DNA from: Haladaptatus caseinilyticus
GTDB lineage: Archaea > Halobacteriota > Halobacteria > Halobacteriales > Haladaptataceae
Assembly: GCF_026248685.1 (NCBI RefSeq)
Contig: NZ_CP111037.1
Span: 124,001-188,000 of the forward strand
Reading direction: 5' to 3'
DNA: 64,000 nt
Shown: piece after piece, positions 1 to 64,000 of the stretch
Numbering within the stretch: position 1 is the first letter of the stretch
Layout: every line of letters starts with the position of its first letter
Made by a program: the position numbers and the translations under genes
The notes under the pieces: model-generated
What the model saw: only the letters and a program-made list of their open reading frames with translations
Database searches by the model: none
What the model was told of the DNA's origin: nothing

Positions 1-765
1 CGAGAAGCCGAGGTTCGGAACAAAGAAGAGACGTCGGCCGATACGGTCCATCTCAAAGTGTTTCGGTACGATCCAGGCGTCCCGGAGAAGGAGAAACCGC
101 GATTCGATCACTTTCACGTTCCGTACACACGTGGACTAACGGTTTTGGACGCACTCCTCTACGCTCGTGACCACTTCGATTCGACGCTGACGGTGCGTCA
201 CTCCTGCCGGCAAGCAATCTGTGGGAGCGACGCCGTCTTCGTCAACGGCCGTCAGAAACTCGCCTGCAAGACACAGATCTCGGAGTTAGATGAACCGATA
301 CAGGTCGAACCGCTTCCGCATCAGGAGGTTATCAAGGATCTCGTCGTAGAGATGGAACACTTCTACGACCAGATGAACGCGGTCGAACCATTCTTTCAGA
401 CCGATTCGCTCCCCGACGAGGAACTGATAGAACAACGCCATTCACGGGAAAATCGCGAGGAGATAAAGATGGCGACGCGCTGTATCTGGTGTGGCGCGTG
501 CATGTCCTCATGCAACATCGCGGCGGGGGACAACCAGTACCTCGGTCCGGCGGCGATCAGCACCGCCTATCGGTTCATCATGGACGAACGCGAGGATGAG
601 GCGACGACCGAACATCGACTGAACATCATGGATCAAGAACACGGCGTCTATCGCTGCCAGACGCAGTTTTCCTGTACGGAAGTGTGTCCGAAGGACATTC
701 CGCTGACGGAACACATTCAGGAACTCAAGCGGGAGGCGGTGAAGCGAAACCTCAAATTTTGGTAG
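1..765 (+). CDS. sdhB: Succinate dehydrogenase / fumarate reductase iron-sulfur subunit (5' end outside window)
   Basis: Electron-transfer subunit of complex II, carrying electrons from the flavoprotein to quinone at the cytoplasmic membrane face. The frame is open from base 1, so the true start lies upstream; 254 residues are visible. The N-terminal ferredoxin domain has HSCRQAICGSD followed by LACKT; as in the E. coli protein, Asp stands in the third [2Fe-2S] ligand position. The C-terminal domain has CIWCGACMSSC and CQTQFSCTEVCPKD for the [4Fe-4S] and [3Fe-4S] clusters. Haloarchaeal operons usually run sdhC-D-B-A, but sdhA does not follow here; the next gene is an oxidase subunit. sdhA may lie upstream, outside the window. 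Confidence 0.95.
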   Translation, partial: REAEVRNKEETSADTVHLKVFRYDPGVPEKEKPRFDHFHVPYTRGLTVLDALLYARDHFDSTLTVRHSCRQAICGSDAVFVNGRQKLACKTQISELDEPIQVEPLPHQEVIKDLVVEMEHFYDQMNAVEPFFQTDSLPDEELIEQRHSRENREEIKMATRCIWCGACMSSCNIAAGDNQYLGPAAISTAYRFIMDEREDEATTEHRLNIMDQEHGVYRCQTQFSCTEVCPKDIPLTEHIQELKREAVKRNLKFW

Positions 766-998
766 TCGACCGGAGTCGGATTTTTATATGTGCTCGAAAT
801 AGGAGCGAACGTGAATCGCGTGCTGTTCTCCCGTTGACCGATTCACGACGGTCCGTTCGTCGGTATCGGTGACCGATCGTCGGATGTGGTTGTCGGATCG
901 GGTTTTCGCCGTTTCCAATCCATCAGTGTTCTCGAACCGTGTCGTCACAATCAATTCAGGTAATATATTGAACATAAGCCACTCCGAAACAATTGTCA

Positions 999-1005
999 TT
1001 TTACC
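999..1005 (+). promoter_or_regulatory. Putative TATA element of the oxidase gene
   Basis: A TTTTACC box lies about 40 bases before the ATG at 1042, which would put transcription start near 1027 and give a short leader. The rest of the 276-base gap (766-1041) shows another T-rich/TATA-like patch near 780-788 and an ACAATTGT-type palindrome near 990, but no gene. Inferred by eye. Confidence 0.35.
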
Positions 1006-1041
1006 GAAAGGAATTACCCTCTTCCAACCAACTACTGTACG

Positions 1042-2799
1042 ATGGCTGCGCTATCAACGGACTTGGCGCTCACCATCCTGATGGGTGGGTTCCTCCTGGC
1101 CGTTCTGTTCTTCGTCCTTCGGGTCGAAGATTGGCGGTCGTACACACCCGCAGGTGGGGGGATGGGACAAGTCGAAGAGCGACGGGTCGAGTACGCCGAA
1201 AAACCGGGCGGAATCCTTCGATGGCTGACGACGGTTGACCACAAGGATATCGGTATGCTGTATGGTGTCTATGCACTTATCGCCCTCGTTTGGGGCGGTA
1301 TCGGCGTGACTCTCATGCGCATCGAACTGGTCGCACCCGATATAGACCTCATGCAAGCCGGGTTTTACAACTCCCTGCTTACCACGCACGGGATCACGAT
1401 GCTGTTCCTATTCGCGACGCCGATGATTGCGGCGTTCGGGAACTACTTCATCCCGCTCCTCATCGGGGCGGACGACATGGCGTTCCCGCGTATCAACGCC
1501 ATCGCGTTCTGGCTTCTACCACCCGCTGCAATCCTCATCTGGATCGGCTTTCCGCTGGCGGCACTGGGAACTGGCATCGAACCCTCTCAAACGAGTTGGA
1601 CGATGTACACGCCGCTTTCGGCGCAGCAACCGAGTCCGGCGACCGATCTGATGCTGCTCGGTTTGCATCTTTCCGGTATCAGCGCGACGATGGGAGCGAT
1701 AAACTTCATCGCGACCATCTTCACCGAGCGGAACATCGACTGGCCCGAACTCGACCTGTTCTCGTGGACAATGCTCACGCAATCGGGGCTCATCCTGTTT
1801 GCGTTCCCGCTTTTGGGGAGCGCGCTCATCATGCTCCTGCTCGACCGCAATTTCGGGACCACGTTCTTCGGAGTGGAGGGTGGTGGCGGGCCCATCCTCT
1901 GGCAACACCTGTTCTGGTTCTTCGGCCACCCCGAAGTGTACATCATCGTCCTTCCACCGATGGGTCTGGTTAGCCTCATCCTCCCCCGATTTTCCGGACG
2001 TAAGCTGTTCGGGTACAAGTTCGTCGTCTATTCGACGCTTGCCATCGGCGTCCTCTCCTTCGGCGTCTGGGCGCACCACATGTTCTCTACCGGTATCGAC
2101 CCGCGAATTCGCGTCAGTTTCATGGCGGTATCGATGGCGATTGCGATACCGAGCGCGGTGAAGGTGTTCAACTGGATTACGACGATGTGGAACGGCAACC
2201 TTCGGATGACTGCGCCGATGTTGTTCAGCATTGGCTTCGTCCAAAACTTCATCATCGGCGGCGTCACCGGTGTGTTCCTCGCGGCCATCCCGGTCGACCT
2301 CGTCCTCCACGACACCTACTACGTCGTCGGCCACTTCCACTTCATCGTGATGGGTGCCATCGCCGTTGCACTGTTCGCGGGTGTCTACTACTGGTTCCCC
2401 ATCTACACCGGGAAGATGTACCAGAAGAAACTCGCACATTGGCATTTCTGGCTCACGATGATCGGGTCGAACGTCACATTCTTCGCCATGATATTCCTCG
2501 GCTACGGCGGCATGCCACGACGGTATGCGACGTATCTCCCACAGTTCACCACGTGGCACCAGGTCGCAACCCTTGGGGCCTTAATCCTCGCAATCGGGCA
2601 ACTTATCTTCATCTGGAACATCGCCCAATCGTGGCTCGAAGGTCCGGTCGTCGAGTCCGGTGACCCGTGGAATCTCGAAGCCGACGGGATGCAGTCGCCC
2701 GAATGGACGTGGTTCGAAAAGAAGCGCGAGACCGCACTCACGGACGGCAGTGGTCCTGAAGATGGTGGGAACGCACGCCCCGAGCGAGGTGACGACTGA
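1042..2799 (+). CDS. coxA: Haem-copper terminal oxidase subunit I, A-type
   Basis: Catalytic subunit that reduces O2 to water and pumps protons across the membrane. The 585 residues include an extra N-terminal helix (about 5-28) before the conserved core. Visible ligands: low-spin haem His116 (TTHG) and His433; CuB His296, His345 and His346; high-spin haem His431 (GHFHF). The HPEVY motif (296-300) supplies the cross-linked Tyr300 and Glu298 that define A-type oxidases. D-channel equivalents GNYF (133-136), ADD near 143-145 and RIN (150-152) are present. No subunit II or III gene is adjacent; the only partner is the small membrane protein that overlaps its stop codon. Subunit II must be elsewhere if the enzyme is conventional. 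Confidence 0.93.
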   Translation: MAALSTDLALTILMGGFLLAVLFFVLRVEDWRSYTPAGGGMGQVEERRVEYAEKPGGILRWLTTVDHKDIGMLYGVYALIALVWGGIGVTLMRIELVAPDIDLMQAGFYNSLLTTHGITMLFLFATPMIAAFGNYFIPLLIGADDMAFPRINAIAFWLLPPAAILIWIGFPLAALGTGIEPSQTSWTMYTPLSAQQPSPATDLMLLGLHLSGISATMGAINFIATIFTERNIDWPELDLFSWTMLTQSGLILFAFPLLGSALIMLLLDRNFGTTFFGVEGGGGPILWQHLFWFFGHPEVYIIVLPPMGLVSLILPRFSGRKLFGYKFVVYSTLAIGVLSFGVWAHHMFSTGIDPRIRVSFMAVSMAIAIPSAVKVFNWITTMWNGNLRMTAPMLFSIGFVQNFIIGGVTGVFLAAIPVDLVLHDTYYVVGHFHFIVMGAIAVALFAGVYYWFPIYTGKMYQKKLAHWHFWLTMIGSNVTFFAMIFLGYGGMPRRYATYLPQFTTWHQVATLGALILAIGQLIFIWNIAQSWLEGPVVESGDPWNLEADGMQSPEWTWFEKKRETALTDGSGPEDGGNARPERGDD

Positions 2800-3023
2800 T
2801 GGCGGAAGCGGATTCCGACCCCGTCTTCGATCGCGAAACATTGCTCGACATCACGGTGAACATCGTCCCAATGTTCATCCTTGCGTTCTTCCTTTTCCTC
2901 TTTTTGTTCTTCTCCCCATGGCCTGACGATACGTTCATGGGCATCCTCGGTCTCGGACTCACGGTAATCCCGCTCGTCCTCCTCGGCTTGCTGACGTGGA
3001 TTGCGGCCCACTACGTCAGGTGA
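2799..3023 (+). CDS. Small two-helix membrane protein coupled to oxidase subunit I
   Basis: A 74-residue protein with two hydrophobic segments (about 22-43 and 47-69) and an acidic N-terminus. Its ATG shares one base with the TGA of the oxidase gene, so it is probably translationally coupled and may be an accessory or assembly subunit. It recalls small haloarchaeal proteins found beside oxidase subunit I (DUF6684-like, from memory). No catalytic motif is visible. The subunit role is inferred from position only. Confidence 0.72.
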   Translation: MAEADSDPVFDRETLLDITVNIVPMFILAFFLFLFLFFSPWPDDTFMGILGLGLTVIPLVLLGLLTWIAAHYVR

Positions 3024-3038
3024 GCCGGTTATCGAACG

Positions 3039-4232
3039 CTATCCCGCGAGCGCGGTGGCACCAGCCAACAGTACCGACCCTGCCATCACGACCGCGAGAA
3101 GCCCGAACGCGACGGCGAATCCGACGGTATCGGCGACGATGCCGACGATTGCTGGCGCGATAGCACCGACGCCCATCAACAGGGTTCGAACGAGTCCGAG
3201 GCCGCCGCCGGCCACGTTTCCTGGTATCGTCGCCGCGAGGTAAGCACCGCGAATCGGCCGGAAGCCGTGACTGCCGAGACCGAATGCGATGACGATGGCT
3301 ACGAGAACGAATACCGATGCCTGCCCGACGACGAACAGCATCCCGAGCGCCCCCGCCGCGATAGCGAGGACTGCGATGGCAAGCGGTAACTGGCCGATTC
3401 GGTCGGAGAGGTCACCAGTAACGATTTGGACGAAGCTGACGGCGAATAGCGCGCTATAGACGAGGGACGCCGTCGAATCGGTGAGTCCCTGTTCGGTAAG
3501 ATAGAGCGGTAGAAATGCGACGACGCCGTTGTATGCAAACCCGAAGCAAAGCGTCACGCCGACGAACAGTGTAAATCGACGACTTCGAAATAAGGTGAGA
3601 TACTGTCCCAGTGCGAGTGAACTTTCCGACCCGTCGTCCCCGGCACTCGGCGATCGACGCGGTACGTACGCGAAAACGCCGCTGGCGAGCGCGAGACCGA
3701 CGGCTGACCCGGAGAGAAAGAGCAGATGCCAGCTCCCGCCGTCGGTTGCGAGGACGACTGCGGCCGGTGCCGCGACGCCGCCAAAGGCACCGAGTGTGTC
3801 GAACAGGCCGAGCGCCCGTCCCGTTCGGCTCGGATATACGCGGGAAAGCAGCCTGATAGAGACGGTCTTGTGGACGCCGGTGCCGAGTCCGATGAGGAGC
3901 ATCCCACCCAGTAGCACGGCGAGCGATGCGGGGATTCCGAGCACCAATGCACCGCTGGCGGCGACGACGGCACCGACTGTGATAACCTGCACGGCACCGA
4001 ATCGATCGGCGAGAACGCCGCTGGGAAACTGCATGAACGAATAGCCGATCATCATCGCGGTGAACGCCGCCCCGAGGAATGCGTTCGAAACGCCGAACTC
4101 AGCTTGATACACGGGAAATAACGCCGGGAGCGAATAGCGCAGAAATTTGGCGAGAAACCAGAGTCCAGCCGTCAGCAACAGCGTGTCGTAGTCGTCGATG
4201 CTCGAAAATCGACCCGACACTCCACGCATCAT
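3039..4232 (-). CDS. MFS transporter
   Basis: A 397-residue major facilitator superfamily permease with about twelve hydrophobic segments. The loop 2-3 signature is recognisable (PSGVLADRFG near residue 70), and a second half-repeat signature (TGDLSDRIGQ) follows the midpoint, as expected for two six-helix halves. The substrate cannot be read from sequence; the general look is of a proton-coupled small-molecule or drug exporter. It is convergent with the oxidase operon, 15 bases from the small membrane protein. The start at 4232 leaves a cytoplasmic N-terminus of about 15 residues. Confidence 0.85.
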   Translation of the reverse strand: MMRGVSGRFSSIDDYDTLLLTAGLWFLAKFLRYSLPALFPVYQAEFGVSNAFLGAAFTAMMIGYSFMQFPSGVLADRFGAVQVITVGAVVAASGALVLGIPASLAVLLGGMLLIGLGTGVHKTVSIRLLSRVYPSRTGRALGLFDTLGAFGGVAAPAAVVLATDGGSWHLLFLSGSAVGLALASGVFAYVPRRSPSAGDDGSESSLALGQYLTLFRSRRFTLFVGVTLCFGFAYNGVVAFLPLYLTEQGLTDSTASLVYSALFAVSFVQIVTGDLSDRIGQLPLAIAVLAIAAGALGMLFVVGQASVFVLVAIVIAFGLGSHGFRPIRGAYLAATIPGNVAGGGLGLVRTLLMGVGAIAPAIVGIVADTVGFAVAFGLLAVVMAGSVLLAGATALAG

Positions 4233-4447
4233 TCAAACGATGGTCTCCCCTGAACGGACAAAAAGCGGACGGAACCGGCGATACGGACAGGGTACGCTAT
4301 CAATATTCGAATGGGTTCAGAAAAGACGACGGCGAACGTCTCTCGTATCTACTCCTTGTCGCGAGAAATACTTAAATGACTGCTGTTATCGACGAAGCGC
4401 GGCGGCCGACAACCGGTTCGTCCACGCTTCGTATCCTCTGGTTCCAC

Positions 4448-5467
4448 TTAGTCGAGGTCGATCGAGACGCGCTCGCCGGTTCGGGCGGATTCGTAGGCTG
4501 CTTCGGTGAGTGCGGTCACGGCGAACGCATCGCGAGCGGTCGCGGGCGGCTCCTCGCCGGTCTCGATACAGTCGATGAACGCCCCGGCCTTGCTATCGTG
4601 GCGTTTGTTGTCCATGTACGGCACGACGGTCGTGCTGTCCTCCTCGATTTCCGTCAACTGGCGCGGTTCCCACTGCCGTCCTTCGAGGTAGAGCGCGCCC
4701 TCCTCGTCCCAGATGTGGATGTGCTCGCGGACACAGGGTGCGTCGCTATACACGGCGATGCTGGCGGAGGATCCCCCTTCGAATTCGACCGTGAGTTGTG
4801 CTCGTTCGTCCACCCGGTCTTCCTCGTCGGCGAACTTCATGGTCGCCTGTACCGACGTCGGTGTCAATCCGGTCGTCCAGAGGACGGCGTCGATGAGGTG
4901 GCTTCCGGTATCGTAGAGGTTTCCTCCGCCGGAGAGGTCGGGGTCGGTTCGCCAGGTGTCCTTGAACCGTGAAATCCAATTTTGTGTGATTTCGGCGCTG
5001 ATGAACTGCGGCGTCAGGTCCGTTCCGTCCCATCGTTCGCGCGCTCGGACGAAGGCCTGATTCAAATGCCGCTGGTAGCCGACCATTAGCACCTGATCGC
5101 CCTCGCTTCGTTCCGCGAGTTCGCGGGCCTTGTCGCGGTCGGTCGTGAGTGGTTTGTCACAGAGAACGTGGAGGCCGTCGTCCAGTGCCGCCATCGTCTG
5201 CTCGTAGTGGAATGCGTGCGGCGTTCCGATGAGAACGGCATCCAACTCCTCGGCGTCGAGCATCTCGACGTAATCCTCGTACCGGGAGCCTTGTCCGACG
5301 TAGAGGGTATCTCCGGCCTCGTCTCGGGCCGGTTCGCTCACGTCCGCGATCGCGACGACTGTCGAACGGGGGTCTTCCTCGAACTCTTGGCCGACGGTCG
5401 TTCCGATGAAACCGCCGCCGATGACGCCGACTCGAAGCTTTTCTGGGGATGGGGTTGTTCCTGACAT
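4448..5467 (-). CDS. Gfo/Idh/MocA-family NAD(P)-dependent oxidoreductase
   Basis: A 339-residue two-domain dehydrogenase. The N-terminal Rossmann fold shows GVIGGGFIG (residues 13-21); the family EKP motif appears as CDKPL near residue 100, retaining the key Lys. The C-terminal domain has the family helix GGGNLYDTGSHLIDAVLW with the conserved Asp and His. Members oxidise or reduce sugars, inositols or related polyols; the substrate cannot be assigned. The 63-base gap to the next upstream gene allows but does not prove co-transcription. Codon use matches the neighbouring genes. Confidence 0.9.
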   Translation of the reverse strand: MSGTTPSPEKLRVGVIGGGFIGTTVGQEFEEDPRSTVVAIADVSEPARDEAGDTLYVGQGSRYEDYVEMLDAEELDAVLIGTPHAFHYEQTMAALDDGLHVLCDKPLTTDRDKARELAERSEGDQVLMVGYQRHLNQAFVRARERWDGTDLTPQFISAEITQNWISRFKDTWRTDPDLSGGGNLYDTGSHLIDAVLWTTGLTPTSVQATMKFADEEDRVDERAQLTVEFEGGSSASIAVYSDAPCVREHIHIWDEEGALYLEGRQWEPRQLTEIEEDSTTVVPYMDNKRHDSKAGAFIDCIETGEEPPATARDAFAVTALTEAAYESARTGERVSIDLD

Positions 5468-5530
5468 GAATTACTCCAGTATCGAATTAATTCGCACGCT
5501 CGTTCGGTTGGTAAGGTCGGGTCATATATC

Positions 5531-6784
5531 TCATGGCCCGTCCGACGATTCGTACGAGAGTGAAACGACTCGTCCGTCGCCGTAGATGACGTAGATTTCC
5601 TCGGCACCGTCACCATCCAAATCGGCGAGCGTCGGGTGTGTATAAATCGGTACCGAGCGTTCGTAGGTCGAAAGCATGGTTCCGGAATCCGGCGCGACGA
5701 CCGCCACTTTTCCGTCGTTCGTGGCGGCCACGAGTTCCGCATCGTCGTCGCCGTCCACGTCGCCAACGATGGGTGGTGGGGTCATCTGTGTCCCTGTCGT
5801 CAGCGACGTTTTCCACTCGACGCTCCCGTCGGTCGCGTCGAGCGCGAACAGCGTCCCTTCCTTCGAGACGGCGTACACCTCGGGGCTGCCATCTCCATCT
5901 CCGTCGGTGATGTCGTGGACTGCCGCGAGGTCGCCGACCGACCGACGCCACTCGATGCGTCCGTCGCTGCCATCGAGAACGACGATTTCGCCGTCGGCGG
6001 TCGCGACTGATATCTCCATTGCGCGGTCGTCGTCCGACTGCCCAGATCCCATCCAGAGCACCGATCCATCGATATCACCGTTCTGCCATACCGTGGTGTT
6101 GTTACCGTCGATGAGGACGACTCGTCCGCCGTCCGAGGGTGCGAAACCGACCACGAGTTCGGAGTCCCCATCAGCGTCAAAATCGCCAGCAGAGGGTTGT
6201 GCCCACGTCATGCCATTCAGGTCGCGCGTCCAGATGGCGGTTCCGTTCGCCCGCACCAGCGAGAGCTTCCCCTTCACGTCTACGACGGCCGTCTCGCGAC
6301 CGGAATCGGATGCGAGGTTGCTGACGACCGGTTGCGTGTAGCCGTAGTCGGCCAGTTCGTGGCGCATCACTTCTTCCCCCGTGAGTGCGTCGTAAGCCGT
6401 AACTCGCTCCTCCGTGCTGGAGGCGAGCACTTCTTTCGTGCCGTCGCCGTCGAAATCCGCGACGGTCGGGTCGGCTACGGCGTGAATCGTACAGTTCGCG
6501 GGTGGTACTTGATGTTTCCACACCGTGCTTCCGTCGTCCCCATCGAGCGCGAACAGTCCACAACCGGTTCCGTTTCCTTGGTCGCTGATCGGCGCGAACA
6601 CGAACGATTGGCCCTGCACCGTGGCTGCTGCCGGAGCATGGTGGTTCCCCTTCATGTCCCGTCCGGTATCACTGACCCATCGTTCCGAGAGGGTTCCGCC
6701 GTCGTTACCCGCGAACGCGACGACTCCGACGCCAGCGAGGACCGCCACGACGACGAGGAGGACTGCACCGGTTGCAAAGCGCAT
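5531..6784 (-). CDS. Membrane-anchored FG-GAP / PQQ-like beta-propeller protein
   Basis: A 417-residue protein with an N-terminal hydrophobic helix (about 5-26) acting as a signal anchor, followed by repeated blades. FG-GAP/VCBS-type calcium loops recur (DFDGDGTKE, DFDADGDSE, DGDGDGSPE, DVDGDDDAE, DLDGDGAEE), alternating with PQQ-like blade edges such as DGSTVWKH and DGSVEWKT. The repeat count fits a seven- or eight-bladed propeller displayed outside the cell. No enzymatic residues are apparent, so binding or scaffolding is more likely than catalysis. A TATA-like GGTTTACG lies on the minus strand about 65 bases upstream. Confidence 0.85.
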   Translation of the reverse strand: MRFATGAVLLVVVAVLAGVGVVAFAGNDGGTLSERWVSDTGRDMKGNHHAPAAATVQGQSFVFAPISDQGNGTGCGLFALDGDDGSTVWKHQVPPANCTIHAVADPTVADFDGDGTKEVLASSTEERVTAYDALTGEEVMRHELADYGYTQPVVSNLASDSGRETAVVDVKGKLSLVRANGTAIWTRDLNGMTWAQPSAGDFDADGDSELVVGFAPSDGGRVVLIDGNNTTVWQNGDIDGSVLWMGSGQSDDDRAMEISVATADGEIVVLDGSDGRIEWRRSVGDLAAVHDITDGDGDGSPEVYAVSKEGTLFALDATDGSVEWKTSLTTGTQMTPPPIVGDVDGDDDAELVAATNDGKVAVVAPDSGTMLSTYERSVPIYTHPTLADLDGDGAEEIYVIYGDGRVVSLSYESSDGP

Positions 6785-6892
6785 TGGTTACGATTAGCGG
6801 TCGTCGGGCAAAAGCGCTCTCCATCGACGCTCGGATTCGAGACGTAAACCACGCTCGCTTCCGAGGGCACGCCATCCGACGCTCGACTGGAT

Positions 6893-8521
6893 TTACACCG
6901 GTATGGGTTCCGTGGTTCCGGACCGCGGCGGATGCCATCCGTCCGTCAATCGAAAGATGGCGACCTCCTCGTTTTCGAACGCGAGTTGATACTGCGGCGA
7001 GCGCATCATCGTCGGTATCATCCGATCCGGTTGGTGTCGTTGCATTCCGCGAATCGTGTACACACCCTTCGGGATGTAAACGTAGTCCGGATGAACGCCG
7101 AACTGCATCAACCGTACCGTGAGACAGTTGGAACTATGACAACGAGAGAGCCGACGGAACTGTCGCAGTTGCTCACGATACTGCTGGTGGCCCTTCCACT
7201 CAACGCCCCACGGCCCCACCAACATCGTTCGATCGGTTTGCTGTGGAAACCACTCCGCGGCGTCGCCGAGGACGACGAACTCCGCCGAGGTGTCAGTGTT
7301 CGATTCCGCCCACGCCATCGCTTTTACATCACCCTCGTTTACGAACTGCGGAAGCGACGGACTTCCGGCATGCGCATTCAAACCTCCGGTGGCGTACAGT
7401 GCACCGCCGCTTAAACTGACTGTCACCAGAACTACGACGGAAAACGTCACGATCTCTTCCCGGCCGAACATGATAAACGACGTTCGATGGAGCCATGGAA
7501 CGAGGCCACTGAAGACGAATCGGGCGCTCACGAGTGCCGCGATGAGAAACACGAACCGTGCTTCTTCGATGGTTGCGACGGTGACGAACAGCCACGTCGG
7601 GAGGAGATACTCTCGCTTTAGAATGAGCCAAAAACACCCGACGATGGCGGCAATGTGCCACATCGATACGAGCGGTGATTCACTGATCTGTTGTTCGACG
7701 AACCGTTCCAGCATGGGAATCGCGTTGCCGATACCACCGTGGGTACCCGCTGCTGCGGAAAACACCATCGTCCCGTGTGCTGCGAGCACTGACCCCCACC
7801 AGGGTGTGGTCAGAAGGATACCACCGACCCCGACGAAAAATCCCCGGAGAAGCCCCTCGACCGACCTATCGAATTGGAGGTAGAGAAGGAGATAGCTCAG
7901 TACGAAGAAGATGGTGTACATCGGATGTGTCAAAATCGTCAACGTGAATGCGATGAGTGCTGGAATCATCCATCGCGCGTCGTCGTCCCGAAACAGGTGG
8001 AGACCCGCGTAGATCCCGATGAGCGAGAACAACAGTGCTGGAGCACGAACGATTCCACCGGCGGAGATATGCCACTGAAGGATTGGCGGACTGACGGCGA
8101 CGATCAGCGTCGCGAGTGACGCCTGTGGACGCGACCCGAACAAATCCCGCGCGAAGAAGTAGAGCGGGATGAGATACGCGATACTGACCAATCCGGGGAG
8201 GTACTGCGCAATCGTGAACGGGTCCAACCCGGTCAGGTCGAGTAGCGCTGCGGTAACGTAAAACATGAGCGGAGGGTATGCGAAGGGTACTCCTTCGGCA
8301 GTGTATCCCGGAATCGTCTTCGGAAGTGCGTACCCGTTCTCGCTGATGTGTTCCGCGATGTGGAAGTACAGACCTGCGCCGAACGACGGATACGAGTGCG
8401 AACTCACGTAAAAATAGAAAATACACGTTCCAGCAAGCAGTGCCGGAACCAGCCATGGCAGTTCGTACTCCAATCCGCGCGATTCCTGCGTCGTTTTCGA
8501 ATCAGTCTGATGGCTAGCCAT
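6893..8521 (-). CDS. Polytopic membrane protein, GT-C / family 39-like glycosyltransferase
   Basis: A 542-residue protein with roughly ten to twelve hydrophobic segments and a soluble C-terminal part of about 130 residues. An acidic/His-containing first loop (GAGLYFHIAEHISENGYALP), then a conserved proline-rich region, resembles GT-C enzymes that take sugar from a polyprenyl-phosphate donor outside the membrane. The exact acceptor is unknown. Inference rests on topology and overall resemblance, not on a diagnostic DxD motif. It lies downstream of a separate ABC permease with 212 bases between, so it probably has its own promoter. Confidence 0.7.
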   Translation of the reverse strand: MASHQTDSKTTQESRGLEYELPWLVPALLAGTCIFYFYVSSHSYPSFGAGLYFHIAEHISENGYALPKTIPGYTAEGVPFAYPPLMFYVTAALLDLTGLDPFTIAQYLPGLVSIAYLIPLYFFARDLFGSRPQASLATLIVAVSPPILQWHISAGGIVRAPALLFSLIGIYAGLHLFRDDDARWMIPALIAFTLTILTHPMYTIFFVLSYLLLYLQFDRSVEGLLRGFFVGVGGILLTTPWWGSVLAAHGTMVFSAAAGTHGGIGNAIPMLERFVEQQISESPLVSMWHIAAIVGCFWLILKREYLLPTWLFVTVATIEEARFVFLIAALVSARFVFSGLVPWLHRTSFIMFGREEIVTFSVVVLVTVSLSGGALYATGGLNAHAGSPSLPQFVNEGDVKAMAWAESNTDTSAEFVVLGDAAEWFPQQTDRTMLVGPWGVEWKGHQQYREQLRQFRRLSRCHSSNCLTVRLMQFGVHPDYVYIPKGVYTIRGMQRHQPDRMIPTMMRSPQYQLAFENEEVAIFRLTDGWHPPRSGTTEPIPV

Positions 8522-8611
8522 GGGTGAACCCCGAGCGACCGCTCAACGGCGTGTAGCGGCGATGTTCTCGTTGATGGAAAACTATCGCAGGATTCACTCT
8601 TTGTTATCCAG

Positions 8612-8634
8612 TGGCTATCTTGCCGATAGCCACG
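8612..8634. repeat. Perfect 9-bp inverted repeat (hairpin or operator)
   Basis: GTGGCTATC and GATAGCCAC are perfectly complementary and separated by five bases (TTGCC). The element lies in the 212-base space between the end of the MacB-type permease gene and the start of the GT-C-like gene, both on the minus strand. It could terminate the upstream transcript, form a leader hairpin about 90 bases before the next start, or bind a dimeric regulator. Confidence 0.7.
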
Positions 8635-8733
8635 AATACTTACTGACGAGTGATGGTAGGCGAGCGTTCATATCCCAGTAACGACGGCTTGTGTATGGAG
8701 CTTCGGAGCCATCGATCGTCAAAAAAGTGACCG

Positions 8734-9993
8734 TCATTCGTACCGCAGTGCGTCTATTGGGTCTGTCTGTGCGGCGTCCCACGCGGGATAGATCCCTGCT
8801 ATGATACCCACGAACACGCCCACGGCAACTGCGATACCGAACCATTCGGGACGAAACGCCAGCGGCAGTCCGATGAGCGATGCTGCGATGTATCCTCCTC
8901 CAAGACCGACCAGCGCACCCACTGCCGACCCGAAGAGTCCGAGTAGCATCGCTTCGAACAGGAACAACTGTAAAACATCGTTGTTTCGCGCCCCAACCGC
9001 TTTCATGATGCCGATCTCACGGGTTCGCTCCGTAACGCTCACGAGCATGATGTTGGCGATGCCGATGGCTCCGACCACGAGTGAGATGAGCGCGATACCG
9101 GTGATGTACGCTGTGAACGTGTTGCTCACCTGCTTGACCTGATTGACCATCTCGTCCTGCGTCGTGACTTTGAACCGGTAACTACTGGATTTCAGTTGCC
9201 GTGCGTCGGATTGCTCGCCGAGATACGTGTACACGCGACCCTGCACCGCATCCACCCGTTCGGGGTTATCCGCCAACACGAGCACGCGCCCGTAGACGCG
9301 CTGGTTTTCGTTTGCCGAGGGACTGAACACCGTTCGCTGATAGAACGGGTCCGTCGGTGCGAAAATTTGTGGCGAGGAGCCTTCGCCGAAACCGAGCGCA
9401 GATTCGTCGCTCGGTTCGACGATACCGACCACTGTCGCATTGATTCGTTGCCCGCCCGCGGCGCGCGTAACGGTAATGTTGTCTCCGACAGTGACGTTTT
9501 CCCCCCCGAACATCCTCGCCGCTGGGCGGTTCAAAACGACCTCGCGTTGCCCGCTTTGGAACGACCCTCCGGCGATGAACTGCTGATTTTTCACGTCGAA
9601 GTACGACGGCGTGGTCACCACCACCCACTGTCGCCCGACCGTCGAATTGTTGAACTCGACGGTCGATGCGGCGATGCCCCCTTCAGGAACGGCGGCTTCG
9701 ACACCCTCCAGCGACCGGACATCGTTGATATCGTGTTCAGTGAAGATGGTCTGCCCACCGCTTCCGAGATTCGGCAGGCCAGTTTCACTTTGTGACTGTG
9801 CGGAAACGTACATCGTCGCCGCGTTCCCGCCAGCAACGGTGCTGATGATATCCGCTTGCAGACTTGCGCCGAGCGTGACGAACGTGATGACCGCGGCGAC
9901 GCCGATAATGACGCCGAGTGTCGTCAGCGTCGAGCGAAGTTTGTGTTCGCGGATGTTCCGCCAACTGATACGAAGGCTCTCGAAGAGGTTCAT
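8734..9993 (-). CDS. MacB/FtsX-type ABC transporter permease
   Basis: A 419-residue permease of the MacB family. One helix near the N-terminus (SLRISWRNIREHKLRSTLTTLGVIIGVAAV), a periplasmic-type MacB core domain of about 220 residues, then three C-terminal helices containing the FtsX signature (RTREIGIMKAVGAR). The ATG at 9993 is preferred over one 48 bases upstream because family members begin at the MNL-type start just before the conserved amphipathic helix. No ATP-binding subunit is encoded beside it, so its NBD must be elsewhere. The likely role is mechanotransmission or export; the substrate is unknown. Confidence 0.9.
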   Translation of the reverse strand: MNLFESLRISWRNIREHKLRSTLTTLGVIIGVAAVITFVTLGASLQADIISTVAGGNAATMYVSAQSQSETGLPNLGSGGQTIFTEHDINDVRSLEGVEAAVPEGGIAASTVEFNNSTVGRQWVVVTTPSYFDVKNQQFIAGGSFQSGQREVVLNRPAARMFGGENVTVGDNITVTRAAGGQRINATVVGIVEPSDESALGFGEGSSPQIFAPTDPFYQRTVFSPSANENQRVYGRVLVLADNPERVDAVQGRVYTYLGEQSDARQLKSSSYRFKVTTQDEMVNQVKQVSNTFTAYITGIALISLVVGAIGIANIMLVSVTERTREIGIMKAVGARNNDVLQLFLFEAMLLGLFGSAVGALVGLGGGYIAASLIGLPLAFRPEWFGIAVAVGVFVGIIAGIYPAWDAAQTDPIDALRYE

Positions 9994-10128
9994 CCGCCCC
10001 AATCGTTTCGTGTGTCTTTCATTTTCCCGACTACCCGTCACGCTCTACGGCGGCATCCGACAAAAGTCTATGACGGGAAACGTCGTCTTAATCGCTTGAA
10101 ACGCCGGATTATTGGGGCTATTGGGGTT

Positions 10129-10560
10129 TCACGAGGATCCCGACATGCGGACTGTCAAAACCGGTCGATCGGACAGTCGAACGATCTTTTCTGTCACACT
10201 TCCGAGCAGATAGCGGTCGATTCCCCGGCGACCGTGTGTCCCCATCACGATGAGGTCGATATCGTGGTCGTCCGCGAAATCGAGGATGGCACGATACGGT
10301 GTCCCTTGAGGAATCGACGTGCGCACGTCGATTCCCGCGTCGCTTGCCCTCATCTCGATGTCCTTCAGTGCCCGCTCGCATTCACGTTGTAGTTCATCGT
10401 AGAGGATATCAGCACGGACGTCCGGCGGGATCGCGCTCTGATCAATCACCGAAATCGCGTACAATCGTGCATCGTAGGTGTCCGCAAGGTCCATTGCCTG
10501 TTCGATAGCCCTGTTCGAGGCTTCGCTCCCGTCCGTGGGCAGCAGGATTCGTTCGTACAT
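10129..10560 (-). CDS. Universal stress protein, UspA family
   Basis: A 143-residue single-domain USP of normal length. The start MYERILLPTDGSEASNRAI contains the beta1 and alpha1 nucleotide-contact segment, and the C-terminus has the ATP-binding G-2X-G-9X-G-S motif (GTHGRRG...LLGS, about residues 107-121). It probably binds ATP as a dimer and acts in stress survival. It stands alone on the minus strand with a promoter-like region upstream, including an inverted repeat at 10597-10611. Confidence 0.93.
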   Translation of the reverse strand: MYERILLPTDGSEASNRAIEQAMDLADTYDARLYAISVIDQSAIPPDVRADILYDELQRECERALKDIEMRASDAGIDVRTSIPQGTPYRAILDFADDHDIDLIVMGTHGRRGIDRYLLGSVTEKIVRLSDRPVLTVRMSGSS

Positions 10561-10596
10561 CCAACGCTTACACGCTTCCTATCGCCAAATGGCTAC

Positions 10597-10611
10597 TGGC
10601 GGTATACGCCA
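10597..10611. promoter_or_regulatory. Inverted repeat over the putative uspA promoter
   Basis: TGGCG and CGCCA arms flank GTATA, about 37-51 bases upstream of the universal stress protein ATG (minus strand). A second TATA candidate, TTTAAT, adjoins it. This is where an archaeal repressor could block TBP. The arms are short (5 bp), so chance occurrence is possible. Confidence 0.35.
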
Positions 10612-10675
10612 TTAAATCGTGATTCCGATCGGACGTCGGAGTCGTGGATTCTCGTTCCGGAGGTCCCGATCTGAC

Positions 10676-11968
10676 CTACAACTCGGCATTCTCGGCGGGC
10701 GTCGATCGTTTCCCTACTTGCACGGTCGTCAGAATGACGTAACAGATGGGGAGCATCAACAGTCCACCGAGAACGAACGGCACCCAATACGCGACTGCGG
10801 CGTACAACCCTCCCGCCGCGATCGGGCCGATTGCACGGGCGATGCTTCCGGCGCTCTGCGTGATGCCGAACGCACCGCCCTGTTCGTCGTCGGATGCGCT
10901 CTTCGAGACGAGCGTGGTCAGCGAGACGTTCGTAAATCCGTTGCCGACCGCGAGGGGGGTGAGCACCAACGACAGAGCGAGCAGTCCGTCGGAAAACGGG
11001 CCGACGGTCGGAAGCAGTCGGCCGATCACGGGTGAAAACGGTAACGCCGAGAGCGTCACGAATTCGAGGGAAGCACCGACGAGTGCGATGGTTCGTTCTC
11101 CGAAGCGGTCGGTGAGTCGGCCGATGAGGCCACCTTGGACGATGGCGATAATGATACCGACGTACGCGAGAACATATCCGTTCATCGTCGTCCCGTAGCC
11201 GAACTTCTGTTCCGTGAACAGCACGAACATGCTCTCCATTCCCGAGAGAGCGAGTGAAACGAGGAAAAACGAAACGACGAGTCCGGAGAGCGCCGGGTCG
11301 GAAAGCGAGTCGAACAGGCGCGCGATCCGCGACTCGTCCCCTCCTTCGGTGGTGCGTTCGGTTCGCGTTTCCGGGAGGGTGAAAAACGCCACTGCGAGAT
11401 TGACTGCACAGATTCCTGCGGCGAGAAAGCTCGGGAGGGAGAATCGGTTTATCGGGACGAATCCCGGCGAAAACCCTCGTATGAACGTGATTGCGGCGTC
11501 ACTCGAAACGAGTCCGCCGAGTGCCGGGCCGAACACGAATCCGAGTCCGAACGCCGCGCCGATGAGGCCCAACCCCTTCGCCCTTTCTTCCGGTGGGGTG
11601 ATATCAGCGATGTACGCCTGCGCCGTCGCGATGTTTCCACCCATCGCTCCCGCGAGAAGGCGTGCGAGAAAGAGTACGACGAGGCTTTCGGCGAGACCGA
11701 ACAGCGTCCACGCCAGCACGCTCCCGAACAGCGAGAGCAAGAGAATGGGTCGCCGTCCCCGTACGTCCGAAAGACGGCCGAGAACCGGGGCGAAAACGAA
11801 CTGCATGATGGAGTACGAGGCGATGAGCAACCCGACGACGAACTCGTTCGCGCCGAACGCCGAAGCGTACAACGGAATGACCGGAATAAGGATACCGAAG
11901 CCAAGCAAATCGACAAAGACGATGGTAAACACGGTCGCCAGCGCACGACTCGACCCTTTCTCAGTCAT
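10676..11968 (-). CDS. MFS drug-type exporter (TetA-like, DHA1)
   Basis: A 430-residue twelve-helix transporter. The helix 2-3 motif is intact (GRLSDVRGRRPILLLSLFG), with a weaker copy after the midpoint (GRLTDRFGER). The FVDLLGFGILIPVIPLYA start is typical of tetracycline-exporter relatives. Its ATG at 11968 shares a base with the TGA of the CopD-like gene upstream, so the two are translationally coupled. Together with the wHTH regulator upstream, it may be an efflux arm of the sulfur locus, but the substrate is not readable. Confidence 0.88.
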   Translation of the reverse strand: MTEKGSSRALATVFTIVFVDLLGFGILIPVIPLYASAFGANEFVVGLLIASYSIMQFVFAPVLGRLSDVRGRRPILLLSLFGSVLAWTLFGLAESLVVLFLARLLAGAMGGNIATAQAYIADITPPEERAKGLGLIGAAFGLGFVFGPALGGLVSSDAAITFIRGFSPGFVPINRFSLPSFLAAGICAVNLAVAFFTLPETRTERTTEGGDESRIARLFDSLSDPALSGLVVSFFLVSLALSGMESMFVLFTEQKFGYGTTMNGYVLAYVGIIIAIVQGGLIGRLTDRFGERTIALVGASLEFVTLSALPFSPVIGRLLPTVGPFSDGLLALSLVLTPLAVGNGFTNVSLTTLVSKSASDDEQGGAFGITQSAGSIARAIGPIAAGGLYAAVAYWVPFVLGGLLMLPICYVILTTVQVGKRSTPAENAEL

Positions 11969-12405
11969 CACAGTCTCCCGGCGACGATGAGGAGGCAAAC
12001 TGCGACAACACCGGCGGCGGCGAACCACGTCGCGTTTGCAGCGGCGGCGCGATGCGCGCCGTCGTTCAGCCGTTTCGTCAGGCGATTACTGGCTACGTGT
12101 GTCACGCCCGTAAGCACGAACCAGAGCGCGACCATGGCGATCACGAGATGGCCGCGTGAACTGTTTCCGAGATCTTCGATGGTGTACCCCGTCCCAGCGA
12201 GATGACCGCCGGTCACGAACAATACGAGCGATGAGACATTCGAAATTCTCGAAAATCGTTCCGTGAGCAATCCGAGACCATCGGTTCCGAGATGTCCTTT
12301 CCGTGCAGCGGGGAGTATGAGGAGTGCCATGAACAACGTCCCGCCCGCCCAAATACCCGCAAAAACCGTGTGTAGTATCCGCATCGTCACGTCCACGACT
12401 GTCAT
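11968..12405 (-). CDS. Four-helix CopD-like membrane protein
   Basis: A 145-residue integral membrane protein with four hydrophobic segments. The first helix reads MRILHTVFAGIWAGGTLFMALLILP, with the His-Thr and Trp-x-Gly-Gly pattern seen in CopD-like haem or copper-associated membrane proteins; His residues also occur at the second helix end (GGHLAG). The start at 12405 was chosen because the upstream extension is low-complexity and overlaps the preceding regulator gene. A role in metal or redox handling is a family inference only. It overlaps the MFS gene by one base. Confidence 0.7.
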   Translation of the reverse strand: MTVVDVTMRILHTVFAGIWAGGTLFMALLILPAARKGHLGTDGLGLLTERFSRISNVSSLVLFVTGGHLAGTGYTIEDLGNSSRGHLVIAMVALWFVLTGVTHVASNRLTKRLNDGAHRAAAANATWFAAAGVVAVCLLIVAGRL

Positions 12406-12464
12406 CCGGTGAGGGTTGTCGCAGGCTGGACAAATAGCTTCGGATGAGCGACTGCGGGTTCGGA

Positions 12465-12863
12465 TCAGGCCGTTTGACGGGGCTGTTCGGTTTCGTCGTA
12501 CTTGTCCTCGAACTCCTGAATCAGTTGGCCCATCTTCGCGTACCACTCATTCAGCATCCGTTGCATCTTGCGTGATACCTCCCCGGGGTCGGTCGGTCGG
12601 TAGACGTGGTAGTAGCCGCCCTGGTCGTAGTTCACCTGTTCTTTCTGGATGAAACCTGCCTGCAGCAGTCGCTGGATGGAGCGGTACGCAGTCGAGCGTT
12701 CTCGTTCGATTCGGTCCGCGATTTCGTCGATGGTCAGCGAGTCGTTGCTCTCGACTACGACCTGATAGCAGAGCCTATCGAGTTCTTTGAGTCCGTGGAT
12801 GCATTCCAGCAGGCCCTCACACTCCATGTCCTGCTGAAGATACTCAGCCATCGAGTTTGCCAT
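12465..12863 (-). CDS. Winged-helix transcriptional regulator with three N-terminal cysteines
   Basis: A 132-residue DNA-binding protein with a TrmB/ArsR-like wHTH (about 40-95: SLTIDEIADRIERERSTAYRSIQRLLQAGFI) and a C-terminal amphipathic helix suited to dimerisation. Cys15, Cys21 and Cys32 cluster before the wHTH. It follows the YeeE/YedE, rhodanese-MBL genes on the same strand, with an 86-base gap. The position suggests that it regulates the sulfur locus, perhaps by thiol or persulfide chemistry; that sensing role is inference. It precedes the CopD-like and MFS genes by 60 bases. Confidence 0.85.
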   Translation of the reverse strand: MANSMAEYLQQDMECEGLLECIHGLKELDRLCYQVVVESNDSLTIDEIADRIERERSTAYRSIQRLLQAGFIQKEQVNYDQGGYYHVYRPTDPGEVSRKMQRMLNEWYAKMGQLIQEFEDKYDETEQPRQTA

Positions 12864-12949
12864 TCTAGTTAGAACGTGACCACTAAGACGTAAAAGGATT
12901 TTGTAAGGTTTTCACAACACTCTACTCGGGAGGGTCGAAAGGGACCGCA

Positions 12950-13432
12950 TCAGTCGGCGCTCGTCGTCGGATTGGTGGTGTCCGCTCCGCGCTTGCGCCA
13001 CAGTCCTTGGAGATACGCTCCCACGAACATGCCGCTGATCCCGAACAGGATGAGGTAGTTCCCTAAACCGAGACTGGCGTAGGCAGCACCCGGACAGATA
13101 CCCGAGACACCCCACCCGACGCCGAAGATACCGCCGCCGACGAGCACGTTTTTGTCGAAGGATTTCAATCGGCGAGTGTACACGTTCCCTGTCAGCGGAG
13201 CTCGGCCGGACAGTCGCGTCGCAACGGCGAACGTCGTTCCGGTGACGACCGCCGCACCACCCATGACGAACAGCAGGCCGAAGTCCTCGAACTGAAGGAA
13301 ATCGAGGACGACCTCGGGCTTCGCCATCTGGCTGAAGCCGAGGCCGAACCCGAAGATGAGGCCGCCGACCAGTATCAAGAGCATGAACAATGGCCCGCGT
13401 TCGTTCGACTTCCCGCTCGATTTTTCGCTCAT
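12950..13432 (-). CDS. YeeE/YedE-family half transporter (second subunit)
   Basis: A 160-residue membrane protein with about four helices, equal to half of a full-length YeeE. The family motif GVSGICPGAA (Cys113) is present. Full-length YeeE relatives import thiosulfate through a relay of conserved cysteines, and short proteins of this type work as pairs. The ATG at 13432 overlaps the TGA of the first half gene by four bases (ATGA), so both halves are made together. It probably moves a sulfur-bearing anion or persulfide sulfur into the cell. Confidence 0.88.
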   Translation of the reverse strand: MSEKSSGKSNERGPLFMLLILVGGLIFGFGLGFSQMAKPEVVLDFLQFEDFGLLFVMGGAAVVTGTTFAVATRLSGRAPLTGNVYTRRLKSFDKNVLVGGGIFGVGWGVSGICPGAAYASLGLGNYLILFGISGMFVGAYLQGLWRKRGADTTNPTTSAD

Positions 13433-13938
13433 GGCGACACCCCGACTCCTATCGCTTGCATGAGTTGTGCGGTTCCGATCGCGATCGTCATGAACGTCGC
13501 CACGTTGACGATCGAGGTGAACGACGCCGATCCGACGCCACAGACGCCGTGGCCTGACGTACACCCTTTTCCGATTCTCGTGCCGATACCGACGAGAAGG
13601 CCACCGCCGAGAAGTCGCCACCACTGTACGTCAGTCGTCCAGATTTCACCATGGAAGATTGCCTGATAGATGGCTGCGCCCCCGACCATTCCGACGGTGA
13701 AGACGACGCGCCAATCCCGAGAGGCGACGTATTTCCCTTTTTGGAACCGTGGTACGTCCGAGACGTACGACAAAGACGTTTCTAAGAACGTGCTTGCCCC
13801 GGCGATGATTCCCGTTCCGAGGTAGATAACGGCGACTCCGAGGCCGATGAGGAGGCCACCGATGGCGTAGTGATCGATTCCGTTCGGGAACAATTCCGCG
13901 TACGCGAGTGATGGAATGAGTGATGATACTGTCTGCAT
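13429..13938 (-). CDS. YeeE/YedE-family half transporter (first subunit)
   Basis: A 169-residue membrane protein with about four or five helices and the signature GKGCTSGHGVCG (Cys126 and Cys133), the sulfur-relay motif of the YeeE/YedE family. It starts 18 bases after the stop of the rhodanese-MBL gene and overlaps the second half transporter. This is a split form of the transporter; Cys126/Cys133 here plus Cys113 in the partner match the number of relay cysteines in a full-length protein. The substrate (thiosulfate or related) is inferred from the family. Confidence 0.88.
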   Translation of the reverse strand: MQTVSSLIPSLAYAELFPNGIDHYAIGGLLIGLGVAVIYLGTGIIAGASTFLETSLSYVSDVPRFQKGKYVASRDWRVVFTVGMVGGAAIYQAIFHGEIWTTDVQWWRLLGGGLLVGIGTRIGKGCTSGHGVCGVGSASFTSIVNVATFMTIAIGTAQLMQAIGVGVSP

Positions 13939-13956
13939 GGTGTCTCTCCTGCCACG

Positions 13957-15153
13957 TTAGTCGGTCGTGAGCGAATCGCGACTCGCGGCGCAGTTGTTCG
14001 GTCCGAGTTCGAGCTCGAACGCTTCTTCGTCGTCTGTGTGCTGTTTCCCCAAGTTCGTTGCGATGATATCCTCGTAGTTCGCAGGCCGCGGTGGCATGTC
14101 CGAGAGCACGAACTCGACGAACTCGTCGTGGTCCATCGAAAGAACGGCCATCGTCTCGCAGAGGCTACCGACAGTCGCGGTGAAAGTGCCGTCCTCGGCG
14201 GCAGTCGCCGAATCGCTGAAGTGGGCCGGCGCGACAACGGTTTCATCGGGAAGCGACAGGATCCGTTCCTGAAGCGTCTCGTAAAGGTTTTTCGCGGCTT
14301 CAGGTGCACCGTCGTCGCCTTCCTCGAGGTCGGGGCGGGCCACGCTTTCGGTGAACAGCGTATCACCCGTGAACAGTACGCCGCCGACTCGATACGAGGT
14401 CATGCCCGTCGTGTGACCGGGCGTGTGAATCACGTCGATGTCGGTCGCTCCCAGCGGGAGTGTTTCGCCGTCCTCGACCGTTCGATACGCCGCGCCGTAC
14501 TCGAGACCACGGGTGTCTGCAAGGGTTGGCACGACAGCTTCAGCACCGCTCACATCTGCTACAGTTCGAACGCCGCTCACGTGGTCCGCGTGGATGTGCG
14601 TATCGATGGCGTATTTCAGGTCAGCATCGTGTGCGTCCGCGTCTTCGACGTATTTCTCCGCAAACGCTCGAAGAGGGTCGATAACTGCCGCTTCACCCTC
14701 GGAGACGACGAGGTACGATAGACAACCGCTGGACGGTCGTTGGTACTGAAGCACAGTCGTTTCCGCTCGCTCGATTTCGTTCCGTTCGAGTACGCGTGCC
14801 CACCCTTTCATCCCATCTTCGAGGTGATCGACGTCGTACCCCTGCTCGGCGAACAATCCGGCGATATACTCGCTCGAGCCGCCTTTCGCGCAGAGGACGG
14901 TTACTTCCTCGTCCTTGGGAACCGGGTCGAACAGTTCGTCGTCAGGCACATCGGCGAGATACTCGAAATATGGGACGTTGACGCTCTCGACGTTTTCACC
15001 GTCGATGCGCCACTTCTTATACTCGTCCGTTGCCCGTACGTCAAGAATCGTCACTGGGTCACCCGCGTTGATTCGCTCGTACAACTCGGTGGGAGTTACG
15101 GATTCCACTTCGACGTCCGGTGATGGAAACGCGGATTCGCTCATGGACACCAT
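13957..15153 (-). CDS. Rhodanese-metallo-beta-lactamase fusion (persulfide dioxygenase-like)
   Basis: A 398-residue fusion. Residues about 16-125 form a rhodanese domain with catalytic-loop Cys88 (LCAKGGSS). Residues about 133-320 form an MBL domain with THIHADH (His186, His188, Asp190, His191), HTPGHT (His247), Asp264 in FTGDT and His311, the metal set used by ETHE1-like persulfide dioxygenases. The enzyme probably accepts sulfane sulfur and oxidises or transfers it. Domain order (rhodanese first) is the reverse of many bacterial fusions. The start could also be nine bases downstream. It leads the operon with the YeeE halves. Confidence 0.9.
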   Translation of the reverse strand: MVSMSESAFPSPDVEVESVTPTELYERINAGDPVTILDVRATDEYKKWRIDGENVESVNVPYFEYLADVPDDELFDPVPKDEEVTVLCAKGGSSEYIAGLFAEQGYDVDHLEDGMKGWARVLERNEIERAETTVLQYQRPSSGCLSYLVVSEGEAAVIDPLRAFAEKYVEDADAHDADLKYAIDTHIHADHVSGVRTVADVSGAEAVVPTLADTRGLEYGAAYRTVEDGETLPLGATDIDVIHTPGHTTGMTSYRVGGVLFTGDTLFTESVARPDLEEGDDGAPEAAKNLYETLQERILSLPDETVVAPAHFSDSATAAEDGTFTATVGSLCETMAVLSMDHDEFVEFVLSDMPPRPANYEDIIATNLGKQHTDDEEAFELELGPNNCAASRDSLTTD

Positions 15154-15186
15154 CAGCTATCGGCTACAGACACAAAAGGGTTCGCA

Positions 15187-15213
15187 TAGTATTCCAAACT
15201 CTATACAATACTA
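15187..15213 (-). promoter_or_regulatory. Inverted repeat flanking the TATA-like element of the rhodanese-MBL operon
   Basis: Perfect 7-bp arms TAGTATT and AATACTA are separated by 13 bases. On the minus strand the spacer holds TATAGAG near 15198-15204, about 48 bases before the ATG, so start of transcription would fall near 15175. Arms on either side of a TATA box suit a repressor that blocks TBP/TFB. The nearby cysteine-rich wHTH regulator is the obvious candidate ligand, by inference. Confidence 0.55.
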
Positions 15214-15304
15214 AACTCCGTAAAATCCCTATATGGCTTCCCAAACTTTTGAATTTGTTAAACAGCTAATACGGTAGTGGGCACACAACACAATAATCAA
15301 TACC

Positions 15305-15311
15305 CTTTTAA
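15305..15311 (+). promoter_or_regulatory. Putative tusA TATA element
   Basis: CTTTTAA lies about 58 bases before the tusA ATG, predicting a leader of about 30 bases. That leader contains small inverted repeats (ATTG-TC-CAAT near 15326-15335, and CATTG...CAATG reaching the start codon). Confidence 0.4.
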
Positions 15312-15365
15312 CGGTACGAGCAATATTGTCCAATCCGTCCAACACAGCACATTGGTGATTGAACA

Positions 15366-15623
15366 ATGAATACGGAATTCGACATCACGGAGACGCTCGA
15401 CGTAACGGGAGAGAACTGCCCCATGCCGGTTATCAAAACGAAACAGACGACTGATGGATTGGCGGAGGGGGACGTACTTGAGGTCGTCGCAACCGATTCG
15501 GGAAGCATGAGCGACCTCAAAGGATGGGCGAACACGACCGAGGGCGTTGAACTGCTCGACCAGGAGGAGAGCGACAACGGCGGCGAAGCCGTCTACCGTC
15601 ACTACGTCCGTAAGACGGAGTAA
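15366..15623 (+). CDS. tusA: TusA-family sulfur carrier protein
   Basis: An 85-residue protein of normal TusA length. The signature is intact: LDVTGENCPMPVIKTKQT, with Cys18 as the persulfide-carrying residue. TusA proteins receive sulfane sulfur from rhodaneses or desulfurases and pass it to DsrE-type acceptors or to biosynthesis. It is divergent from the rhodanese-MBL/YeeE operon and is followed two bases later by the DsrE-like gene, so the two form a short operon. The whole arrangement suggests a relay from imported sulfur to an intracellular acceptor. Confidence 0.93.
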   Translation: MNTEFDITETLDVTGENCPMPVIKTKQTTDGLAEGDVLEVVATDSGSMSDLKGWANTTEGVELLDQEESDNGGEAVYRHYVRKTE

Positions 15624-15625
15624 TC

Positions 15626-16201
15626 ATGAGTACCGATACGCCGAACTCCACACCGACGGAGGAGGACAGTGATACAGCGCTCCGAGAGCGAATCGAGGCG
15701 TTGGAAGGGGAACTCGCCGACCTAAAGGACGAGGTCGGTGGACGAAAGAAGATGACCATCATCGCCACGAAAGGAACCCTCGACATGGCGTACCCGCCCC
15801 TCATTCTCGCCAGTACCGCCGCCGCGTTCGGTTGGGATGTCGTGGTCTTCCACACCTTCTGGGGGCTGGACATCCTTCACGAGGAGAAATCGAAGAACCT
15901 CAAACTCAGCGCCGTCGGCAACCCGAGTATGCCGATGCCGAACGCGATGGCCGCCCTCCCCGGTATGGACGCCATGGCGACGAAGATGATGGAGAAGAAA
16001 ATTGAGGAGAACGGCACCGCGACAATCGAGGAACTCATCGACGTATCGATCGAATCCGGCGTCGAGCTGCAAGCCTGTCAGATGACGATGGACCTGATGG
16101 ATTTCGACGAATCGGAGTTTTACGACGGCGTCGTTTCCGGCGTCGGTGCGGCTACCGCCCTCGAACACATGGCTGATGCCGACATCCAACTGCTCGTCTA
16201 A
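15626..16201 (+). CDS. DsrE/DsrF/DrsH-like sulfur-trafficking protein
   Basis: A 191-residue protein. An acidic N-terminal tail and a predicted coiled coil (about 18-40) precede a DsrE-like domain (about 43-191) starting MTIIATKGTLDMAYPPLILASTA. Cys151 (ELQACQMTMD) is the likely persulfide acceptor. The methionine-rich stretch around 101-122 is part of the domain insert seen in this DrsH-like subfamily. It probably exchanges sulfur with TusA encoded immediately upstream. The coiled coil may mediate membrane or partner contact, which is inference. Confidence 0.9.
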   Translation: MSTDTPNSTPTEEDSDTALRERIEALEGELADLKDEVGGRKKMTIIATKGTLDMAYPPLILASTAAAFGWDVVVFHTFWGLDILHEEKSKNLKLSAVGNPSMPMPNAMAALPGMDAMATKMMEKKIEENGTATIEELIDVSIESGVELQACQMTMDLMDFDESEFYDGVVSGVGAATALEHMADADIQLLV

Positions 16202-16247
16202 TCGAGTTCGATTTATTCGTTCACGACTTTGTTCTACCTCTGACACT

Positions 16248-16268
16248 ACCCCAACATTTTTGAGGGGT
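16248..16268 (+). terminator. Possible terminator after the tusA-dsrE operon
   Basis: ACCCC and GGGGT arms flank an 11-base loop containing five T residues, 47 bases after the DsrE-like stop codon. Weak, by-eye call. The remainder of this gap (to 16463) has a TTTAAC box near 16430 that could serve hflX and otherwise shows no gene. Confidence 0.3.
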
Positions 16269-16463
16269 GTAGTCATATCGACATGCAAGGTCGAATCATG
16301 ACCACCTCTCTCCTTCACTGACCGGACCGTAGTCAGGTCGATTCGGTGTCTTCCATCGAATAGCCGCCGCTTTTGACCTCGCTCCCGGTTTCACACGCCC
16401 CACGTCGAACAGCGTCGGGTGACGAGTTTAACAACCCGGAAACACACCAAACGAAAATTAGCT

Positions 16464-17759
16464 ATGCAATCAGGTTCAGCAATCATCGCACAACGGACGG
16501 ACGACGGAACGACTGATACTGCGGAAATTCGGGCGCTCGCCGACGCGGCGGGTTACGACGTGGTCGAGGAGGTGACACAGAACCGAGCCGAAGATTCGAC
16601 GTACCAGTTCGGGCGCGGCACGGCCGAAACGTTGGCGGAGCGAGTCGAAGCGAGCGGCGTGACCACCGTTATTTTCGACAATCCACTCAGCCCACAGCAA
16701 ACGTACGAAATCGCAGAGCTGTGTCCGAGTGGAACCGAAATCATCGACCGATATCGTCTCGTCCTCGAAATATTCGGTCAACAGGCCGGAACTCGCCGGG
16801 CAAAGTTACAAGTCGAACTCGCACGGTTACGGTACGAACTCCCGCGGGTACAGGCCGAAATCCGGTTGGAGAAGGAAGTCGCGAACGAACGCCGGTCGCG
16901 GAACGGCCTCGGGGAGAAAGAGGATCGGCGCATTACCGACATCAAAGATCGTATCGACCGAATCGAGTCAAAACTCGACAGCATCTCCGATATCAGCGAC
17001 CAGCGACGGGGAAAACGCCGAGAGCAGGGGTTCGCCCTCGTCGCTCTCGCGGGGTACACCAACGCCGGAAAATCGACACTGCTGCGACGACTGGCCGATG
17101 AAATGGAATTCGAGCCGAACAACCACGACGACCTCGAAGTGAGCGCCGAGGTCGAGGATAGGCTGTTCAAAACGCTCGAAACGACCACTCGCCGGGCCGA
17201 AGTTCGGGGACGAAAGACGCTGATTACGGATACGGTTGGCTTCATCGATGACTTACCTCACTGGCTGGTCGAGTCGTTCGAGGCGACGCTCACGGAGACG
17301 TACGAGGCCGACCTCGTGTTGCTCGTCGCGGACGTTAGCGACCCCCTGCCGGAACTGCGCGAAAAGCTTCGGACCTCCCACGGTCTCCTCGGAGACGACG
17401 TAGAGGCCGTGGTGACGGTTCTGAACAAAGCGGACCGAATTACCGATGCCGAACTGGACGAGCGAGCTTCCGGCGTCGCTGACCTCGCGCCGAATCCAGT
17501 CGTCGCCAGCGCGACCGAAAACGAGGGTATCGACGCGCTTCGGGGACGAATCGTGGAGCAGCTACCCAATTGGAAGACGAGCGAATTGACGCTTCCAAAC
17601 ACGAGCGAGACGATGTCGTTTCTTTCGTGGCTCTACGACCACGCCCGAGTCGAATCGGTTTGGTATCCGGGTGAGCGCGAGGAAGTCGTGGTCGAATTCG
17701 CTGCGGCACCGACGATCGTCCGACGCGCGACTGCGAAAGCCGACACCATTTCGGTATAA
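16464..17759 (+). CDS. hflX: GTPase HflX
   Basis: A 431-residue ribosome-associated GTPase. The N-terminal HflX domain contains YQFGRGTAETL and FDNPLSPQQTYEI; a central helical linker (about 105-185) follows; the G domain has G1 GYTNAGKST (197-205), G3 DTVGF (256-260) and G4 NKAD near 314. HflX binds the large ribosomal subunit and rescues stalled ribosomes during stress. The ATG at 16464 was chosen over an upstream GTG at 16419 because the extra residues are not family-like and a TTTAAC promoter box would fall inside them. The gene is followed by nuoB after 87 bases. Confidence 0.93.
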   Translation: MQSGSAIIAQRTDDGTTDTAEIRALADAAGYDVVEEVTQNRAEDSTYQFGRGTAETLAERVEASGVTTVIFDNPLSPQQTYEIAELCPSGTEIIDRYRLVLEIFGQQAGTRRAKLQVELARLRYELPRVQAEIRLEKEVANERRSRNGLGEKEDRRITDIKDRIDRIESKLDSISDISDQRRGKRREQGFALVALAGYTNAGKSTLLRRLADEMEFEPNNHDDLEVSAEVEDRLFKTLETTTRRAEVRGRKTLITDTVGFIDDLPHWLVESFEATLTETYEADLVLLVADVSDPLPELREKLRTSHGLLGDDVEAVVTVLNKADRITDAELDERASGVADLAPNPVVASATENEGIDALRGRIVEQLPNWKTSELTLPNTSETMSFLSWLYDHARVESVWYPGEREEVVVEFAAAPTIVRRATAKADTISV

Positions 17760-17846
17760 TCGCCGGTTACGCTCCCAAATACTCATGACCGTTCCCCCCT
17801 TACGCCCATTGATGCCCGGTAACACGGGTATCGGGGGACGGGGAAT

Positions 17847-18563
17847 ATGAGCAGTGACTCTCAGCCAGTAACACAGCGGGATAGTCCACCGGACGAGCAG
17901 CTAGTCGGCGAACCCGGCCGCTCGGAGGCGAAAGAACAACTTCCGGATCGGTTCGACTCGAAGCTCCGTCGCGCGCTCGGAACGTCGCCATTCATCCTGA
18001 CGAAGTTCGACTCCTTCATGAACTGGGTTCGAGGCTCGTCGATGTTCATGTTGCAGTTCGGCATCGCTTGCTGTAGCATCGAGATGATGCACACCTACGC
18101 GGTCAAACACGACTTGGACCGGTTCGGAGCGGGGGTTCCGCGGGCATCGCCGCGGCAGGCCGACGTTATCATCGTACCGGGGACCATCGTCTCGAAGTTC
18201 GCGCCTCGGATGAAGCGCGTCTACGACCAGATGCCGGAACCCAAATTCGTCGTCAGCATGGGCTCGTGTACCTGTTCCGGCGGGCCGTTCCAGGAGGGGT
18301 ACAACGTCATCAAGGGTGCGGAGGAAGTCATCCCGGTGGACATCCACGTCCCCGGATGCCCGCCACGCCCTGAAGCGCTCATCTACGGCATCGCCAAACT
18401 ACAGGAGCGAATCGCTCACGGGGAAGCCAGTCCGGTCGTCGTAAAGCCGTATGAACTGGAACAGTTCGGCGACCTGAGCCGCGACGAACTGGTTGCGACG
18501 CTCGCGGACCAAATCGACGACGACACGCTCGTCATGCGCTACAACTGGGTGGATTCCCCATGA
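17847..18563 (+). CDS. nuoB: NADH-quinone oxidoreductase subunit B-like protein
   Basis: A 238-residue subunit that carries cluster N2, the last Fe-S centre before quinone. The tandem Cys75-Cys76 (IACCSIEMM), Cys141 (SMGSCTCSGG) and Cys171 (VPGCPPRPEA) are the four ligands. An acidic N-terminal tail of about 30 residues is a haloarchaeal feature. A GGGGACGGGG purine stretch precedes the ATG. nuoA, normally directly upstream, is absent; hflX is there instead. The stop overlaps nuoCD by four bases (ATGA). Confidence 0.94.
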   Translation: MSSDSQPVTQRDSPPDEQLVGEPGRSEAKEQLPDRFDSKLRRALGTSPFILTKFDSFMNWVRGSSMFMLQFGIACCSIEMMHTYAVKHDLDRFGAGVPRASPRQADVIIVPGTIVSKFAPRMKRVYDQMPEPKFVVSMGSCTCSGGPFQEGYNVIKGAEEVIPVDIHVPGCPPRPEALIYGIAKLQERIAHGEASPVVVKPYELEQFGDLSRDELVATLADQIDDDTLVMRYNWVDSP

Positions 18564-20200
18564 GCCTGCAGGAACAACGCTTTGATGGTGACGAACTCGC
18601 CGACTTGCTCGGTGACCACGTCGTCGGACGCGAGGAGCATCTGAACGCGCCGGGGTTCGTCATTCGACCCGACGAAGTGCAGTCTGTACTGACCGTGCTG
18701 CGCGACGAAGCCGGGTTCGACCATCTTTCGTGCCTCTCCGCCCAGCAATACGAAGACCGATACGAGAGCATCTACCATCTGAAAAAATACGACGACCCGA
18801 AACAGGAGGTCAGCGTCGTCGTCCCGACGAACACCGACGACCCCGTGAGTCAGTCGGCGGAACCCGTCTTCCGAACCGCGGAATGGCATGAGCGGGAGGC
18901 GTACGATCTCGTGGGTATCGAGTACGAAGGCAACCCCGACATGCGACGCATTCTCCTGCCGGAAACGTGGCAGGGACATCCGCTCGCGCTCGATTACGAC
19001 CAGGATAAGCCACAAATCGTCACGCTGGAGGCACACAAAAACCCGCTTCAGGAGGACCATTACGCGGACGACGCCGATACAATCTTCATCAACATCGGGC
19101 CACACCACCCCGCGACGCACGGCGTGCTTCACTTGGAGACGGTATTGGATGGCGAACAGGTCCTCGACGTGAAGCCCGACGTGGGGTATCTCCATCGCTG
19201 TGAGGAGCAGATGGCCCAAAACGGCACGTACCGCCATCAGATCATGCCGTATCCGGACCGCTGGGATTACGCCTCCGCTGGATTGCTCAACGAGTGGGCG
19301 TACGCCCGCGTCGCCGAGGACCTCGCTGCGTTGGAGGTTCCGGAGTATGCGCAGGTGATTCGAACGATGAGTGCGGAACTGTGCCGAATCGCGGCACATA
19401 TGCTCGCGGTCGGAACCTTCGCGCTGGACGTGTACGGCGACTTCACAGCAATCTTCATGTACGCTATGCGCGACAGGGAGCGGGTCCAGAACCTTTTGGA
19501 GGATTTGACGGGGCAACGAATGATGTTCAACTACTTCCGCCTCGGCGGAGTCATCTGGGACCTTCCAGAACCGCGTGAGGAGTACTTGGACAAAATTCGG
19601 GATTTCATGGACGAACTTCCCGAAGCGCTCGAAGAGTACCACGATCTCATTACCAGCAACGAAATCTTCCAACTGCGCTGTCTCGACACCGGCGTGCTCG
19701 AACCCGAGGTGGCGAAGCAATACGGCGTAACTGGTCCCGTCGCTCGTGGGTCGGGCATCGACTACGACCTGCGTCGTGACGACCCATACGGCTACTACGA
19801 CAATCTCGATTGGAACGTCGTCACCGAAGACGGGTGCGATAACTACGCTCGCGTCCTAGTTCGACTCCGGGAAGTCGAGGAATCCGCAAAAATCATCGAG
19901 CAATGCGTCGAACTGCTTGACGACTGGCCCGAGGACGAACGTGAAATTCAGTCGAACGTTCCCCGGACGCTCAAACCCGAGGCCGACACCGAAATCTATC
20001 GCGCCGTCGAGGGTGCGAAAGGCGAACTCGGCATCTACATCCGGTCCGATGGCACGTCCAAACCCGCACGGTTCAAGATTCGAAGTCCGTGCTTCCACAA
20101 CCTTTCGGCACTCCCCGAGATGGCGAACGGTGAACTCGTCCCTGATTTGGTTGCGTCGCTGGGGAGCCTCGACATCATCCTCGGGGAGGTGGACCGATGA
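18560..20200 (+). CDS. nuoCD: Fused NuoC-NuoD subunit of complex I
   Basis: A 546-residue fusion, the normal haloarchaeal form. The first part (about 1-165) is NuoC-like with the terminal ETWQGHPLALDYDQDKPQ; the rest is NuoD-like, beginning at FINIGPHHPATHGVLHLE near residue 175 and containing GYLHRCEEQMAQNGTY. The NuoD part builds the quinone-reduction site together with NuoB. ATGA overlaps at both ends link it to nuoB and nuoI. nuoH, which anchors this module in the membrane and normally sits between nuoD and nuoI, is missing. Confidence 0.94.
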   Translation: MSLQEQRFDGDELADLLGDHVVGREEHLNAPGFVIRPDEVQSVLTVLRDEAGFDHLSCLSAQQYEDRYESIYHLKKYDDPKQEVSVVVPTNTDDPVSQSAEPVFRTAEWHEREAYDLVGIEYEGNPDMRRILLPETWQGHPLALDYDQDKPQIVTLEAHKNPLQEDHYADDADTIFINIGPHHPATHGVLHLETVLDGEQVLDVKPDVGYLHRCEEQMAQNGTYRHQIMPYPDRWDYASAGLLNEWAYARVAEDLAALEVPEYAQVIRTMSAELCRIAAHMLAVGTFALDVYGDFTAIFMYAMRDRERVQNLLEDLTGQRMMFNYFRLGGVIWDLPEPREEYLDKIRDFMDELPEALEEYHDLITSNEIFQLRCLDTGVLEPEVAKQYGVTGPVARGSGIDYDLRRDDPYGYYDNLDWNVVTEDGCDNYARVLVRLREVEESAKIIEQCVELLDDWPEDEREIQSNVPRTLKPEADTEIYRAVEGAKGELGIYIRSDGTSKPARFKIRSPCFHNLSALPEMANGELVPDLVASLGSLDIILGEVDR

Positions 20201-20658
20201 TCGGCTTGCTCAAAGGGATGGCGACGACGATGAAACACGCATTGGACGGGTCCACGTTCACGGTCGAGTATCCGGACGTAGCGCCCGAGGTCAGCCCTCG
20301 CTTCCGCGGCATCCACAAGTTCAGCCAAGAGCGCTGTATCTGGTGTCGCCAATGCGAGAACGTCTGTCCGAACGACACGATTCAGATCGTGATGGACGAC
20401 CAACGCAACGGCGAGCAGTACAACCTCCACGTCGGGCAGTGTATCTACTGCCGGCTCTGCGAGGAGGTCTGTCCCGTTGACGCGATTTTGCTCACCCAGA
20501 ACTTCGAGTTCACGGGCGACACGAAAGACGATCTCGTCTACAACAAAGAGCAATTGAAAAACGTCCCGTGGTACAACGATATCGACCCACTCGAATCACG
20601 CGAACCGGACAGGGGTGCGTGGATCGGTGAAGGTGAGGGGTCGGTGGATTACCAGTAA
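20197..20658 (+). CDS. nuoI: Complex I 8Fe ferredoxin subunit
   Basis: A 153-residue subunit with two [4Fe-4S] motifs: CIWCRQCENVCP (Cys47, 50, 53, 57) and CIYCRLCEEVCP (Cys82, 85, 88, 92), giving clusters N6a and N6b. It overlaps nuoCD by four bases. The operon stops here: nuoJ-N do not follow. The next gene, on the opposite strand, ends at the immediately adjacent base (20659). The module is therefore a peripheral-arm fragment that must either use membrane subunits encoded elsewhere or do something else. Confidence 0.94.
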   Translation: MIGLLKGMATTMKHALDGSTFTVEYPDVAPEVSPRFRGIHKFSQERCIWCRQCENVCPNDTIQIVMDDQRNGEQYNLHVGQCIYCRLCEEVCPVDAILLTQNFEFTGDTKDDLVYNKEQLKNVPWYNDIDPLESREPDRGAWIGEGEGSVDYQ

Positions 20659-22059
20659 TCAGGCCAGTCGCCGTTTCATACCGTAATACAGCCGCCGTCG
20701 TTGATACACCAACTCGCCGATCAGCCATCCGACCACGAGGAGGATGGCGAATATTACGGCGATAAAGGCGTACTCGTTCATCCAGATAGGGCGGATGAAG
20801 GGAGTCGCTTGATCCCACAGTTCGCCGTACTCGCGCATATCCTCTTCGAGGGACGTCCCTGCGAAGGTGTTTCCGAGAAGGACAGACATCTTCACTCGGT
20901 CGCCGGTTCCGGGGTCGATGTTCGCGCTTCCGGAGACCTGGTATTTGCCGGTCACGCCTTGATCGGCCATCGTCGGATCGTTGGAGCCGTCACCGGAGGA
21001 GATGCGCTCGGCGTCGTACGGAAGCCACGGCGAGTAGAACTCCCAGACGATTTTGCCCTTTGGCGTTACTTCAATGACGCGGTGGTTTGAGGAGTCGGTG
21101 ATGAGAGTGTTCCCGTTCGGAAGCCGGTCCGCGTCACGGGGCCAGTTGAACTTCTCCGACGACCCCATCTCCCACGTTTTCTTCCAGTCGCTACCCCGTT
21201 TTGCGTATTCGACGACACGGTGGTTCTCGGAGTCAGCGACGAGGATGGTCGGAGTACCGGATTCGCTTTCAAGATAGTCCGGATTGTGCTGCTCCTGCAG
21301 GATATCAGTGTTGTCATCCTTTCCGAGCTTCATCGTGACTTCCTTCGACTCGCGGTCGATAACAATGACCTCATCCATGTTTCGCGGGTCGGCCATGTAT
21401 TTGCCCGGCGCAATTTTATCGACGTCGTTGACGTGCGTCCAATCGTCAGTGAAATCCCCGCCGTTTTGCTTCTCGTAATGGTTGCGGAAGTACCAGCGCC
21501 AGACGATTTCGTCTTTCTCCAGGTCGTAGACGTAGATACTGTCGTCGTTCTTGCCGGAGCTCTCGTTGTACGCCCGCATGTTCGCGACGAGGAGCTGTGT
21601 GCCGTTGTTGATGAGGTCGATGTCGTGCGTGTCGTGGATTTTGAGGAATCGCTTCCAAACCTTCTTCTGCGTGTCCGGGTTGTACTCGTAGACGAGTGTT
21701 CCACCTCGCTGTGTCGAGGTGACGAGCAGGTTTCCGTTCTCCAGCGGATCAACGTCGTAGAACCACGCTGCGCCTTCCTTCGAGCCGTTGTGGACCCACT
21801 CGACGTTCCCCTTCGGGCCGACGGCGACGAGGCGGGCGGGCTTTTTCTTGTTTCCTTTCCCTTCGAAGTGATATCCTTGAACGCTGATAACCGTCGTCCC
21901 GTCCGCCGGTTGTTTGATCGTTCCTTTCGTGAGATTCGATTCCTCTTGGTCGTACGTTATTGCGGAGACAGCGGAGGGCGCGAGTAAGGCGACGACCAAC
22001 AACAAGACGACTCCGCGCACGAGCCACGGCCGTGGCGGGAGTCGTTCCGTCCAGTCCAT
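20659..22059 (-). CDS. Arylsulfotransferase (ASST)-like membrane-anchored propeller protein
   Basis: A 466-residue protein. An N-terminal signal helix (about 12-33) and a C-terminal helix (about 425-450) followed by a basic tail anchor an external domain of repeated blades. Blades such as NGNLLVTSTQRGGTLVYEYNP, NGTQLLVANMRAY and NGNTLITDSSNHRVIEV are typical of ASST propellers, and several internal His residues (HDTHDID, DWTHVNDV, EQHNPDY) could line the active site. ASST enzymes move sulfuryl groups between phenolic compounds; archaeal members have no proven substrate. Beside a glycan cluster with three sulfatase-superfamily genes, a role in sulfated glycans is plausible but inferred. Confidence 0.83.
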   Translation of the reverse strand: MDWTERLPPRPWLVRGVVLLLVVALLAPSAVSAITYDQEESNLTKGTIKQPADGTTVISVQGYHFEGKGNKKKPARLVAVGPKGNVEWVHNGSKEGAAWFYDVDPLENGNLLVTSTQRGGTLVYEYNPDTQKKVWKRFLKIHDTHDIDLINNGTQLLVANMRAYNESSGKNDDSIYVYDLEKDEIVWRWYFRNHYEKQNGGDFTDDWTHVNDVDKIAPGKYMADPRNMDEVIVIDRESKEVTMKLGKDDNTDILQEQHNPDYLESESGTPTILVADSENHRVVEYAKRGSDWKKTWEMGSSEKFNWPRDADRLPNGNTLITDSSNHRVIEVTPKGKIVWEFYSPWLPYDAERISSGDGSNDPTMADQGVTGKYQVSGSANIDPGTGDRVKMSVLLGNTFAGTSLEEDMREYGELWDQATPFIRPIWMNEYAFIAVIFAILLVVGWLIGELVYQRRRLYYGMKRRLA

Positions 22060-22391
22060 ACGCTATACTCGCTAACCTTCTGTTTGTATATTTTGTGTTT
22101 CCTCTACCATTTTCGACCCCTTGTTGTTCCTGTCATATATATGTACATCAATATATCTGATACGTACTCGAATGCATCGCGAGCACGACCAGTGCTCGCA
22201 CAAGACCCTCATCCGATGGTTTTCTTGCCCTCCCGGGCTGGGGGTCGCTATCGACGGGAAACGTTCGTCGTTTGCACTCCTTGTCGTCCCTATATGTGCA
22301 CAGTACCGAACCATGAACGAACCCTTACTCCGACGACGGAACCGGTAGTAGCTAATGGTTTTTAACTGATACCGCCGTCACACGTTCGTGA
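22060..22391. promoter_or_regulatory. Divergent promoter region of the ASST-like and DUF1616 genes
   Basis: This 332-base AT-rich gap holds no gene. On the minus strand AAATATAC (22086-22094) sits about 30 bases before the ASST-like start; on the plus strand GTTTTTAAC (22358-22366) sits about 30 bases before the DUF1616 start. Both spacings predict leaderless mRNAs. A hairpin at 22179-22199 and a CATATATATG palindrome near 22136 lie between. Confidence 0.5.
22179..22199. repeat. Perfect 8-bp inverted repeat in a divergent promoter region
   Basis: GCGAGCAC and GTGCTCGC are separated by five bases (GACCA). It is about midway between two divergent starts, well away from both TATA candidates, so it suits a regulator operator or a short structured RNA better than a terminator. 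Confidence 0.65.
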
Positions 22392-23444
22392 ATGCCCCGT
22401 GATATCGACCCACGGCTACTCGTTCCCGCCCCCCTTCGCCGCATCCCATCCGATCTCGCGGCGATCTTCGTATTCGTCCTCGCGACGCTTCTCAGCACGC
22501 TCCTCCCGGTCGTAAACGAAACCCCCGTTCGGCTCGTTCTTGCGGTCCCATTCGTTCTCTTCGCCCCCGGCTACGCCTTCGTTGCGGTGCTCTTTCCCGA
22601 GGGAAGCACGTCCTCCGGGAAACGACGCTCCGTCACTGACCGAATTCACGACCGGTTCGAAACCGGCATCGATACGCTCGAACGCGTTGCGCTCTCGTTC
22701 GGAACCAGTATCGCGATCGTTCCGCTCATCGGACTCGTACTCAACGTTACCTCGTGGGGAATCCGACTGCTCCCGGTGCTGGTCGCGCTTAGTGGATTTA
22801 CCCTTCTCACGACGGCGGTCGCGGTGGTTCGTCGTTGGAACGCCCCCGAAGAAACCCGATTTTCAGTGTCGTTTCGACGAACGGGTGCTGAGATTCGAAC
22901 GGAGCTATTCGAACCGGAGACGCGCTTCGATGCGATGCTAAACGTTGTCCTCGTTGCGTGTCTGTTGCTCGTCGCTGCGAGCATCATGTACGCGGTTACG
23001 GTTCCCAACACCGAGGAACAGTTTACCGAGTTTTACCTGTTGTCCACGGACAAGGATGATACGCTCGCCGCCGACGAGTATCCGACCGACTTCACCGTTG
23101 GAGAGAAAAAACCGGTCTACGTGGGGTTACAAAACCACGAACAACACCGGAAACGGTACACTGTCGTCGTTCTCTTACAGCGCGTAACTAGGACGGACGA
23201 CTCGACGAATGTTCATCGTGAGCAGGAGGTCGCTCGATATCGGCCGGTGGTCGAGGAAAACGGGACTTGGCAAAAGAAAACCGTTATCGCCCCGCGAATG
23301 ACCGGTGAAAACCTCCGATTGCAGTATCTGTTGTACAGGGGTGATGCACCGGCCGAACTGAACGCCGATACCGCCTACCAGGAACTTCACCTGTGGATCA
23401 ACGTTTCGGAACCGAATCCATCGTCCCCGGGTGATCGTTCTTGA
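22392..23444 (+). CDS. DUF1616-family membrane protein
   Basis: A 350-residue protein. Hydrophobic segments at about 22-42, 47-68, 95-120, 123-146 and 185-207 precede an exported C-terminal domain (about 210-340) with the FTVGEKKPVYVGLQNHEQHRKRYTVVVLLQ pattern of DUF1616. The family occurs in archaeal glycosylation and surface-protein regions; its biochemical function is unknown. A second member is at 49426-50457. It has its own leaderless-type promoter and opens the glycan island. Confidence 0.82.
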   Translation: MPRDIDPRLLVPAPLRRIPSDLAAIFVFVLATLLSTLLPVVNETPVRLVLAVPFVLFAPGYAFVAVLFPEGSTSSGKRRSVTDRIHDRFETGIDTLERVALSFGTSIAIVPLIGLVLNVTSWGIRLLPVLVALSGFTLLTTAVAVVRRWNAPEETRFSVSFRRTGAEIRTELFEPETRFDAMLNVVLVACLLLVAASIMYAVTVPNTEEQFTEFYLLSTDKDDTLAADEYPTDFTVGEKKPVYVGLQNHEQHRKRYTVVVLLQRVTRTDDSTNVHREQEVARYRPVVEENGTWQKKTVIAPRMTGENLRLQYLLYRGDAPAELNADTAYQELHLWINVSEPNPSSPGDRS

Positions 23445-23604
23445 TTTCGATGACCTGCATCGTGAACCGAGGAAAACGATATACCGCGCCGTCCACACCC
23501 AGCGTCTGCCGTTCAATCGGGAACCGAGTCAGGAATAATACCACGGTTTCATCGCTTCCAGATGTATAGTGGCCGACAGATTCATGTGACTATAGCTAGA
23601 TAAG

Positions 23605-24531
23605 ATGATGATGAAGGGATTAACTATCGACCGTGCATTGAAAGCAATGCGCAACCCGTACCTCTTGGCGAGGGAAATAAATAAATTATATTATACGAAC
23701 TACAAAAACAATAGTGCGTACGGAACTGATATCTTCGATGAAGATTGGGATAATCTGATAATCCTGGACGCATGCCGGTACGACGTCTTCAAAGGTGAAA
23801 ACTACCTCCCCGGACAGTTACAAAAGCGAGTCTCGAAGGCGAGTAGCACCGTCGGTTTTCTGCGACAGAACTTCGATGGCGGACGATTTCACGATACTGT
23901 TTACGTGACCGCGAACCCACAACTCACGTGGAAGTCGGATTTTTTCGAGACCGAGTTTCATTCGGTCGCCAATGTGTGGACATCCTCGTGGGACGAGGAC
24001 GTTCAATCCGTCACGCCGCAGACGATGGAACGACACGGGAAGAAGGCGAACGAGCGCTTCCCGAACAAGCGACTGATACTTCACTTCCTCCAACCACACT
24101 TCCCATTTATCGGTGAGTATGGGAAGTCGAATTTCGAGACCGGTTTCGCGTCCGGATTTTGGACGAGAGTGAAAGAGGGGGACGTCTCGGTACCGAAAGA
24201 AACGATTTGGGAAGCCTACCGAGAAAATTTGGCGGTAGTGCTTCCGAGCGTCGAAGCCCTTCTAGAGACGCTCCCCGGGACAACGATCGTGACCTCCGAT
24301 CATGGGCAAGCATTCGGCGAACGGTCCTTTCCTCTCCCGATTCGGGAGTACGGACACCCGCGAGAAACGTTTATGCCTTGTTTGACCGACGTTCCGTGGT
24401 TAGTGTATGATTCCGGTCGCGAAAAGCACGTCGAGGCCGAACCACCGGCCGAAGCCCACCGTGATATGGGACGACAATACGATACCGAACAGGTAGAATC
24501 ACGGTTGAAGCAACTCGGCTACAAGATGTAA
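23605..24531 (+). CDS. Alkaline-phosphatase-superfamily enzyme, sulfatase-like
   Basis: A 308-residue protein of a haloarchaeal sulfatase-like group. The first metal motif is LIILDACRYD (Asp55, Asp60); the likely nucleophile is Thr82 (ASSTVGFLRQNF); His166 (QPHFPFIG), Asp233-His234 (TSDHGQAFGER) and His252 (YGHPRE) complete the metal site. The formylglycine motif of true sulfatases (C-x-P-x-R) is absent, so transfer or hydrolysis of a phosphate or sulfate ester through Thr is likelier. No signal peptide is seen. The upstream 160 bases are AT-rich without a gene. The paralogue at 31827-32852 has the same architecture. Confidence 0.82.
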   Translation: MMMKGLTIDRALKAMRNPYLLAREINKLYYTNYKNNSAYGTDIFDEDWDNLIILDACRYDVFKGENYLPGQLQKRVSKASSTVGFLRQNFDGGRFHDTVYVTANPQLTWKSDFFETEFHSVANVWTSSWDEDVQSVTPQTMERHGKKANERFPNKRLILHFLQPHFPFIGEYGKSNFETGFASGFWTRVKEGDVSVPKETIWEAYRENLAVVLPSVEALLETLPGTTIVTSDHGQAFGERSFPLPIREYGHPRETFMPCLTDVPWLVYDSGREKHVEAEPPAEAHRDMGRQYDTEQVESRLKQLGYKM

Positions 24532-24540
24532 GTCGTATCG

Positions 24541-25986
24541 ATGAATGGAAGCTTCACCGAAAAGATATCGATCACATTTATCGGCGGTATCGTCGGGCGG
24601 TTCACGCAGTATTTCATCTACATCCTGATATCGAGGTCGCTGGGCCCAGCAGCGCTCGGCGTTTTTAGCTTCGGCTACGTCCTCCTGAGTTTCGTTTCGA
24701 TCATCTCACGATTGGGGTTGGATAACGCGGCGAAGAAGTTCATCCCGAAATACTCCGATACGGAGACAAAAATTCGGGGAATAATACTTTTGTGTCTGGT
24801 AGTTCCTGCGATATCGGGTAGCATTCTGTCCGTCGGGGTATTTCTGCTCTACGATGTGCTAAACGGTGTCGTTCAATTCAAAGTCGCCCGGAACGCACTT
24901 CTCTTTCTCGTCGGTGTTCCAGCGTTTTCGTCCTTAACAGTGGCGATGGCCGCAACGCTCGGGTTCAGGGAGACCAAGTACTCCGTCTACGCGAAAGACA
25001 TCATCCAAAGCGGTTCGGCTGGGATTTTGATCGCCGCAGTCGTGTACTTTCATGGTTCCATTCGATTGGTCATCGCGGCGTACGTGGTCTCCATCGTCTT
25101 GGGGTTAGTGTACTCGATAGCGGTGTTAGCACGCAAGAGCGGGATGTACGACTCGCTCCGCTACGAGATTCGATATCGAGAGGTGCTTCTCTTTTCGATT
25201 CCGGTGATGTTCACGGCGGTATCCCAGTATCTTGTTTCGTGGACGGATATCCTGATGCTTGGAATCCTCATGGACAGTGCCGCGGTTGGCTACTATCAAG
25301 TGGCATTTCAGACCGCCGCTATCATGGGTTTCATCATGTTCGGTGTGAACTCCCTCTTCCCGTCCGTCGCTGCCGACCTCTATCACTCCGACCGTCTGGA
25401 TGAGCTTCGAACCACGTATCAGATCATCACAAAGTGGATCACGTATCTGACGGTCGTTTCGTTCCTCTTCATCGTGATAAAATCTGATGAGATTTTGCGC
25501 CTCTTCGGTTCCTCGTTCGAACAGAGTCAAATGGCTCTCATCGTCCTCGGCACTGCGTTTATTGTCGCTGGTGTCGTCGGCCCGACGGGATATCTGCTCA
25601 GTATGACCGGTTACGAGCGAGTTGAGATGGTCAACAACGTCGTCATCGCAGTGTTGAACATCGTGCTGAACTACGTTTTGATCGGCAAATTCGGCGTATT
25701 GGGGGCCGCGTTTTCTACGTCGATATCGCTTTCGCTGCTGAACGTCCTGCGAGTCGTCGAAACCTGGGTGTTTTTGGATATCGCCCCCGACCCGTCTTCG
25801 TACTACAAAGGAATCGTTCCGATCGCGGCCTCCATGGGCACCCTTGCTGCGACATCCGGACTAGTAAGCGGTAATCTCATCGACCTCGTTGTCAGTGGAC
25901 TCGCCTATGGGCTGACGTTCGTGGTGTTGATGTACTATTTCGGGTTCGAAAAGCGCGACAGAAAGCTGCTACAACCGATTCAGTAG
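24541..25986 (+). CDS. Polysaccharide / oligosaccharide flippase (Wzx/MATE-like)
   Basis: A 481-residue protein with about fourteen hydrophobic helices. The start (FIGGIVGRFTQYFIYILISRSLGPAALGVFSFGYVLLSFVSIISRLGLDNAAKKFIPKY) is characteristic of polysaccharide-biosynthesis flippases, as is the GYLLSMTGYERVEMVNNVVIAVLNIVLNYVLIGKFG second-half segment in shorter form. It should move a lipid-linked glycan across the membrane. It begins nine bases after the preceding phosphatase-superfamily gene and is probably co-transcribed. Confidence 0.88.
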   Translation: MNGSFTEKISITFIGGIVGRFTQYFIYILISRSLGPAALGVFSFGYVLLSFVSIISRLGLDNAAKKFIPKYSDTETKIRGIILLCLVVPAISGSILSVGVFLLYDVLNGVVQFKVARNALLFLVGVPAFSSLTVAMAATLGFRETKYSVYAKDIIQSGSAGILIAAVVYFHGSIRLVIAAYVVSIVLGLVYSIAVLARKSGMYDSLRYEIRYREVLLFSIPVMFTAVSQYLVSWTDILMLGILMDSAAVGYYQVAFQTAAIMGFIMFGVNSLFPSVAADLYHSDRLDELRTTYQIITKWITYLTVVSFLFIVIKSDEILRLFGSSFEQSQMALIVLGTAFIVAGVVGPTGYLLSMTGYERVEMVNNVVIAVLNIVLNYVLIGKFGVLGAAFSTSISLSLLNVLRVVETWVFLDIAPDPSSYYKGIVPIAASMGTLAATSGLVSGNLIDLVVSGLAYGLTFVVLMYYFGFEKRDRKLLQPIQ

Positions 25987-26016
25987 TCCGACTCGTCGGA
26001 ACACCACCGGTTTCCG

Positions 26017-27546
26017 TCAGGCCGTTTCGTTACTGCTGTAATATATCGTCGTTTGCTCCGCATTGTATACCTTATGCACGTGGACGTTGCTCCGAATCCG
26101 TGCTCTCGACTGGTCCCACGATTCGAGGTTGACCCAATTTTTGAGCGCTAACCATTTCCATTCGTAGTTGATCGCGTAGTATCCTGACGTCGGTTTCGAC
26201 CCGTTTCGAAGTTGTCCGACGTTTTCTATCGATATCTTCTGTATCGCCGCTCCGTCGGACGCTGGTTCTGGCGTGTTCGTCTCCATGAACAGTTGGAGGA
26301 GGTACTTCGTGAGGACGCTCGATTTTATCTCGGAGACGTTCGTGTACTGCATTGCCCATTGAGACGTGGCGTCGAAGTCCTGATACCCATCGGTACGGTT
26401 TATCGTCCGGTTCTGCTCGTTGACGACGAAGAACGCCGGCTGTGCGATGAGCAACACCGCTATTGCGACTGCGCTCCATTGTCGCAGGTTGATTTTCGGC
26501 AGTGCGCGGTCACCGAGACGCCAGAAATACGCGATGCAGAGCACTGCCGGTGGATGGAGCCACGCGACGGCAGGATGGCCCATGACGAATCGAATGAATA
26601 TGAAGCCACCAATTCCGACGAGAAATGAGTGGATGAGGATGCTGTCTTCGCGTGGCCTGTCTCGGAGGACGTGGTAATAAAACATCGAGACGAAGAACAA
26701 CAGAGAAAGGGCGATGACGACGTATTTTGCGACCGCGATGTACGTCGATTCGACCGGCTGTGTAAAGTAAAGCGACTTCGCGAGCTGTGTCGAAGTTTCG
26801 TCGTTCGTGAACCACTCCATTAGCAACTTATCGAAGCTCGAAATCGACGGTCCCGCTCCTAGAAACACGGGAATGAATCGAAGGTAGATGAAATTGAGAA
26901 AGCCAAACTCGACGACCAGTAGTATCGGAACGATGTTCTCGACCTGCCGGTTCGTCGCTACTTGTTTGATCGGATCGTATATCAATCGACGAGTCAGCAT
27001 GAGTGTGACGAGTGTGAGTAGGACGATGGCCGTGCGGTCGTACGAAACGAAAACCAGCGTGGTCCCCGCCAGCAGACCGATCGGGTAGAACCGTTTCGTC
27101 GGTTTGTCCACCTCAATAAATAGTAATAGTACGATCGTGAACTGAAGCAGGGCACCAATTCCGTGTGGCCAATAAAATGTCTTGCTCGTTCCGTTGAGTG
27201 AGGCGAGAAATTGTATCAGTACCAACAACCCCGCGATCAGATGACTGCCCGAAATCCGTTTGAGAAGTGCATAATACAGGGCGATGTAGGGGAAGATAGT
27301 TACTGGAGCAAACAGAAGCGGTGTGCTCGTCGTCCCCCACATGAGCGCCAGTATCGACCCGAGTGAGTAGAATCCGGAGAGATAGATGTACGGCTCGGAG
27401 ATGTGGCCCGTCTCCAGAACCTGCTGAACGCGCGCAACGTGCTGCGGTGCGAACGAGTCGATGGAGATGATATGTGCGAAGAGAGGAAATGAAATGGCGA
27501 GGGAGACACAGATAATAGCGACCTTCAACCGCCGACTGTCTTCCAT
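26017..27546 (-). CDS. Polytopic membrane protein, GT-C-like, of the glycan island
   Basis: A 509-residue membrane protein with about eleven to twelve helices and an exported C-terminal domain of roughly 120 residues. The first external loop contains SIDSFAPQHVARVQQVLETGHISEPYIYLSGF in part, an arrangement similar to GT-C or oligosaccharyltransferase-like enzymes, but no diagnostic motif was identified. The ATG at 27546 is preferred: the 121 codons upstream would overlap the divergent promoter region and lack hydrophobic or domain character. It is convergent with the flippase and divergent from a GT4 gene. A glycosyltransferase or polymerase role is possible. Confidence 0.65.
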   Translation of the reverse strand: MEDSRRLKVAIICVSLAISFPLFAHIISIDSFAPQHVARVQQVLETGHISEPYIYLSGFYSLGSILALMWGTTSTPLLFAPVTIFPYIALYYALLKRISGSHLIAGLLVLIQFLASLNGTSKTFYWPHGIGALLQFTIVLLLFIEVDKPTKRFYPIGLLAGTTLVFVSYDRTAIVLLTLVTLMLTRRLIYDPIKQVATNRQVENIVPILLVVEFGFLNFIYLRFIPVFLGAGPSISSFDKLLMEWFTNDETSTQLAKSLYFTQPVESTYIAVAKYVVIALSLLFFVSMFYYHVLRDRPREDSILIHSFLVGIGGFIFIRFVMGHPAVAWLHPPAVLCIAYFWRLGDRALPKINLRQWSAVAIAVLLIAQPAFFVVNEQNRTINRTDGYQDFDATSQWAMQYTNVSEIKSSVLTKYLLQLFMETNTPEPASDGAAIQKISIENVGQLRNGSKPTSGYYAINYEWKWLALKNWVNLESWDQSRARIRSNVHVHKVYNAEQTTIYYSSNETA

Positions 27547-27775
27547 ACCGACCGTACTTTGGACACCCCGATAAAACTCTGTCTCGTTTACACAAACCCG
27601 GGAGAAAATCCAGCGACGGAACGGTTGTGATGTATCTTCACGAAGGATATTCTCGTCGGCTGGGTGGTTATCGAACAGGGACGCCGTTATTCTAGCGCGG
27701 ACGGTGGAACCATCGTCTACGTAGAAACGGTCGGCCGAAAGGATATTTACTATTTCAGTCGTTCGAACGATACTG

Positions 27776-28981
27776 ATGAACGTCCTCCAGGTAGGACCGG
27801 TGCCGAAACGCGTCGGGGGGAAAAACACGGGCGGGGTGGCAAACCATCTCTGGGATCTTTCGACGAACCTCGTCGCCAACGGGTACGAAGTGAACGTATT
27901 AGCACACAACTTGTACGATTCGACTTGTAACCCGACGACGAAGGACGGTGTACGGATCTACGGCGTGGATTGGAAGCGAACCGTTACGAACACCGACACG
28001 TATCGTTCCGCCGGAGATCTGCTTTCGGTTAATCGCGAATACTTCGGACAGTTTCCGCCCGTCGACCGGATTAAATATCTCGTCTATCACCTCCATTGCC
28101 GAAGCGTCTTCGAACGTATCGATCCCGACCTGATACACAACCACCATCTCGGATTCAAGTGCCCTATCGTTCATCACGAGCGGAACGTAACGCTCGACGG
28201 GGAAGTACCGATACTCACCTCCGTCCACGGGTTCCACGGAATGATGTTCGGCGACGAAAAGTCGAAAGCCGATCACGAAACGTTGATACGGGACAGCTAT
28301 GCGCTGTCGGACAATCTGCTTCTCAACAGCAGCCAAGTACTAGACGAAGCGAACCATCTCTTCTCCGATCTGGATAAGAAGGAGTACTACGTGGGAATCA
28401 ATGGGGTCGACGGGGAAAAGTATCATCCGACCGGCAAACCCTTGGACACGACCGACCAAACGACGCTTCTCTATGTCAGCCGATTGGAGGAGCGAAAAGG
28501 GATATTCACCCTGTTGGATGCACTTTCGGACGGGTTTTCGCCGGAAAACGTTCGGTGCATCGTGGTCGGTGACGGTGAGGAGAAGCCCGAAGTGGAGCGG
28601 CGGATCGAGACGAACAGAATCGAGGACGTGGTGGAACTGAAGGGCTTCGTGCCGAAACTGGTCGATTACTACAACGAGGCTGACGTACTCGTCGTCCCCA
28701 GCTATCACGAGGATTTCGGACTGATATACGCCGAAGCACTTTCCTGTGGTACCCCGGTGATCGCGACGACGAACGTCCCCGAAAGCCTGATCCCGAACGA
28801 GGAGATCGGACTGCGTATTCCACCAAACGATTCGGACCGGCTGGTTGACGCTATCGAAACGGCATCGCACAAGGAGTGGAATACCGCGAAGATACTCGAC
28901 CACGCACGAACTTATCACTGGAGGAATAAGATCGCTGATTACAACGAAATCTACACCGATCTCGTCGCCGTCGATGGATGA
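27776..28981 (+). CDS. Glycosyltransferase family 4
   Basis: A 401-residue GT-B enzyme. The N-terminus has the Gly-rich loop (VGGKNTGGVANHLWDLSTNL) that contacts the donor phosphate; the C-terminal nucleotide-sugar domain has LLYVSRLEERKGI, GDGEEKPEVERR, LKGFV and the E-x7-E motif within EDFGLIYAEALSCGTPVIATTNV. It retains configuration by family rule and probably adds a sugar to a lipid-linked glycan in the cytoplasm. The donor is unknown. An ATTTACTA box about 30 bases before the ATG suggests a leaderless mRNA. Confidence 0.92.
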   Translation: MNVLQVGPVPKRVGGKNTGGVANHLWDLSTNLVANGYEVNVLAHNLYDSTCNPTTKDGVRIYGVDWKRTVTNTDTYRSAGDLLSVNREYFGQFPPVDRIKYLVYHLHCRSVFERIDPDLIHNHHLGFKCPIVHHERNVTLDGEVPILTSVHGFHGMMFGDEKSKADHETLIRDSYALSDNLLLNSSQVLDEANHLFSDLDKKEYYVGINGVDGEKYHPTGKPLDTTDQTTLLYVSRLEERKGIFTLLDALSDGFSPENVRCIVVGDGEEKPEVERRIETNRIEDVVELKGFVPKLVDYYNEADVLVVPSYHEDFGLIYAEALSCGTPVIATTNVPESLIPNEEIGLRIPPNDSDRLVDAIETASHKEWNTAKILDHARTYHWRNKIADYNEIYTDLVAVDG

Positions 28982-29104
28982 ATCCGGGGCTCCTGTTCTC
29001 CCCGTTCGAAGAAATCCGCTTTTCACCTACGGTTCCGTGAGCGACGAGACGTTTCAATCGAGGGGGAAATTCCTCCAACGGACGTAGTGCAAACGACCGA
29101 CAGA

Positions 29105-29122
29105 TCCGTATCCCGATACGGA
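29105..29122. repeat. 18-bp near-perfect palindrome between convergent genes
   Basis: TCCGTATC and GATACGGA arms (8 bp) flank a two-base centre. It lies between the 3' ends of two convergent GT4 genes, 11 bases from the second. A bidirectional termination or protein-binding site is possible. Confidence 0.5.
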
Positions 29123-29132
29123 GACGGAGCAT

Positions 29133-30242
29133 TCAGTCCGCCGTTCGCTCTATCTTCAGATAGATGCCGTCCAAACGCTCGGCCAGAATTTTTGTCGTGT
29201 ATCTCCGTTTCACAAGCCTGTGGTTTTCTTCGCCCATCTCTTCGACCCACGTCCCCTCTATCATCGCCGCCATGGCATCGGCGAGCGATTGCGAATCCTT
29301 AGGGGGTATGAGGATACCATTGTTCTCGTCTAGCAATTCGGGAATACCCGAAACGGTCGTGGTAATGATCGCATTTGCACCCGCCATCCCCTCCACGATC
29401 GCGATCGGAACGCCCGCCTCAGAACGTGTTGGGAGGACAAAAACGTCCTTTTCGTTTATCAGCGATCGCTTTTCGTCTTCGGTTACGAACCCGCGATACT
29501 CGACGGCGTCGTATGACTCCGAAAGCGTGTGGACGACATCGGATAAGGGACCCTTCCCGGCGATCGTAAGTGTCGCCCGACCCGATTCGAAGTAGTCCGA
29601 CAACGTCTCGACAGCAGCGGCTAGCTCTGCGACACCTTTCCGCTTTATTAGATTCGACAAGAACAAAAATCTGACTTCCCCGTTGCGTTCGGCTACTGGT
29701 TCGTAATCGTCTATCTCCACGCAGTGGCGTAGGACGACGACGTTTTGGTCGGGAAACGATTCGCTGATGGCGTCAGCGGTGTCCTCCGAAACGGCGATCG
29801 TGTACGCGACAGTGTCGAAGACTTCGTCCTGCAGGCGCTTCATCATTCCATCCGAACGTTCGACGAAACGAGCGAACTGCGACCCGTGCGCGTGAAGAAC
29901 GACCGGGACGTCCCAATAGCGTGAGAAGCCCAGAACGTAAGCCGCCGATAGCAGAAACCCCCGCGACTGTGACGTATGGACGTGAAGGATATCAGGCTCG
30001 CTCTTCGCAAGACAGCTCACGTATTGATACGGGATGGAAAGGATGGCAACGAGGTAGTCAGTGAAATCGTTCCGCTTCGGAATCCCTTTCCCGTGTATGT
30101 GGTGTCTCGTCCGATCCGTGGGAAGTCTCGACAGCTGTCCCAGATATCGCGAGACGCCTCCGGTCGGATGCCCGGACGGACCGATGTGTAAGACGGTTCG
30201 AGGTGTAGCAGCAGCCTTCTGTTGCGGATCAGTGTCTGTCAC
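29133..30242 (-). CDS. Glycosyltransferase family 4
   Basis: A 369-residue GT-B enzyme. The N-terminal loop GPSGHPTGGVSRYLGQL, the HVHTSQSRG and LHAHGSQFARF segments, and the C-terminal FLSNLIKRKGVAEL, AGKGPL, YRGFV and SEAGVPIAIVEGMAGANAIITT (E-x7-E region) are standard. It starts with GTG at 30242 in this reading. It acts in the cytoplasm in glycan assembly; donor and acceptor cannot be inferred. The 253-base upstream gap contains only a short GTTG...CAAC repeat and no recognisable gene. Confidence 0.92.
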   Translation of the reverse strand: MTDTDPQQKAAATPRTVLHIGPSGHPTGGVSRYLGQLSRLPTDRTRHHIHGKGIPKRNDFTDYLVAILSIPYQYVSCLAKSEPDILHVHTSQSRGFLLSAAYVLGFSRYWDVPVVLHAHGSQFARFVERSDGMMKRLQDEVFDTVAYTIAVSEDTADAISESFPDQNVVVLRHCVEIDDYEPVAERNGEVRFLFLSNLIKRKGVAELAAAVETLSDYFESGRATLTIAGKGPLSDVVHTLSESYDAVEYRGFVTEDEKRSLINEKDVFVLPTRSEAGVPIAIVEGMAGANAIITTTVSGIPELLDENNGILIPPKDSQSLADAMAAMIEGTWVEEMGEENHRLVKRRYTTKILAERLDGIYLKIERTAD

Positions 30243-30495
30243 CGTTCGATCGTTCGCTCTCCCGGAGAAACGTCAATACACGTCCTCCGACCATTCGATT
30301 GCCGTCCCGCTACTGACTCCTCGACTGAACAGCCATAATGTTGCTCTAACAACAATTCTACAGGGATGTACTATAGCCACTGTTGAATCTCTTACGGGCA
30401 TCGAATCCGTCGGTCGGAAGGACTGTCATCTGGTGCCATTTGCCGATAACCCATTCGTCGTCGACCTGACCCAAGCGCCCAGCCACCAGTTTACA

Positions 30496-31749
30496 CTATT
30501 TGTATCCCAATGTCCGTAAGCGCTTTTCGACGGTAGAATCGTGGAGTTGAGTTCCGTCTTCCAGTATGTTTTCCCCGATCTCGTCTCTCGAGACAAATTC
30601 GTCCAGCTCTGCTTCTAATTGCCCGACCCACTCGGCACTCTCCGAGACGTCCGTCGTTTCGTCAGGATCGCCCGCCAAATCGTACGCTTCGGTTCGGAGA
30701 CGACGCTTCGTCTCCGCATCGAACGTCCTGATCAGTTTTCGTTCTTCAGTTCTGACGCCGGTGTACACCCGATTCAACATCGGCGAGTGATTCAACAGAA
30801 AACTCGGCCTCGCGTCGGGACCGTGTGGGGATCCCTCCCAGTTCGTCGGTATCTCGATGTCCAAATTCGACGCTATCGTCGCGGGTATATCGAGTTGCCT
30901 GACGTATTTCGACCCGGAAAACCAATCCGCGGCTCCGGGACTCACGAACAGGGGGACGCGAACACACTCGTCGTAAAGCCGTGCGTGGCCGTACTTTCCG
31001 TGTTCGAACTCCTCCCCGTGGTCACCGACTATCACCACGATATCGTCCGGTTCAATCAACTCGAAGATGTTTCCTATCTGCTCGTCTACGAACTCGACAC
31101 AATCCCAGTACAGTCGTTCCAGCGTTGCGACTGTCTCCGTATCGATGTCGCTGTGGTTCTTCGAATATTTATAATGTGAATACAACGTTTTTACGAGCCC
31201 ATTCTCGAACGACCGTCTGAACCCGGGGAGAAACGGAACGTGAACGTCCATCAGATGAAGCCAGAGAAACTTCCGTCCTGCCGTTTCGGAGTACCACTCG
31301 CTCGCCCGCTTTGACATTTCCTTCGTCGTTACTCGCCCGCGAAACCGTAAATAGTCGGTCACGTTGTCGATGGTATCGTACACGTCGCTCAGTCTCGTCG
31401 TTTCGCGCGTGGATCCGGTACCGAGTCCGTCGTTCCAGAACGTATCGAAATACGGGCGCCATGCGCTCAAAAATGGGTTCGAAGCGACGAACCCGCCGGT
31501 AGCGTAGCCTTCGTCGGAGAGAAGTTCAACGAGCGGGGTCGTCCCATCCCGGATACTATCGAACCCGGAGTAGACGGTCGGATAGTACTGGCCGCTCAGG
31601 ATGGCTGGAAAGACGCCCCGCGTCGCGGGTGCCGGACAGATCGATTCCCTGTGGAGGTAGTTTTCGGTGAGTGACGCGAATTCGTCCATCTCACTGGGTG
31701 CATCGTGCCTCCAACAGTCGATAGTTATCAGAACTATATCGCGGGACAT
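30496..31749 (-). CDS. Sulfatase-family enzyme, Thr-nucleophile type
   Basis: A 417-residue alkaline-phosphatase-superfamily protein with full sulfatase layout. The N-terminal metal motif is LITIDCWRHD (Asp11), the nucleophile region CPAPATRGVFPAILSG points to Thr43 rather than a formylglycine Cys, His170 (MDVHVPF) and VGDHGEEFEHGKYGH (Asp243, His244, His255) complete the site. Cys38 is six residues from Arg44, so it does not fit C-x-P-x-R. Hydrolysis or transfer of sulfate or phosphoryl groups on surface glycans fits the location. The predicted promoter is at 31792. Confidence 0.86.
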   Translation of the reverse strand: MSRDIVLITIDCWRHDAPSEMDEFASLTENYLHRESICPAPATRGVFPAILSGQYYPTVYSGFDSIRDGTTPLVELLSDEGYATGGFVASNPFLSAWRPYFDTFWNDGLGTGSTRETTRLSDVYDTIDNVTDYLRFRGRVTTKEMSKRASEWYSETAGRKFLWLHLMDVHVPFLPGFRRSFENGLVKTLYSHYKYSKNHSDIDTETVATLERLYWDCVEFVDEQIGNIFELIEPDDIVVIVGDHGEEFEHGKYGHARLYDECVRVPLFVSPGAADWFSGSKYVRQLDIPATIASNLDIEIPTNWEGSPHGPDARPSFLLNHSPMLNRVYTGVRTEERKLIRTFDAETKRRLRTEAYDLAGDPDETTDVSESAEWVGQLEAELDEFVSRDEIGENILEDGTQLHDSTVEKRLRTLGYK

Positions 31750-31791
31750 CTTCGCTAATGAACACCCCTAACGCTTTCAACTTGTTGGCTT

Positions 31792-31798
31792 CTTTTAA
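31792..31798 (-). promoter_or_regulatory. Putative TATA element of the sulfatase gene
   Basis: TTAAAAG on the minus strand lies about 45 bases before the ATG at 31749, giving a predicted leader of about 20 bases. The rest of this 77-base gap has no feature. Confidence 0.4.
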
Positions 31799-31826
31799 CG
31801 TCCCGGCTGACACTGCACACGGTCGA

Positions 31827-32852
31827 TTACCGATACCCTAGTTGTTCGAGGCGTTCCATCACTCGATCGTTCGATTCCGAGCGTCGTTCCGACGACGTTC
31901 CGGACGTGACGTCCCTGCGCTGTGAATAGTCCAATTCGAGCCACGGAACGGTGACGAGATCGGTCGCGTAGATTCCCTCGGGATGGCCGTAAACCGGAAC
32001 TCCTAACGGTCCGATCCGCTCGCCGAACAGATTACCGTGGTCGGACGTTACGACGGTTTTTCCGTTCAAACTGGACTGTAGCGTTTCGACGTGCGGAAGG
32101 GTGATCTCGAGGTTCTCCCGGTACGCCGTTCGAACGACGTCTTCCCGTAGGTATCCCTGTTTTAGCATGTCCCAAACGTTCCAGTGGTCGCTCTCGGCCA
32201 TTTCGCCGGTTGCCATTCGCCTCGACAGTTCGATTCCTGCTTGTTGTTCAATGGCTTCCTGTCCGAACTCCCCAATAAACGGGTAATGGGGTTGGATAAA
32301 ATGTGCGATGATCCGCTTGTTCGGATACGTTGCTCGTGTTTCGAGTGTTTTTCGAACCATCTCGCGCGGATGAACCGTGTTGTGACTCTCGTCCCAATCC
32401 GATTCCCAGACGTTGACAACGGCGTGGAACGTATCATCGGTGTGAACGTTGACTTGCGGATTCGCGGTTACGTAAACGGTATCCCGAAAGGTACGCCCGT
32501 CGAAGTTTCGCCGCAAGAATTCTGGCGTGTTCGACCCGAGCGACCGTTTTCGGGTCAACGTGCCGGACAGCGTGGATTCTGTGAGTGATTCATGGAACAC
32601 GTCGAATCGACAGGCGTCCAGGATGAGCAAGTTGTCCCAGTCTTCGAACATTACGCGCGATCCGGTGTGGCCGTGAACGTACCGATAGTACGGCTTCAAA
32701 ACCGCCTTTTCGTATAGAAACGGAAGCGCAATACGCCTCCACCACCGAGCGTCATCGCAATGGTCCACCGTCTGTCGAAGCTTTTCGATGACATCCATAC
32801 CTATTCTCGAGTCGGGAGCCAATTTCATATTTCTGACGTATGATTTGTGCAT
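31827..32852 (-). CDS. Alkaline-phosphatase-superfamily enzyme, sulfatase-like (paralogue)
   Basis: A 341-residue paralogue of the protein at 23605-24531. Shared landmarks: LLILDACRFD (Asp79, Asp84), nucleophile-region GSNTPEFLRRNFDG (Thr109), TVYVTANPQ, IQPHYPFIGEFG, and TSDHGNLFGER followed by YGHPEG. It has a longer N-terminal segment (about 25 residues). Alternative starts at 32828 or 32798 are possible. It begins nine bases after the stop of the alpha/alpha-toroid-like gene, so it belongs to the minus-strand glycan operon that starts at the GT2 gene. Confidence 0.82.
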   Translation of the reverse strand: MHKSYVRNMKLAPDSRIGMDVIEKLRQTVDHCDDARWWRRIALPFLYEKAVLKPYYRYVHGHTGSRVMFEDWDNLLILDACRFDVFHESLTESTLSGTLTRKRSLGSNTPEFLRRNFDGRTFRDTVYVTANPQVNVHTDDTFHAVVNVWESDWDESHNTVHPREMVRKTLETRATYPNKRIIAHFIQPHYPFIGEFGQEAIEQQAGIELSRRMATGEMAESDHWNVWDMLKQGYLREDVVRTAYRENLEITLPHVETLQSSLNGKTVVTSDHGNLFGERIGPLGVPVYGHPEGIYATDLVTVPWLELDYSQRRDVTSGTSSERRSESNDRVMERLEQLGYR

Positions 32853-32861
32853 CTCATTTCG

Positions 32862-34025
32862 TTATGCTAACCGTTCCGTTAGATACGTAGAAAGTGCGTA
32901 GGCCATCCACGCCTGACACCATCGCATCAGCGTAAACCGCTTCGTATAATGTTTTCTTTTTTGATAGTAGAACTGACCCGACCCCGCGTACAGGTTGTCG
33001 ACCACCCACTCGATAATCGAACGGGCGAACGCGAAGTCCCCGACCATACTGAAGACGATGATTCCCTGCGTCGCGGCGTGGATATCTTTCGGGTATGCCT
33101 CGTTCTCGTCCCAGTTCGGCGCGCCGTCCGCTTCAAACAGTTCGTTTCGGTAGAACTCCAACGCCGTCGATAGTTGCTCCGCGTACCTATCGGACTCCGT
33201 CACGTTTCGGTGTCGAAGGAACGATTCGATAATGAAACCGTTGTGATGGTTGTCCATCGACAGATGGGACGACGATGGTGGATCGCGGTAGTACCACCCA
33301 CCGAGGTCGGTCTGTCGTTCGGCCACGTAATCGAGGATCTTCGTCGAGCGTCTCCGCAACTCGTCCGTACCGAACTTCGAGTACAGGTCGATAAGTAGTC
33401 TTGCCCCCAGTGCACCACCGTTGAGGGTGTAGTACTGACCGTTCTCCAACGGTTGGTACTTTATTTTCGCGGCGTCCTCTATTTCCCTGTATTCTAACTC
33501 CTCGTACAGAAATTCGGTCGCCTCGGCCGCGGTATGCGCGAACGTCGGGTCGAACTCCGACACAGCGAGTAACGCCTTCGTCGCGTACGATGTCGGAACG
33601 ATGTTCGGGGTATTCGGGGGCCTTCGTTCCCGAAGCATCTGCATCGCGTGTCGATGTCCGCCGCAAAATCCGGCGTACCCGTCGCTGGTGTTGTTCGTCA
33701 ACCATCGTGCGAGTCTGACCGCGTCGTCCCTGTACGACTCGTCCGTCGAGAGATGGAACATTCGGCGGTTCGCCATGGCGAATAGGGCAGTTCCCTTGAA
33801 ATTTCGGCGTTTCTCCACCAACAGTAATGGACGGACGTTTATCGGCGCTCGCTTGATCCCTTCCTGTACGAGTATGTTGAGCCATTTGTTATCGACCGGA
33901 ATCGACGTGAGAACCCGACTACTCATACCGTCGAAGTAGTCGTATCCCACGTAGTCGTGCTCCCTCGAATAATGGAGCGTTCGTTTCAACAGTCCGTAGA
34001 TATCTTCGTACTGTAGTTCACTCAT
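32862..34025 (-). CDS. Alpha/alpha-toroid-like protein of the glycan operon
   Basis: A 387-residue, largely helical protein without a signal peptide. Repeated helix-pair segments with aromatic and Gly turns (TNNTSDGYAGFCGGHRHAM, YYTLNGGALGARLLIDLYSKFG, GGWYYRDPPSS, SMDNHHNGFIIESFLRH) resemble (alpha/alpha)6 barrels such as glycoside hydrolases, lyases or uronyl C5-epimerases. I cannot assign the reaction. The ATG at 34025 overlaps the upstream DUF354-like gene by eight bases; an earlier start would lie deep inside that gene. The context suggests a cytoplasmic enzyme that processes an uronic-acid or related sugar chain. Confidence 0.7.
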   Translation of the reverse strand: MSELQYEDIYGLLKRTLHYSREHDYVGYDYFDGMSSRVLTSIPVDNKWLNILVQEGIKRAPINVRPLLLVEKRRNFKGTALFAMANRRMFHLSTDESYRDDAVRLARWLTNNTSDGYAGFCGGHRHAMQMLRERRPPNTPNIVPTSYATKALLAVSEFDPTFAHTAAEATEFLYEELEYREIEDAAKIKYQPLENGQYYTLNGGALGARLLIDLYSKFGTDELRRRSTKILDYVAERQTDLGGWYYRDPPSSSHLSMDNHHNGFIIESFLRHRNVTESDRYAEQLSTALEFYRNELFEADGAPNWDENEAYPKDIHAATQGIIVFSMVGDFAFARSIIEWVVDNLYAGSGQFYYQKRKHYTKRFTLMRWCQAWMAYALSTYLTERLA

Positions 34026-35067
34026 GGATGGACTCACAAATTCGTGCGACGATGCTACTGACTTCGTCCCGAACCCGACGCGACTGGCCGAGATCCCCTG
34101 CTTTCCTCCACTCACCCGATAGGTAGTCGAAAATCTCGCCCGGATGACGTGATGTCAGCATCCTTCCCTTACGCTGTAACCGTTGATCAACGGACAGCGG
34201 CGTTTCAGGAAAGAACGACACTGCTGGCTTGTTCATACAGGCAGCTTCCCTCGCCATCGTCCCGGAACCGGTGAGAACACCATTGGAGTGCCACGCAAGC
34301 TGAAGGCCGTTCAGCGCCGTTCGGGGGACGTATACCTGCTCGCTGTTGTACGTTGCTGTGAAATGTTTGTCGCCTCGCCCCCGCGGCAAATACACGACGT
34401 TTATGTCTCGCTCCGCCGCTCCACGTAGCAGCTCCGGAACGAGTGACTGCGCTTTGCTCACATACGCCGCATCGAGAGCTTCAGGTCGGATGACGATGTA
34501 TTCGTCGAAGGGTAATCGTTTGGGAAACGAATCGTCGGGTTCGAAATCGGCGACGTAGATATCCTCTTTGTATCCATCGTAGGTGTGAACGCGTGACGAA
34601 TCGAAACGCCATTTCGTCAGTTCCTCGGTTTCGAACGCGGCAGGGACGATGTTGTGCGTCGCTTGTGCTTCAAGTCGGTTGTACAGTTCCTCGAACGGAA
34701 GTCCATCCACGTGAGCCGTGATATCGTTGTCAGTGAAATGGACCGAGGGAATATCTCGAACCTTGGATGCGAGCACGCACATCGCGTTTCTGGACGATAA
34801 CGATACGCTTGCGGACGGAGCACGCGCGGCTAGCTGCATCGTCCGTACCGGGATGCCGACTTTCCGGAGCAACGTGTTGTCGAAATCGCGTCCGAGGACC
34901 GTGTAGTCGAATCCGGTTTCCGCGGCCAAATCGACCGTTTCGGTCTTCTCTCGGACGGTGACTTCCGTTCGGATGCCGGGTAACGAGTCAGACAGTCCGC
35001 GGAAGAAAAACGGATGGGAGGGGCTTACTAAGTCGATCCACGCTGTTTGGGTGTATGTAACTGTCAT
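34018..35067 (-). CDS. DUF354-family GT-B-like protein
   Basis: A 349-residue protein with the fold of UDP-GlcNAc 2-epimerases and MurG-like GT-B enzymes. Visible landmarks include an N-terminal WIDLVSPSHPFFFRGL, a central DNDITAH, and a C-terminal GSGTMAREAACMNKPAVSFFP, which is the nucleotide-sugar-binding end of this family. It may be a transferase or epimerase in glycan assembly. The ATG overlaps the stop of a 33-residue ORF by four bases, and its own stop overlaps the following gene. Confidence 0.82.
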   Translation of the reverse strand: MTVTYTQTAWIDLVSPSHPFFFRGLSDSLPGIRTEVTVREKTETVDLAAETGFDYTVLGRDFDNTLLRKVGIPVRTMQLAARAPSASVSLSSRNAMCVLASKVRDIPSVHFTDNDITAHVDGLPFEELYNRLEAQATHNIVPAAFETEELTKWRFDSSRVHTYDGYKEDIYVADFEPDDSFPKRLPFDEYIVIRPEALDAAYVSKAQSLVPELLRGAAERDINVVYLPRGRGDKHFTATYNSEQVYVPRTALNGLQLAWHSNGVLTGSGTMAREAACMNKPAVSFFPETPLSVDQRLQRKGRMLTSRHPGEIFDYLSGEWRKAGDLGQSRRVRDEVSSIVARICESIHE

Positions 35068-35165
35068 CTGTATTCGTGATCGAAATCGATCGTGTTGCGT
35101 TCGGTCTCGTCTGCCATCGCTTTCCAGTGGGTCGGATTGAAGGGATGTTCGCCGTTAGCGGTCAT
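35064..35165 (-). CDS. 33-residue microprotein between the GT2 and DUF354 genes
   Basis: An ATG-initiated frame of 33 codons reads MTANGEHPFNPTHWKAMADE and continues to a C-terminal DFDHEYR. It starts one base after the stop of the GT2 gene and its TGA overlaps the DUF354 ATG (ATGA). The tight packing and sensible haloarchaeal composition argue for a real gene. It is His-rich and acidic with no membrane segment or Cys. Function unknown; it could be a small partner of a glycan enzyme or simply provide coupling. Confidence 0.62.
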   Translation of the reverse strand: MTANGEHPFNPTHWKAMADETERNTIDFDHEYR

Positions 35166-35166
35166 A

Positions 35167-36474
35167 TTATCCGCTGACCTCCAATTCTCGAATCAGATTT
35201 GTGATGCGATTCAGTACTAACCCACAGAACACGCCCAGCACGCCGAATATCGTCACGAATCCCGCCACTAGAACCTTACTCGGGTAAAATGTCCCCGTGG
35301 TTTGGTAGATAAGAATCGCATCGATACCGTACAGCGTGCCCGCGAGAATAAACAATATCCCCGGAACGCCGAAGAACACCAACGGATGTCTATCCTGTAC
35401 CAACTGTAGGAGGAACATCGTTACGACCAACCCATGGTGAATGGGATTGTACGTCTGCCCATCGATACCCTCATATCGGACATCGATTGGCACCTCACGT
35501 ATCGATAGCTCCCGTCGAACCACCTGGTCTACCATCTCCGATTCGACGCCGATACCGTTCGTTCGAAGACGGATTTTTTCGATGGTTTCGGCGGACAGGG
35601 CACGAAACCCGCTCTGTGTGTCAGTCAATGCGACGTTCGACGAGTGTGACGTGAGATAATCGAGTATTTTTTGTCCGAATCGACGATAGGCGGGCGTTTC
35701 GTCGTCGGTTGATGGGGAGAGATACCGGCTTCCGATGGCGAGGTCGGCGTCACCTTCGAGAACGGTCTCCGCGACGGCATGAATATCCTTCGACGCATGT
35801 TGTCCGTCCGCGTCGAGGAGGACCAGCACGTCGAACTCGACCGTCCGGGAGTACTCGAACAGCGTTTGTATCGCACTCCCCTTTCCTTCATTGGATTCGT
35901 GCTCGATGACGGTAGCACCTGCTTCCGACGCAACCATCGCGGTATCGTCCGTACTCCCGTCGTCGACGACTATCACGGAATCGGCGTGGCGCTGGGCCGT
36001 GAGAACCGTACTGCCGATGCCGATTTCCTCGTTGTAAGCCGGTATGCCGACGACGATTTCGTTAGAGTGTGATACAGGCTCGTCGTCGAAGTCCGTCCCG
36101 TTCGCGTCAGTGGGGCCCCCGCTCCGACGTATTTTTGCCAAGTCGATCGGTTGTGATGGGGTCGTCTGGAGGACGATTCCGGAATATGCGCATTCCTCCG
36201 CGTACTCGATGAGCTCCTTGTGGAACAACTCGATATCGGCGACCGCGCCCGTCGAATCGATACAGTTGGCACCCAACTGTTCCGCTATCCGAACGCTTCT
36301 GGCTTTTGGAATCCCTCGATGAATGATGATAACTTCGTACCCGAGTTGCATCGCTCGGCGTGTCGAACGGACGATTTCGACATCGTTACTCTCTGTGGCG
36401 ATCAATCCGACCGCAATCGGATCCTTGTATCCGGAAAGCCGATGATATCGCGCTTTCTGTGAACTATCGGTCAT
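35167..36474 (-). CDS. Glycosyltransferase family 2, polyprenyl-phosphate sugar synthase-like
   Basis: A 435-residue protein. The GT2 core has PAYNEE (145-150), VVDDGSTDDT (169-178) and DADGQH (221-226), then TQSGFRALS, as in dolichyl-phosphate glucose/mannose synthases. Two C-terminal helices (about 355-425) anchor it. The first 110 residues form an additional Rossmann-like domain (PIAVGLIATESNDVEIVRST...) that is not part of the GT2 fold. The ATG at 36474 follows a TATAAAT box and a long structured leader. It should charge a polyprenyl phosphate with sugar for the glycan pathway and heads the operon that runs through the sulfatase-like gene. Confidence 0.9.
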   Translation of the reverse strand: MTDSSQKARYHRLSGYKDPIAVGLIATESNDVEIVRSTRRAMQLGYEVIIIHRGIPKARSVRIAEQLGANCIDSTGAVADIELFHKELIEYAEECAYSGIVLQTTPSQPIDLAKIRRSGGPTDANGTDFDDEPVSHSNEIVVGIPAYNEEIGIGSTVLTAQRHADSVIVVDDGSTDDTAMVASEAGATVIEHESNEGKGSAIQTLFEYSRTVEFDVLVLLDADGQHASKDIHAVAETVLEGDADLAIGSRYLSPSTDDETPAYRRFGQKILDYLTSHSSNVALTDTQSGFRALSAETIEKIRLRTNGIGVESEMVDQVVRRELSIREVPIDVRYEGIDGQTYNPIHHGLVVTMFLLQLVQDRHPLVFFGVPGILFILAGTLYGIDAILIYQTTGTFYPSKVLVAGFVTIFGVLGVFCGLVLNRITNLIRELEVSG

Positions 36475-36493
36475 TATCGAGAGAGTGTGCCCC

Positions 36494-36565
36494 CATCTGT
36501 TTCGACGTGTTACGTCCGGAGTTTCGGACGAACGCGCTACCGGCAACCGTTTCGAGAAACAGATG
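36494..36565 (-). promoter_or_regulatory. Structured leader candidate upstream of the GT2 gene
   Basis: On the plus strand CATCTGTTTC (36494-36503) pairs perfectly with GAAACAGATG (36556-36565). Between them lies CGTCCG-GAGTTT-CGGACG (36513-36530), a perfect 6-bp hairpin, and a weaker CGG-CAA-CCG. The element would be transcribed if initiation occurs near 36587, giving a 113-base leader with a multi-branched fold, unusual for largely leaderless haloarchaeal mRNAs. Confidence 0.5.
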
Positions 36566-36609
36566 TCGATAGAACAGTATTTCAACCCCGGCTTTCGTTT
36601 CGATGGTCG

Positions 36610-36616
36610 ATTTATA
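36610..36616 (-). promoter_or_regulatory. TATA box of the GT2-led operon
   Basis: TATAAAT on the minus strand is the best TATA match seen in the window. Transcription would begin near 36587, upstream of the structured element at 36494-36565. Confidence 0.5.
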
Positions 36617-36983
36617 GTCGCCCGTTCGTCACAGGTCATTTCCCCGCCGTGGAGAATGGTAGTCTCTCAATATCGAATCGAGGGGGTCGTGCATACTATC
36701 GTACCGGTGAAATCCGTGCCGAGACGTCGCACGTCCGAAACCGCGTTCAGCAGCCCGTGAAATCCGACGATATGAGCGTGTCGACCCGTTATTACTCGGT
36801 TGTGATGTCCTTCGTGCCGCTCGGCGTGAACACGTGTATGAACACATGTCGTATTGCGGGTGGAGTCCCCTCGGTATTGTTGGTTAGCTTTCCGAACGCG
36901 GGACGAATGGGATGCCTAATACGGGAGTACGGACGGAAAAACCATACCGGAATCGGTGAGCCGCCGTGCTTTTCTCTGTGAAA
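36617..36983. other. Gene-free stretch between the GT2 operon promoter and the DUF4129-like gene
   Basis: No convincing gene on either strand; reading frames here lack domain character. A tandem 12-bp direct repeat (GAACACGTGTAT / GAACACATGTCG, 36828-36851) is the only internal structure noticed. It may hold regulatory DNA or decayed sequence. Confidence 0.5.
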
Positions 36984-39125
36984 TCAGTCGGAGGTGTCAG
37001 TCGTTCGCCCTATCTCCGCGGCGCTCCGAACTGCTCGGCTGGCGAGCGTGTTCGAGACGGCGTTTCCGGTAAAGGATGCCCGTTCGAACGCTTTCGTAAC
37101 TATCTCGAGGCTCCTTCGCTCTCCATCCTCCAAATCCGCGTTCGTGCACTCTCTGTAGAACTCCCAGTGCGTCAACCGGGGCTCGACCGACGTCGTCGAT
37201 TCGACGTGTACGCGAACCGCTGCGTAGGACAACTCCGCCGCTCGGCTATAATCACCGTCGGCGAGTGCGGCGTTCGCACGCTTCAGAAACGCTAGATGCA
37301 GGGCTGGCGGATGCATCTCTCCAGACCTATCCTCCTCTTCCGTCGCTTCGAACTCGGTCACTTCGACCCCTTCTTGATTCTGTGAGTTGTATTTCCTTCG
37401 CCATACATATGCACCGGCGATGAGCAAACTGGTGAGCGCGGCGCCGAGAACGAAGAGGAGCCACCACTGTTCGAGGAGTGAGGCCGTCTCCGACAGTTCC
37501 AATCGAACGCGTGTTTGTGCACGGCTTGGACCCAGATTCGACCCGCCGTCACGATATCTGGCCACGAGCATTACGGATTCGTTGGACTGGTTTTTCGCGA
37601 CGCTGGCGGGAATCCGCAACTGTGACCGATACGTTCCGTTTGCGCCAGTTTGTACCGTTCCGATCGCTTTCCCACCGGCGACAATCGTGACGGTTTGGTT
37701 GTCGACGACTCGCCCGTCTCTCGTCCGCAGTCGTCCCTGGACACTAACATTGCGTCCCTGGGTAACGCTCCCCGACAGCGAGAGCGACGTCGGCGTTTCA
37801 CGCACCCTGATTGGTGATGTCGCTTTCGCCCGCGTCAGGGCCTGTCGGTGATACGGTAGCTGTACGCGGAGCCGCTGTTTGCCAGCCGACGTATTGAGCG
37901 GTAGCTTCGAGTCGAATTCGAACGTCCCGTTCGAATCCGTCGTCGTCAGCGCGATACGCTCCCCACCGGCGAACAGCACCACGGGAACACTCGAAACGGC
38001 CCCTCCCGTCGAACGCACTGTCCCCGTTGCCGTCACACGCTGACCGAACGCTGTCATCTCGGTACTTCGGTCGAGCACGACTGTCGCGTTCGTCTGCCGA
38101 ACGGTCGCGGAGACGTTCGTGCTCGTTCCGAGGTAAACGGAGTCGCTCGATGGAACGTATCGGAGGTTGAACGATTGATTTCCAAGATGCACCGCGCGTG
38201 GCCGCCCGGTGATGGAAAACGTCCCGTCCGGTCCCGTCTTCGTGTTGACAGTGTGATTCGACGTGAGTCGGAGTTGAATGGTCTTATTGGAGAGCGTCGT
38301 TCCGTTACGAGAACGTAGTTCTCCGGTCACCCTCAACGGGTTCCGATACGACATCCCCGGCTGTGACGAGCGCGCGACCAACTGGGTCTTCGTGAACTCG
38401 TTTCTCCGAATATCCACCTGCTGATTGGTGATGTTCTTCGTAATTCCGTGAACCGACTGAATCTGACTCGAGAAGTCCTTTCCGGTCGAATTCGATACGT
38501 TCCGGTAGTTTTTGGATAGCTCGTCGTCGGTGGTATCGATGGTCGATTGGAGTCGATTTAGTTTTCTGGCTATCCGGCGTGCTTTTCGTTCGTTTCCGTT
38601 TCGCTTCGCTTGCTGATACTGCGTGTAGAGACGACGATAGCGCTGAACGCTGTTAGCGTACGTCTGCTGTCTTCGTTGTGTTTCGTTCAACTCCCTCGCA
38701 ATCCTGTCGTCGCGCTTCGTTTTTGTCTGACCTACCACATCGACGTACTGTGAGAGCTTGCTGTCGTATTTCGAACCTACCAGTGAACGTGCGTCCTCGT
38801 ACTTTCCTTGCTTTATCTTAACGGTACTCGACCCAAGCCGGGAGGAGAGATGTGAGACGTACCACTGGCTGAGTTCCGAGAGCTCTCCCTCCCGATTCAC
38901 ATCGGACGGATTGACGTGATGGTCGGACGATGTCCCGTTTCCGGTCGCCGATTGGTTCGGTTGTACTCCGAACGCCCCGAGCGGTTCGAGCGTAGCGGCA
39001 GGTGAATGGTTCGACTTGTCCCACTGTGTGTCACCGAAGGCGATCGAAGTACAGCCGGCTATGACGATGACCAGCGTTAGAAGGAGGACGAATGACTTCT
39101 GCAACCGACGGGGCGCTTGTGGCAC
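36984..39125 (-). CDS. Large exported lipoprotein-like protein with a DUF4129-like C-terminus
   Basis: A 713-residue protein. The start has a signal with a possible lipobox (VIVIAGC, Cys25). A helical, coiled-coil-like region (about 85-230) is followed by three Ig-like segments with carboxypeptidase-regulatory-type turns (GPDGTFSITG, DSNGTFEFDSKLP, GANGTYRSQLRIP). A helix at about 555-580 leads to a cytoplasmic domain (about 600-705: LHLAFLKRANAALADGDYSRAAELSYAAVR) typical of DUF4129-like ends. Such proteins accompany MoxR-DUF58 systems. It is divergent from the DUF58 gene. Its part is probably structural or regulatory at the surface. Confidence 0.75.
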   Translation of the reverse strand: MPQAPRRLQKSFVLLLTLVIVIAGCTSIAFGDTQWDKSNHSPAATLEPLGAFGVQPNQSATGNGTSSDHHVNPSDVNREGELSELSQWYVSHLSSRLGSSTVKIKQGKYEDARSLVGSKYDSKLSQYVDVVGQTKTKRDDRIARELNETQRRQQTYANSVQRYRRLYTQYQQAKRNGNERKARRIARKLNRLQSTIDTTDDELSKNYRNVSNSTGKDFSSQIQSVHGITKNITNQQVDIRRNEFTKTQLVARSSQPGMSYRNPLRVTGELRSRNGTTLSNKTIQLRLTSNHTVNTKTGPDGTFSITGRPRAVHLGNQSFNLRYVPSSDSVYLGTSTNVSATVRQTNATVVLDRSTEMTAFGQRVTATGTVRSTGGAVSSVPVVLFAGGERIALTTTDSNGTFEFDSKLPLNTSAGKQRLRVQLPYHRQALTRAKATSPIRVRETPTSLSLSGSVTQGRNVSVQGRLRTRDGRVVDNQTVTIVAGGKAIGTVQTGANGTYRSQLRIPASVAKNQSNESVMLVARYRDGGSNLGPSRAQTRVRLELSETASLLEQWWLLFVLGAALTSLLIAGAYVWRRKYNSQNQEGVEVTEFEATEEEDRSGEMHPPALHLAFLKRANAALADGDYSRAAELSYAAVRVHVESTTSVEPRLTHWEFYRECTNADLEDGERRSLEIVTKAFERASFTGNAVSNTLASRAVRSAAEIGRTTDTSD

Positions 39126-39293
39126 GACCCTCTAATCGGTAGTCCCCATCAAAACTCCTTTTGCCAGCGAACCGGTTACGCTGACCGTTCCATTGTTGTC
39201 GCTTCGACATATTACGGAAAGCTGTGTGTACGATTGTTCATTCGGATGAACGGTCAGTAGGTTCAATTGGTAGCGAATCGAGAGCAGACTGGT

Positions 39294-40760
39294 ATGCAGC
39301 CGATGCGCCGATTCTGGGCGACGTGTAGCCTTACGGCAGTACTCGTTGCCGGAGCGTGGGTGCTCGATGAACCATTCTTGCTCGTTGGTGCGGCGTCGAT
39401 CGGTGCGTCCCTCGTCGCTCACCAACTAGCGTTCATTCTCAGGGTAACCCGACTGTCCGACGACCTCGTTGTAACACAGGACGTGTCACAAGAGGAGACT
39501 ACCGTCGAGACGGACGTCGAACTCCGTCTTCGGGTACGCCTCCCGTATTCGGCCCCGTTTTCGCTTTCGATTCGCACATCACCACCGATCGCGGCGAGCG
39601 GAAGCACGGCGGCGGAACGCACAGTCACGCTCGAGGAGGGCAGTGACGACGCTGAGACTGAATTTTCGGTTCGATGGCCCGTCGCCGGTGAGTATCGGTT
39701 TTCCGAGCCAACCATCACCGTTCGTGACCCACTGTCCGTGTTCGAAACCACCCTTTCGCTGGGGACGACGCCCGTCGTGACGGTGGACCCGCGCTATCCG
39801 GAGAACCTCCACGTTGGTATTCGCGGAGAACGTGTTATGTCGTCGCTCGGCTCGAAGAAAACGGGGAACCGCGGAAATGGGTTCGACCCGGCCGAAATCC
39901 GACAGTATATCCCCGGCGACACAGTTCGGCACATCGACTGGAAGGCAACCGCTCGAATGAATTCACTCTACGTGCGGGAGTTCGAGGAGAAAACCGACCT
40001 CTCGAACGTCCTCGTCGTGGACCATCGTTCGACGATGGGGGAAGGAAAACAGGGACGGACGAAACTCGACTACGCACGACAGGTAGCGCTCGGATTCGTC
40101 GCGAACGGACAGGTTACGAACACGCCGTGTGGATTGTACGGCCTCGATGACGAGGGTATATCAGTTCAGCGGACATCGAACGCGACAAAACAACATTTCG
40201 ATCGGTTGCGGACGGACCTTCACGCGTTCTCGTCTTCGAGGTCGGAGCGGTCTAACGGCCGCCGACCCTCTCGATCTGGAGGGTTCGGCGGTTCCTCACA
40301 TCGATTATCACCCACGAACGCTCGAACAGCGACGAGTCGTCTCGACTCGTCCTCGCCGTTCGATACCTGCCTTCGTCCGTTCTTCGAGACCCGGTCGTCA
40401 TCCATCGCGTTGTCCGGCGAGAAACCACTCTACGACGCTGTTCGAACGCATCTCTCGAGCGTTCGAAAAACGGTCATCGCGGTGTTTTTCACCGACGATA
40501 CCCGTCGGGCCGAGCTTCAGGAGGCGATCACGGTCGCACGACAACGGTACGAACAGGTGATGGTGTTCGTTACCCCATCAATCCTGTTCGAACCGACGGG
40601 ACTCGCCGACCTCTCGCGGGCATATGAACGATACGTCGATTTCGAGGAGTTTCGAAAGTCGTTGGCAAGCACGAATGACGTAACTGTGTACGAAGTGGGA
40701 CCACAGGACCCGCTCACGGCGATACTTTCGACGCATTCGAAGCAGGTGGTGAACCGATGA
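39294..40760 (+). CDS. DUF58-domain protein
   Basis: A 488-residue protein. Two helices near the N-terminus (about 4-45) precede a beta-rich domain and then the DUF58 core FDPAEIRQYIPGDTVRHIDWKATARMNSLYVREFEEKTDLSN, given here in part as RQYIPGDTVRHIDWKATAR, followed by a von Willebrand A-like domain (LVVDHRSTMGEGK). The Ser/Thr-rich insertion around 320-350 is unusual. Partners are usually MoxR-type ATPases, one of which is encoded at 42195. The ATG at 39294 was chosen over a TTG at 39267. It overlaps the next gene by four bases. Confidence 0.88.
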   Translation: MQPMRRFWATCSLTAVLVAGAWVLDEPFLLVGAASIGASLVAHQLAFILRVTRLSDDLVVTQDVSQEETTVETDVELRLRVRLPYSAPFSLSIRTSPPIAASGSTAAERTVTLEEGSDDAETEFSVRWPVAGEYRFSEPTITVRDPLSVFETTLSLGTTPVVTVDPRYPENLHVGIRGERVMSSLGSKKTGNRGNGFDPAEIRQYIPGDTVRHIDWKATARMNSLYVREFEEKTDLSNVLVVDHRSTMGEGKQGRTKLDYARQVALGFVANGQVTNTPCGLYGLDDEGISVQRTSNATKQHFDRLRTDLHAFSSSRSERSNGRRPSRSGGFGGSSHRLSPTNARTATSRLDSSSPFDTCLRPFFETRSSSIALSGEKPLYDAVRTHLSSVRKTVIAVFFTDDTRRAELQEAITVARQRYEQVMVFVTPSILFEPTGLADLSRAYERYVDFEEFRKSLASTNDVTVYEVGPQDPLTAILSTHSKQVVNR

Positions 40761-41221
40761 ACCTTCCGGAGTCACGAACCCCACTCGGTGTTATCGGCGT
40801 CACAGTGGCGGGCGTCGCCCTGTGGTTTGGCGGGGGTATTGTTGGCCTACTCGCCGCAGGCGTGCTCCTCGCCCTCTGGTACCTGCTACCCGCGAGCTAC
40901 GCAGTCACGTTCGGACAGTTCGCGCTCGTAGCGTTGGTTCTCCCTGCCGGAACACCACCGGTCATCGTAGCGGGTGAGGTGGGGCTGGTGACCATCCTCC
41001 TCGAACCGTCGTTTGCGCTCGAAACGAACCGAATGCGGGTCGCCATCGGTGCCGGATGTATCGGCCTCTTTACCAGCGGTGTTTGGTTGCTGTATCTGTG
41101 GAACGGATCACTCTGGCTTCCGACCGTCGCGCTCGTCGGTACCTTGATATTGGCATTTTACAGTCTTCATCGGTACGAGATGGCCGTTCGTGAGGCCATG
41201 ATCGGGGAGGCAGACGGATGA
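40757..41221 (+). CDS. Membrane protein of the MoxR-DUF58 locus
   Basis: A 154-residue protein with about four or five hydrophobic helices and a short cytoplasmic tail. It has ATGA overlaps with genes on both sides, so it belongs to the DUF58 operon. No motif is recognised. It resembles the small membrane subunits that accompany DUF58 proteins in haloarchaea, by context. Confidence 0.72.
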   Translation: MNLPESRTPLGVIGVTVAGVALWFGGGIVGLLAAGVLLALWYLLPASYAVTFGQFALVALVLPAGTPPVIVAGEVGLVTILLEPSFALETNRMRVAIGAGCIGLFTSGVWLLYLWNGSLWLPTVALVGTLILAFYSLHRYEMAVREAMIGEADG

Positions 41222-42102
41222 GTACCGACGTCGGGACGTCGGCCGACGAACGAGAATCAGTAGCCGTGGACAATCCGGTCGATGACCGTGAAGAGCTGAC
41301 CGCCCGGATGGCGTTACTCGTCGAAGAAAACGAGCGACTTCGACGCGAGTATCGCCGAGCACGACAAGCTGAGTATCGCCGTACCGCACTCGGATTGGCA
41401 GGGTGTGGTATAGTCGCGGCGCTCGCAGGCGTGCTGTTTTCGGACGCACGACCGACGTTGTTCACTCTCGCAGGTATCGGACTGTTCGCGGCCGTTCTGA
41501 CGTACTTTCTCACGCCGGAACGGATCGTTCCGGCATCCGTCGGGGAACGTGCTTACGCCGCATTCGGGACGCTCGGTGCGACGATTCGCTCGGAATTGGG
41601 GCTGTCGGAGGAGACGCTGTATCTACCGACGGACCGATCGGAAGACGAGTTCGAATCCGTCCTCCTGTTCGTCCCGCAGCACGCGGATTACGAACTGCCG
41701 GACTGCTCGACGCTTACTGCAGGGTTCGTCGTGCCGGACGACGAGCGACAACGGGGAATCGCGGTTTGGCCCACTGGGTCCGGTTTGTATCAGGAATTTC
41801 GGTCACAGGTGGGGGCCATCCCGGAGACGCCGGACGACCTCGCCGTCCAACTCGCCGATGCCCTCACCGACAGTTTCGAACTCGCCGATTCCGTAACTTC
41901 GGAAGTGGATACCGACGGACAGAGCGTGACGTTCGGTGTCGTCGGAAGCGCCTTCGGTTCGGTCGAACGGTTCGATCACCCGATCGCTTCGTTCGTCGCG
42001 GTGGGGTTCGCTCGCTCCCTGAACCGGGTCGTCTCGGTCGAACAGGTGGCGACAGAAGATGACGATAGAACGGACTATGTGGTGCGGTGTTCGTGGGGGT
42101 AG
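41218..42102 (+). CDS. Membrane protein of the MoxR-DUF58 locus with coiled-coil N-terminus
   Basis: A 294-residue protein. An acidic coiled coil (about 24-55, RMALLVEENERLRREYRRAR) precedes two helices (about 60-102), then a soluble domain (about 110-294) with LYLPTDRSEDEFESVLLFVPQ and a late TFGVVGSAFGSVERFDHP segment. The family is not recognised. It ends the DUF58 operon and is convergent with the MoxR gene 92 bases away. Confidence 0.72.
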   Translation: MSTDVGTSADERESVAVDNPVDDREELTARMALLVEENERLRREYRRARQAEYRRTALGLAGCGIVAALAGVLFSDARPTLFTLAGIGLFAAVLTYFLTPERIVPASVGERAYAAFGTLGATIRSELGLSEETLYLPTDRSEDEFESVLLFVPQHADYELPDCSTLTAGFVVPDDERQRGIAVWPTGSGLYQEFRSQVGAIPETPDDLAVQLADALTDSFELADSVTSEVDTDGQSVTFGVVGSAFGSVERFDHPIASFVAVGFARSLNRVVSVEQVATEDDDRTDYVVRCSWG

Positions 42103-42194
42103 AATGGGATCGATATCGACTGACGCTAGTCTTACACACCGAAAATTCGAATCGGCTCTTTCGTGCGGTCGGTGCCGATTATGAGACGGAACGG

Positions 42195-43223
42195 TTATTT
42201 ATCGTCCGTATTCGCCCACTGCCTCGGAACTCCACCGTCTTCGGATTTTGCTGTCGTTGGCATCGATTTCGTCGAATCGCTACTTGGCGGCGAGATGTCC
42301 GAGATGATTTCTTCGATTATTTCGTCCGTCGTGCGGTCGCTCAGTTGCGTTTCGGTATTCGGCACCAGCCGATGCATGAGAACCGGAACCGCCATCCGTT
42401 TTACGTCCTCCGGAATGACGAACTCTCTGTCGTGAATCGTTGCTCGTGCCTTGGCGACCTGCAGGAAGGCGAGGCTCGCACGCGGTGAACCGCCGTAGCT
42501 CAGGTCGGGATGCTCCCGTGTGGCCGCGACGATAGTGCGGATGTATCGTCTCACCGGCTCCGCCACGTGCGTTCGGGAAACCATTTCACGGGCCGCAAGT
42601 ATCGTGTCCGGATCCACGACTCGTTCGATGTTCTCGGGACTAAGTGTCGGCTGGTTGTCAAATCGCTCCAGGAGTCTGAGCTCGTTTTCCTCGTTCGGTA
42701 GATCGACGGTCGCCTTCAACTGGAACCGGTCCCGCTGCGCCTCCGGTAGTTCGTACGTGCCTTCCATCTCTATCGGGTTCTGCGTTGCGACGACGATGAA
42801 CGGTGCCGGCAACGACATTGTTTCTCCCTCTATCGTGACGGTTCCTTCCTGCATTGCTTCGAGCAACGCACTCTGTGTTTTCGGCGTCGCGCGGTTGATC
42901 TCGTCGGCGATGAGAATGTTCGTGAAGATCGGCCCCTGCTGGAGTTCGAACGTCCCGTCCGCTTCTTTGTATACCTGCGTTCCGGTGATATCCGCGGGAA
43001 GCAAGTCGGGCGTCATCTGCACGCGTTTTGCGTCGAGTCCGGTTGCCCGTGCGAACCCGTTCGCGATGGTCGTCTTTGCGACGCCAGGTACCCCTTCCAG
43101 AAGAATGTGTCCGCGAGTCAGTAGAGAGATGGTCAAATATTCGATAATTGATTTGTTTCCAATGAGAACGGTCGCGACCTCCTCCCTGATTGCTGTGTGA
43201 ATTTCTTGAGGAGTTGTCATCAA
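42195..43223 (-). CDS. MoxR-family AAA+ ATPase
   Basis: A 342-residue ATPase. Walker A is EGVPGVAKTT (43-52), Walker B LIADEINRA, followed by sensor-type VVATQNPIEMEGTYELPEAQRDRF. The C-terminal lid contains YGGSPRASLAFLQVAKARA. MoxR proteins act as chaperones with DUF58/VWA partners, here encoded convergently at 39294. A start three bases downstream (43220) is equally possible. A TATAG-containing stretch near 43235-43245 may be its promoter. Confidence 0.92.
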   Translation of the reverse strand: MMTTPQEIHTAIREEVATVLIGNKSIIEYLTISLLTRGHILLEGVPGVAKTTIANGFARATGLDAKRVQMTPDLLPADITGTQVYKEADGTFELQQGPIFTNILIADEINRATPKTQSALLEAMQEGTVTIEGETMSLPAPFIVVATQNPIEMEGTYELPEAQRDRFQLKATVDLPNEENELRLLERFDNQPTLSPENIERVVDPDTILAAREMVSRTHVAEPVRRYIRTIVAATREHPDLSYGGSPRASLAFLQVAKARATIHDREFVIPEDVKRMAVPVLMHRLVPNTETQLSDRTTDEIIEEIISDISPPSSDSTKSMPTTAKSEDGGVPRQWANTDDK

Positions 43224-43284
43224 AGCTGATACTATACCAATTAGAATAAGCGATAGGGATTGTACGGCGACAGAAATCGTTGTC

Positions 43285-44346
43285 TCAACGCTGCTGGTCT
43301 TGATATGCGCGTACCACCCGTTCTATCTTTTCGTCGTTCCACTCCGGATGATGGGTTTCGAGATGGGTAGCGATTTCGTCCGTCGTCAACTCGACATCGG
43401 TCGGAGTTTTCGACGTCGAGCGCAGACTGGAAACGTATCGTCCGACACCGATGGATGGTCGTTTCGTCCATCCGAAAATCATCCCGATAGAGAGAAGGAT
43501 GAGTCCAAATTGGAGTGGGCGAGAGTCACGAAGCAGTAAGATTGCGGCTGAAACGGGCGGTAGCGACCCTGAATGGGAATAATCGAGGAGCACGCGTTTC
43601 TCGCGGTCGAAAATTTCCCGAACGAACACCCCATTATCCCTACGGTCTTGCATCGAGTTGATAAACAGGCTAGAGTCGCTAACGACGATAATTCGCCCGT
43701 GTCCAATCGATTCGACTGTTGCGACGGGGTGATTTCCGACCGACTCACTCGTGTCCAATTTCCCGTTCGAATTCGTATCGAGATACGCGTGTGCCGAACT
43801 GTTTACGAGGACGGTCGCGTTGTTCGGCCGAACTGCAGTTCCTCGATTGAGCGCGAGCGAGGAGACGTTCGCAACTACAGGATGGCCCGATACGTTCCGC
43901 GCGATCGGCATCTCCGGGGATCGGTCGTTGTACCGCTCGTCACGGAGCAGGCGGCCGTCGAGCCGCGACCGAGCACCCAAATCGTGGAGTAGGGGGTTGG
44001 TGTTCGGCCCGAAGTCGTCAGCGACGACGAGCGTTCCGCCTCGCTGAACGAATCGGCGGAGTTGCGTTCGTTCGCGCACGCCGTATTGCTTCGTCGGCGA
44101 CAGGACGACCGCAACTGTCTCGTTCGCGGGACCGTTGGTGTACGCAGTCGTATCCCGAACGACGACGCTCGTCGCATCCGTTTCTTCGGCCTGTGACTGT
44201 AACTGGGACGCACCGTTCCACTCCCCGTTGTACGCGCTGAACGACGCATTGGACGTGCTTGCGACGATGAGAACGGTGACAAGGACGACCGTTGCGAACC
44301 CGCCGACGACGACGGTTGGAAGCGACAGTCGATCGCGCCACGACAC
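43285..44346 (-). CDS. DUF4350-like membrane protein of the MoxR locus
   Basis: A 353-residue protein. An N-terminal helix (about 11-34) and a helix near 285-310 flank an exported domain with LRRFVQRGGTLVVADDFGPNTNPLLHDLG and GHGRIIVVSDSSLFINSM, typical of DUF4350/GATase-like domains in these loci. A short cytoplasmic tail ends in a helical segment. The start is taken as GTG at 44346, two bases past the stop of the small upstream gene and behind a GGGG purine stretch; an ATG 105 bases upstream would overlap that gene. Function in the MoxR system is unknown. Confidence 0.78.
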   Translation of the reverse strand: MSWRDRLSLPTVVVGGFATVVLVTVLIVASTSNASFSAYNGEWNGASQLQSQAEETDATSVVVRDTTAYTNGPANETVAVVLSPTKQYGVRERTQLRRFVQRGGTLVVADDFGPNTNPLLHDLGARSRLDGRLLRDERYNDRSPEMPIARNVSGHPVVANVSSLALNRGTAVRPNNATVLVNSSAHAYLDTNSNGKLDTSESVGNHPVATVESIGHGRIIVVSDSSLFINSMQDRRDNGVFVREIFDREKRVLLDYSHSGSLPPVSAAILLLRDSRPLQFGLILLSIGMIFGWTKRPSIGVGRYVSSLRSTSKTPTDVELTTDEIATHLETHHPEWNDEKIERVVRAYQDQQR

Positions 44347-44348
44347 GA

Positions 44349-44624
44349 TTAGAGCACCCCTGGGGGTAGAATTGCGAGGATTCGACGAATGACGATGAGT
44401 CCGAACACGGCGAAACCGAAAACGATGAACCACCGGAGACGTCGTCGCCAAAGCGGGGTCAGGGAGACCGGTGCCGTGAGTTCAGTCAGGACGAGAAATC
44501 CGAGAAACGACATGGCGAAAAACAGATCACCCGAATACGTTTGGAGCACGTTTAGGACGAAGAGACAGAGAAGCATCCAGACAGTCTGTCCGTAAACGAA
44601 GCGGCGGCGACGCTGTGTCGGCAT
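44349..44624 (-). CDS. Small three-helix membrane protein heading the MoxR operon
   Basis: A 91-residue protein with three hydrophobic segments (about 10-27, 33-53, 62-84) and an Arg-rich N-terminus. It lies two bases before the predicted GTG of the DUF4350-like gene, so both are probably translated together. No motif is recognised. Confidence 0.7.
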   Translation of the reverse strand: MPTQRRRRFVYGQTVWMLLCLFVLNVLQTYSGDLFFAMSFLGFLVLTELTAPVSLTPLWRRRLRWFIVFGFAVFGLIVIRRILAILPPGVL

Positions 44625-44714
44625 TCGATCGATGTACTATCGGAACTGTTACCAAAGTAACGGCTATCGAGGACGCCTTCAAGGCTGGAATTTTGTAAGA
44701 TATCTCGGCAGGAT

Positions 44715-46430
44715 TCATGCCTTTGTGGTTCGATTCTCCGACTCGATGTGCGAGGGACCCAACGCCGAAGCGGGTCTGTCCCCCGGTTCGACCGGACAGT
44801 CGTCGGTCCCTCGTGGCATCGTCACCACGAGTGGGTCGCGGCCGCTGGCTGAGTAGACCACGTCCCTGCGTGCGGTCCAGCGCTCGTACCGCTGGGTATT
44901 GATTCGAACCGGCGACGACGGGAAGACCTGTGCGCCGACTGTCGTCCAGGACCGTTGTGCGACGACCGGGCAGTTCGGTGACGATCCGCCTCCGTGTAGC
45001 CATTGATAGAGCGGCGTGTATTGTACGCTGGTCCGATACGGGTAATATCGCGACGACATGAACGCGATGTGACCGTCGCTGAGCCAGCCACCTTCGATGT
45101 GATTCGACGCGAACGTCCCTGTGGCGAATTCGGAGGATGTGACCGTCGGTTGTGCGGATGTTGCGTGTAGCCCGGTGAACGCAAACGGCGCGCTGACGAG
45201 AATACAGAGGACGACGAGTGGAACGACCGCTTGCCGAGCGACGGATAGCGACGATGCTGAACCGCGTCGATATCCGATTTCCACGGCCCCAATGGCGGCG
45301 AGAATACCCAGAGCAAAATGCACGAATATCTGTCCGCGAACGGCGAGTGCTTCGTACTCGTGCGTGAGGTTGCTGGTCATGGCGAAACCGATGAGAGCGA
45401 GTGGTCCGACGAGCAGGCCAACGACGACGGCCGATACTCCCTCGTCTCCCGATAACTTCGGAAGTGCCCACGCGGCAACGAGTCCGATGCTCGCGACGGG
45501 AATCAGGAACGCCAACTGTAACGGTGCCGTCGAGGCGGACCCGGGGAAAATCGGGAGGAAGTGATTAGCGACCAACAGGGCAACGACACCGACGACGACA
45601 CCAGCCGGAACGAATCGTTGGACGACGGTCCCAGCGGACGGAAGCCACTGGGCGAGGACGACGAGGAATATCACCCATGCGAGAAAGAGGCCGGGGAGTT
45701 CCGTGATATATCCCGCCGCAGTGAGTCCCGTATAGTAGTAATAAACCAACATGTATGTCCAAAACAGGACGAGGACTGTCGAGCCGAAGACGATTCGCCG
45801 CCTCGTCGGATTCTTGAGCGCGCGGACGAAGATGGCGAGGAGCACGAGCGCGCCAATCATCGAACTGAGATTGTGCGTAACCGGGAGGGCTACCACGAAC
45901 GCGAGCGTGAGCGCCATCCACGCTGGGCGTTCGGTTCGGAGGGCTCGATAAAATGCGAGCGCCGAAAGGATGACGAGCGCGTGCCCGAGCATCTCGCTAC
46001 TGACTGCCGCCGACCGACCGAGATACACCCCTTCGAACGCCAGTATCAACCCGGCGAGAAGCGCCGCGAGGCGAGCGTGTGATGGCTTCCATTCGAGTCG
46101 CTCACAGACGTGCCGAATGAGTACGATCACCGTGAGCGCCGGAACGGTTCCGATGATAGCCACGAGAAACTGTGCGATGCCGAGTGGCTCGATACCGGTC
46201 GCTTGACTGACCGCCGCCAAGTATGCGGTGAGGACGTACTCGTCGGGGTTGAGTAACTGCGAAGCGGCGGAGAGGTGGCCCGTCGCTCCCGCCGTCCGGG
46301 CGAGCGCGGCGAAATGAAACCCATCGACATTGTACGGAAGGGGGGTCCAGTGAAGTGGAAGCATCCGCATTGCGACGCTCACGACGAAAACGGTCAGTGC
46401 GACGAGGGCGTCTCCTCGGCGATTACTCAT
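44715..46430 (-). CDS. Polytopic GT-C-like membrane protein
   Basis: A 571-residue protein with about twelve helices and an exported C-terminal domain of about 150 residues. The early external loop LHWTPLPYNVDGFHFAALARTAGATGHL places an Asp and His after helix 1, a layout seen in GT-C enzymes. The ATG at 46430 overlaps the stop of the giant FtsX gene by eight bases; a longer frame upstream is antisense-like filler. Its partners are DUF1616 and FtsX proteins. Substrate and reaction are unknown. Confidence 0.68.
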   Translation of the reverse strand: MSNRRGDALVALTVFVVSVAMRMLPLHWTPLPYNVDGFHFAALARTAGATGHLSAASQLLNPDEYVLTAYLAAVSQATGIEPLGIAQFLVAIIGTVPALTVIVLIRHVCERLEWKPSHARLAALLAGLILAFEGVYLGRSAAVSSEMLGHALVILSALAFYRALRTERPAWMALTLAFVVALPVTHNLSSMIGALVLLAIFVRALKNPTRRRIVFGSTVLVLFWTYMLVYYYYTGLTAAGYITELPGLFLAWVIFLVVLAQWLPSAGTVVQRFVPAGVVVGVVALLVANHFLPIFPGSASTAPLQLAFLIPVASIGLVAAWALPKLSGDEGVSAVVVGLLVGPLALIGFAMTSNLTHEYEALAVRGQIFVHFALGILAAIGAVEIGYRRGSASSLSVARQAVVPLVVLCILVSAPFAFTGLHATSAQPTVTSSEFATGTFASNHIEGGWLSDGHIAFMSSRYYPYRTSVQYTPLYQWLHGGGSSPNCPVVAQRSWTTVGAQVFPSSPVRINTQRYERWTARRDVVYSASGRDPLVVTMPRGTDDCPVEPGDRPASALGPSHIESENRTTKA

Positions 46431-49422
46431 TCGATTTACCACCTGACTCCGCGGACCGTCGTGTTTGCGGCGGACGTTCGGAGAGGAGTGAGTCGGGGTC
46501 TTCCCCGATGAGCGTCCCGGCGACGAACACCGAACTGAGACACATGACACCGATTCCACCCACAACGACACCAACCACCACGGGGAGGTTGAGCAACGGG
46601 GTAATTCGAACGCCGTACATGACGAGCAATCCTGCTTTGGCCAAGACTGACACCGTAGCGATAGCGACTGCGAACGCGAGGAGGGTCGCAAATGTCCCGA
46701 CCACCACCGCATCGAAGAGGATGAGCGAGAGGATGCGGAACGGGGACGCACCCGTCGCACGAAACACACCGACCACTCGCCGCCGAGAATGAACGGTGTA
46801 CGCGACCGTCGCCGTGGTGCTCCCGACCGTCATCAATCCTGCTAAACAGACGAACACGCCGACGAGAAGGTTGAGGTCGCCGAATGCGGTGGTGATTGCA
46901 CGACTGATGCCGGTTTCACCCTTCCGTCCGCTGTTGGCAAGCGCGCTTGCGATTCGATCGTCGCCGACGACCTGATACGTCCTCTCGGCGACTGTCCGGC
47001 CGCCGACCATCGCACGGACGGTGACCGAACCGGGTGATCGATGGTCAAGTTGCGTTCTAATCGTCTTCCGCTCGCCCGGTTTCAACCGTATCGTACGGGT
47101 GTGTCGGTCGCTTTCGGTCGCAATCGTGACCGTTCGCGAGAGCGTCTCGTTCCACGGATTGGTGAGCGCGACCCGTGCGGTCGGTCGTGTGAGAAGCGTC
47201 GGTTTGCGCGGTTGCACACGAAGATGACCGACGAGCGTCCGTGACGCGGTTTGAGAGACCTGAATCGTCCTCGTCGTCATTTGTTCCCCGGACGTGGCAC
47301 GAATCGTCGCGTTCCCTGGTGAACCGAATCGAACCCTCGCCGTCCCGTTCGATCCCGTTGTCGTCGTTTCGTCCCCCACCGAGACGGTCGCGTTCCGTAT
47401 CGGATCCCCACCGATACCCGAAACACGAACGAGAGGTGTGCTGTTCGGTGGAGTGCGCTCGGGAACCCCGTGGAGTTCGATGGCGTCGCGCGGAACGACT
47501 CGAACCGTCCGATTATATCCCCCGACGGTAACCCGTTTCGGGCCAAGACGCGTCGTCGGAACGCGGATGGCGACTTCGCGGCGCTCGCCTGCACCGAGCG
47601 AGACGGTTTTCGAGCGTGTCCTATCGCCGACGTGCACCCGAACCGACTTGTTTACTCGGTTCGAACCGAGATTTTCGAGTTGGATTCGAATGGGTATTGT
47701 TGCCCCCTTTCGTATCCGCGTCGGGACGGAGACGTCGCCGATAACGGCGTCACCGTTTTCGTCCGAAGCGATAGCGGTCGGGGTTCGAATCAGCTGAACC
47801 ATCCCCGGTTCGACGCGTGCCAGGTGACGGGCCGTCGGGAGTGGGACGAGCAGTTGGTCGTCCATCGCCCCAGGTGCGGCGTATTCGCCGACGATAGTCA
47901 CCCGGTCGATACCGGCTGTCGTACTTCCGCCGAGCGTCACCGTGTCGTTCGGTGCGAGGTCGAGCGTCCGCGCCAGGTCGGCACCGATAACAGCCTCACC
48001 GGGGGAACGCGGTTGTCGTCCTCGGACGAGGCTGGCGTTCGATACTCTCGCGAACGATTCGAACTGCATCCCTCGAACGACCATCGGTTCGCCGTCGTGG
48101 ACGGCGAACGCGAGTATTTCGGGACTCGCCTCGGTGCCACGGGTCTCGAGCGCGGTCGCATAGTTCGCGGGGACACGACTGGAGATCGGATGGGGGGCAT
48201 TCGTATCCGAAATCGTCGTCCCGCTGGTTTGGACGAGTGGCGTGACAACTCCCGTGATCGAGGCGACGAGAATAACGACCGTTGCAAACGCCGCGAGCGG
48301 TACGACGCTCGGAACGAGAACCCGCCAATCAAGCAGCGTTAGTGAGCGCATTCCGGAGAGTGTATCGCGAACGGACGACCGCCAGCAGGACGAGCTGAAC
48401 CGTAGACCGGAGGGTATCGGGGGGTGACGAGTGATTCGCCATGCGGCCAAAACGCCCGCCATCGCTCCGACTACGATAGTGACGCCGTACAATGGCAGCA
48501 GGAACGTCGCCGCACGTGGCGTTACGTGAATCGAGAGCGATGTCGGAATGCCGAGATAGATGGCCGCGTTGACGACGACGTTCGTGGCAACGACGCCCGT
48601 TGCGTAACCGAGCACGGTACCGACGGCAGTGATTGCCCCCGCTCGAATCCCGTATAGGCGGAGGATCCGTCCGGGTACGCCACCGGTTGCGCGGACGACG
48701 CGAATCGCACGTCGTCTGTCGCGCGTGTGCATCCTCGTAACGCCGTACACGGTCACGCCGACGAGAACGCTGGTCCCGACGGCAGTGACACCCAAGACGG
48801 TGATGACCTGTTCGATTCCCGCGAGGAAGAACGGGAGTGCCGACCGGAGGGGGGTACCGTCGTCGGGTTGGTTTCCTTCGTTTCCGGAAGTCGGGTCGAC
48901 GACGAAAGCCCCCGTGCGCCCGAGACGGTCGACGACCGACTCGTCCGCCACGTACCAGTACGGTGGAATGATGGACTCATCATCGCTTCGAGAATTGATG
49001 AGAAGCGTTCGTCGGGTCGCTTCTCCGGTCACCGTCTGTTTCGTTTTGGACGCGACGACGCCGCTAGAAACACCCGAATCGGGGGAACACGGCATCGAAT
49101 ACGACGTGTGTTTTCGAAATTCTCGGGCTCGGTCACACGAAACGCCGACCACGAACGTCGACACCCCGTTCGATTTCGTCACCGATGCGACGGGAAGAAC
49201 GAGCGCGCCGTCGTCCGCGTCAACGCGGGCTTCCTGCATCGTCTCGTAGTAGGTCGCTCGTCCGCCAGCATCGTACTCCTTGGCTATAGACGTCGTCTGG
49301 GAACCCGCGGCGAGAACGACCAGTGTTACGCCCGTGATGAACGCCACGGTTACGACGACAACGAGGACGGCGAGCGCATCACGTCGAGACCACCGTGTCA
49401 ACAGGTGTCGTCGATACCCCAT
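46423..49422 (-). CDS. Giant FtsX-type permease with inserted CARDB-like and Ig-like domains
   Basis: A 999-residue protein. Helix 1 (about 16-40) and a 160-residue external domain precede helices at about 208-340 with the FtsX-like RRRAIRVVRATGGVPGRILRLYG. A second FtsX unit begins near 375 with a MacB-like domain (410-590). Inserted before its last helices are a CARDB-like domain (about 600-680), a carboxypeptidase-regulatory-like turn region (690-740) and another CARDB-like domain (750-840). The second FtsX signature RRRVVGVFRATGASPFRIL leads to helices at 870-970. No ATPase is adjacent. It may couple an intracellular ATPase to a surface-binding event. Confidence 0.83.
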   Translation of the reverse strand: MGYRRHLLTRWSRRDALAVLVVVVTVAFITGVTLVVLAAGSQTTSIAKEYDAGGRATYYETMQEARVDADDGALVLPVASVTKSNGVSTFVVGVSCDRAREFRKHTSYSMPCSPDSGVSSGVVASKTKQTVTGEATRRTLLINSRSDDESIIPPYWYVADESVVDRLGRTGAFVVDPTSGNEGNQPDDGTPLRSALPFFLAGIEQVITVLGVTAVGTSVLVGVTVYGVTRMHTRDRRRAIRVVRATGGVPGRILRLYGIRAGAITAVGTVLGYATGVVATNVVVNAAIYLGIPTSLSIHVTPRAATFLLPLYGVTIVVGAMAGVLAAWRITRHPPIPSGLRFSSSCWRSSVRDTLSGMRSLTLLDWRVLVPSVVPLAAFATVVILVASITGVVTPLVQTSGTTISDTNAPHPISSRVPANYATALETRGTEASPEILAFAVHDGEPMVVRGMQFESFARVSNASLVRGRQPRSPGEAVIGADLARTLDLAPNDTVTLGGSTTAGIDRVTIVGEYAAPGAMDDQLLVPLPTARHLARVEPGMVQLIRTPTAIASDENGDAVIGDVSVPTRIRKGATIPIRIQLENLGSNRVNKSVRVHVGDRTRSKTVSLGAGERREVAIRVPTTRLGPKRVTVGGYNRTVRVVPRDAIELHGVPERTPPNSTPLVRVSGIGGDPIRNATVSVGDETTTTGSNGTARVRFGSPGNATIRATSGEQMTTRTIQVSQTASRTLVGHLRVQPRKPTLLTRPTARVALTNPWNETLSRTVTIATESDRHTRTIRLKPGERKTIRTQLDHRSPGSVTVRAMVGGRTVAERTYQVVGDDRIASALANSGRKGETGISRAITTAFGDLNLLVGVFVCLAGLMTVGSTTATVAYTVHSRRRVVGVFRATGASPFRILSLILFDAVVVGTFATLLAFAVAIATVSVLAKAGLLVMYGVRITPLLNLPVVVGVVVGGIGVMCLSSVFVAGTLIGEDPDSLLSERPPQTRRSAESGGKSNE

Positions 49423-49425
49423 GTC

Positions 49426-50457
49426 TTACCCTCGCTCTCCTCGTCGGGTAGTCTTCGATTCGTTCGCCGGTGTGGTCCACAGATGTGTTTCCTGCGCCGC
49501 GCTGTCCATCGTCGGCGTCGGTGGTGGGCCACCCTTGTAGAGGAGGAATGCCACTCGCTGACGGTTTCCGACGACGGTTGGCGGAGCGGAGTAATCGAGT
49601 TGTCGCCTCTCACCGTCGGTGAGGGTCACTCGAAACCGTTCGAGCGTTCTTCGGTTCGTTACCGACGTCGGGTCGTCGGCAGCGACCTGCTGTCGCTGGA
49701 CGATGACGGTATACCGAACGGTGCGACCCTCGTGGTTTTCGACACCGATTCGTAGGTCCCGTGGTTCGTCGCTCCGGACGAGCGACCGTCCGTCCGGCGG
49801 TACCATCTCCGAGCCGTTTTTCGTGAGGAGGGACATCGTCGTGTACGACTCGGTATGGTCGAGACCGGCAAGTGCGAACCCGATGCTCCCGACCGATGCA
49901 AGAATCAGGAGGACCAATACGACGTTCAATCGCCGATCCAGATTCGAGCGGAGTCGGGGAGCAATCTTCGGTGTTCGAACCCGTCGCCGAGATTCATTCC
50001 ACCAGTTCCGTATCGAATCGCCGAGGCATCTGTCACCGACCGTTCGGAGACGCAGTGCAGCGACCACTGATGCGGCGAAAGTGCAGACACCCGCCGACAC
50101 CGTCACCGGAACTGCTCGGATGCCGATACCGGCATGATCCAGCGTCAACGCGATTGCGGCGACGAGGAGAACGCTGATACCGATGGCAAACACGTTACGC
50201 TCCAACTCATCGAACTGGATCGCTACTGTTCCGTTGGAGCGGTTCGATTTCCCGCCATCGGCCACTGGAAGCAGGGCTGTGACGACGGCGTAACCGGGGA
50301 AGAATAGGAGCAACGGTAGCGTGAGAACCAATCTAATCGGTTGTTCGCGGATCCCCGGAGCGAACGGAGCGATGGCCCCGAGAACTGAGAACACGTCCAC
50401 CATAACGAGAGTAAAAAATAAACGGAGGGCTCGATGGGAGTCCGACGTGTCACTCAT
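49426..50457 (-). CDS. DUF1616-family membrane protein (second copy)
   Basis: A 343-residue relative of the protein at 22392-23444. Four helices (about 12-35, 38-60, 92-112, 118-142), one near 190-212, and an external domain with RDLRIGVENHEGRTVRYTVIVQRQ and VAFLLYKGG match the first copy. The ATG at 50457 was chosen because residues upstream are not family-like. It ends three bases before the FtsX permease start, so DUF1616, FtsX and GT-C-like genes form one operon. Function unknown. Confidence 0.8.
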   Translation of the reverse strand: MSDTSDSHRALRLFFTLVMVDVFSVLGAIAPFAPGIREQPIRLVLTLPLLLFFPGYAVVTALLPVADGGKSNRSNGTVAIQFDELERNVFAIGISVLLVAAIALTLDHAGIGIRAVPVTVSAGVCTFAASVVAALRLRTVGDRCLGDSIRNWWNESRRRVRTPKIAPRLRSNLDRRLNVVLVLLILASVGSIGFALAGLDHTESYTTMSLLTKNGSEMVPPDGRSLVRSDEPRDLRIGVENHEGRTVRYTVIVQRQQVAADDPTSVTNRRTLERFRVTLTDGERRQLDYSAPPTVVGNRQRVAFLLYKGGPPPTPTMDSAAQETHLWTTPANESKTTRRGERG

Positions 50458-50704
50458 TCTGCTAGTCCGACAATAGCCATCGTCAAGTATCCTTCTGAAA
50501 TTTTGACACTCGGTTGCGTGGTAAGAAGGGAAATAGTTAGACGTTTGTCCTGCTGTTTCGACGGTTTTTCGTCGTATATCGAACGATTGGAGGACGGAAA
50601 ACAATGGCCATAGACCGGAAACGGTCGGTTTCGGAAGGGTCACTTTCGCCCGACGCCGGGGAACTGAGAGTCTGCTCACGTTACCATCTTGGAACTCTTT
50701 CCAA

Positions 50705-51556
50705 CTATCGGATCCGCGTCGCTAGCACGTCGATTTGATGGGCGATGTACGTGAGTTCTCCCCGTTCGACCTGTCGCGTACGCGTTCGAAACCACTCCGC
50801 GAACGCGTCCGAGTCGATGTCGCGGTCGTTACCGACCACCGACGCCACGGTTTCCAGAATGTAATTCAGAAACGTGGCTTCGTCCGCAGGATACGAACCA
50901 TCCCGTGGATACACCACCCAGTCAGAACTTCCTGCGGCGAGTATCTCTGCTTCGTGGCCCGGGAGGTCGGCCAGCAATCGACGTCCTGCGTCGCTGAACC
51001 CCCTTCCCCCTCCCATGTTTCGATGATACAGCCGCTCGACCTGTTCGTCCAGTGGATTCGGCGGATGAAAAAACGACCCTCCGTCGAAGGTGATCGGAAA
51101 GTAACACACGCCGCCGGGCGCGAGTGCCGAAAGAAATGCGGGAAGTGCGGTCTCGAGGTCGAACAGGTCCACGACCGCATGCCCGATGAGTGCGTCCCAC
51201 TGCTCGTCGGTCTTTTCCACGAATTCCACGGCGTCCGCGACTTCGAACGTCACCCCCAGCTGGTGATTGCCGTCGTCGAGTCGCAAAGTCTCATCTTCGG
51301 GTTCGAATCCGTAGGCGACCAATCGCTCACGAGCAGTTGCGACGTTCTCCGGATCTATATCGAGGACTGTGTACTGCACCCGTTTCGGAAGACGCTTCCA
51401 CGAGACGAGTCGCTCGAGCATCGCACCAGTTCCACCACCAATTTCGAGGATTCGAATTCCGTCCGAAAGCTCACACTCGAACTGACCGAGTACGCGGCGA
51501 TTCAACGCCCTATCGTCCACCGTCCGTTTCGCGTCGAGATACTGTTGGAACGTCAT
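50705..51556 (-). CDS. Class I SAM-dependent methyltransferase (operon end)
   Basis: A 283-residue methyltransferase. Motif I is ILEIGGGTGAML (about 36-47), followed by the acidic post-I residue in VLDIDPENVA and DDGNHQL. A C-terminal insert with FDGGSFFHPPNPLDEQVERLYHR is distinctive. The ATG overlaps the GT4 stop by four bases (ATGA). It is the last gene of the pterin-glycosyl operon. The methyl acceptor is probably the product of that operon; that is inference. Confidence 0.88.
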   Translation of the reverse strand: MTFQQYLDAKRTVDDRALNRRVLGQFECELSDGIRILEIGGGTGAMLERLVSWKRLPKRVQYTVLDIDPENVATARERLVAYGFEPEDETLRLDDGNHQLGVTFEVADAVEFVEKTDEQWDALIGHAVVDLFDLETALPAFLSALAPGGVCYFPITFDGGSFFHPPNPLDEQVERLYHRNMGGGRGFSDAGRRLLADLPGHEAEILAAGSSDWVVYPRDGSYPADEATFLNYILETVASVVGNDRDIDSDAFAEWFRTRTRQVERGELTYIAHQIDVLATRIR

Positions 51557-52629
51557 GGTTTCGTGGAAATCGGTTCGTGTTCGATGACGGTATCGAGCAA
51601 TCGCTCGACCGCGTCCGTCGCGTCGTCCCATCCCGTTTGCGCGTCGTATCGGTCCCGTGCTGCCGTGCTCATTCGTCCGAGTTCGTCCCTGTCGTCCCGC
51701 ACCGTTCGAACCGCTTCGGAGATCGCGCTGGGGTCCGCCGGTGGAAGCAAAAACCCGTTTTCGCCATCGGTGACGATTTCGCTCGCGCCGCCCGCCGTCG
51801 TCGCGATGGCAGGAAGCGAGAACGCCATTCCTTCGAGGTAGACGAGACCGAATCCCTCGTACAGCGACGGAACGGTCAGCACGTGGCTTCGAGCGAGATG
51901 CCCGGCAACAGCCTCGTCGGGAAGTCTCCCCGTGAACGAGACGTTCCTGCGGAGACCGAGGTCGTCACGAAGGCGACGCATTCGGTTTGCATACTCCTTG
52001 TCCGTCGATGACCCGATAACCGTGAGATGCCAGTCTCCGGACACCGACGAAAGCCCGTTGAGCAGAACGTGCAGTCCTTTTCTGGGAACGAGATTACCGA
52101 GGAAGACGAGATGGAGGGTTCCATCGAACGTCCGACGAACCGGTGGCAATGGTTCGAACCGGTCACCTGCCGGGTACGCGACCGTCGTCGGTAAATAGTT
52201 CGAATCGTTGGAATCGAGCAGGTCGAGGACGGACCGTCGCGTCGTCTCGCTGTTACAAATCGCACCATCGAGAGTCAGGAAGTAGTTGCGCTCGACCCGC
52301 CGATAGCCACGGTTTTTCCACCCCGCTCGCGGTTCGTCCGACCGAAGGTGATGAACAACGGAAACGACCGGCACGTCGAGACCGTGGTTCAGCCAGATCA
52401 GCGATGGATGACAGAGGTGGTCCTCCATGAGGACGTCGAACCCCGAGAGTCGCGATCGGAGTCGGGACGAGAGATTATGTAGGAGACAGCGACCGTACGA
52501 CTGCCACGGGATAGTGATGACCTGTACGGTATGCCCTCGCTCACGGAGGGTTTCGACCAGTTTTCGGTCGTATCGAAACCCCCCCGAACGCTCCGAAAGC
52601 GACCCGTAGACGACGAATCCGAGACGCAT
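51553..52629 (-). CDS. Glycosyltransferase family 4 of the pterin-like operon
   Basis: A 358-residue GT-B enzyme. The N-terminal loop is YGSLSERSGGFRYDRKLVE, and the C-terminal half has LVFLGNLVPRKGL, TVIGSSTDKEY, SFTGRLPDE and EGFGLVYLEGMAFSLPAIATT (E-x7-E). It starts at the ATG that shares one base with the stop of the pterin-synthase homologue. Its co-translation with pterin-synthase and methyltransferase genes suggests that it glycosylates their product rather than a polysaccharide. Confidence 0.92.
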   Translation of the reverse strand: MRLGFVVYGSLSERSGGFRYDRKLVETLRERGHTVQVITIPWQSYGRCLLHNLSSRLRSRLSGFDVLMEDHLCHPSLIWLNHGLDVPVVSVVHHLRSDEPRAGWKNRGYRRVERNYFLTLDGAICNSETTRRSVLDLLDSNDSNYLPTTVAYPAGDRFEPLPPVRRTFDGTLHLVFLGNLVPRKGLHVLLNGLSSVSGDWHLTVIGSSTDKEYANRMRRLRDDLGLRRNVSFTGRLPDEAVAGHLARSHVLTVPSLYEGFGLVYLEGMAFSLPAIATTAGGASEIVTDGENGFLLPPADPSAISEAVRTVRDDRDELGRMSTAARDRYDAQTGWDDATDAVERLLDTVIEHEPISTKP

Positions 52630-53006
52630 CACACTGGCCGTTCGAAACGAGCGTATGCATCGTCGTCTTCCCACAGTGTGACCCCGATTTCCGTGACTTC
52701 CGGGGTATCGATATCGCCGAGCACACGTTCACAAAACGATCGGGCGAAACGCTCGACACTGGGGTTTCGTCCTTCGAACTCCGGCAGGTCGTTCAACGTT
52801 TCGTCCTCGTACCGGCTAATCGCCCCGTTCATCGACTGACGAACGGCGTCGATATCCACGAGATAGCCGAACTCGTCCAGCGAGTCGCCACGGAGATGGA
52901 TTTCCGCCTTGTAGCGATGGGAGTGGTGGTCCCCTTCCTGACCGGGGTTCGGGACTGTCAAATAATGCTGTGCGACGAACGTCTTTGAAACGGTTACTTC
53001 GTACAT
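52629..53006 (-). CDS. 6-pyruvoyl-tetrahydropterin / 6-carboxytetrahydropterin synthase homologue
   Basis: A 125-residue T-fold enzyme of usual length. The zinc ligands are His14, His28 and His30 (HHSHRY). The position four residues before the HxH motif, normally the catalytic Cys of QueD-type enzymes, is Glu24. This Glu substitution is a feature of the PTPS-III group, which can make 6-hydroxymethyl-dihydropterin (family knowledge, from memory). Substrate is probably 7,8-dihydroneopterin triphosphate or a relative. It is three bases after the MDR gene and overlaps the GT4 start. Confidence 0.9.
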   Translation of the reverse strand: MYEVTVSKTFVAQHYLTVPNPGQEGDHHSHRYKAEIHLRGDSLDEFGYLVDIDAVRQSMNGAISRYEDETLNDLPEFEGRNPSVERFARSFCERVLGDIDTPEVTEIGVTLWEDDDAYARFERPV

Positions 53007-53009
53007 TGG

Positions 53010-54047
53010 TTAGTCGTATGTCAGGAGTACACCCACCGCCTCGTCCGGCCGTTCGTCCAACAGCTGGTACGCTTCGTGGGCGTCTTCAATGGGAATTCGA
53101 TGCGAAACGAGGGAACTGGAATTGAGATGTTCGAGTCGTTGCCAGGCGACGGTGATCCTGCGTTCGGTATCCCACCGCCCTCGCAGCTCTGGGTCGAGCG
53201 TACTCACCTGCGTGCTTTCTATGTTGATACGGCTCCGATGAAACGACCCACCCAGATTCAACTCGGCACGCTTCTCACCATACCACGACCCGACTAGCAA
53301 CCGCCCATCGTATCCCGTCACCGCCACTGCATCGTCCAGCGCTGCGGGATTGCCGGAGAGTTCGTAGGTCAAATCCGACCCGTTCGGCGTTCCCATTTGG
53401 GAAAGGACGGTTTCGATTTCTTCGCGCACGTTACCGCTCGCGTCGAGACAGCAATCCGCACCCATTTCCCTGGCGAGTTCGCGTCGCTTGGCGTAGCAGT
53501 CGAGCGTCACGAGGTTCGCGAGCGGGCAGTCCGCAAGGAGGGCAGTCGTTACCAATCCGACGAGACCCTGACCGAAGACGACCGCCTGTTCACCGATTTT
53601 CGGTGCGCCATCGAGGACGAAGTTCACCGCCGTCTCGACGGTCGGTAAGAGGACGGCGTCCGCCGGTGAGATCCCACCCGGTATCCGGATGAGATCCGTC
53701 GGCGACGCGAGGAAGCGACTGGTATGTGGATGAAACGCGAACACTGACTCGCCCATCCACTCGTGCGAAACGTTTTCACCGATTGCCACCACGGTTCCAG
53801 CCGTTGCGTAGCCGTATTTGAGCGGGAACTCGAGCGTTTCTGAAAGCGCGCTAATCGTTTCGTCAGCTGCCAATTCTGTCGGAGCGTCGCCCCGATACAC
53901 GAGGAGTTCGGTACCCGGACTGACCGCCGAAACCTCCGTTCGAACGAGCACTTCGTCCTGTCCCGGTTCGGAAACCCCTTCCACGCGAATGTCGAGTTCG
54001 CGTGCCCCCGTGAAGTAAACCGATCGTGCGGATGGCACATATGTCAT
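53010..54047 (-). CDS. Medium-chain dehydrogenase/reductase (zinc-type alcohol dehydrogenase superfamily)
   Basis: A 345-residue MDR protein. The catalytic domain holds RTEVSAVSPGTELLVYRGD and GYATAGTVVAIG; the nucleotide-binding motif is VFGQGLVGLVTTALL. The usual zinc-binding GHE segment is replaced by GYA, and the four-Cys structural loop is absent, so the enzyme may be zinc-independent, as in BchC-like relatives. The ATG at 54047 follows the stop of the ParB-like gene by 28 bases. A role in reducing or oxidising a side chain of the operon's product is inferred. Confidence 0.85.
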   Translation of the reverse strand: MTYVPSARSVYFTGARELDIRVEGVSEPGQDEVLVRTEVSAVSPGTELLVYRGDAPTELAADETISALSETLEFPLKYGYATAGTVVAIGENVSHEWMGESVFAFHPHTSRFLASPTDLIRIPGGISPADAVLLPTVETAVNFVLDGAPKIGEQAVVFGQGLVGLVTTALLADCPLANLVTLDCYAKRRELAREMGADCCLDASGNVREEIETVLSQMGTPNGSDLTYELSGNPAALDDAVAVTGYDGRLLVGSWYGEKRAELNLGGSFHRSRINIESTQVSTLDPELRGRWDTERRITVAWQRLEHLNSSSLVSHRIPIEDAHEAYQLLDERPDEAVGVLLTYD

Positions 54048-54075
54048 GCAACGGATTTGAACAAATCCCTTTCGG

Positions 54076-54669
54076 CTACCACGTTCGGCCACGACGTCGC
54101 CGAACGAGGTCGCACACTGACTCTCGAATGGATTCCAGTAGCGATTTCGAAGGAACGCCAAGATATGCACGTACTGTGTCGTAGGAACCTAATTCTAGCA
54201 TCCGAAGCGCCCGCGCAGTCGCTCGATAGTTACCGTCCGCAACGCGTGGCGGCAAGCAGTCACGATGGTCGATCAAGACGAGTGGGTCATCGGATGGGTT
54301 TTCGGAAAATGCCCGCACGCGACGTACATCGACTCCCGTCTCTGATTCCAGTATGGCAATATCACCCGCTGAAATACGTCTTGCCGCACCCAGAATCGTA
54401 TCGTCCGGAGAGAGCGCTCGCCACGACAGCGTTTCCGGTCCGTCGATAACTCGTAGCCCCTCGAACGCATCTCGGGAGAGCGTTAGCCGTCGCCATTCGA
54501 TAGGTGCCTTCCGCCAAACGAACGACGCGGCACCTGGCTTCGCATTCAACAGTTCGTCGAGCGCTTCTTGTTCCGAGAGGGAACTGACGTCCATTGTCGG
54601 GACGTCCGGCTTTTGGACTTCGAGTTCGAGCCACCGTTTGAGGACGTATTCCTGTGACACACGAGTCAT
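54076..54669 (-). CDS. ParB/sulfiredoxin-like protein of the pterin-like operon
   Basis: A 197-residue protein. The C-terminal half contains DPLVLIDHRDCLPPRVADGNYRATARALRMLELG, cited here as RVADGNYRATARAL, which matches the DGxHR-type motif of ParB/Srx-like ATP- or CTP-using folds. The N-terminal half (SFVWRKAPIEWRRLTLSRD) is not recognised. Small enzymes of this type can act as kinases, phosphatases or nucleotidases on small molecules. The ATG overlaps the 31-residue ORF stop by four bases. Confidence 0.65.
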   Translation of the reverse strand: MTRVSQEYVLKRWLELEVQKPDVPTMDVSSLSEQEALDELLNAKPGAASFVWRKAPIEWRRLTLSRDAFEGLRVIDGPETLSWRALSPDDTILGAARRISAGDIAILESETGVDVRRVRAFSENPSDDPLVLIDHRDCLPPRVADGNYRATARALRMLELGSYDTVRAYLGVPSKSLLESIRESVCDLVRRRRGRTW

Positions 54670-54761
54670 CTTCTCGTCAGTTCGACTCCGGAGAACTCGA
54701 ATTGGGAGCCCCCACCCATCGCTTCATAAAGCGGACTATCCGTGGGAGACGTATCGCTCAT
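54666..54761 (-). CDS. 31-residue leading microprotein of the pterin-like operon
   Basis: The frame starts MSDTSPTDSPLYEAMGGG and ends FSGVELTRR. It is coupled to the ParB-like gene through an ATGA overlap. The N-terminus is polar and disordered; the rest has a Gly-rich turn and a short amphipathic strand. It may be a small binding partner, a substrate peptide or a leader. A peptide substrate is worth testing because the operon contains modifying enzymes. Start context resembles that of the DUF1616 gene at 50457. Confidence 0.55.
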   Translation of the reverse strand: MSDTSPTDSPLYEAMGGGSQFEFSGVELTRR

Positions 54762-54893
54762 TCTGCTCAGTTTTCTCGATAGAGACTCCATACTGGCATA
54801 ATTGTTATGGATGAAGAATGTTTTTCGGCGGGTGGGCGACCACCGGCGCGTATCTTTATTCACGCTTCGCCCGTCAATTCAGACGGGGAAACC

Positions 54894-55517
54894 ATGTTCA
54901 AGGACAGAACGGATGCGGGGGAACGACTCGCGGAACTCGTCCGTAGTGAGGAGGTAACAACCGATATTGTACTCGCGATTCCGCGCGGTGGATTACCGGT
55001 CGGACGTCCGGTGGCGGATGCACTCGATGTGCCGTTGGATGTGGTGGTCGCGAAAAAACTGGGCGCACCCGGCAACCCGGAACTCGCGATCGGTGCCGTC
55101 GGAGCCGATGGGAGCGTCTGGTTGAACGACGCACTTATCGAGCGTGTTGGGGCCACTGACGCATACGTCGAACGGGAGCGCCAACGAAAGGCCGAGGAGG
55201 CTAGTGTGAAAGCGACACAATACCGTGGTACTGGATCGATACCGGATCTCGATGGCAAACGCGTCGTCGTTGTTGACGATGGAGTTGCAACCGGTGCGAC
55301 GACGGTTGCCTGCATTCGCCAGGTGAAGAATGCGGGTGCGAGTCACATCATCCTCGCCGTTCCGGTCGGATCTCCCAGTTCCATCGAGCGACTGCATAGC
55401 GAAGCGGACGAGGTCATTTGCATCGAGGCACCACCGCATTTCGGGGCAGTCGGCCAGTTCTACCGTGTGTTTGGCCAGGTGCCGGACGAAGTTGCACGGA
55501 CGTATCTGCGTGAATAA
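54894..55517 (+). CDS. Phosphoribosyltransferase-family protein
   Basis: A 207-residue type I PRTase-like protein. The PRPP loop VVVVDDGVATGATTVACIR and the early LAIPRGGLPVGRPVADAL are clear, with KKLGAPGNPELAIGAVG between. Proteins of this shape are often annotated only as phosphoribosyltransferases, and their substrate is unknown. The ATG at 54894 was chosen; the longer upstream frame starts in the divergent promoter region. It is divergent from the pterin-like operon with 132 bases between. Confidence 0.87.
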   Translation: MFKDRTDAGERLAELVRSEEVTTDIVLAIPRGGLPVGRPVADALDVPLDVVVAKKLGAPGNPELAIGAVGADGSVWLNDALIERVGATDAYVERERQRKAEEASVKATQYRGTGSIPDLDGKRVVVVDDGVATGATTVACIRQVKNAGASHIILAVPVGSPSSIERLHSEADEVICIEAPPHFGAVGQFYRVFGQVPDEVARTYLRE

Positions 55518-55808
55518 GTGCAGATGACTGTCTTCGAAGGAAAAGCGCTCGTTCGCATCGGCCGCAATCAAAACATCGGTACTGTCGGGTGTGAACAGAC
55601 ACCGTATTCGCTCGTTTTGTTCCACTGAGGGCGACGTAATTGACAGCAGTATAGAGGACAACAGCAGTAACCGGCGGACGTAATATCGAAACGGTTTTGT
55701 CGGTTTCGCCTCACCTTTTTCAGAGTAGTGTCCGTTCAAACTGCGATTAACCCCGGATTCAGACTTCATTAACCGGGAATACGGTAGAGTGAAGATCACA
55801 CCATATTC
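55518..55808. other. Gene-free stretch before the TFB promoter
   Basis: No gene is recognised on either strand. A long minus-strand frame here continues antisense through the PRTase gene and has no domain character. The sequence is mildly AT-rich around 55735-55800, next to the TFB promoter. Together with the TFB leader the full gap is 391 bases. Confidence 0.5.
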
Positions 55809-55823
55809 CGAAATGCTTAAGTA
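55809..55823 (+). promoter_or_regulatory. TFB gene promoter (BRE plus TATA)
   Basis: CGAAA (55809-55813) followed by CTTAAGTA (55816-55823) is a good haloarchaeal BRE/TATA pair. The start of transcription is expected near 55846, giving a leader of about 60 bases before the ATG at 55909. Confidence 0.6.
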
Positions 55824-55831
55824 CGTTTCGT

Positions 55832-55860
55832 CCTAACTACTGGTTAGGAAGCAAGCTTCC
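55832..55860 (+). promoter_or_regulatory. Two overlapping inverted repeats at the TFB start site
   Basis: CCTAAC-TACTG-GTTAGG (55832-55848) is followed by GGAAGC-AA-GCTTCC (55847-55860); they share the two G residues at 55847-55848, so they cannot both be folded as single-strand hairpins. The first straddles the predicted transcription start and suits an operator; the second is at the mRNA 5' end. Confidence 0.55.
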
Positions 55861-55908
55861 GGGATTTTTCAGGTTTTCCCTGCCGGGAGCCTCCGCCAAC
55901 GCACAACC

Positions 55909-56898
55909 ATGACTTCAACAAGAATCCAGCGCTACGACGAGTCCGGCGTAGCGACCCACGAAAAAGAGCGCGAGAGCGAGGACGAACAGGAACAGGAGAA
56001 CGTCTGCCCCGAGTGTGGTGGGAACCTCATCACCGACACGGGCCATGGCGAAACCGTCTGTGCCGAGTGTGGTCTCGTCGTCGATGAAGACAACGTGGAC
56101 CGAGGGCCGGAATGGCGTGCCTTCGACGCCAAAGAGAAGGATGAAAAATCCCGCGTCGGCGCGCCGACGACGAAGATGATGCACGACAAGGGGCTTTCGA
56201 CCAACATCGGCTGGCAGAACAAGGACGCCTACGGCAACACTCTCGGCGCCCGTCAGCGCGAGAAGATGCAGCGACTCCGAACGTGGAACGAGCGGTTCCG
56301 CACCCGCGACAGCAAGGAGCGCAACCTCAAGCAGGCGCTTGGCGAAATCGACCGGATGGCCTCCGCACTCGGCCTGCCGAAAAACGTCCGCGAAACGGCG
56401 AGCGTCATCTATCGACGCGCGCTCGACGAGGACCTCCTTCCGGGCCGTTCCATCGAGGGTGTCGCCACCGCGTCACTGTACGCCGCCGCTCGACAGTCCG
56501 GCGTGCCTCGCAGCCTAGACGAAGTAGCAAGTGTCAGCCGAATCGAGGGGATGGAGTTCAAACGCACTTACCGGTATATCGTGCGTGAACTCGGCCTCGA
56601 AATCCAACCGGCCGACCCGCAGAGCTACGTGACTCGGTTCGCCTCTGACCTCGACGTCAGCGATGAATCCGAACGGAGGGCACACGACCTGCTCGAAGCC
56701 GCGAAAAAGCAGGGCGTCCACAGCGGAAAGAGTCCAGTCGGACTCGCTGCGGCGGCAGTATACGCCGGTGCGTTGCTCACCAACGAGAAGGTAACCCAGA
56801 GCGAAGTGAGCGAGGTCGCGAGCGTGAGCGAAGTCACGATTCGTAACCGATACCAGGAACTGCTCGAATCGGCGGAAGACCGTCGTGCCGTCGCCTGA
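55909..56898 (+). CDS. tfb: Transcription initiation factor IIB
   Basis: A 329-residue archaeal TFB. The N-terminal zinc ribbon has Cys33, Cys36, Cys51 and Cys54 (CPECGG ... CAECGL), the B-finger/linker region ends with GPEWRAFDAKEKDEKSRVGAPTT in part, and two cyclin repeats follow (about 130-220 and 225-320), each with the typical ATASLYAAARQSG and AAAAVYAGALLTNE helices. It recruits RNA polymerase to TBP-bound promoters and contacts the BRE. Haloarchaea have several copies, so this may serve a promoter subset. The leader contains the two inverted repeats described nearby. Confidence 0.95.
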   Translation: MTSTRIQRYDESGVATHEKERESEDEQEQENVCPECGGNLITDTGHGETVCAECGLVVDEDNVDRGPEWRAFDAKEKDEKSRVGAPTTKMMHDKGLSTNIGWQNKDAYGNTLGARQREKMQRLRTWNERFRTRDSKERNLKQALGEIDRMASALGLPKNVRETASVIYRRALDEDLLPGRSIEGVATASLYAAARQSGVPRSLDEVASVSRIEGMEFKRTYRYIVRELGLEIQPADPQSYVTRFASDLDVSDESERRAHDLLEAAKKQGVHSGKSPVGLAAAAVYAGALLTNEKVTQSEVSEVASVSEVTIRNRYQELLESAEDRRAVA

Positions 56899-56978
56899 TC
56901 TCTGGTAACAGCGAACGGGTCCGTACTCGAATCGGCCGCCACACTCATTTCATACGATGCTGTATCAGTTGATTATAG

Positions 56979-58265
56979 ATGCCCGAGTCTCGAATCGGGT
57001 TGCGTCGCTACGTCGCATCGATTTTCGCGTTCCTCCTACTCGCTAGTCTTCTCGTCGCTCAGCCAGGGATTCTCACGCAGACCACATCGGATGAAGACAT
57101 CTCGAAGGGCGCTGAGGACGTACGGATCGTCTCGCCGCATCCGAACAGCGAGGTACAACTGTGGCCCTTCACGAGTCGGCGCAAGTCGTTCGACTCGTTG
57201 ACGCTCCCTATCAACGCTGTCGTTCGCGGCCATGCTTCGCGCGTCGTAACTCAACTACGCAATCGCCGGGGATCGGAGTGGCGAAACGACAGTCGTGAGT
57301 GGCAAGGTATCGGCGGTGAGGACGACCCGAGAAAGACGGACGGCGAGTCCGTTCAATGGGACAATACCACCGGTGCGGTGCGATACACCTACATTCAGGC
57401 ACCCGGTTCACGTGGCGGCTGGATCTCGGAGACGGCCCAACTCCACGATGGTACCTACTTCGGGTCGCGCTATCACCTCAGGTTGTATGAAGGCGGCAAC
57501 GGAAACGAAACGTGGACGGCGATTCAAGCACACCACGAACACTGGGACTGGTTTCGACTACGGCATTCGGTTGGGTCGCTCGCGTCGGCCCAGTACTACC
57601 TCGATAGCCAGTTCTACGGGAAATGGTACGTCGATGGCATTTCCCGCAAACGATTCGCAAATGGTGGTATCGCTGATGGCGACGGTTGGGTTTCGGTCGT
57701 CGATTTACGGCCGGTGAGCGACCTGCATCCAGTGACGCTCCTCTGGATTGCGCTCTTCTTCGGTTCGGTCGGCGTCGGGCAATCCCTGCGGTCATCGGCT
57801 CGAAGGGTCGTCTCGTGGCTATCGATGGAAACGTCCCAACGGGGCATCGTTCTCTTTTTCTGTCTTTCCTGTTTGCCGCTCGCGGTTCGTACTACGAGCA
57901 TCACCGTTGAAACCACCGTCTCGGCGATTCCGGTGAAAGCTATTGCTGGTGTCGGCTACCTGATTCTCGTCGTCGGTCTTCCTCTCGTCGCCGTTGGACT
58001 CCCGGCGGGTGGCAAATCGCCCGACTGGTTCAGTGTCGCGACGTTCGGGTTAGGGCTGGGATTCCTGCTCGATTATGGATACATCGGCGTCACGGTCCTC
58101 CCGATTATGGTCGTCCTTCACCGACTCTCCATTATCGGCATCGTTGGTCTGCTCGCGGTCGGCGGTGCTCGACAGAACGAAGCGGGTCGCTGGAACACGG
58201 TGGTGAAAATCGGTCTCGTGCTGTGGGTCTGTGTGCTGTCGTGGCCGCTGTTTTACAGCCTCTGA
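56979..58265 (+). CDS. Exported/membrane protein of unknown family
   Basis: A 428-residue protein. A signal-anchor helix (about 9-30) precedes a roughly 210-residue exported domain rich in Trp and Gly (WQGIGGEDDPRK, YIQAPGSRGGWISETAQLHDGTYFGSR, HHEHWDWFRLRHSVGS), then about six C-terminal helices (245-425). I do not recognise the family. The HHEHWDWFRLRH segment could bind a metal or a haem. It has no close operon partners: TFB is upstream with 80 bases between, and the next gene is convergent. Confidence 0.72.
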   Translation: MPESRIGLRRYVASIFAFLLLASLLVAQPGILTQTTSDEDISKGAEDVRIVSPHPNSEVQLWPFTSRRKSFDSLTLPINAVVRGHASRVVTQLRNRRGSEWRNDSREWQGIGGEDDPRKTDGESVQWDNTTGAVRYTYIQAPGSRGGWISETAQLHDGTYFGSRYHLRLYEGGNGNETWTAIQAHHEHWDWFRLRHSVGSLASAQYYLDSQFYGKWYVDGISRKRFANGGIADGDGWVSVVDLRPVSDLHPVTLLWIALFFGSVGVGQSLRSSARRVVSWLSMETSQRGIVLFFCLSCLPLAVRTTSITVETTVSAIPVKAIAGVGYLILVVGLPLVAVGLPAGGKSPDWFSVATFGLGLGFLLDYGYIGVTVLPIMVVLHRLSIIGIVGLLAVGGARQNEAGRWNTVVKIGLVLWVCVLSWPLFYSL

Positions 58266-58296
58266 GTCGACCCTCAGTTCCCGGTACCCAAATGGG

Positions 58297-59358
58297 CTAC
58301 ACCGAAAACTGCATCTTCGGCATCGTCATGAATGCCGTCTCGTAGCCTTCGTGCCGGGAAACCTGGGGGACCGAATCCACGGCGACGACCAGTTTATCGC
58401 CCGATTTGACGCTCGACACGTTCGCGCCGTAATGATACCCAACGTCGGGGTCGATGGTCGGTTTCAACGGTCCGTCGAAGATGGATTCACCATCCCGGTT
58501 CAGTTGCGCCGAGAGCGACATCATCGGGATTGGATACCGGTTGCTGTACGGCGTCCGCGGCGAAACGAGCAGATAGGTGTCCTGCGCGAGGTTCGAGTCG
58601 TTCACCGCCGTCACGAGGAATTTCGCGTCGCCGCTCGTGGCCTCGCCGACGAACTGTCCCGGAAGGTCGTTTTTCGGCGGAACGTGGCTCATTGGCATCA
58701 TCTCCATCTCCATCGGTGGGACCGACCCCTGCGACCCTTTCTTCTTGTCCAGGCGGTCAAACGATAGCTCATCTAACTTTCGTTGACTGAACTCGAACTC
58801 GGTCGAAAGCGTCGTGGCGGATCCGAACTGCCCGGAAAGCGCCCCGGTTCGGCGGATACCCAGCCCGCTAACCTGCACGTCTGCCTTGTATTTCCCCTCG
58901 CCGTTCAATTCCATGTTGTCGCCGAAGTGGAACCCCATGTTCTGGGAAAGCATCGGCCACATCGTCCGGGTATCGCTCCAATCTCCCTTCGAAAGTTCTA
59001 CGCGGACGTCCCCGGCAGGGAGTACTGTCATCGTCTCGGAATCCCACACGGTCGCCATCAAATGCAGGTCGTCGCCTTCCTGAACGGTGACTTTTTCCTG
59101 CTGTTTCGACGTTCCGCCACCCATCAGCCAGAACCGGTGTGGAAACGAGTACATCAAACCGAGTCGCCAACGACCTTGCTTCGCCATTCCCGCCATTGCC
59201 ATCCCTTCGGTGTGCGTCGGGTAGTACACCGCATCCGGTCGATTTTCGACCATCGGCGGTTCGCGAGGTATCGATCGTGTCTCGAACAGCCCGGCACATC
59301 CCGCAAGCGCAGTCGCGCTTCCGAGGGCTGAAGCCTGCAAAAACCTCCGTCTGTTCAT
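58297..59358 (-). CDS. Tat-exported lipoprotein of an iron/haem-type locus (DUF7350-like)
   Basis: A 353-residue protein. A twin-Arg signal (MNRRRFLQASALGSATALAG) ends in lipobox Cys20. The mature domain has methionine-rich patches (GMAMAGM, EMEMMPMSHV) and a conserved-looking PHRFWLMGGG, which could bind copper or iron; family recall is DUF7350, from memory. It follows the DyP-like lipoprotein gene by 106 bases. A promoter-region repeat at 59383-59411 is shared with that gene, which suggests co-regulation. Confidence 0.78.
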   Translation of the reverse strand: MNRRRFLQASALGSATALAGCAGLFETRSIPREPPMVENRPDAVYYPTHTEGMAMAGMAKQGRWRLGLMYSFPHRFWLMGGGTSKQQEKVTVQEGDDLHLMATVWDSETMTVLPAGDVRVELSKGDWSDTRTMWPMLSQNMGFHFGDNMELNGEGKYKADVQVSGLGIRRTGALSGQFGSATTLSTEFEFSQRKLDELSFDRLDKKKGSQGSVPPMEMEMMPMSHVPPKNDLPGQFVGEATSGDAKFLVTAVNDSNLAQDTYLLVSPRTPYSNRYPIPMMSLSAQLNRDGESIFDGPLKPTIDPDVGYHYGANVSSVKSGDKLVVAVDSVPQVSRHEGYETAFMTMPKMQFSV

Positions 59359-59382
59359 TGGCTTGGAGTTACAACTAATCGG

Positions 59383-59411
59383 GAAAAGGGGTTCTGGTAC
59401 ACCCGTCGAAA
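59383..59411 (-). repeat. Promoter-region repeat, copy 1
   Basis: An 18-base block GAAAAGGGGTTCTGGTAC (plus strand) plus CCGTCGAAA after two variable bases, 25-53 bases upstream of the DUF7350-like start. The same 29-base element with 27 identical positions occurs at 60761-60789 at the same distance from the next gene. Confidence 0.75.
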
Positions 59412-59464
59412 AGGCGAACAGCTGAGACGCGGATTCGTCGTTTTTCAGCCTCAACGGACGGTTT

Positions 59465-60736
59465 CTAATCGCGGTTCGGGTTTGGAAGCGAACGAAGCGA
59501 ACGAGGTGGCACCAAAAAGTTCCCCCGGCGCTCTACGGTCATGTACTGCAAAATACCGTTGTTCACGCGCTGACCGACGGAGGAGTTCCCGGCGAGATCC
59601 TCACCGTTCATCGACTCGCGCGTCCGCTCGAAATCCGCGATAGTACGCTGAACGGCGACGAAGTGAAGCCCTGCCTCACCGCCGTCAGTCGAATCGAAAT
59701 CACGGCGAAGAATGACGGGGGAATCGTCTTTTCGTGCCCCGGCGGATTTCTGGGAATGACCAACCATCCCGCGTTTTCGGGCGTGTTCCTCGACTTCGCC
59801 GATACAGTCGTCACCCATCCCGCTCGAATCGCCGAGGTTGTCGCCCGCTCCCTCGACGCGGCCCTCCTCGGCGTGAACTGGACAGAACATCTTGGCGACG
59901 CGCTGGTCGCGACTGTCCTGTTCGTACCACTGGTCCAAATGCAGGCTGATGTTGGAGACGTGCTGTGTCGTCCCCCCGGCGAACGGGCCGTCCTGAATCG
60001 TTACGCTGTCCTCGCTGGCCTGGTTCTTCTTGAACCCGGATTTGAACCCCATGTACAGTGGCGATTCCTTCGGAACAGGGTTCGAGTCGGGGATCCCGTT
60101 CACGTCCTGATGGTCGGCGGGGAGGCCGTCGCCGACGAATCCGGTGCGACGGTCGGCTTTGTTGAACACGGCTGAGAGTCCAGTTACGTCCACGCCGTTC
60201 AACTCGTTGCGGTTTCCGAGCAGGGCTTCTTCCGCCGCAAGCACGAGTTGCGCGTGGTCGCTGGCGAGGTGGACGACGGCGTCCTGTTTGTCGAGTTTCG
60301 GGTCCTCGAAGGACGCGAGGGACTTCGGTTTCGGCAGTACGTTGTCGGCACCGAACCGGGTGAAGTACGACGGGGAATAACCGACCGAGAAGAGCAGTCC
60401 GTCGTGACTTCGTCTGTACGCGCGTTCGAGACTCTTGAATGCCGATTCTGTCGTTTCGCGCTCCGATTGAGTCGGTGTCGCATTGCTCGCGCCGGCGTAG
60501 TTCAGGAAGAGGAGCACCTGGTGCCGGGGAGCAACGTCGTTGCCGTGTTCGTCGTTCTTCAGGAACCGATTCCACGCGTGCTGGCGCTCGGGAAGCGTCG
60601 AGAGGTCGTTCGGCCCTTTCGGAACGTCGGGCATGCCACCTCTGTCGAGGCAGGCCGACAGCGCCGCAGACCCGCCGATGGCGACGGCGGCTTTCATGAA
60701 CTCCCGTCGAGGAATTCCACGCGTCGAATCGCTCAT
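59465..60736 (-). CDS. Tat-exported DyP-like lipoprotein lacking the distal Asp
   Basis: A 423-residue protein. The Tat signal has Arg10-Arg11 and lipobox Cys29 (LSAC). The rest resembles dye-decolourising peroxidases: early APRHQVLLFLNYAGASN, LFSVGYSPSYF, the C-terminal SPVILRRDFDS and GLHFVAVQRTIADFE. The likely proximal haem ligand is His318 (EEHARKRG). The GxxDG motif appears as GFKSG (230-234), with Ser where the catalytic Asp normally sits, so peroxidase activity may be lost. A haem-binding, iron-release or electron role is possible. Promoter repeat copy 2 lies upstream. Confidence 0.8.
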   Translation of the reverse strand: MSDSTRGIPRREFMKAAVAIGGSAALSACLDRGGMPDVPKGPNDLSTLPERQHAWNRFLKNDEHGNDVAPRHQVLLFLNYAGASNATPTQSERETTESAFKSLERAYRRSHDGLLFSVGYSPSYFTRFGADNVLPKPKSLASFEDPKLDKQDAVVHLASDHAQLVLAAEEALLGNRNELNGVDVTGLSAVFNKADRRTGFVGDGLPADHQDVNGIPDSNPVPKESPLYMGFKSGFKKNQASEDSVTIQDGPFAGGTTQHVSNISLHLDQWYEQDSRDQRVAKMFCPVHAEEGRVEGAGDNLGDSSGMGDDCIGEVEEHARKRGMVGHSQKSAGARKDDSPVILRRDFDSTDGGEAGLHFVAVQRTIADFERTRESMNGEDLAGNSSVGQRVNNGILQYMTVERRGNFLVPPRSLRSLPNPNRD

Positions 60737-60760
60737 TACTGGTCGTTAGTGACCACGCGA

Positions 60761-60789
60761 GAAAAGGGGTTCTGGTACGTCCGTCGAAA
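60761..60789 (-). repeat. Promoter-region repeat, copy 2
   Basis: The same 29-base element as at 59383-59411, 25-53 bases upstream of the DyP-like lipoprotein start, where a TATA box and an operator would be. A much more divergent version (GAGGAAAAG...GGTCTAC) lies at 62151-62174 before the next gene and is uncertain. Confidence 0.75.
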
Positions 60790-60790
60790 C

Positions 60791-62131
60791 TCACGTCGCC
60801 ACTGGGCGCGAGATAATCCACAGCGAAAGGACAGTGTACCCCACCATCAACGTGGTCAGGGGAAGGTGTGCCCACCCAACTCGATCTGTGCGTTCCAGCG
60901 CCACATAGTGTGCAGAGAGAACGGCGACGAGGTGACCAGCGACGATGAGGAGGACCTGTGACACCCAAAACGCCGAGAGCGAGAGCCACGCGAGCAACTC
61001 GATTTCCGGACCGCCGAGCACCGATAGCAGGCGCGAGAACTGCTGGAGTACAAATGGATAGTTGTGAGCGATTTCGTAGGCGACCGCGATCGGAACGACG
61101 GTCGGAGCGAGTGCGCGGGACATGCCGTCCCACGATTCGTCCGATTTCGTGCGTCCAGCGATTTGCCGTGTCAGCGCCGCGACGAGGGTGAAGGCGGCGA
61201 GAAACACCAAAAGGCCGCCGAGATAGAGCGGAACGGAAACGACCGGACCGAAGCCTGTCGCATCCCGCGCCGAGAACAGCAGTGTTTGATACTCCGGCGT
61301 TTCGGTAAACCCGTCGAAACTAACCGTGTAGACGCTCGCCACGACGAACGCCGAGAGTGCAAGCGACCGAGCAGGTGGGAGACATCCCTGCCACGGTGGT
61401 CGGAGGTCCATTCCGTTCCCATCTATTTTGAACGGTGCTACCCGTCCGAAGAGGCCATAAAGGACTGCGAGCGGGTCGGCACGCTCGAACCACGACTCCC
61501 CGAATAGGACGCCACCGACCAACATGAGGAGGGCATACCCCGCGAGAAGTACGGCAGTAAGCCGCGGCGAATCCGGAACGCTGGTCAGGTTCTCCGCGAT
61601 TCCGACGAGGACGAGAAAGCCGACGAGGGCGGGCCAGTCGCCGAGACGGTCCGGGTAGACGAACAGTGCCACCTGCTCTCCCTCCACCTTCGAGAGGCCG
61701 TCGTATATCGTACGCCACGGGGCGAGCGTCCGCCAGGGACTGCCGAACAGCACCGCGAACAGGCCGATGCCCTTCAGCCAGACCGACCACGTGAACAAAG
61801 TCGCAGGATTGTCCCGCGCGTTCGCCGGGCCGACGGCGCCGACGACGAGAACGAACGAAAAGATCGCCAGAAAGACCACACTCGCGATCCGTCGAAGCAG
61901 CGATGTGGTGTCGGACGAGAGTAGGGAAAGTCTCTGTACACCAGTCGGCGTTTTCTCGACCGTGACGGTGAGAAACAGCGCCGTAAGCGCGACGGTCACC
62001 CCCGCGCCTCCGAACAAGAGGGGAAGTGGAATTGGCGCGTCAAAACGCGTCGTGACACCATGGGCTGACGCGACGCCCGCGAAAAGCGACAGCGAAGCGA
62101 GGGCGAGAAGGAGCGTCCGTCGAAGTCGCAT
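60791..62131 (-). CDS. Polytopic membrane protein of the DyP-like locus
   Basis: A 446-residue protein with a signal-like first helix (ending ASAHGV) and about ten further hydrophobic segments. Several conserved-looking His residues lie near helix ends (ASAHGVTTRFDAP, IAHNYPFVL, VAGHLVAVLSAHYVAL), which could hold haems or metals. It resembles membrane proteins found in actinobacteria and haloarchaea without known function. It is 54 bases upstream of the DyP-like gene on the same strand. An electron donor or metal permease for the exported lipoproteins is one hypothesis. Confidence 0.75.
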   Translation of the reverse strand: MRLRRTLLLALASLSLFAGVASAHGVTTRFDAPIPLPLLFGGAGVTVALTALFLTVTVEKTPTGVQRLSLLSSDTTSLLRRIASVVFLAIFSFVLVVGAVGPANARDNPATLFTWSVWLKGIGLFAVLFGSPWRTLAPWRTIYDGLSKVEGEQVALFVYPDRLGDWPALVGFLVLVGIAENLTSVPDSPRLTAVLLAGYALLMLVGGVLFGESWFERADPLAVLYGLFGRVAPFKIDGNGMDLRPPWQGCLPPARSLALSAFVVASVYTVSFDGFTETPEYQTLLFSARDATGFGPVVSVPLYLGGLLVFLAAFTLVAALTRQIAGRTKSDESWDGMSRALAPTVVPIAVAYEIAHNYPFVLQQFSRLLSVLGGPEIELLAWLSLSAFWVSQVLLIVAGHLVAVLSAHYVALERTDRVGWAHLPLTTLMVGYTVLSLWIISRPVAT

Positions 62132-62170
62132 ACCGGAAACTCGGGGGGCCGAGGAAAAGTGGCTGTTGGT

Positions 62171-62476
62171 CTACGATTCGAACCGTTCGAGGATCGGTCG
62201 AACATCCCTGAACCGGTCCCCCCGTCGTACTTCGTCAGTTCCCTCATGCCACTCGACGAGCTCGAGTTCGTCCAGTTTCGGCAGATGGATGGCGTACAGC
62301 GCCAGTTCGATATGCTTCCGTTCACCCCCGTATTCCCCTTTCAACCGCCGGGTAAAGTCGTGAAGGTCACACTCCCCGTTCAGTAGTTCGGACAGGAGCC
62401 GTCGTCGGTAGGCGCTCGAAAGGGCGTCGAATACCGTATCGAGTCTTGTTGACTTCCCGTGCAGTTCACTCTGCAT
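62171..62476 (-). CDS. DUF7344-type winged-helix protein
   Basis: A 101-residue wHTH protein. The first helices (LDTVFDALSSAYRRRLLSELL) and the ALYAIHLPKLDELELVEWHE recognition/wing region match the haloarchaeal DUF7344 group of small transcriptional regulators. No effector domain is present. It is immediately upstream of the membrane-protein operon (39 bases) and may regulate it, by position only. Confidence 0.85.
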   Translation of the reverse strand: MQSELHGKSTRLDTVFDALSSAYRRRLLSELLNGECDLHDFTRRLKGEYGGERKHIELALYAIHLPKLDELELVEWHEGTDEVRRGDRFRDVRPILERFES

Positions 62477-62528
62477 GTCTCCTGCTAGCGATGGCGTTGA
62501 TAAAGAAATAGTCCCTACTCTGTTTGGG

Positions 62529-63623
62529 TTACGATTCGTCTAGTACGTCGTCCACTCGGTCCGCCGTCTCGCTCGCTCGAATGTTCGAGTAGCTTTCGTG
62601 CGTCGTCGCAATCGATGCGTGTCGAAGTGCGGATTGGGCGAGTTCCGCGTGGCCCTCGCTGTACAACTGGTGTCCCAATCCACGTCGCGCGCCGTGTGGT
62701 TTCAGATATTCGCCATCGATATCTAGTCCAGCACCCTCACAGAGCCGTTTCATGAGGTTGCGTGCGCCGCGAGTGGAAATCGCTGGGATGACGATTTCGT
62801 GTTCGCGGATCACGTCGTCGATGTCGTTTTCGTCGAGAAGCGTTTCGATTCGACGCTCGCTGTAGTCGCCGTCTAACTGCTCGCGGACGGCGCGATATTT
62901 CGACGGAGCGTGGTCGGTCGGAAACACCGGAAACCGTGGTGTTGGCGGGTCGAAAACCCGGTGATAGCGCTCCAATGCGTCGGCGGCTTTCTTCGGGAGT
63001 TGGGCGTGCTCGTACTCCCGTGATTTTCCGAAGACGCGAACCGCGCCACCCTCGATATCCACGTCCTCCCACGTGATGCCGGGTCGTTTGTCGTCGGCAG
63101 GGGCGCGGAACACTTCCGCGCCCCGAACGCCCGAGAGGGCGAGCAGACGAACCAGTGCTCGGTCACGGTAGGCGCGTTCGCGTGAGATACCTTCTCCGTC
63201 CAAAGCCCGCTCGACCCGCTTGTCCATGAACGCGAGGATCGCTTTCCGGTCGCGTTCCGACCAGAACTGGCGGTTCGCGTCGGCGGTATTTTCCGGCAGT
63301 TCGGCTTGTGCTCGTGAAACAGCGGCCGGGTTGGTCGTGATGAGTTCGTCGGCCTCGCAGAATCCGAGAAACGCCCGAACGTAGGCGTAGTACGTGTGAG
63401 CCGTCGATGATTTCAACTCGCCCTCGCGAACCCGACGTTTGAGATGGCGGGCGTATCGACGGCAGTCGATGACTTTCACGTCGTCTAACTGGGACACGCT
63501 TCGCTTCCGTTCGAGCCACTGTTGCCACTGCCGAAGGGCGGAGTTCGCGTTGGTGCGGTAGTTCCCAGCTTCGATACTGGACAGGTACTCGCCGATCGCT
63601 CTGGAAAGTGATGTCCCTGTCAT
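62529..63623 (-). CDS. Tyrosine recombinase / integrase
   Basis: A 364-residue recombinase numbered from the ATG at 63623. The N-terminal SAM-like core-binding domain covers about 1-120; the catalytic domain has Arg167 (ALSGVRGAEVF), Lys200 (GKSREYEHA), His310-x-x-Arg313 (HGAR), His335 (LRHAS) and nucleophile Tyr345 (SYSNIR). The full set argues for activity. No attachment-site duplication, cargo region or partner excisionase is visible, so a chromosomal Xer-like or element-remnant role is open. Its ATG overlaps the stop of a zinc-ribbon microprotein gene. Confidence 0.92.
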   Translation of the reverse strand: MTGTSLSRAIGEYLSSIEAGNYRTNANSALRQWQQWLERKRSVSQLDDVKVIDCRRYARHLKRRVREGELKSSTAHTYYAYVRAFLGFCEADELITTNPAAVSRAQAELPENTADANRQFWSERDRKAILAFMDKRVERALDGEGISRERAYRDRALVRLLALSGVRGAEVFRAPADDKRPGITWEDVDIEGGAVRVFGKSREYEHAQLPKKAADALERYHRVFDPPTPRFPVFPTDHAPSKYRAVREQLDGDYSERRIETLLDENDIDDVIREHEIVIPAISTRGARNLMKRLCEGAGLDIDGEYLKPHGARRGLGHQLYSEGHAELAQSALRHASIATTHESYSNIRASETADRVDDVLDES

Positions 63624-63760
63624 GCCAACCGTGGGTCGAATGATCCGGGGAGTCCAGTCCCACACCGGGGACACGTCAGTTCTCGCTCTTCACCGACAAA
63701 ACGCCCGACTGGACCGAGGTAGCCGCATTCCGAACATCGCCGTATCGGTAGCTGAATCAT
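63620..63760 (-). CDS. 46-residue zinc-ribbon microprotein coupled to the integrase
   Basis: The frame reads MIQLPIRRCSECGYLGPVG and then, after a short spacer, ELTCPRCGTGLPGSF. Cys9-x2-Cys12 and Cys30-x2-Cys33 form a four-Cys zinc ribbon, like the small CPxCG-type zinc-finger proteins known in haloarchaea. The TGA overlaps the integrase ATG (ATGA). It may bind DNA or the recombinase and control its expression or directionality; that is inference. Confidence 0.75.
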   Translation of the reverse strand: MIQLPIRRCSECGYLGPVGRFVGEERELTCPRCGTGLPGSFDPRLA

Positions 63761-63798
63761 CGCATCTGTCGATTGGTGAGGGCGGGAAGGATAAAAAT

Positions 63799-63993
63799 CT
63801 ACGTCCCTTCGTCGGGTGGATGAATGGCGATGAGGCCGTTGCTCTGGACGTAGATGTGATACCCCTCGAACGTGAATCCGATGTGGCTCCCCGTTGGGGG
63901 ATGTCCACCGGGTCGTGAGGAGAACAACCCGTCCAATGCATCGGGGTCGAACTGATCATACAGAGGACCGATTTCCCGCGGATCTTTGTTCAT
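63799..63993 (-). CDS. HalOD1-like small protein
   Basis: A 64-residue protein with IGPLYDQFDPDALDGLF and IGFTFEGYHIYVQSNGLIAI, the pattern of the haloarchaeal HalOD1 output domain. GGAGG lies four bases before the ATG, a good Shine-Dalgarno, so the gene appears complete within the window. It is 38 bases upstream of the zinc-ribbon ORF on the same strand and may share a transcript with the integrase. HalOD1 domains are predicted sensory or signal-output modules of unknown biochemistry. Confidence 0.78.
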   Translation of the reverse strand: MNKDPREIGPLYDQFDPDALDGLFSSRPGGHPPTGSHIGFTFEGYHIYVQSNGLIAIHPPDEGT

Positions 63994-64000
63994 CGCCTCC

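Follow-up and report, generated by a model that had tools for sequence, protein, structure and literature searches.

The window, a stretch of 64,000 nucleotides from Haladaptatus caseinilyticus, contains an operon of five genes, X197-MDR-PTPS-GT4-MT. The last four of these, MDR-PTPS-GT4-MT, probably constitute the core of a conserved pathway (we assign this reading a probability of roughly 60%) whose product would be a molecule built from a GTP-derived aminopyrimidine or pterin and carrying a sugar and a methyl group. The comparisons reported here directly establish the conservation and order of the genes, the family assignments, the residue patterns of the active sites and the recurrent neighbours. 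The gene set is kept in hundreds of bacterial genomes and in over half of the sampled haloarchaea.

Gene content of the operon

The coordinates of the operon and the tight coupling on the minus strand, as described in the initial annotation, are correct (Table 1). The count of six genes, however, has to be reduced to five, because the 31-codon ORF at the upstream end is a scar. The family calls for PTPS, MDR, GT4 and MT are borne out by Pfam domains: the PTPS homologue, a T-fold protein, matches PF01242 at 6.7e-25, whilst MDR is assigned to ADH_zinc_N, GT4 to Glycos_transf_1, and MT to the class I methyltransferases.

Table 1. Features of the operon region in the window, with the junction of each to the following feature.
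Feature	Position	Strand	Junction to next	Assignment and characteristics
31-codon ORF	54666..54761	-	4-base overlap	Scar of a sensor histidine kinase gene that has lost its interior; no working gene of the operon
X197	54076..54669	-	gap of 28 bases	Without Pfam name; weak ParB/sulfiredoxin-like fold; invariant DGNxRA; lineage-restricted accessory gene
MDR dehydrogenase	53010..54047	-	gap of 3 bases	BchC/polyol-dehydrogenase-like; Rossmann GxGxxG; no canonical catalytic Zn Cys
PTPS-IV/SCO6650-like T-fold protein	52629..53006	-	1-base overlap	His14/His28/His30 kept; Glu24 at QueD Cys position; Glu113 invariant
GT4 glycosyltransferase	51553..52629	-	4-base overlap	Pfam Glycos_transf_1
Class I SAM-dependent methyltransferase (MT)	50705..51556	-		Pfam

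The first codons of the 31-residue ORF encode MSATS, in agreement with the start of an 894-aa histidine kinase of a congener, and its tail GGSQFEFSGVEL corresponds to the kinase end GGTRFEFTGVEL. In the congener, the intact kinase gene (L033:4762-7446; response-regulator, PAS, HisKA and HATPase domains) is located directly upstream of X197 and is bordered on its other side by the same phosphoribosyltransferase gene as in the window. The window DNA aligns to the flank and the first codons of the kinase; a gap of approximately 2.6 kb separates this alignment from a second one, which covers the last kinase codons and X197. Judged from these alignments, the ORF is an in-place deletion scar of a large PAS histidine kinase and not an independent gene; its match to both ends of the intact kinase refutes its former listing as a member of the operon. 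The remnant overlaps the start codon of X197.

X197 matched no Pfam or NCBIfam family, and its sequence profile had no genuine match in the PDB. The motif DGNxRA is invariant, and a DGxHR-type motif is present. Its structure model, a confident one (pLDDT 88), matches mostly ParB/sulfiredoxin-type folds, yet weakly, with all E > 0.001; a free serine kinase is among these matches. The name ParB-like, given initially, is thus plausible at the fold level only, and judged from the model X197 may not be a partition protein but an enzyme of the ParB/Srx fold that binds nucleotides. The gene is present in 37 of 292 genomes of the class and, as a comparison with the PTPS search revealed, lies within 5 kb of PTPS in most of the best-matching genomes. 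It is a lineage-restricted accessory of the operon. The family carries the motifs NPGAAxFxW and ADGNHRA and frequently adjoins GTP cyclohydrolase (GCH) III.

With regard to the remaining enzymes, MDR has the Rossmann domain in common with BchC and with sorbitol/threonine-type dehydrogenases, but the canonical catalytic zinc cysteine is missing; the BchC model matches over its full length, but with a sub-threshold score far below the family cut-offs. A GT4-conflict Pfam match to GT4 is weaker than the generic glycosyltransferase matches. PADLOC reported a generic methyltransferase-domain match (mad2) for MT and nothing else, and for this reason no defence assignment was made.

Distribution in haloarchaea and bacteria

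An ortholog of PTPS was identified in 171 of the 292 genomes of the class. Of 39 haloarchaeal loci, 34 have MDR close to PTPS, and the five genomes without this arrangement keep MDR at another place; MT is near PTPS in about as many of these loci as MDR, and GT4 in about two thirds of them. None of 43 haloarchaeal genomes has MDR without PTPS or the reverse (28 contain both, 15 neither); these genomes are related and therefore do not represent 43 independent events. Chance adjacency was rejected on the basis of the 34 linked loci and the 43 concordant profiles. A haloarchaeal sub-variant has no GT4 between PTPS and MT and instead shows a fusion of a Gfo/Idh/MocA oxidoreductase with an aldo/keto reductase nearby. 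This fusion, found for instance at L063:13586-15604, recurs in the GT4-less form.

The four genes stand in the same order in annotated records of Methylosinus trichosporium, Neorhizobium and Streptomyces fungicidicus, and across Alpha- and Betaproteobacteria, Streptomyces and other archaea. Between the window and those three bacteria, identities amount to approximately 32-33% for MDR, 23-25% for PTPS, 25-30% for GT4 and 21-25% for MT. In a scan of species genomes, the bacterial PTPS had at least 551 relatives, and the neighbour counts rest on 80 kept loci among these. GT4 is found in 79 of the 80, MDR in 70 and MT in 69; an MdoH-like membrane GT2 (67 loci), RibD_C (45) and RibA (31) follow. 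Cytochrome b561, named from its sequence and not by family search, is also frequent. The related bacterial grouping that had been mentioned in the initial annotation thus exists, and given the 34 linked haloarchaeal loci and the gene order common to both domains, the homologues form a conserved unit and are not scattered.

The bacterial sequences fall together on one side of the MDR tree and of the PTPS tree, with full support, and hence give no sign of a recent transfer into the window's genome. Other Halobacteriota carry RibA-MDR-PTPS-GT4 or pairs of MDR and PTPS. Literature searches by gene names revealed neither the cluster nor any product; within the literature searched, the earlier statement that no haloarchaeal pathway of this form is described holds for the product.

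The T-fold protein

The best PDB match of the T-fold profile is SCO6650 (3D7J), a PTPS homologue of Streptomyces coelicolor, which ranks ahead of QueD and is matched over the full length (5.9e-15). It is also the nearest fold (TM 0.83) of the structure model (pLDDT 91). SCO6650 is 24% identical to the haloarchaeal protein, whose third His and Glu24 are both replaced by Ala in SCO6650.

Active-site residues were compared in 129 sequences, 46 archaeal and 83 bacterial. His14, His28 and Glu113 are invariant in all 129, and His30 and Glu24, the latter at the position of the catalytic Cys of QueD, occur in 46 of 46 archaeal members. The bacterial members have Ala30 in 83 of 83 cases and Ala24 in 82 of 83. 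Consequently, the three histidines of a putative zinc site are kept in the archaeal proteins, and the third is missing from the bacterial ones; a zinc-dependent step shared by every member is therefore excluded.

The subfamily PTPS-IV of COG0720 has been described as AGeNNT cluster 62, with the signature FGPAQ and the neighbours PF00925 and PF01872 (PMC5445326). These neighbours, GTP cyclohydrolase II and RibD_C, also occur in the bacterial loci of our study, and FGPAQ is present in 80 of the 83 bacterial T-fold members. Haloarchaeal members have GPE at the same place, and three of five members from other archaea have FGPE. Of the two forms, haloarchaeal GPExxxHSH and bacterial FGPAQxxHGA, only the former keeps the three-His site. 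The window operon reveals the MDR-PTPS-GT4-MT order of the PTPS-IV operon family, but not its FGPAQ signature, and haloarchaeal operons are linked to GCH III, whereas bacterial ones are linked to GCH II. The bacterial group is previously known as a family; the haloarchaeal form is a new variant.

Recurrent neighbours, alternatives and proposed pathway

Recurrent neighbours of the cluster encode GTP cyclohydrolase II or III, RibD_C (counted in bacterial loci only), creatininase and CDP-alcohol phosphatidyltransferase. GCH III adjoins the cluster in 15 haloarchaeal loci. Eight of these genomes have a second copy elsewhere, which suggests that the linked enzyme is dedicated; in the other seven the linked gene is the sole copy and must also serve riboflavin and F420. 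The window's genome has a single GCH III, distant on contig 1, and no cyclohydrolase in the operon, so that the entry step proposed for this genome rests on its relatives. Among the bacterial cluster genomes tested, nine of ten contain two or three GCH II genes. Two archaeal loci, L163 and L167, have RibA next to MDR-PTPS. As GCH III is the enzyme normally used by archaea, the GCH II gene inside the cluster at L163:8016-9206, in a genome without GCH III, is unusual.

Both GCH II and GCH III open GTP to ribosylaminopyrimidine phosphates. With regard to the pterin- or deazapurine-derived glycoconjugate envisaged in the initial annotation, the linked cyclohydrolases make GTP-derived chemistry likely, whereas the identity as pterin or deazapurine is uncertain: GCH II and III yield aminopyrimidines rather than dihydroneopterin, none of the clusters contains a recognisable deazapurine gene (QueE or QueC), and the catalytic Cys and His of QueD/PTPS are missing from the synthase.

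It appears unlikely that the genes form a pathway for a cell-surface glycan or lipid head group, with a T-fold protein that has been taken over for work on sugars and whose descent from pterin enzymes no longer matters. This reading draws on GT4, whose nearest structures include mannosyl- and inositol-phosphate transferases, on the MdoH-like GT2 of the bacterial loci, and on the CDP-alcohol phosphatidyltransferase, which was identified in 21 haloarchaeal loci, has a homologue in Streptomyces, and was not found in the window's genome by a search run without a positive control. The fact that genes for GTP cyclohydrolase II or III and RibD_C repeatedly adjoin the cluster argues against such a pathway, as does the conservation of the pterin-anchoring Glu. 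About as unlikely is a modified riboflavin or lumazine derivative, made by ordinary riboflavin enzymes (cyclohydrolase, RibD_C, creatininase) from a flavin intermediate that the core decorates. The RibA and RibD_C neighbours are consistent with it, and the creatininase family includes FAPy formamidases that serve riboflavin in Sinorhizobium and Brucella (PMC9478397); however, the recurrent neighbours included no gene recognisable as lumazine synthase or riboflavin synthase, and flavin synthesis does not include a pterin-type T-fold enzyme.

A second QueD or PTPS-III for archaeosine or folate synthesis, as membership in the PTPS superfamily might indicate, is highly improbable. The other PTPS of the genome is a dedicated QueD with the motif CxxxHGH, flanked elsewhere by QueE and QueC (both named from sequence), which speaks against the objection, raised at the outset, that the synthase might serve archaeosine alone. 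The operon protein has the fold and three His positions in common with QueD/PTPS-I, but the catalytic Cys is replaced by Glu, the catalytic Asp-His region is altered, and the gene does not adjoin QueE/QueC. It contains neither CxxxHGH nor the folate motif ExxHGH of PTPS-III, its Glu being four instead of three residues before the first His (ExxxHSH); both roles were rejected. A branch of coenzyme F420, suggested by unpublished work on PTPS-IV cited in PMC5041015 and by the fact that haloarchaea make F420, with an F420 ligase in the window's genome, is just as improbable and was rejected, since F420 ligase was not found in any of ten cluster-bearing bacterial genomes, which contradicts such a role in bacteria and means that it cannot be general.

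For the glycosylated and methylated derivative of an aminopyrimidine or pterin, we infer the substrate from the neighbours, along with the order of steps and the product. Ring opening of GTP, by GCH III in haloarchaea and by GCH II in bacteria and other archaea, would give a formylamino- or diamino-ribosylaminopyrimidine phosphate; in the window's genome, this role would fall to the single GCH III elsewhere on contig 1. Where a formyl group has to be removed, a creatininase-family amidohydrolase would do so, and the ribosyl chain may be reduced by a RibD_C-type enzyme. The 2-amino-4-oxo heterocycle would next be held by the invariant Glu113 of the T-fold protein, which would isomerise or trim the side chain, in archaea with the help of zinc. 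MDR would then oxidise or reduce a side-chain hydroxyl, GT4 would add a sugar, and MT a methyl group.

That the product is a membrane-associated redox cofactor or signalling molecule on a GTP-derived pyrimidine or pterin, common to haloarchaea, Alpha- and Betaproteobacteria and Actinobacteria, is a long shot; the neighbouring CDP-alcohol phosphatidyltransferase, membrane GT2 and cytochrome b561 would tether it to the membrane. As the haloarchaeal copies show, the T-fold protein can retain the histidines of its metal site, and GTP cyclohydrolase III can act as its supplier. This confines the likely substrate to GTP derivatives whose ring has been opened. Archaeal operons are thereby clean settings for finding the product. 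Outside the operon, the window encodes a DUF7405 protein at 59465-60736 with a C-terminal match to Dyp-type peroxidases.
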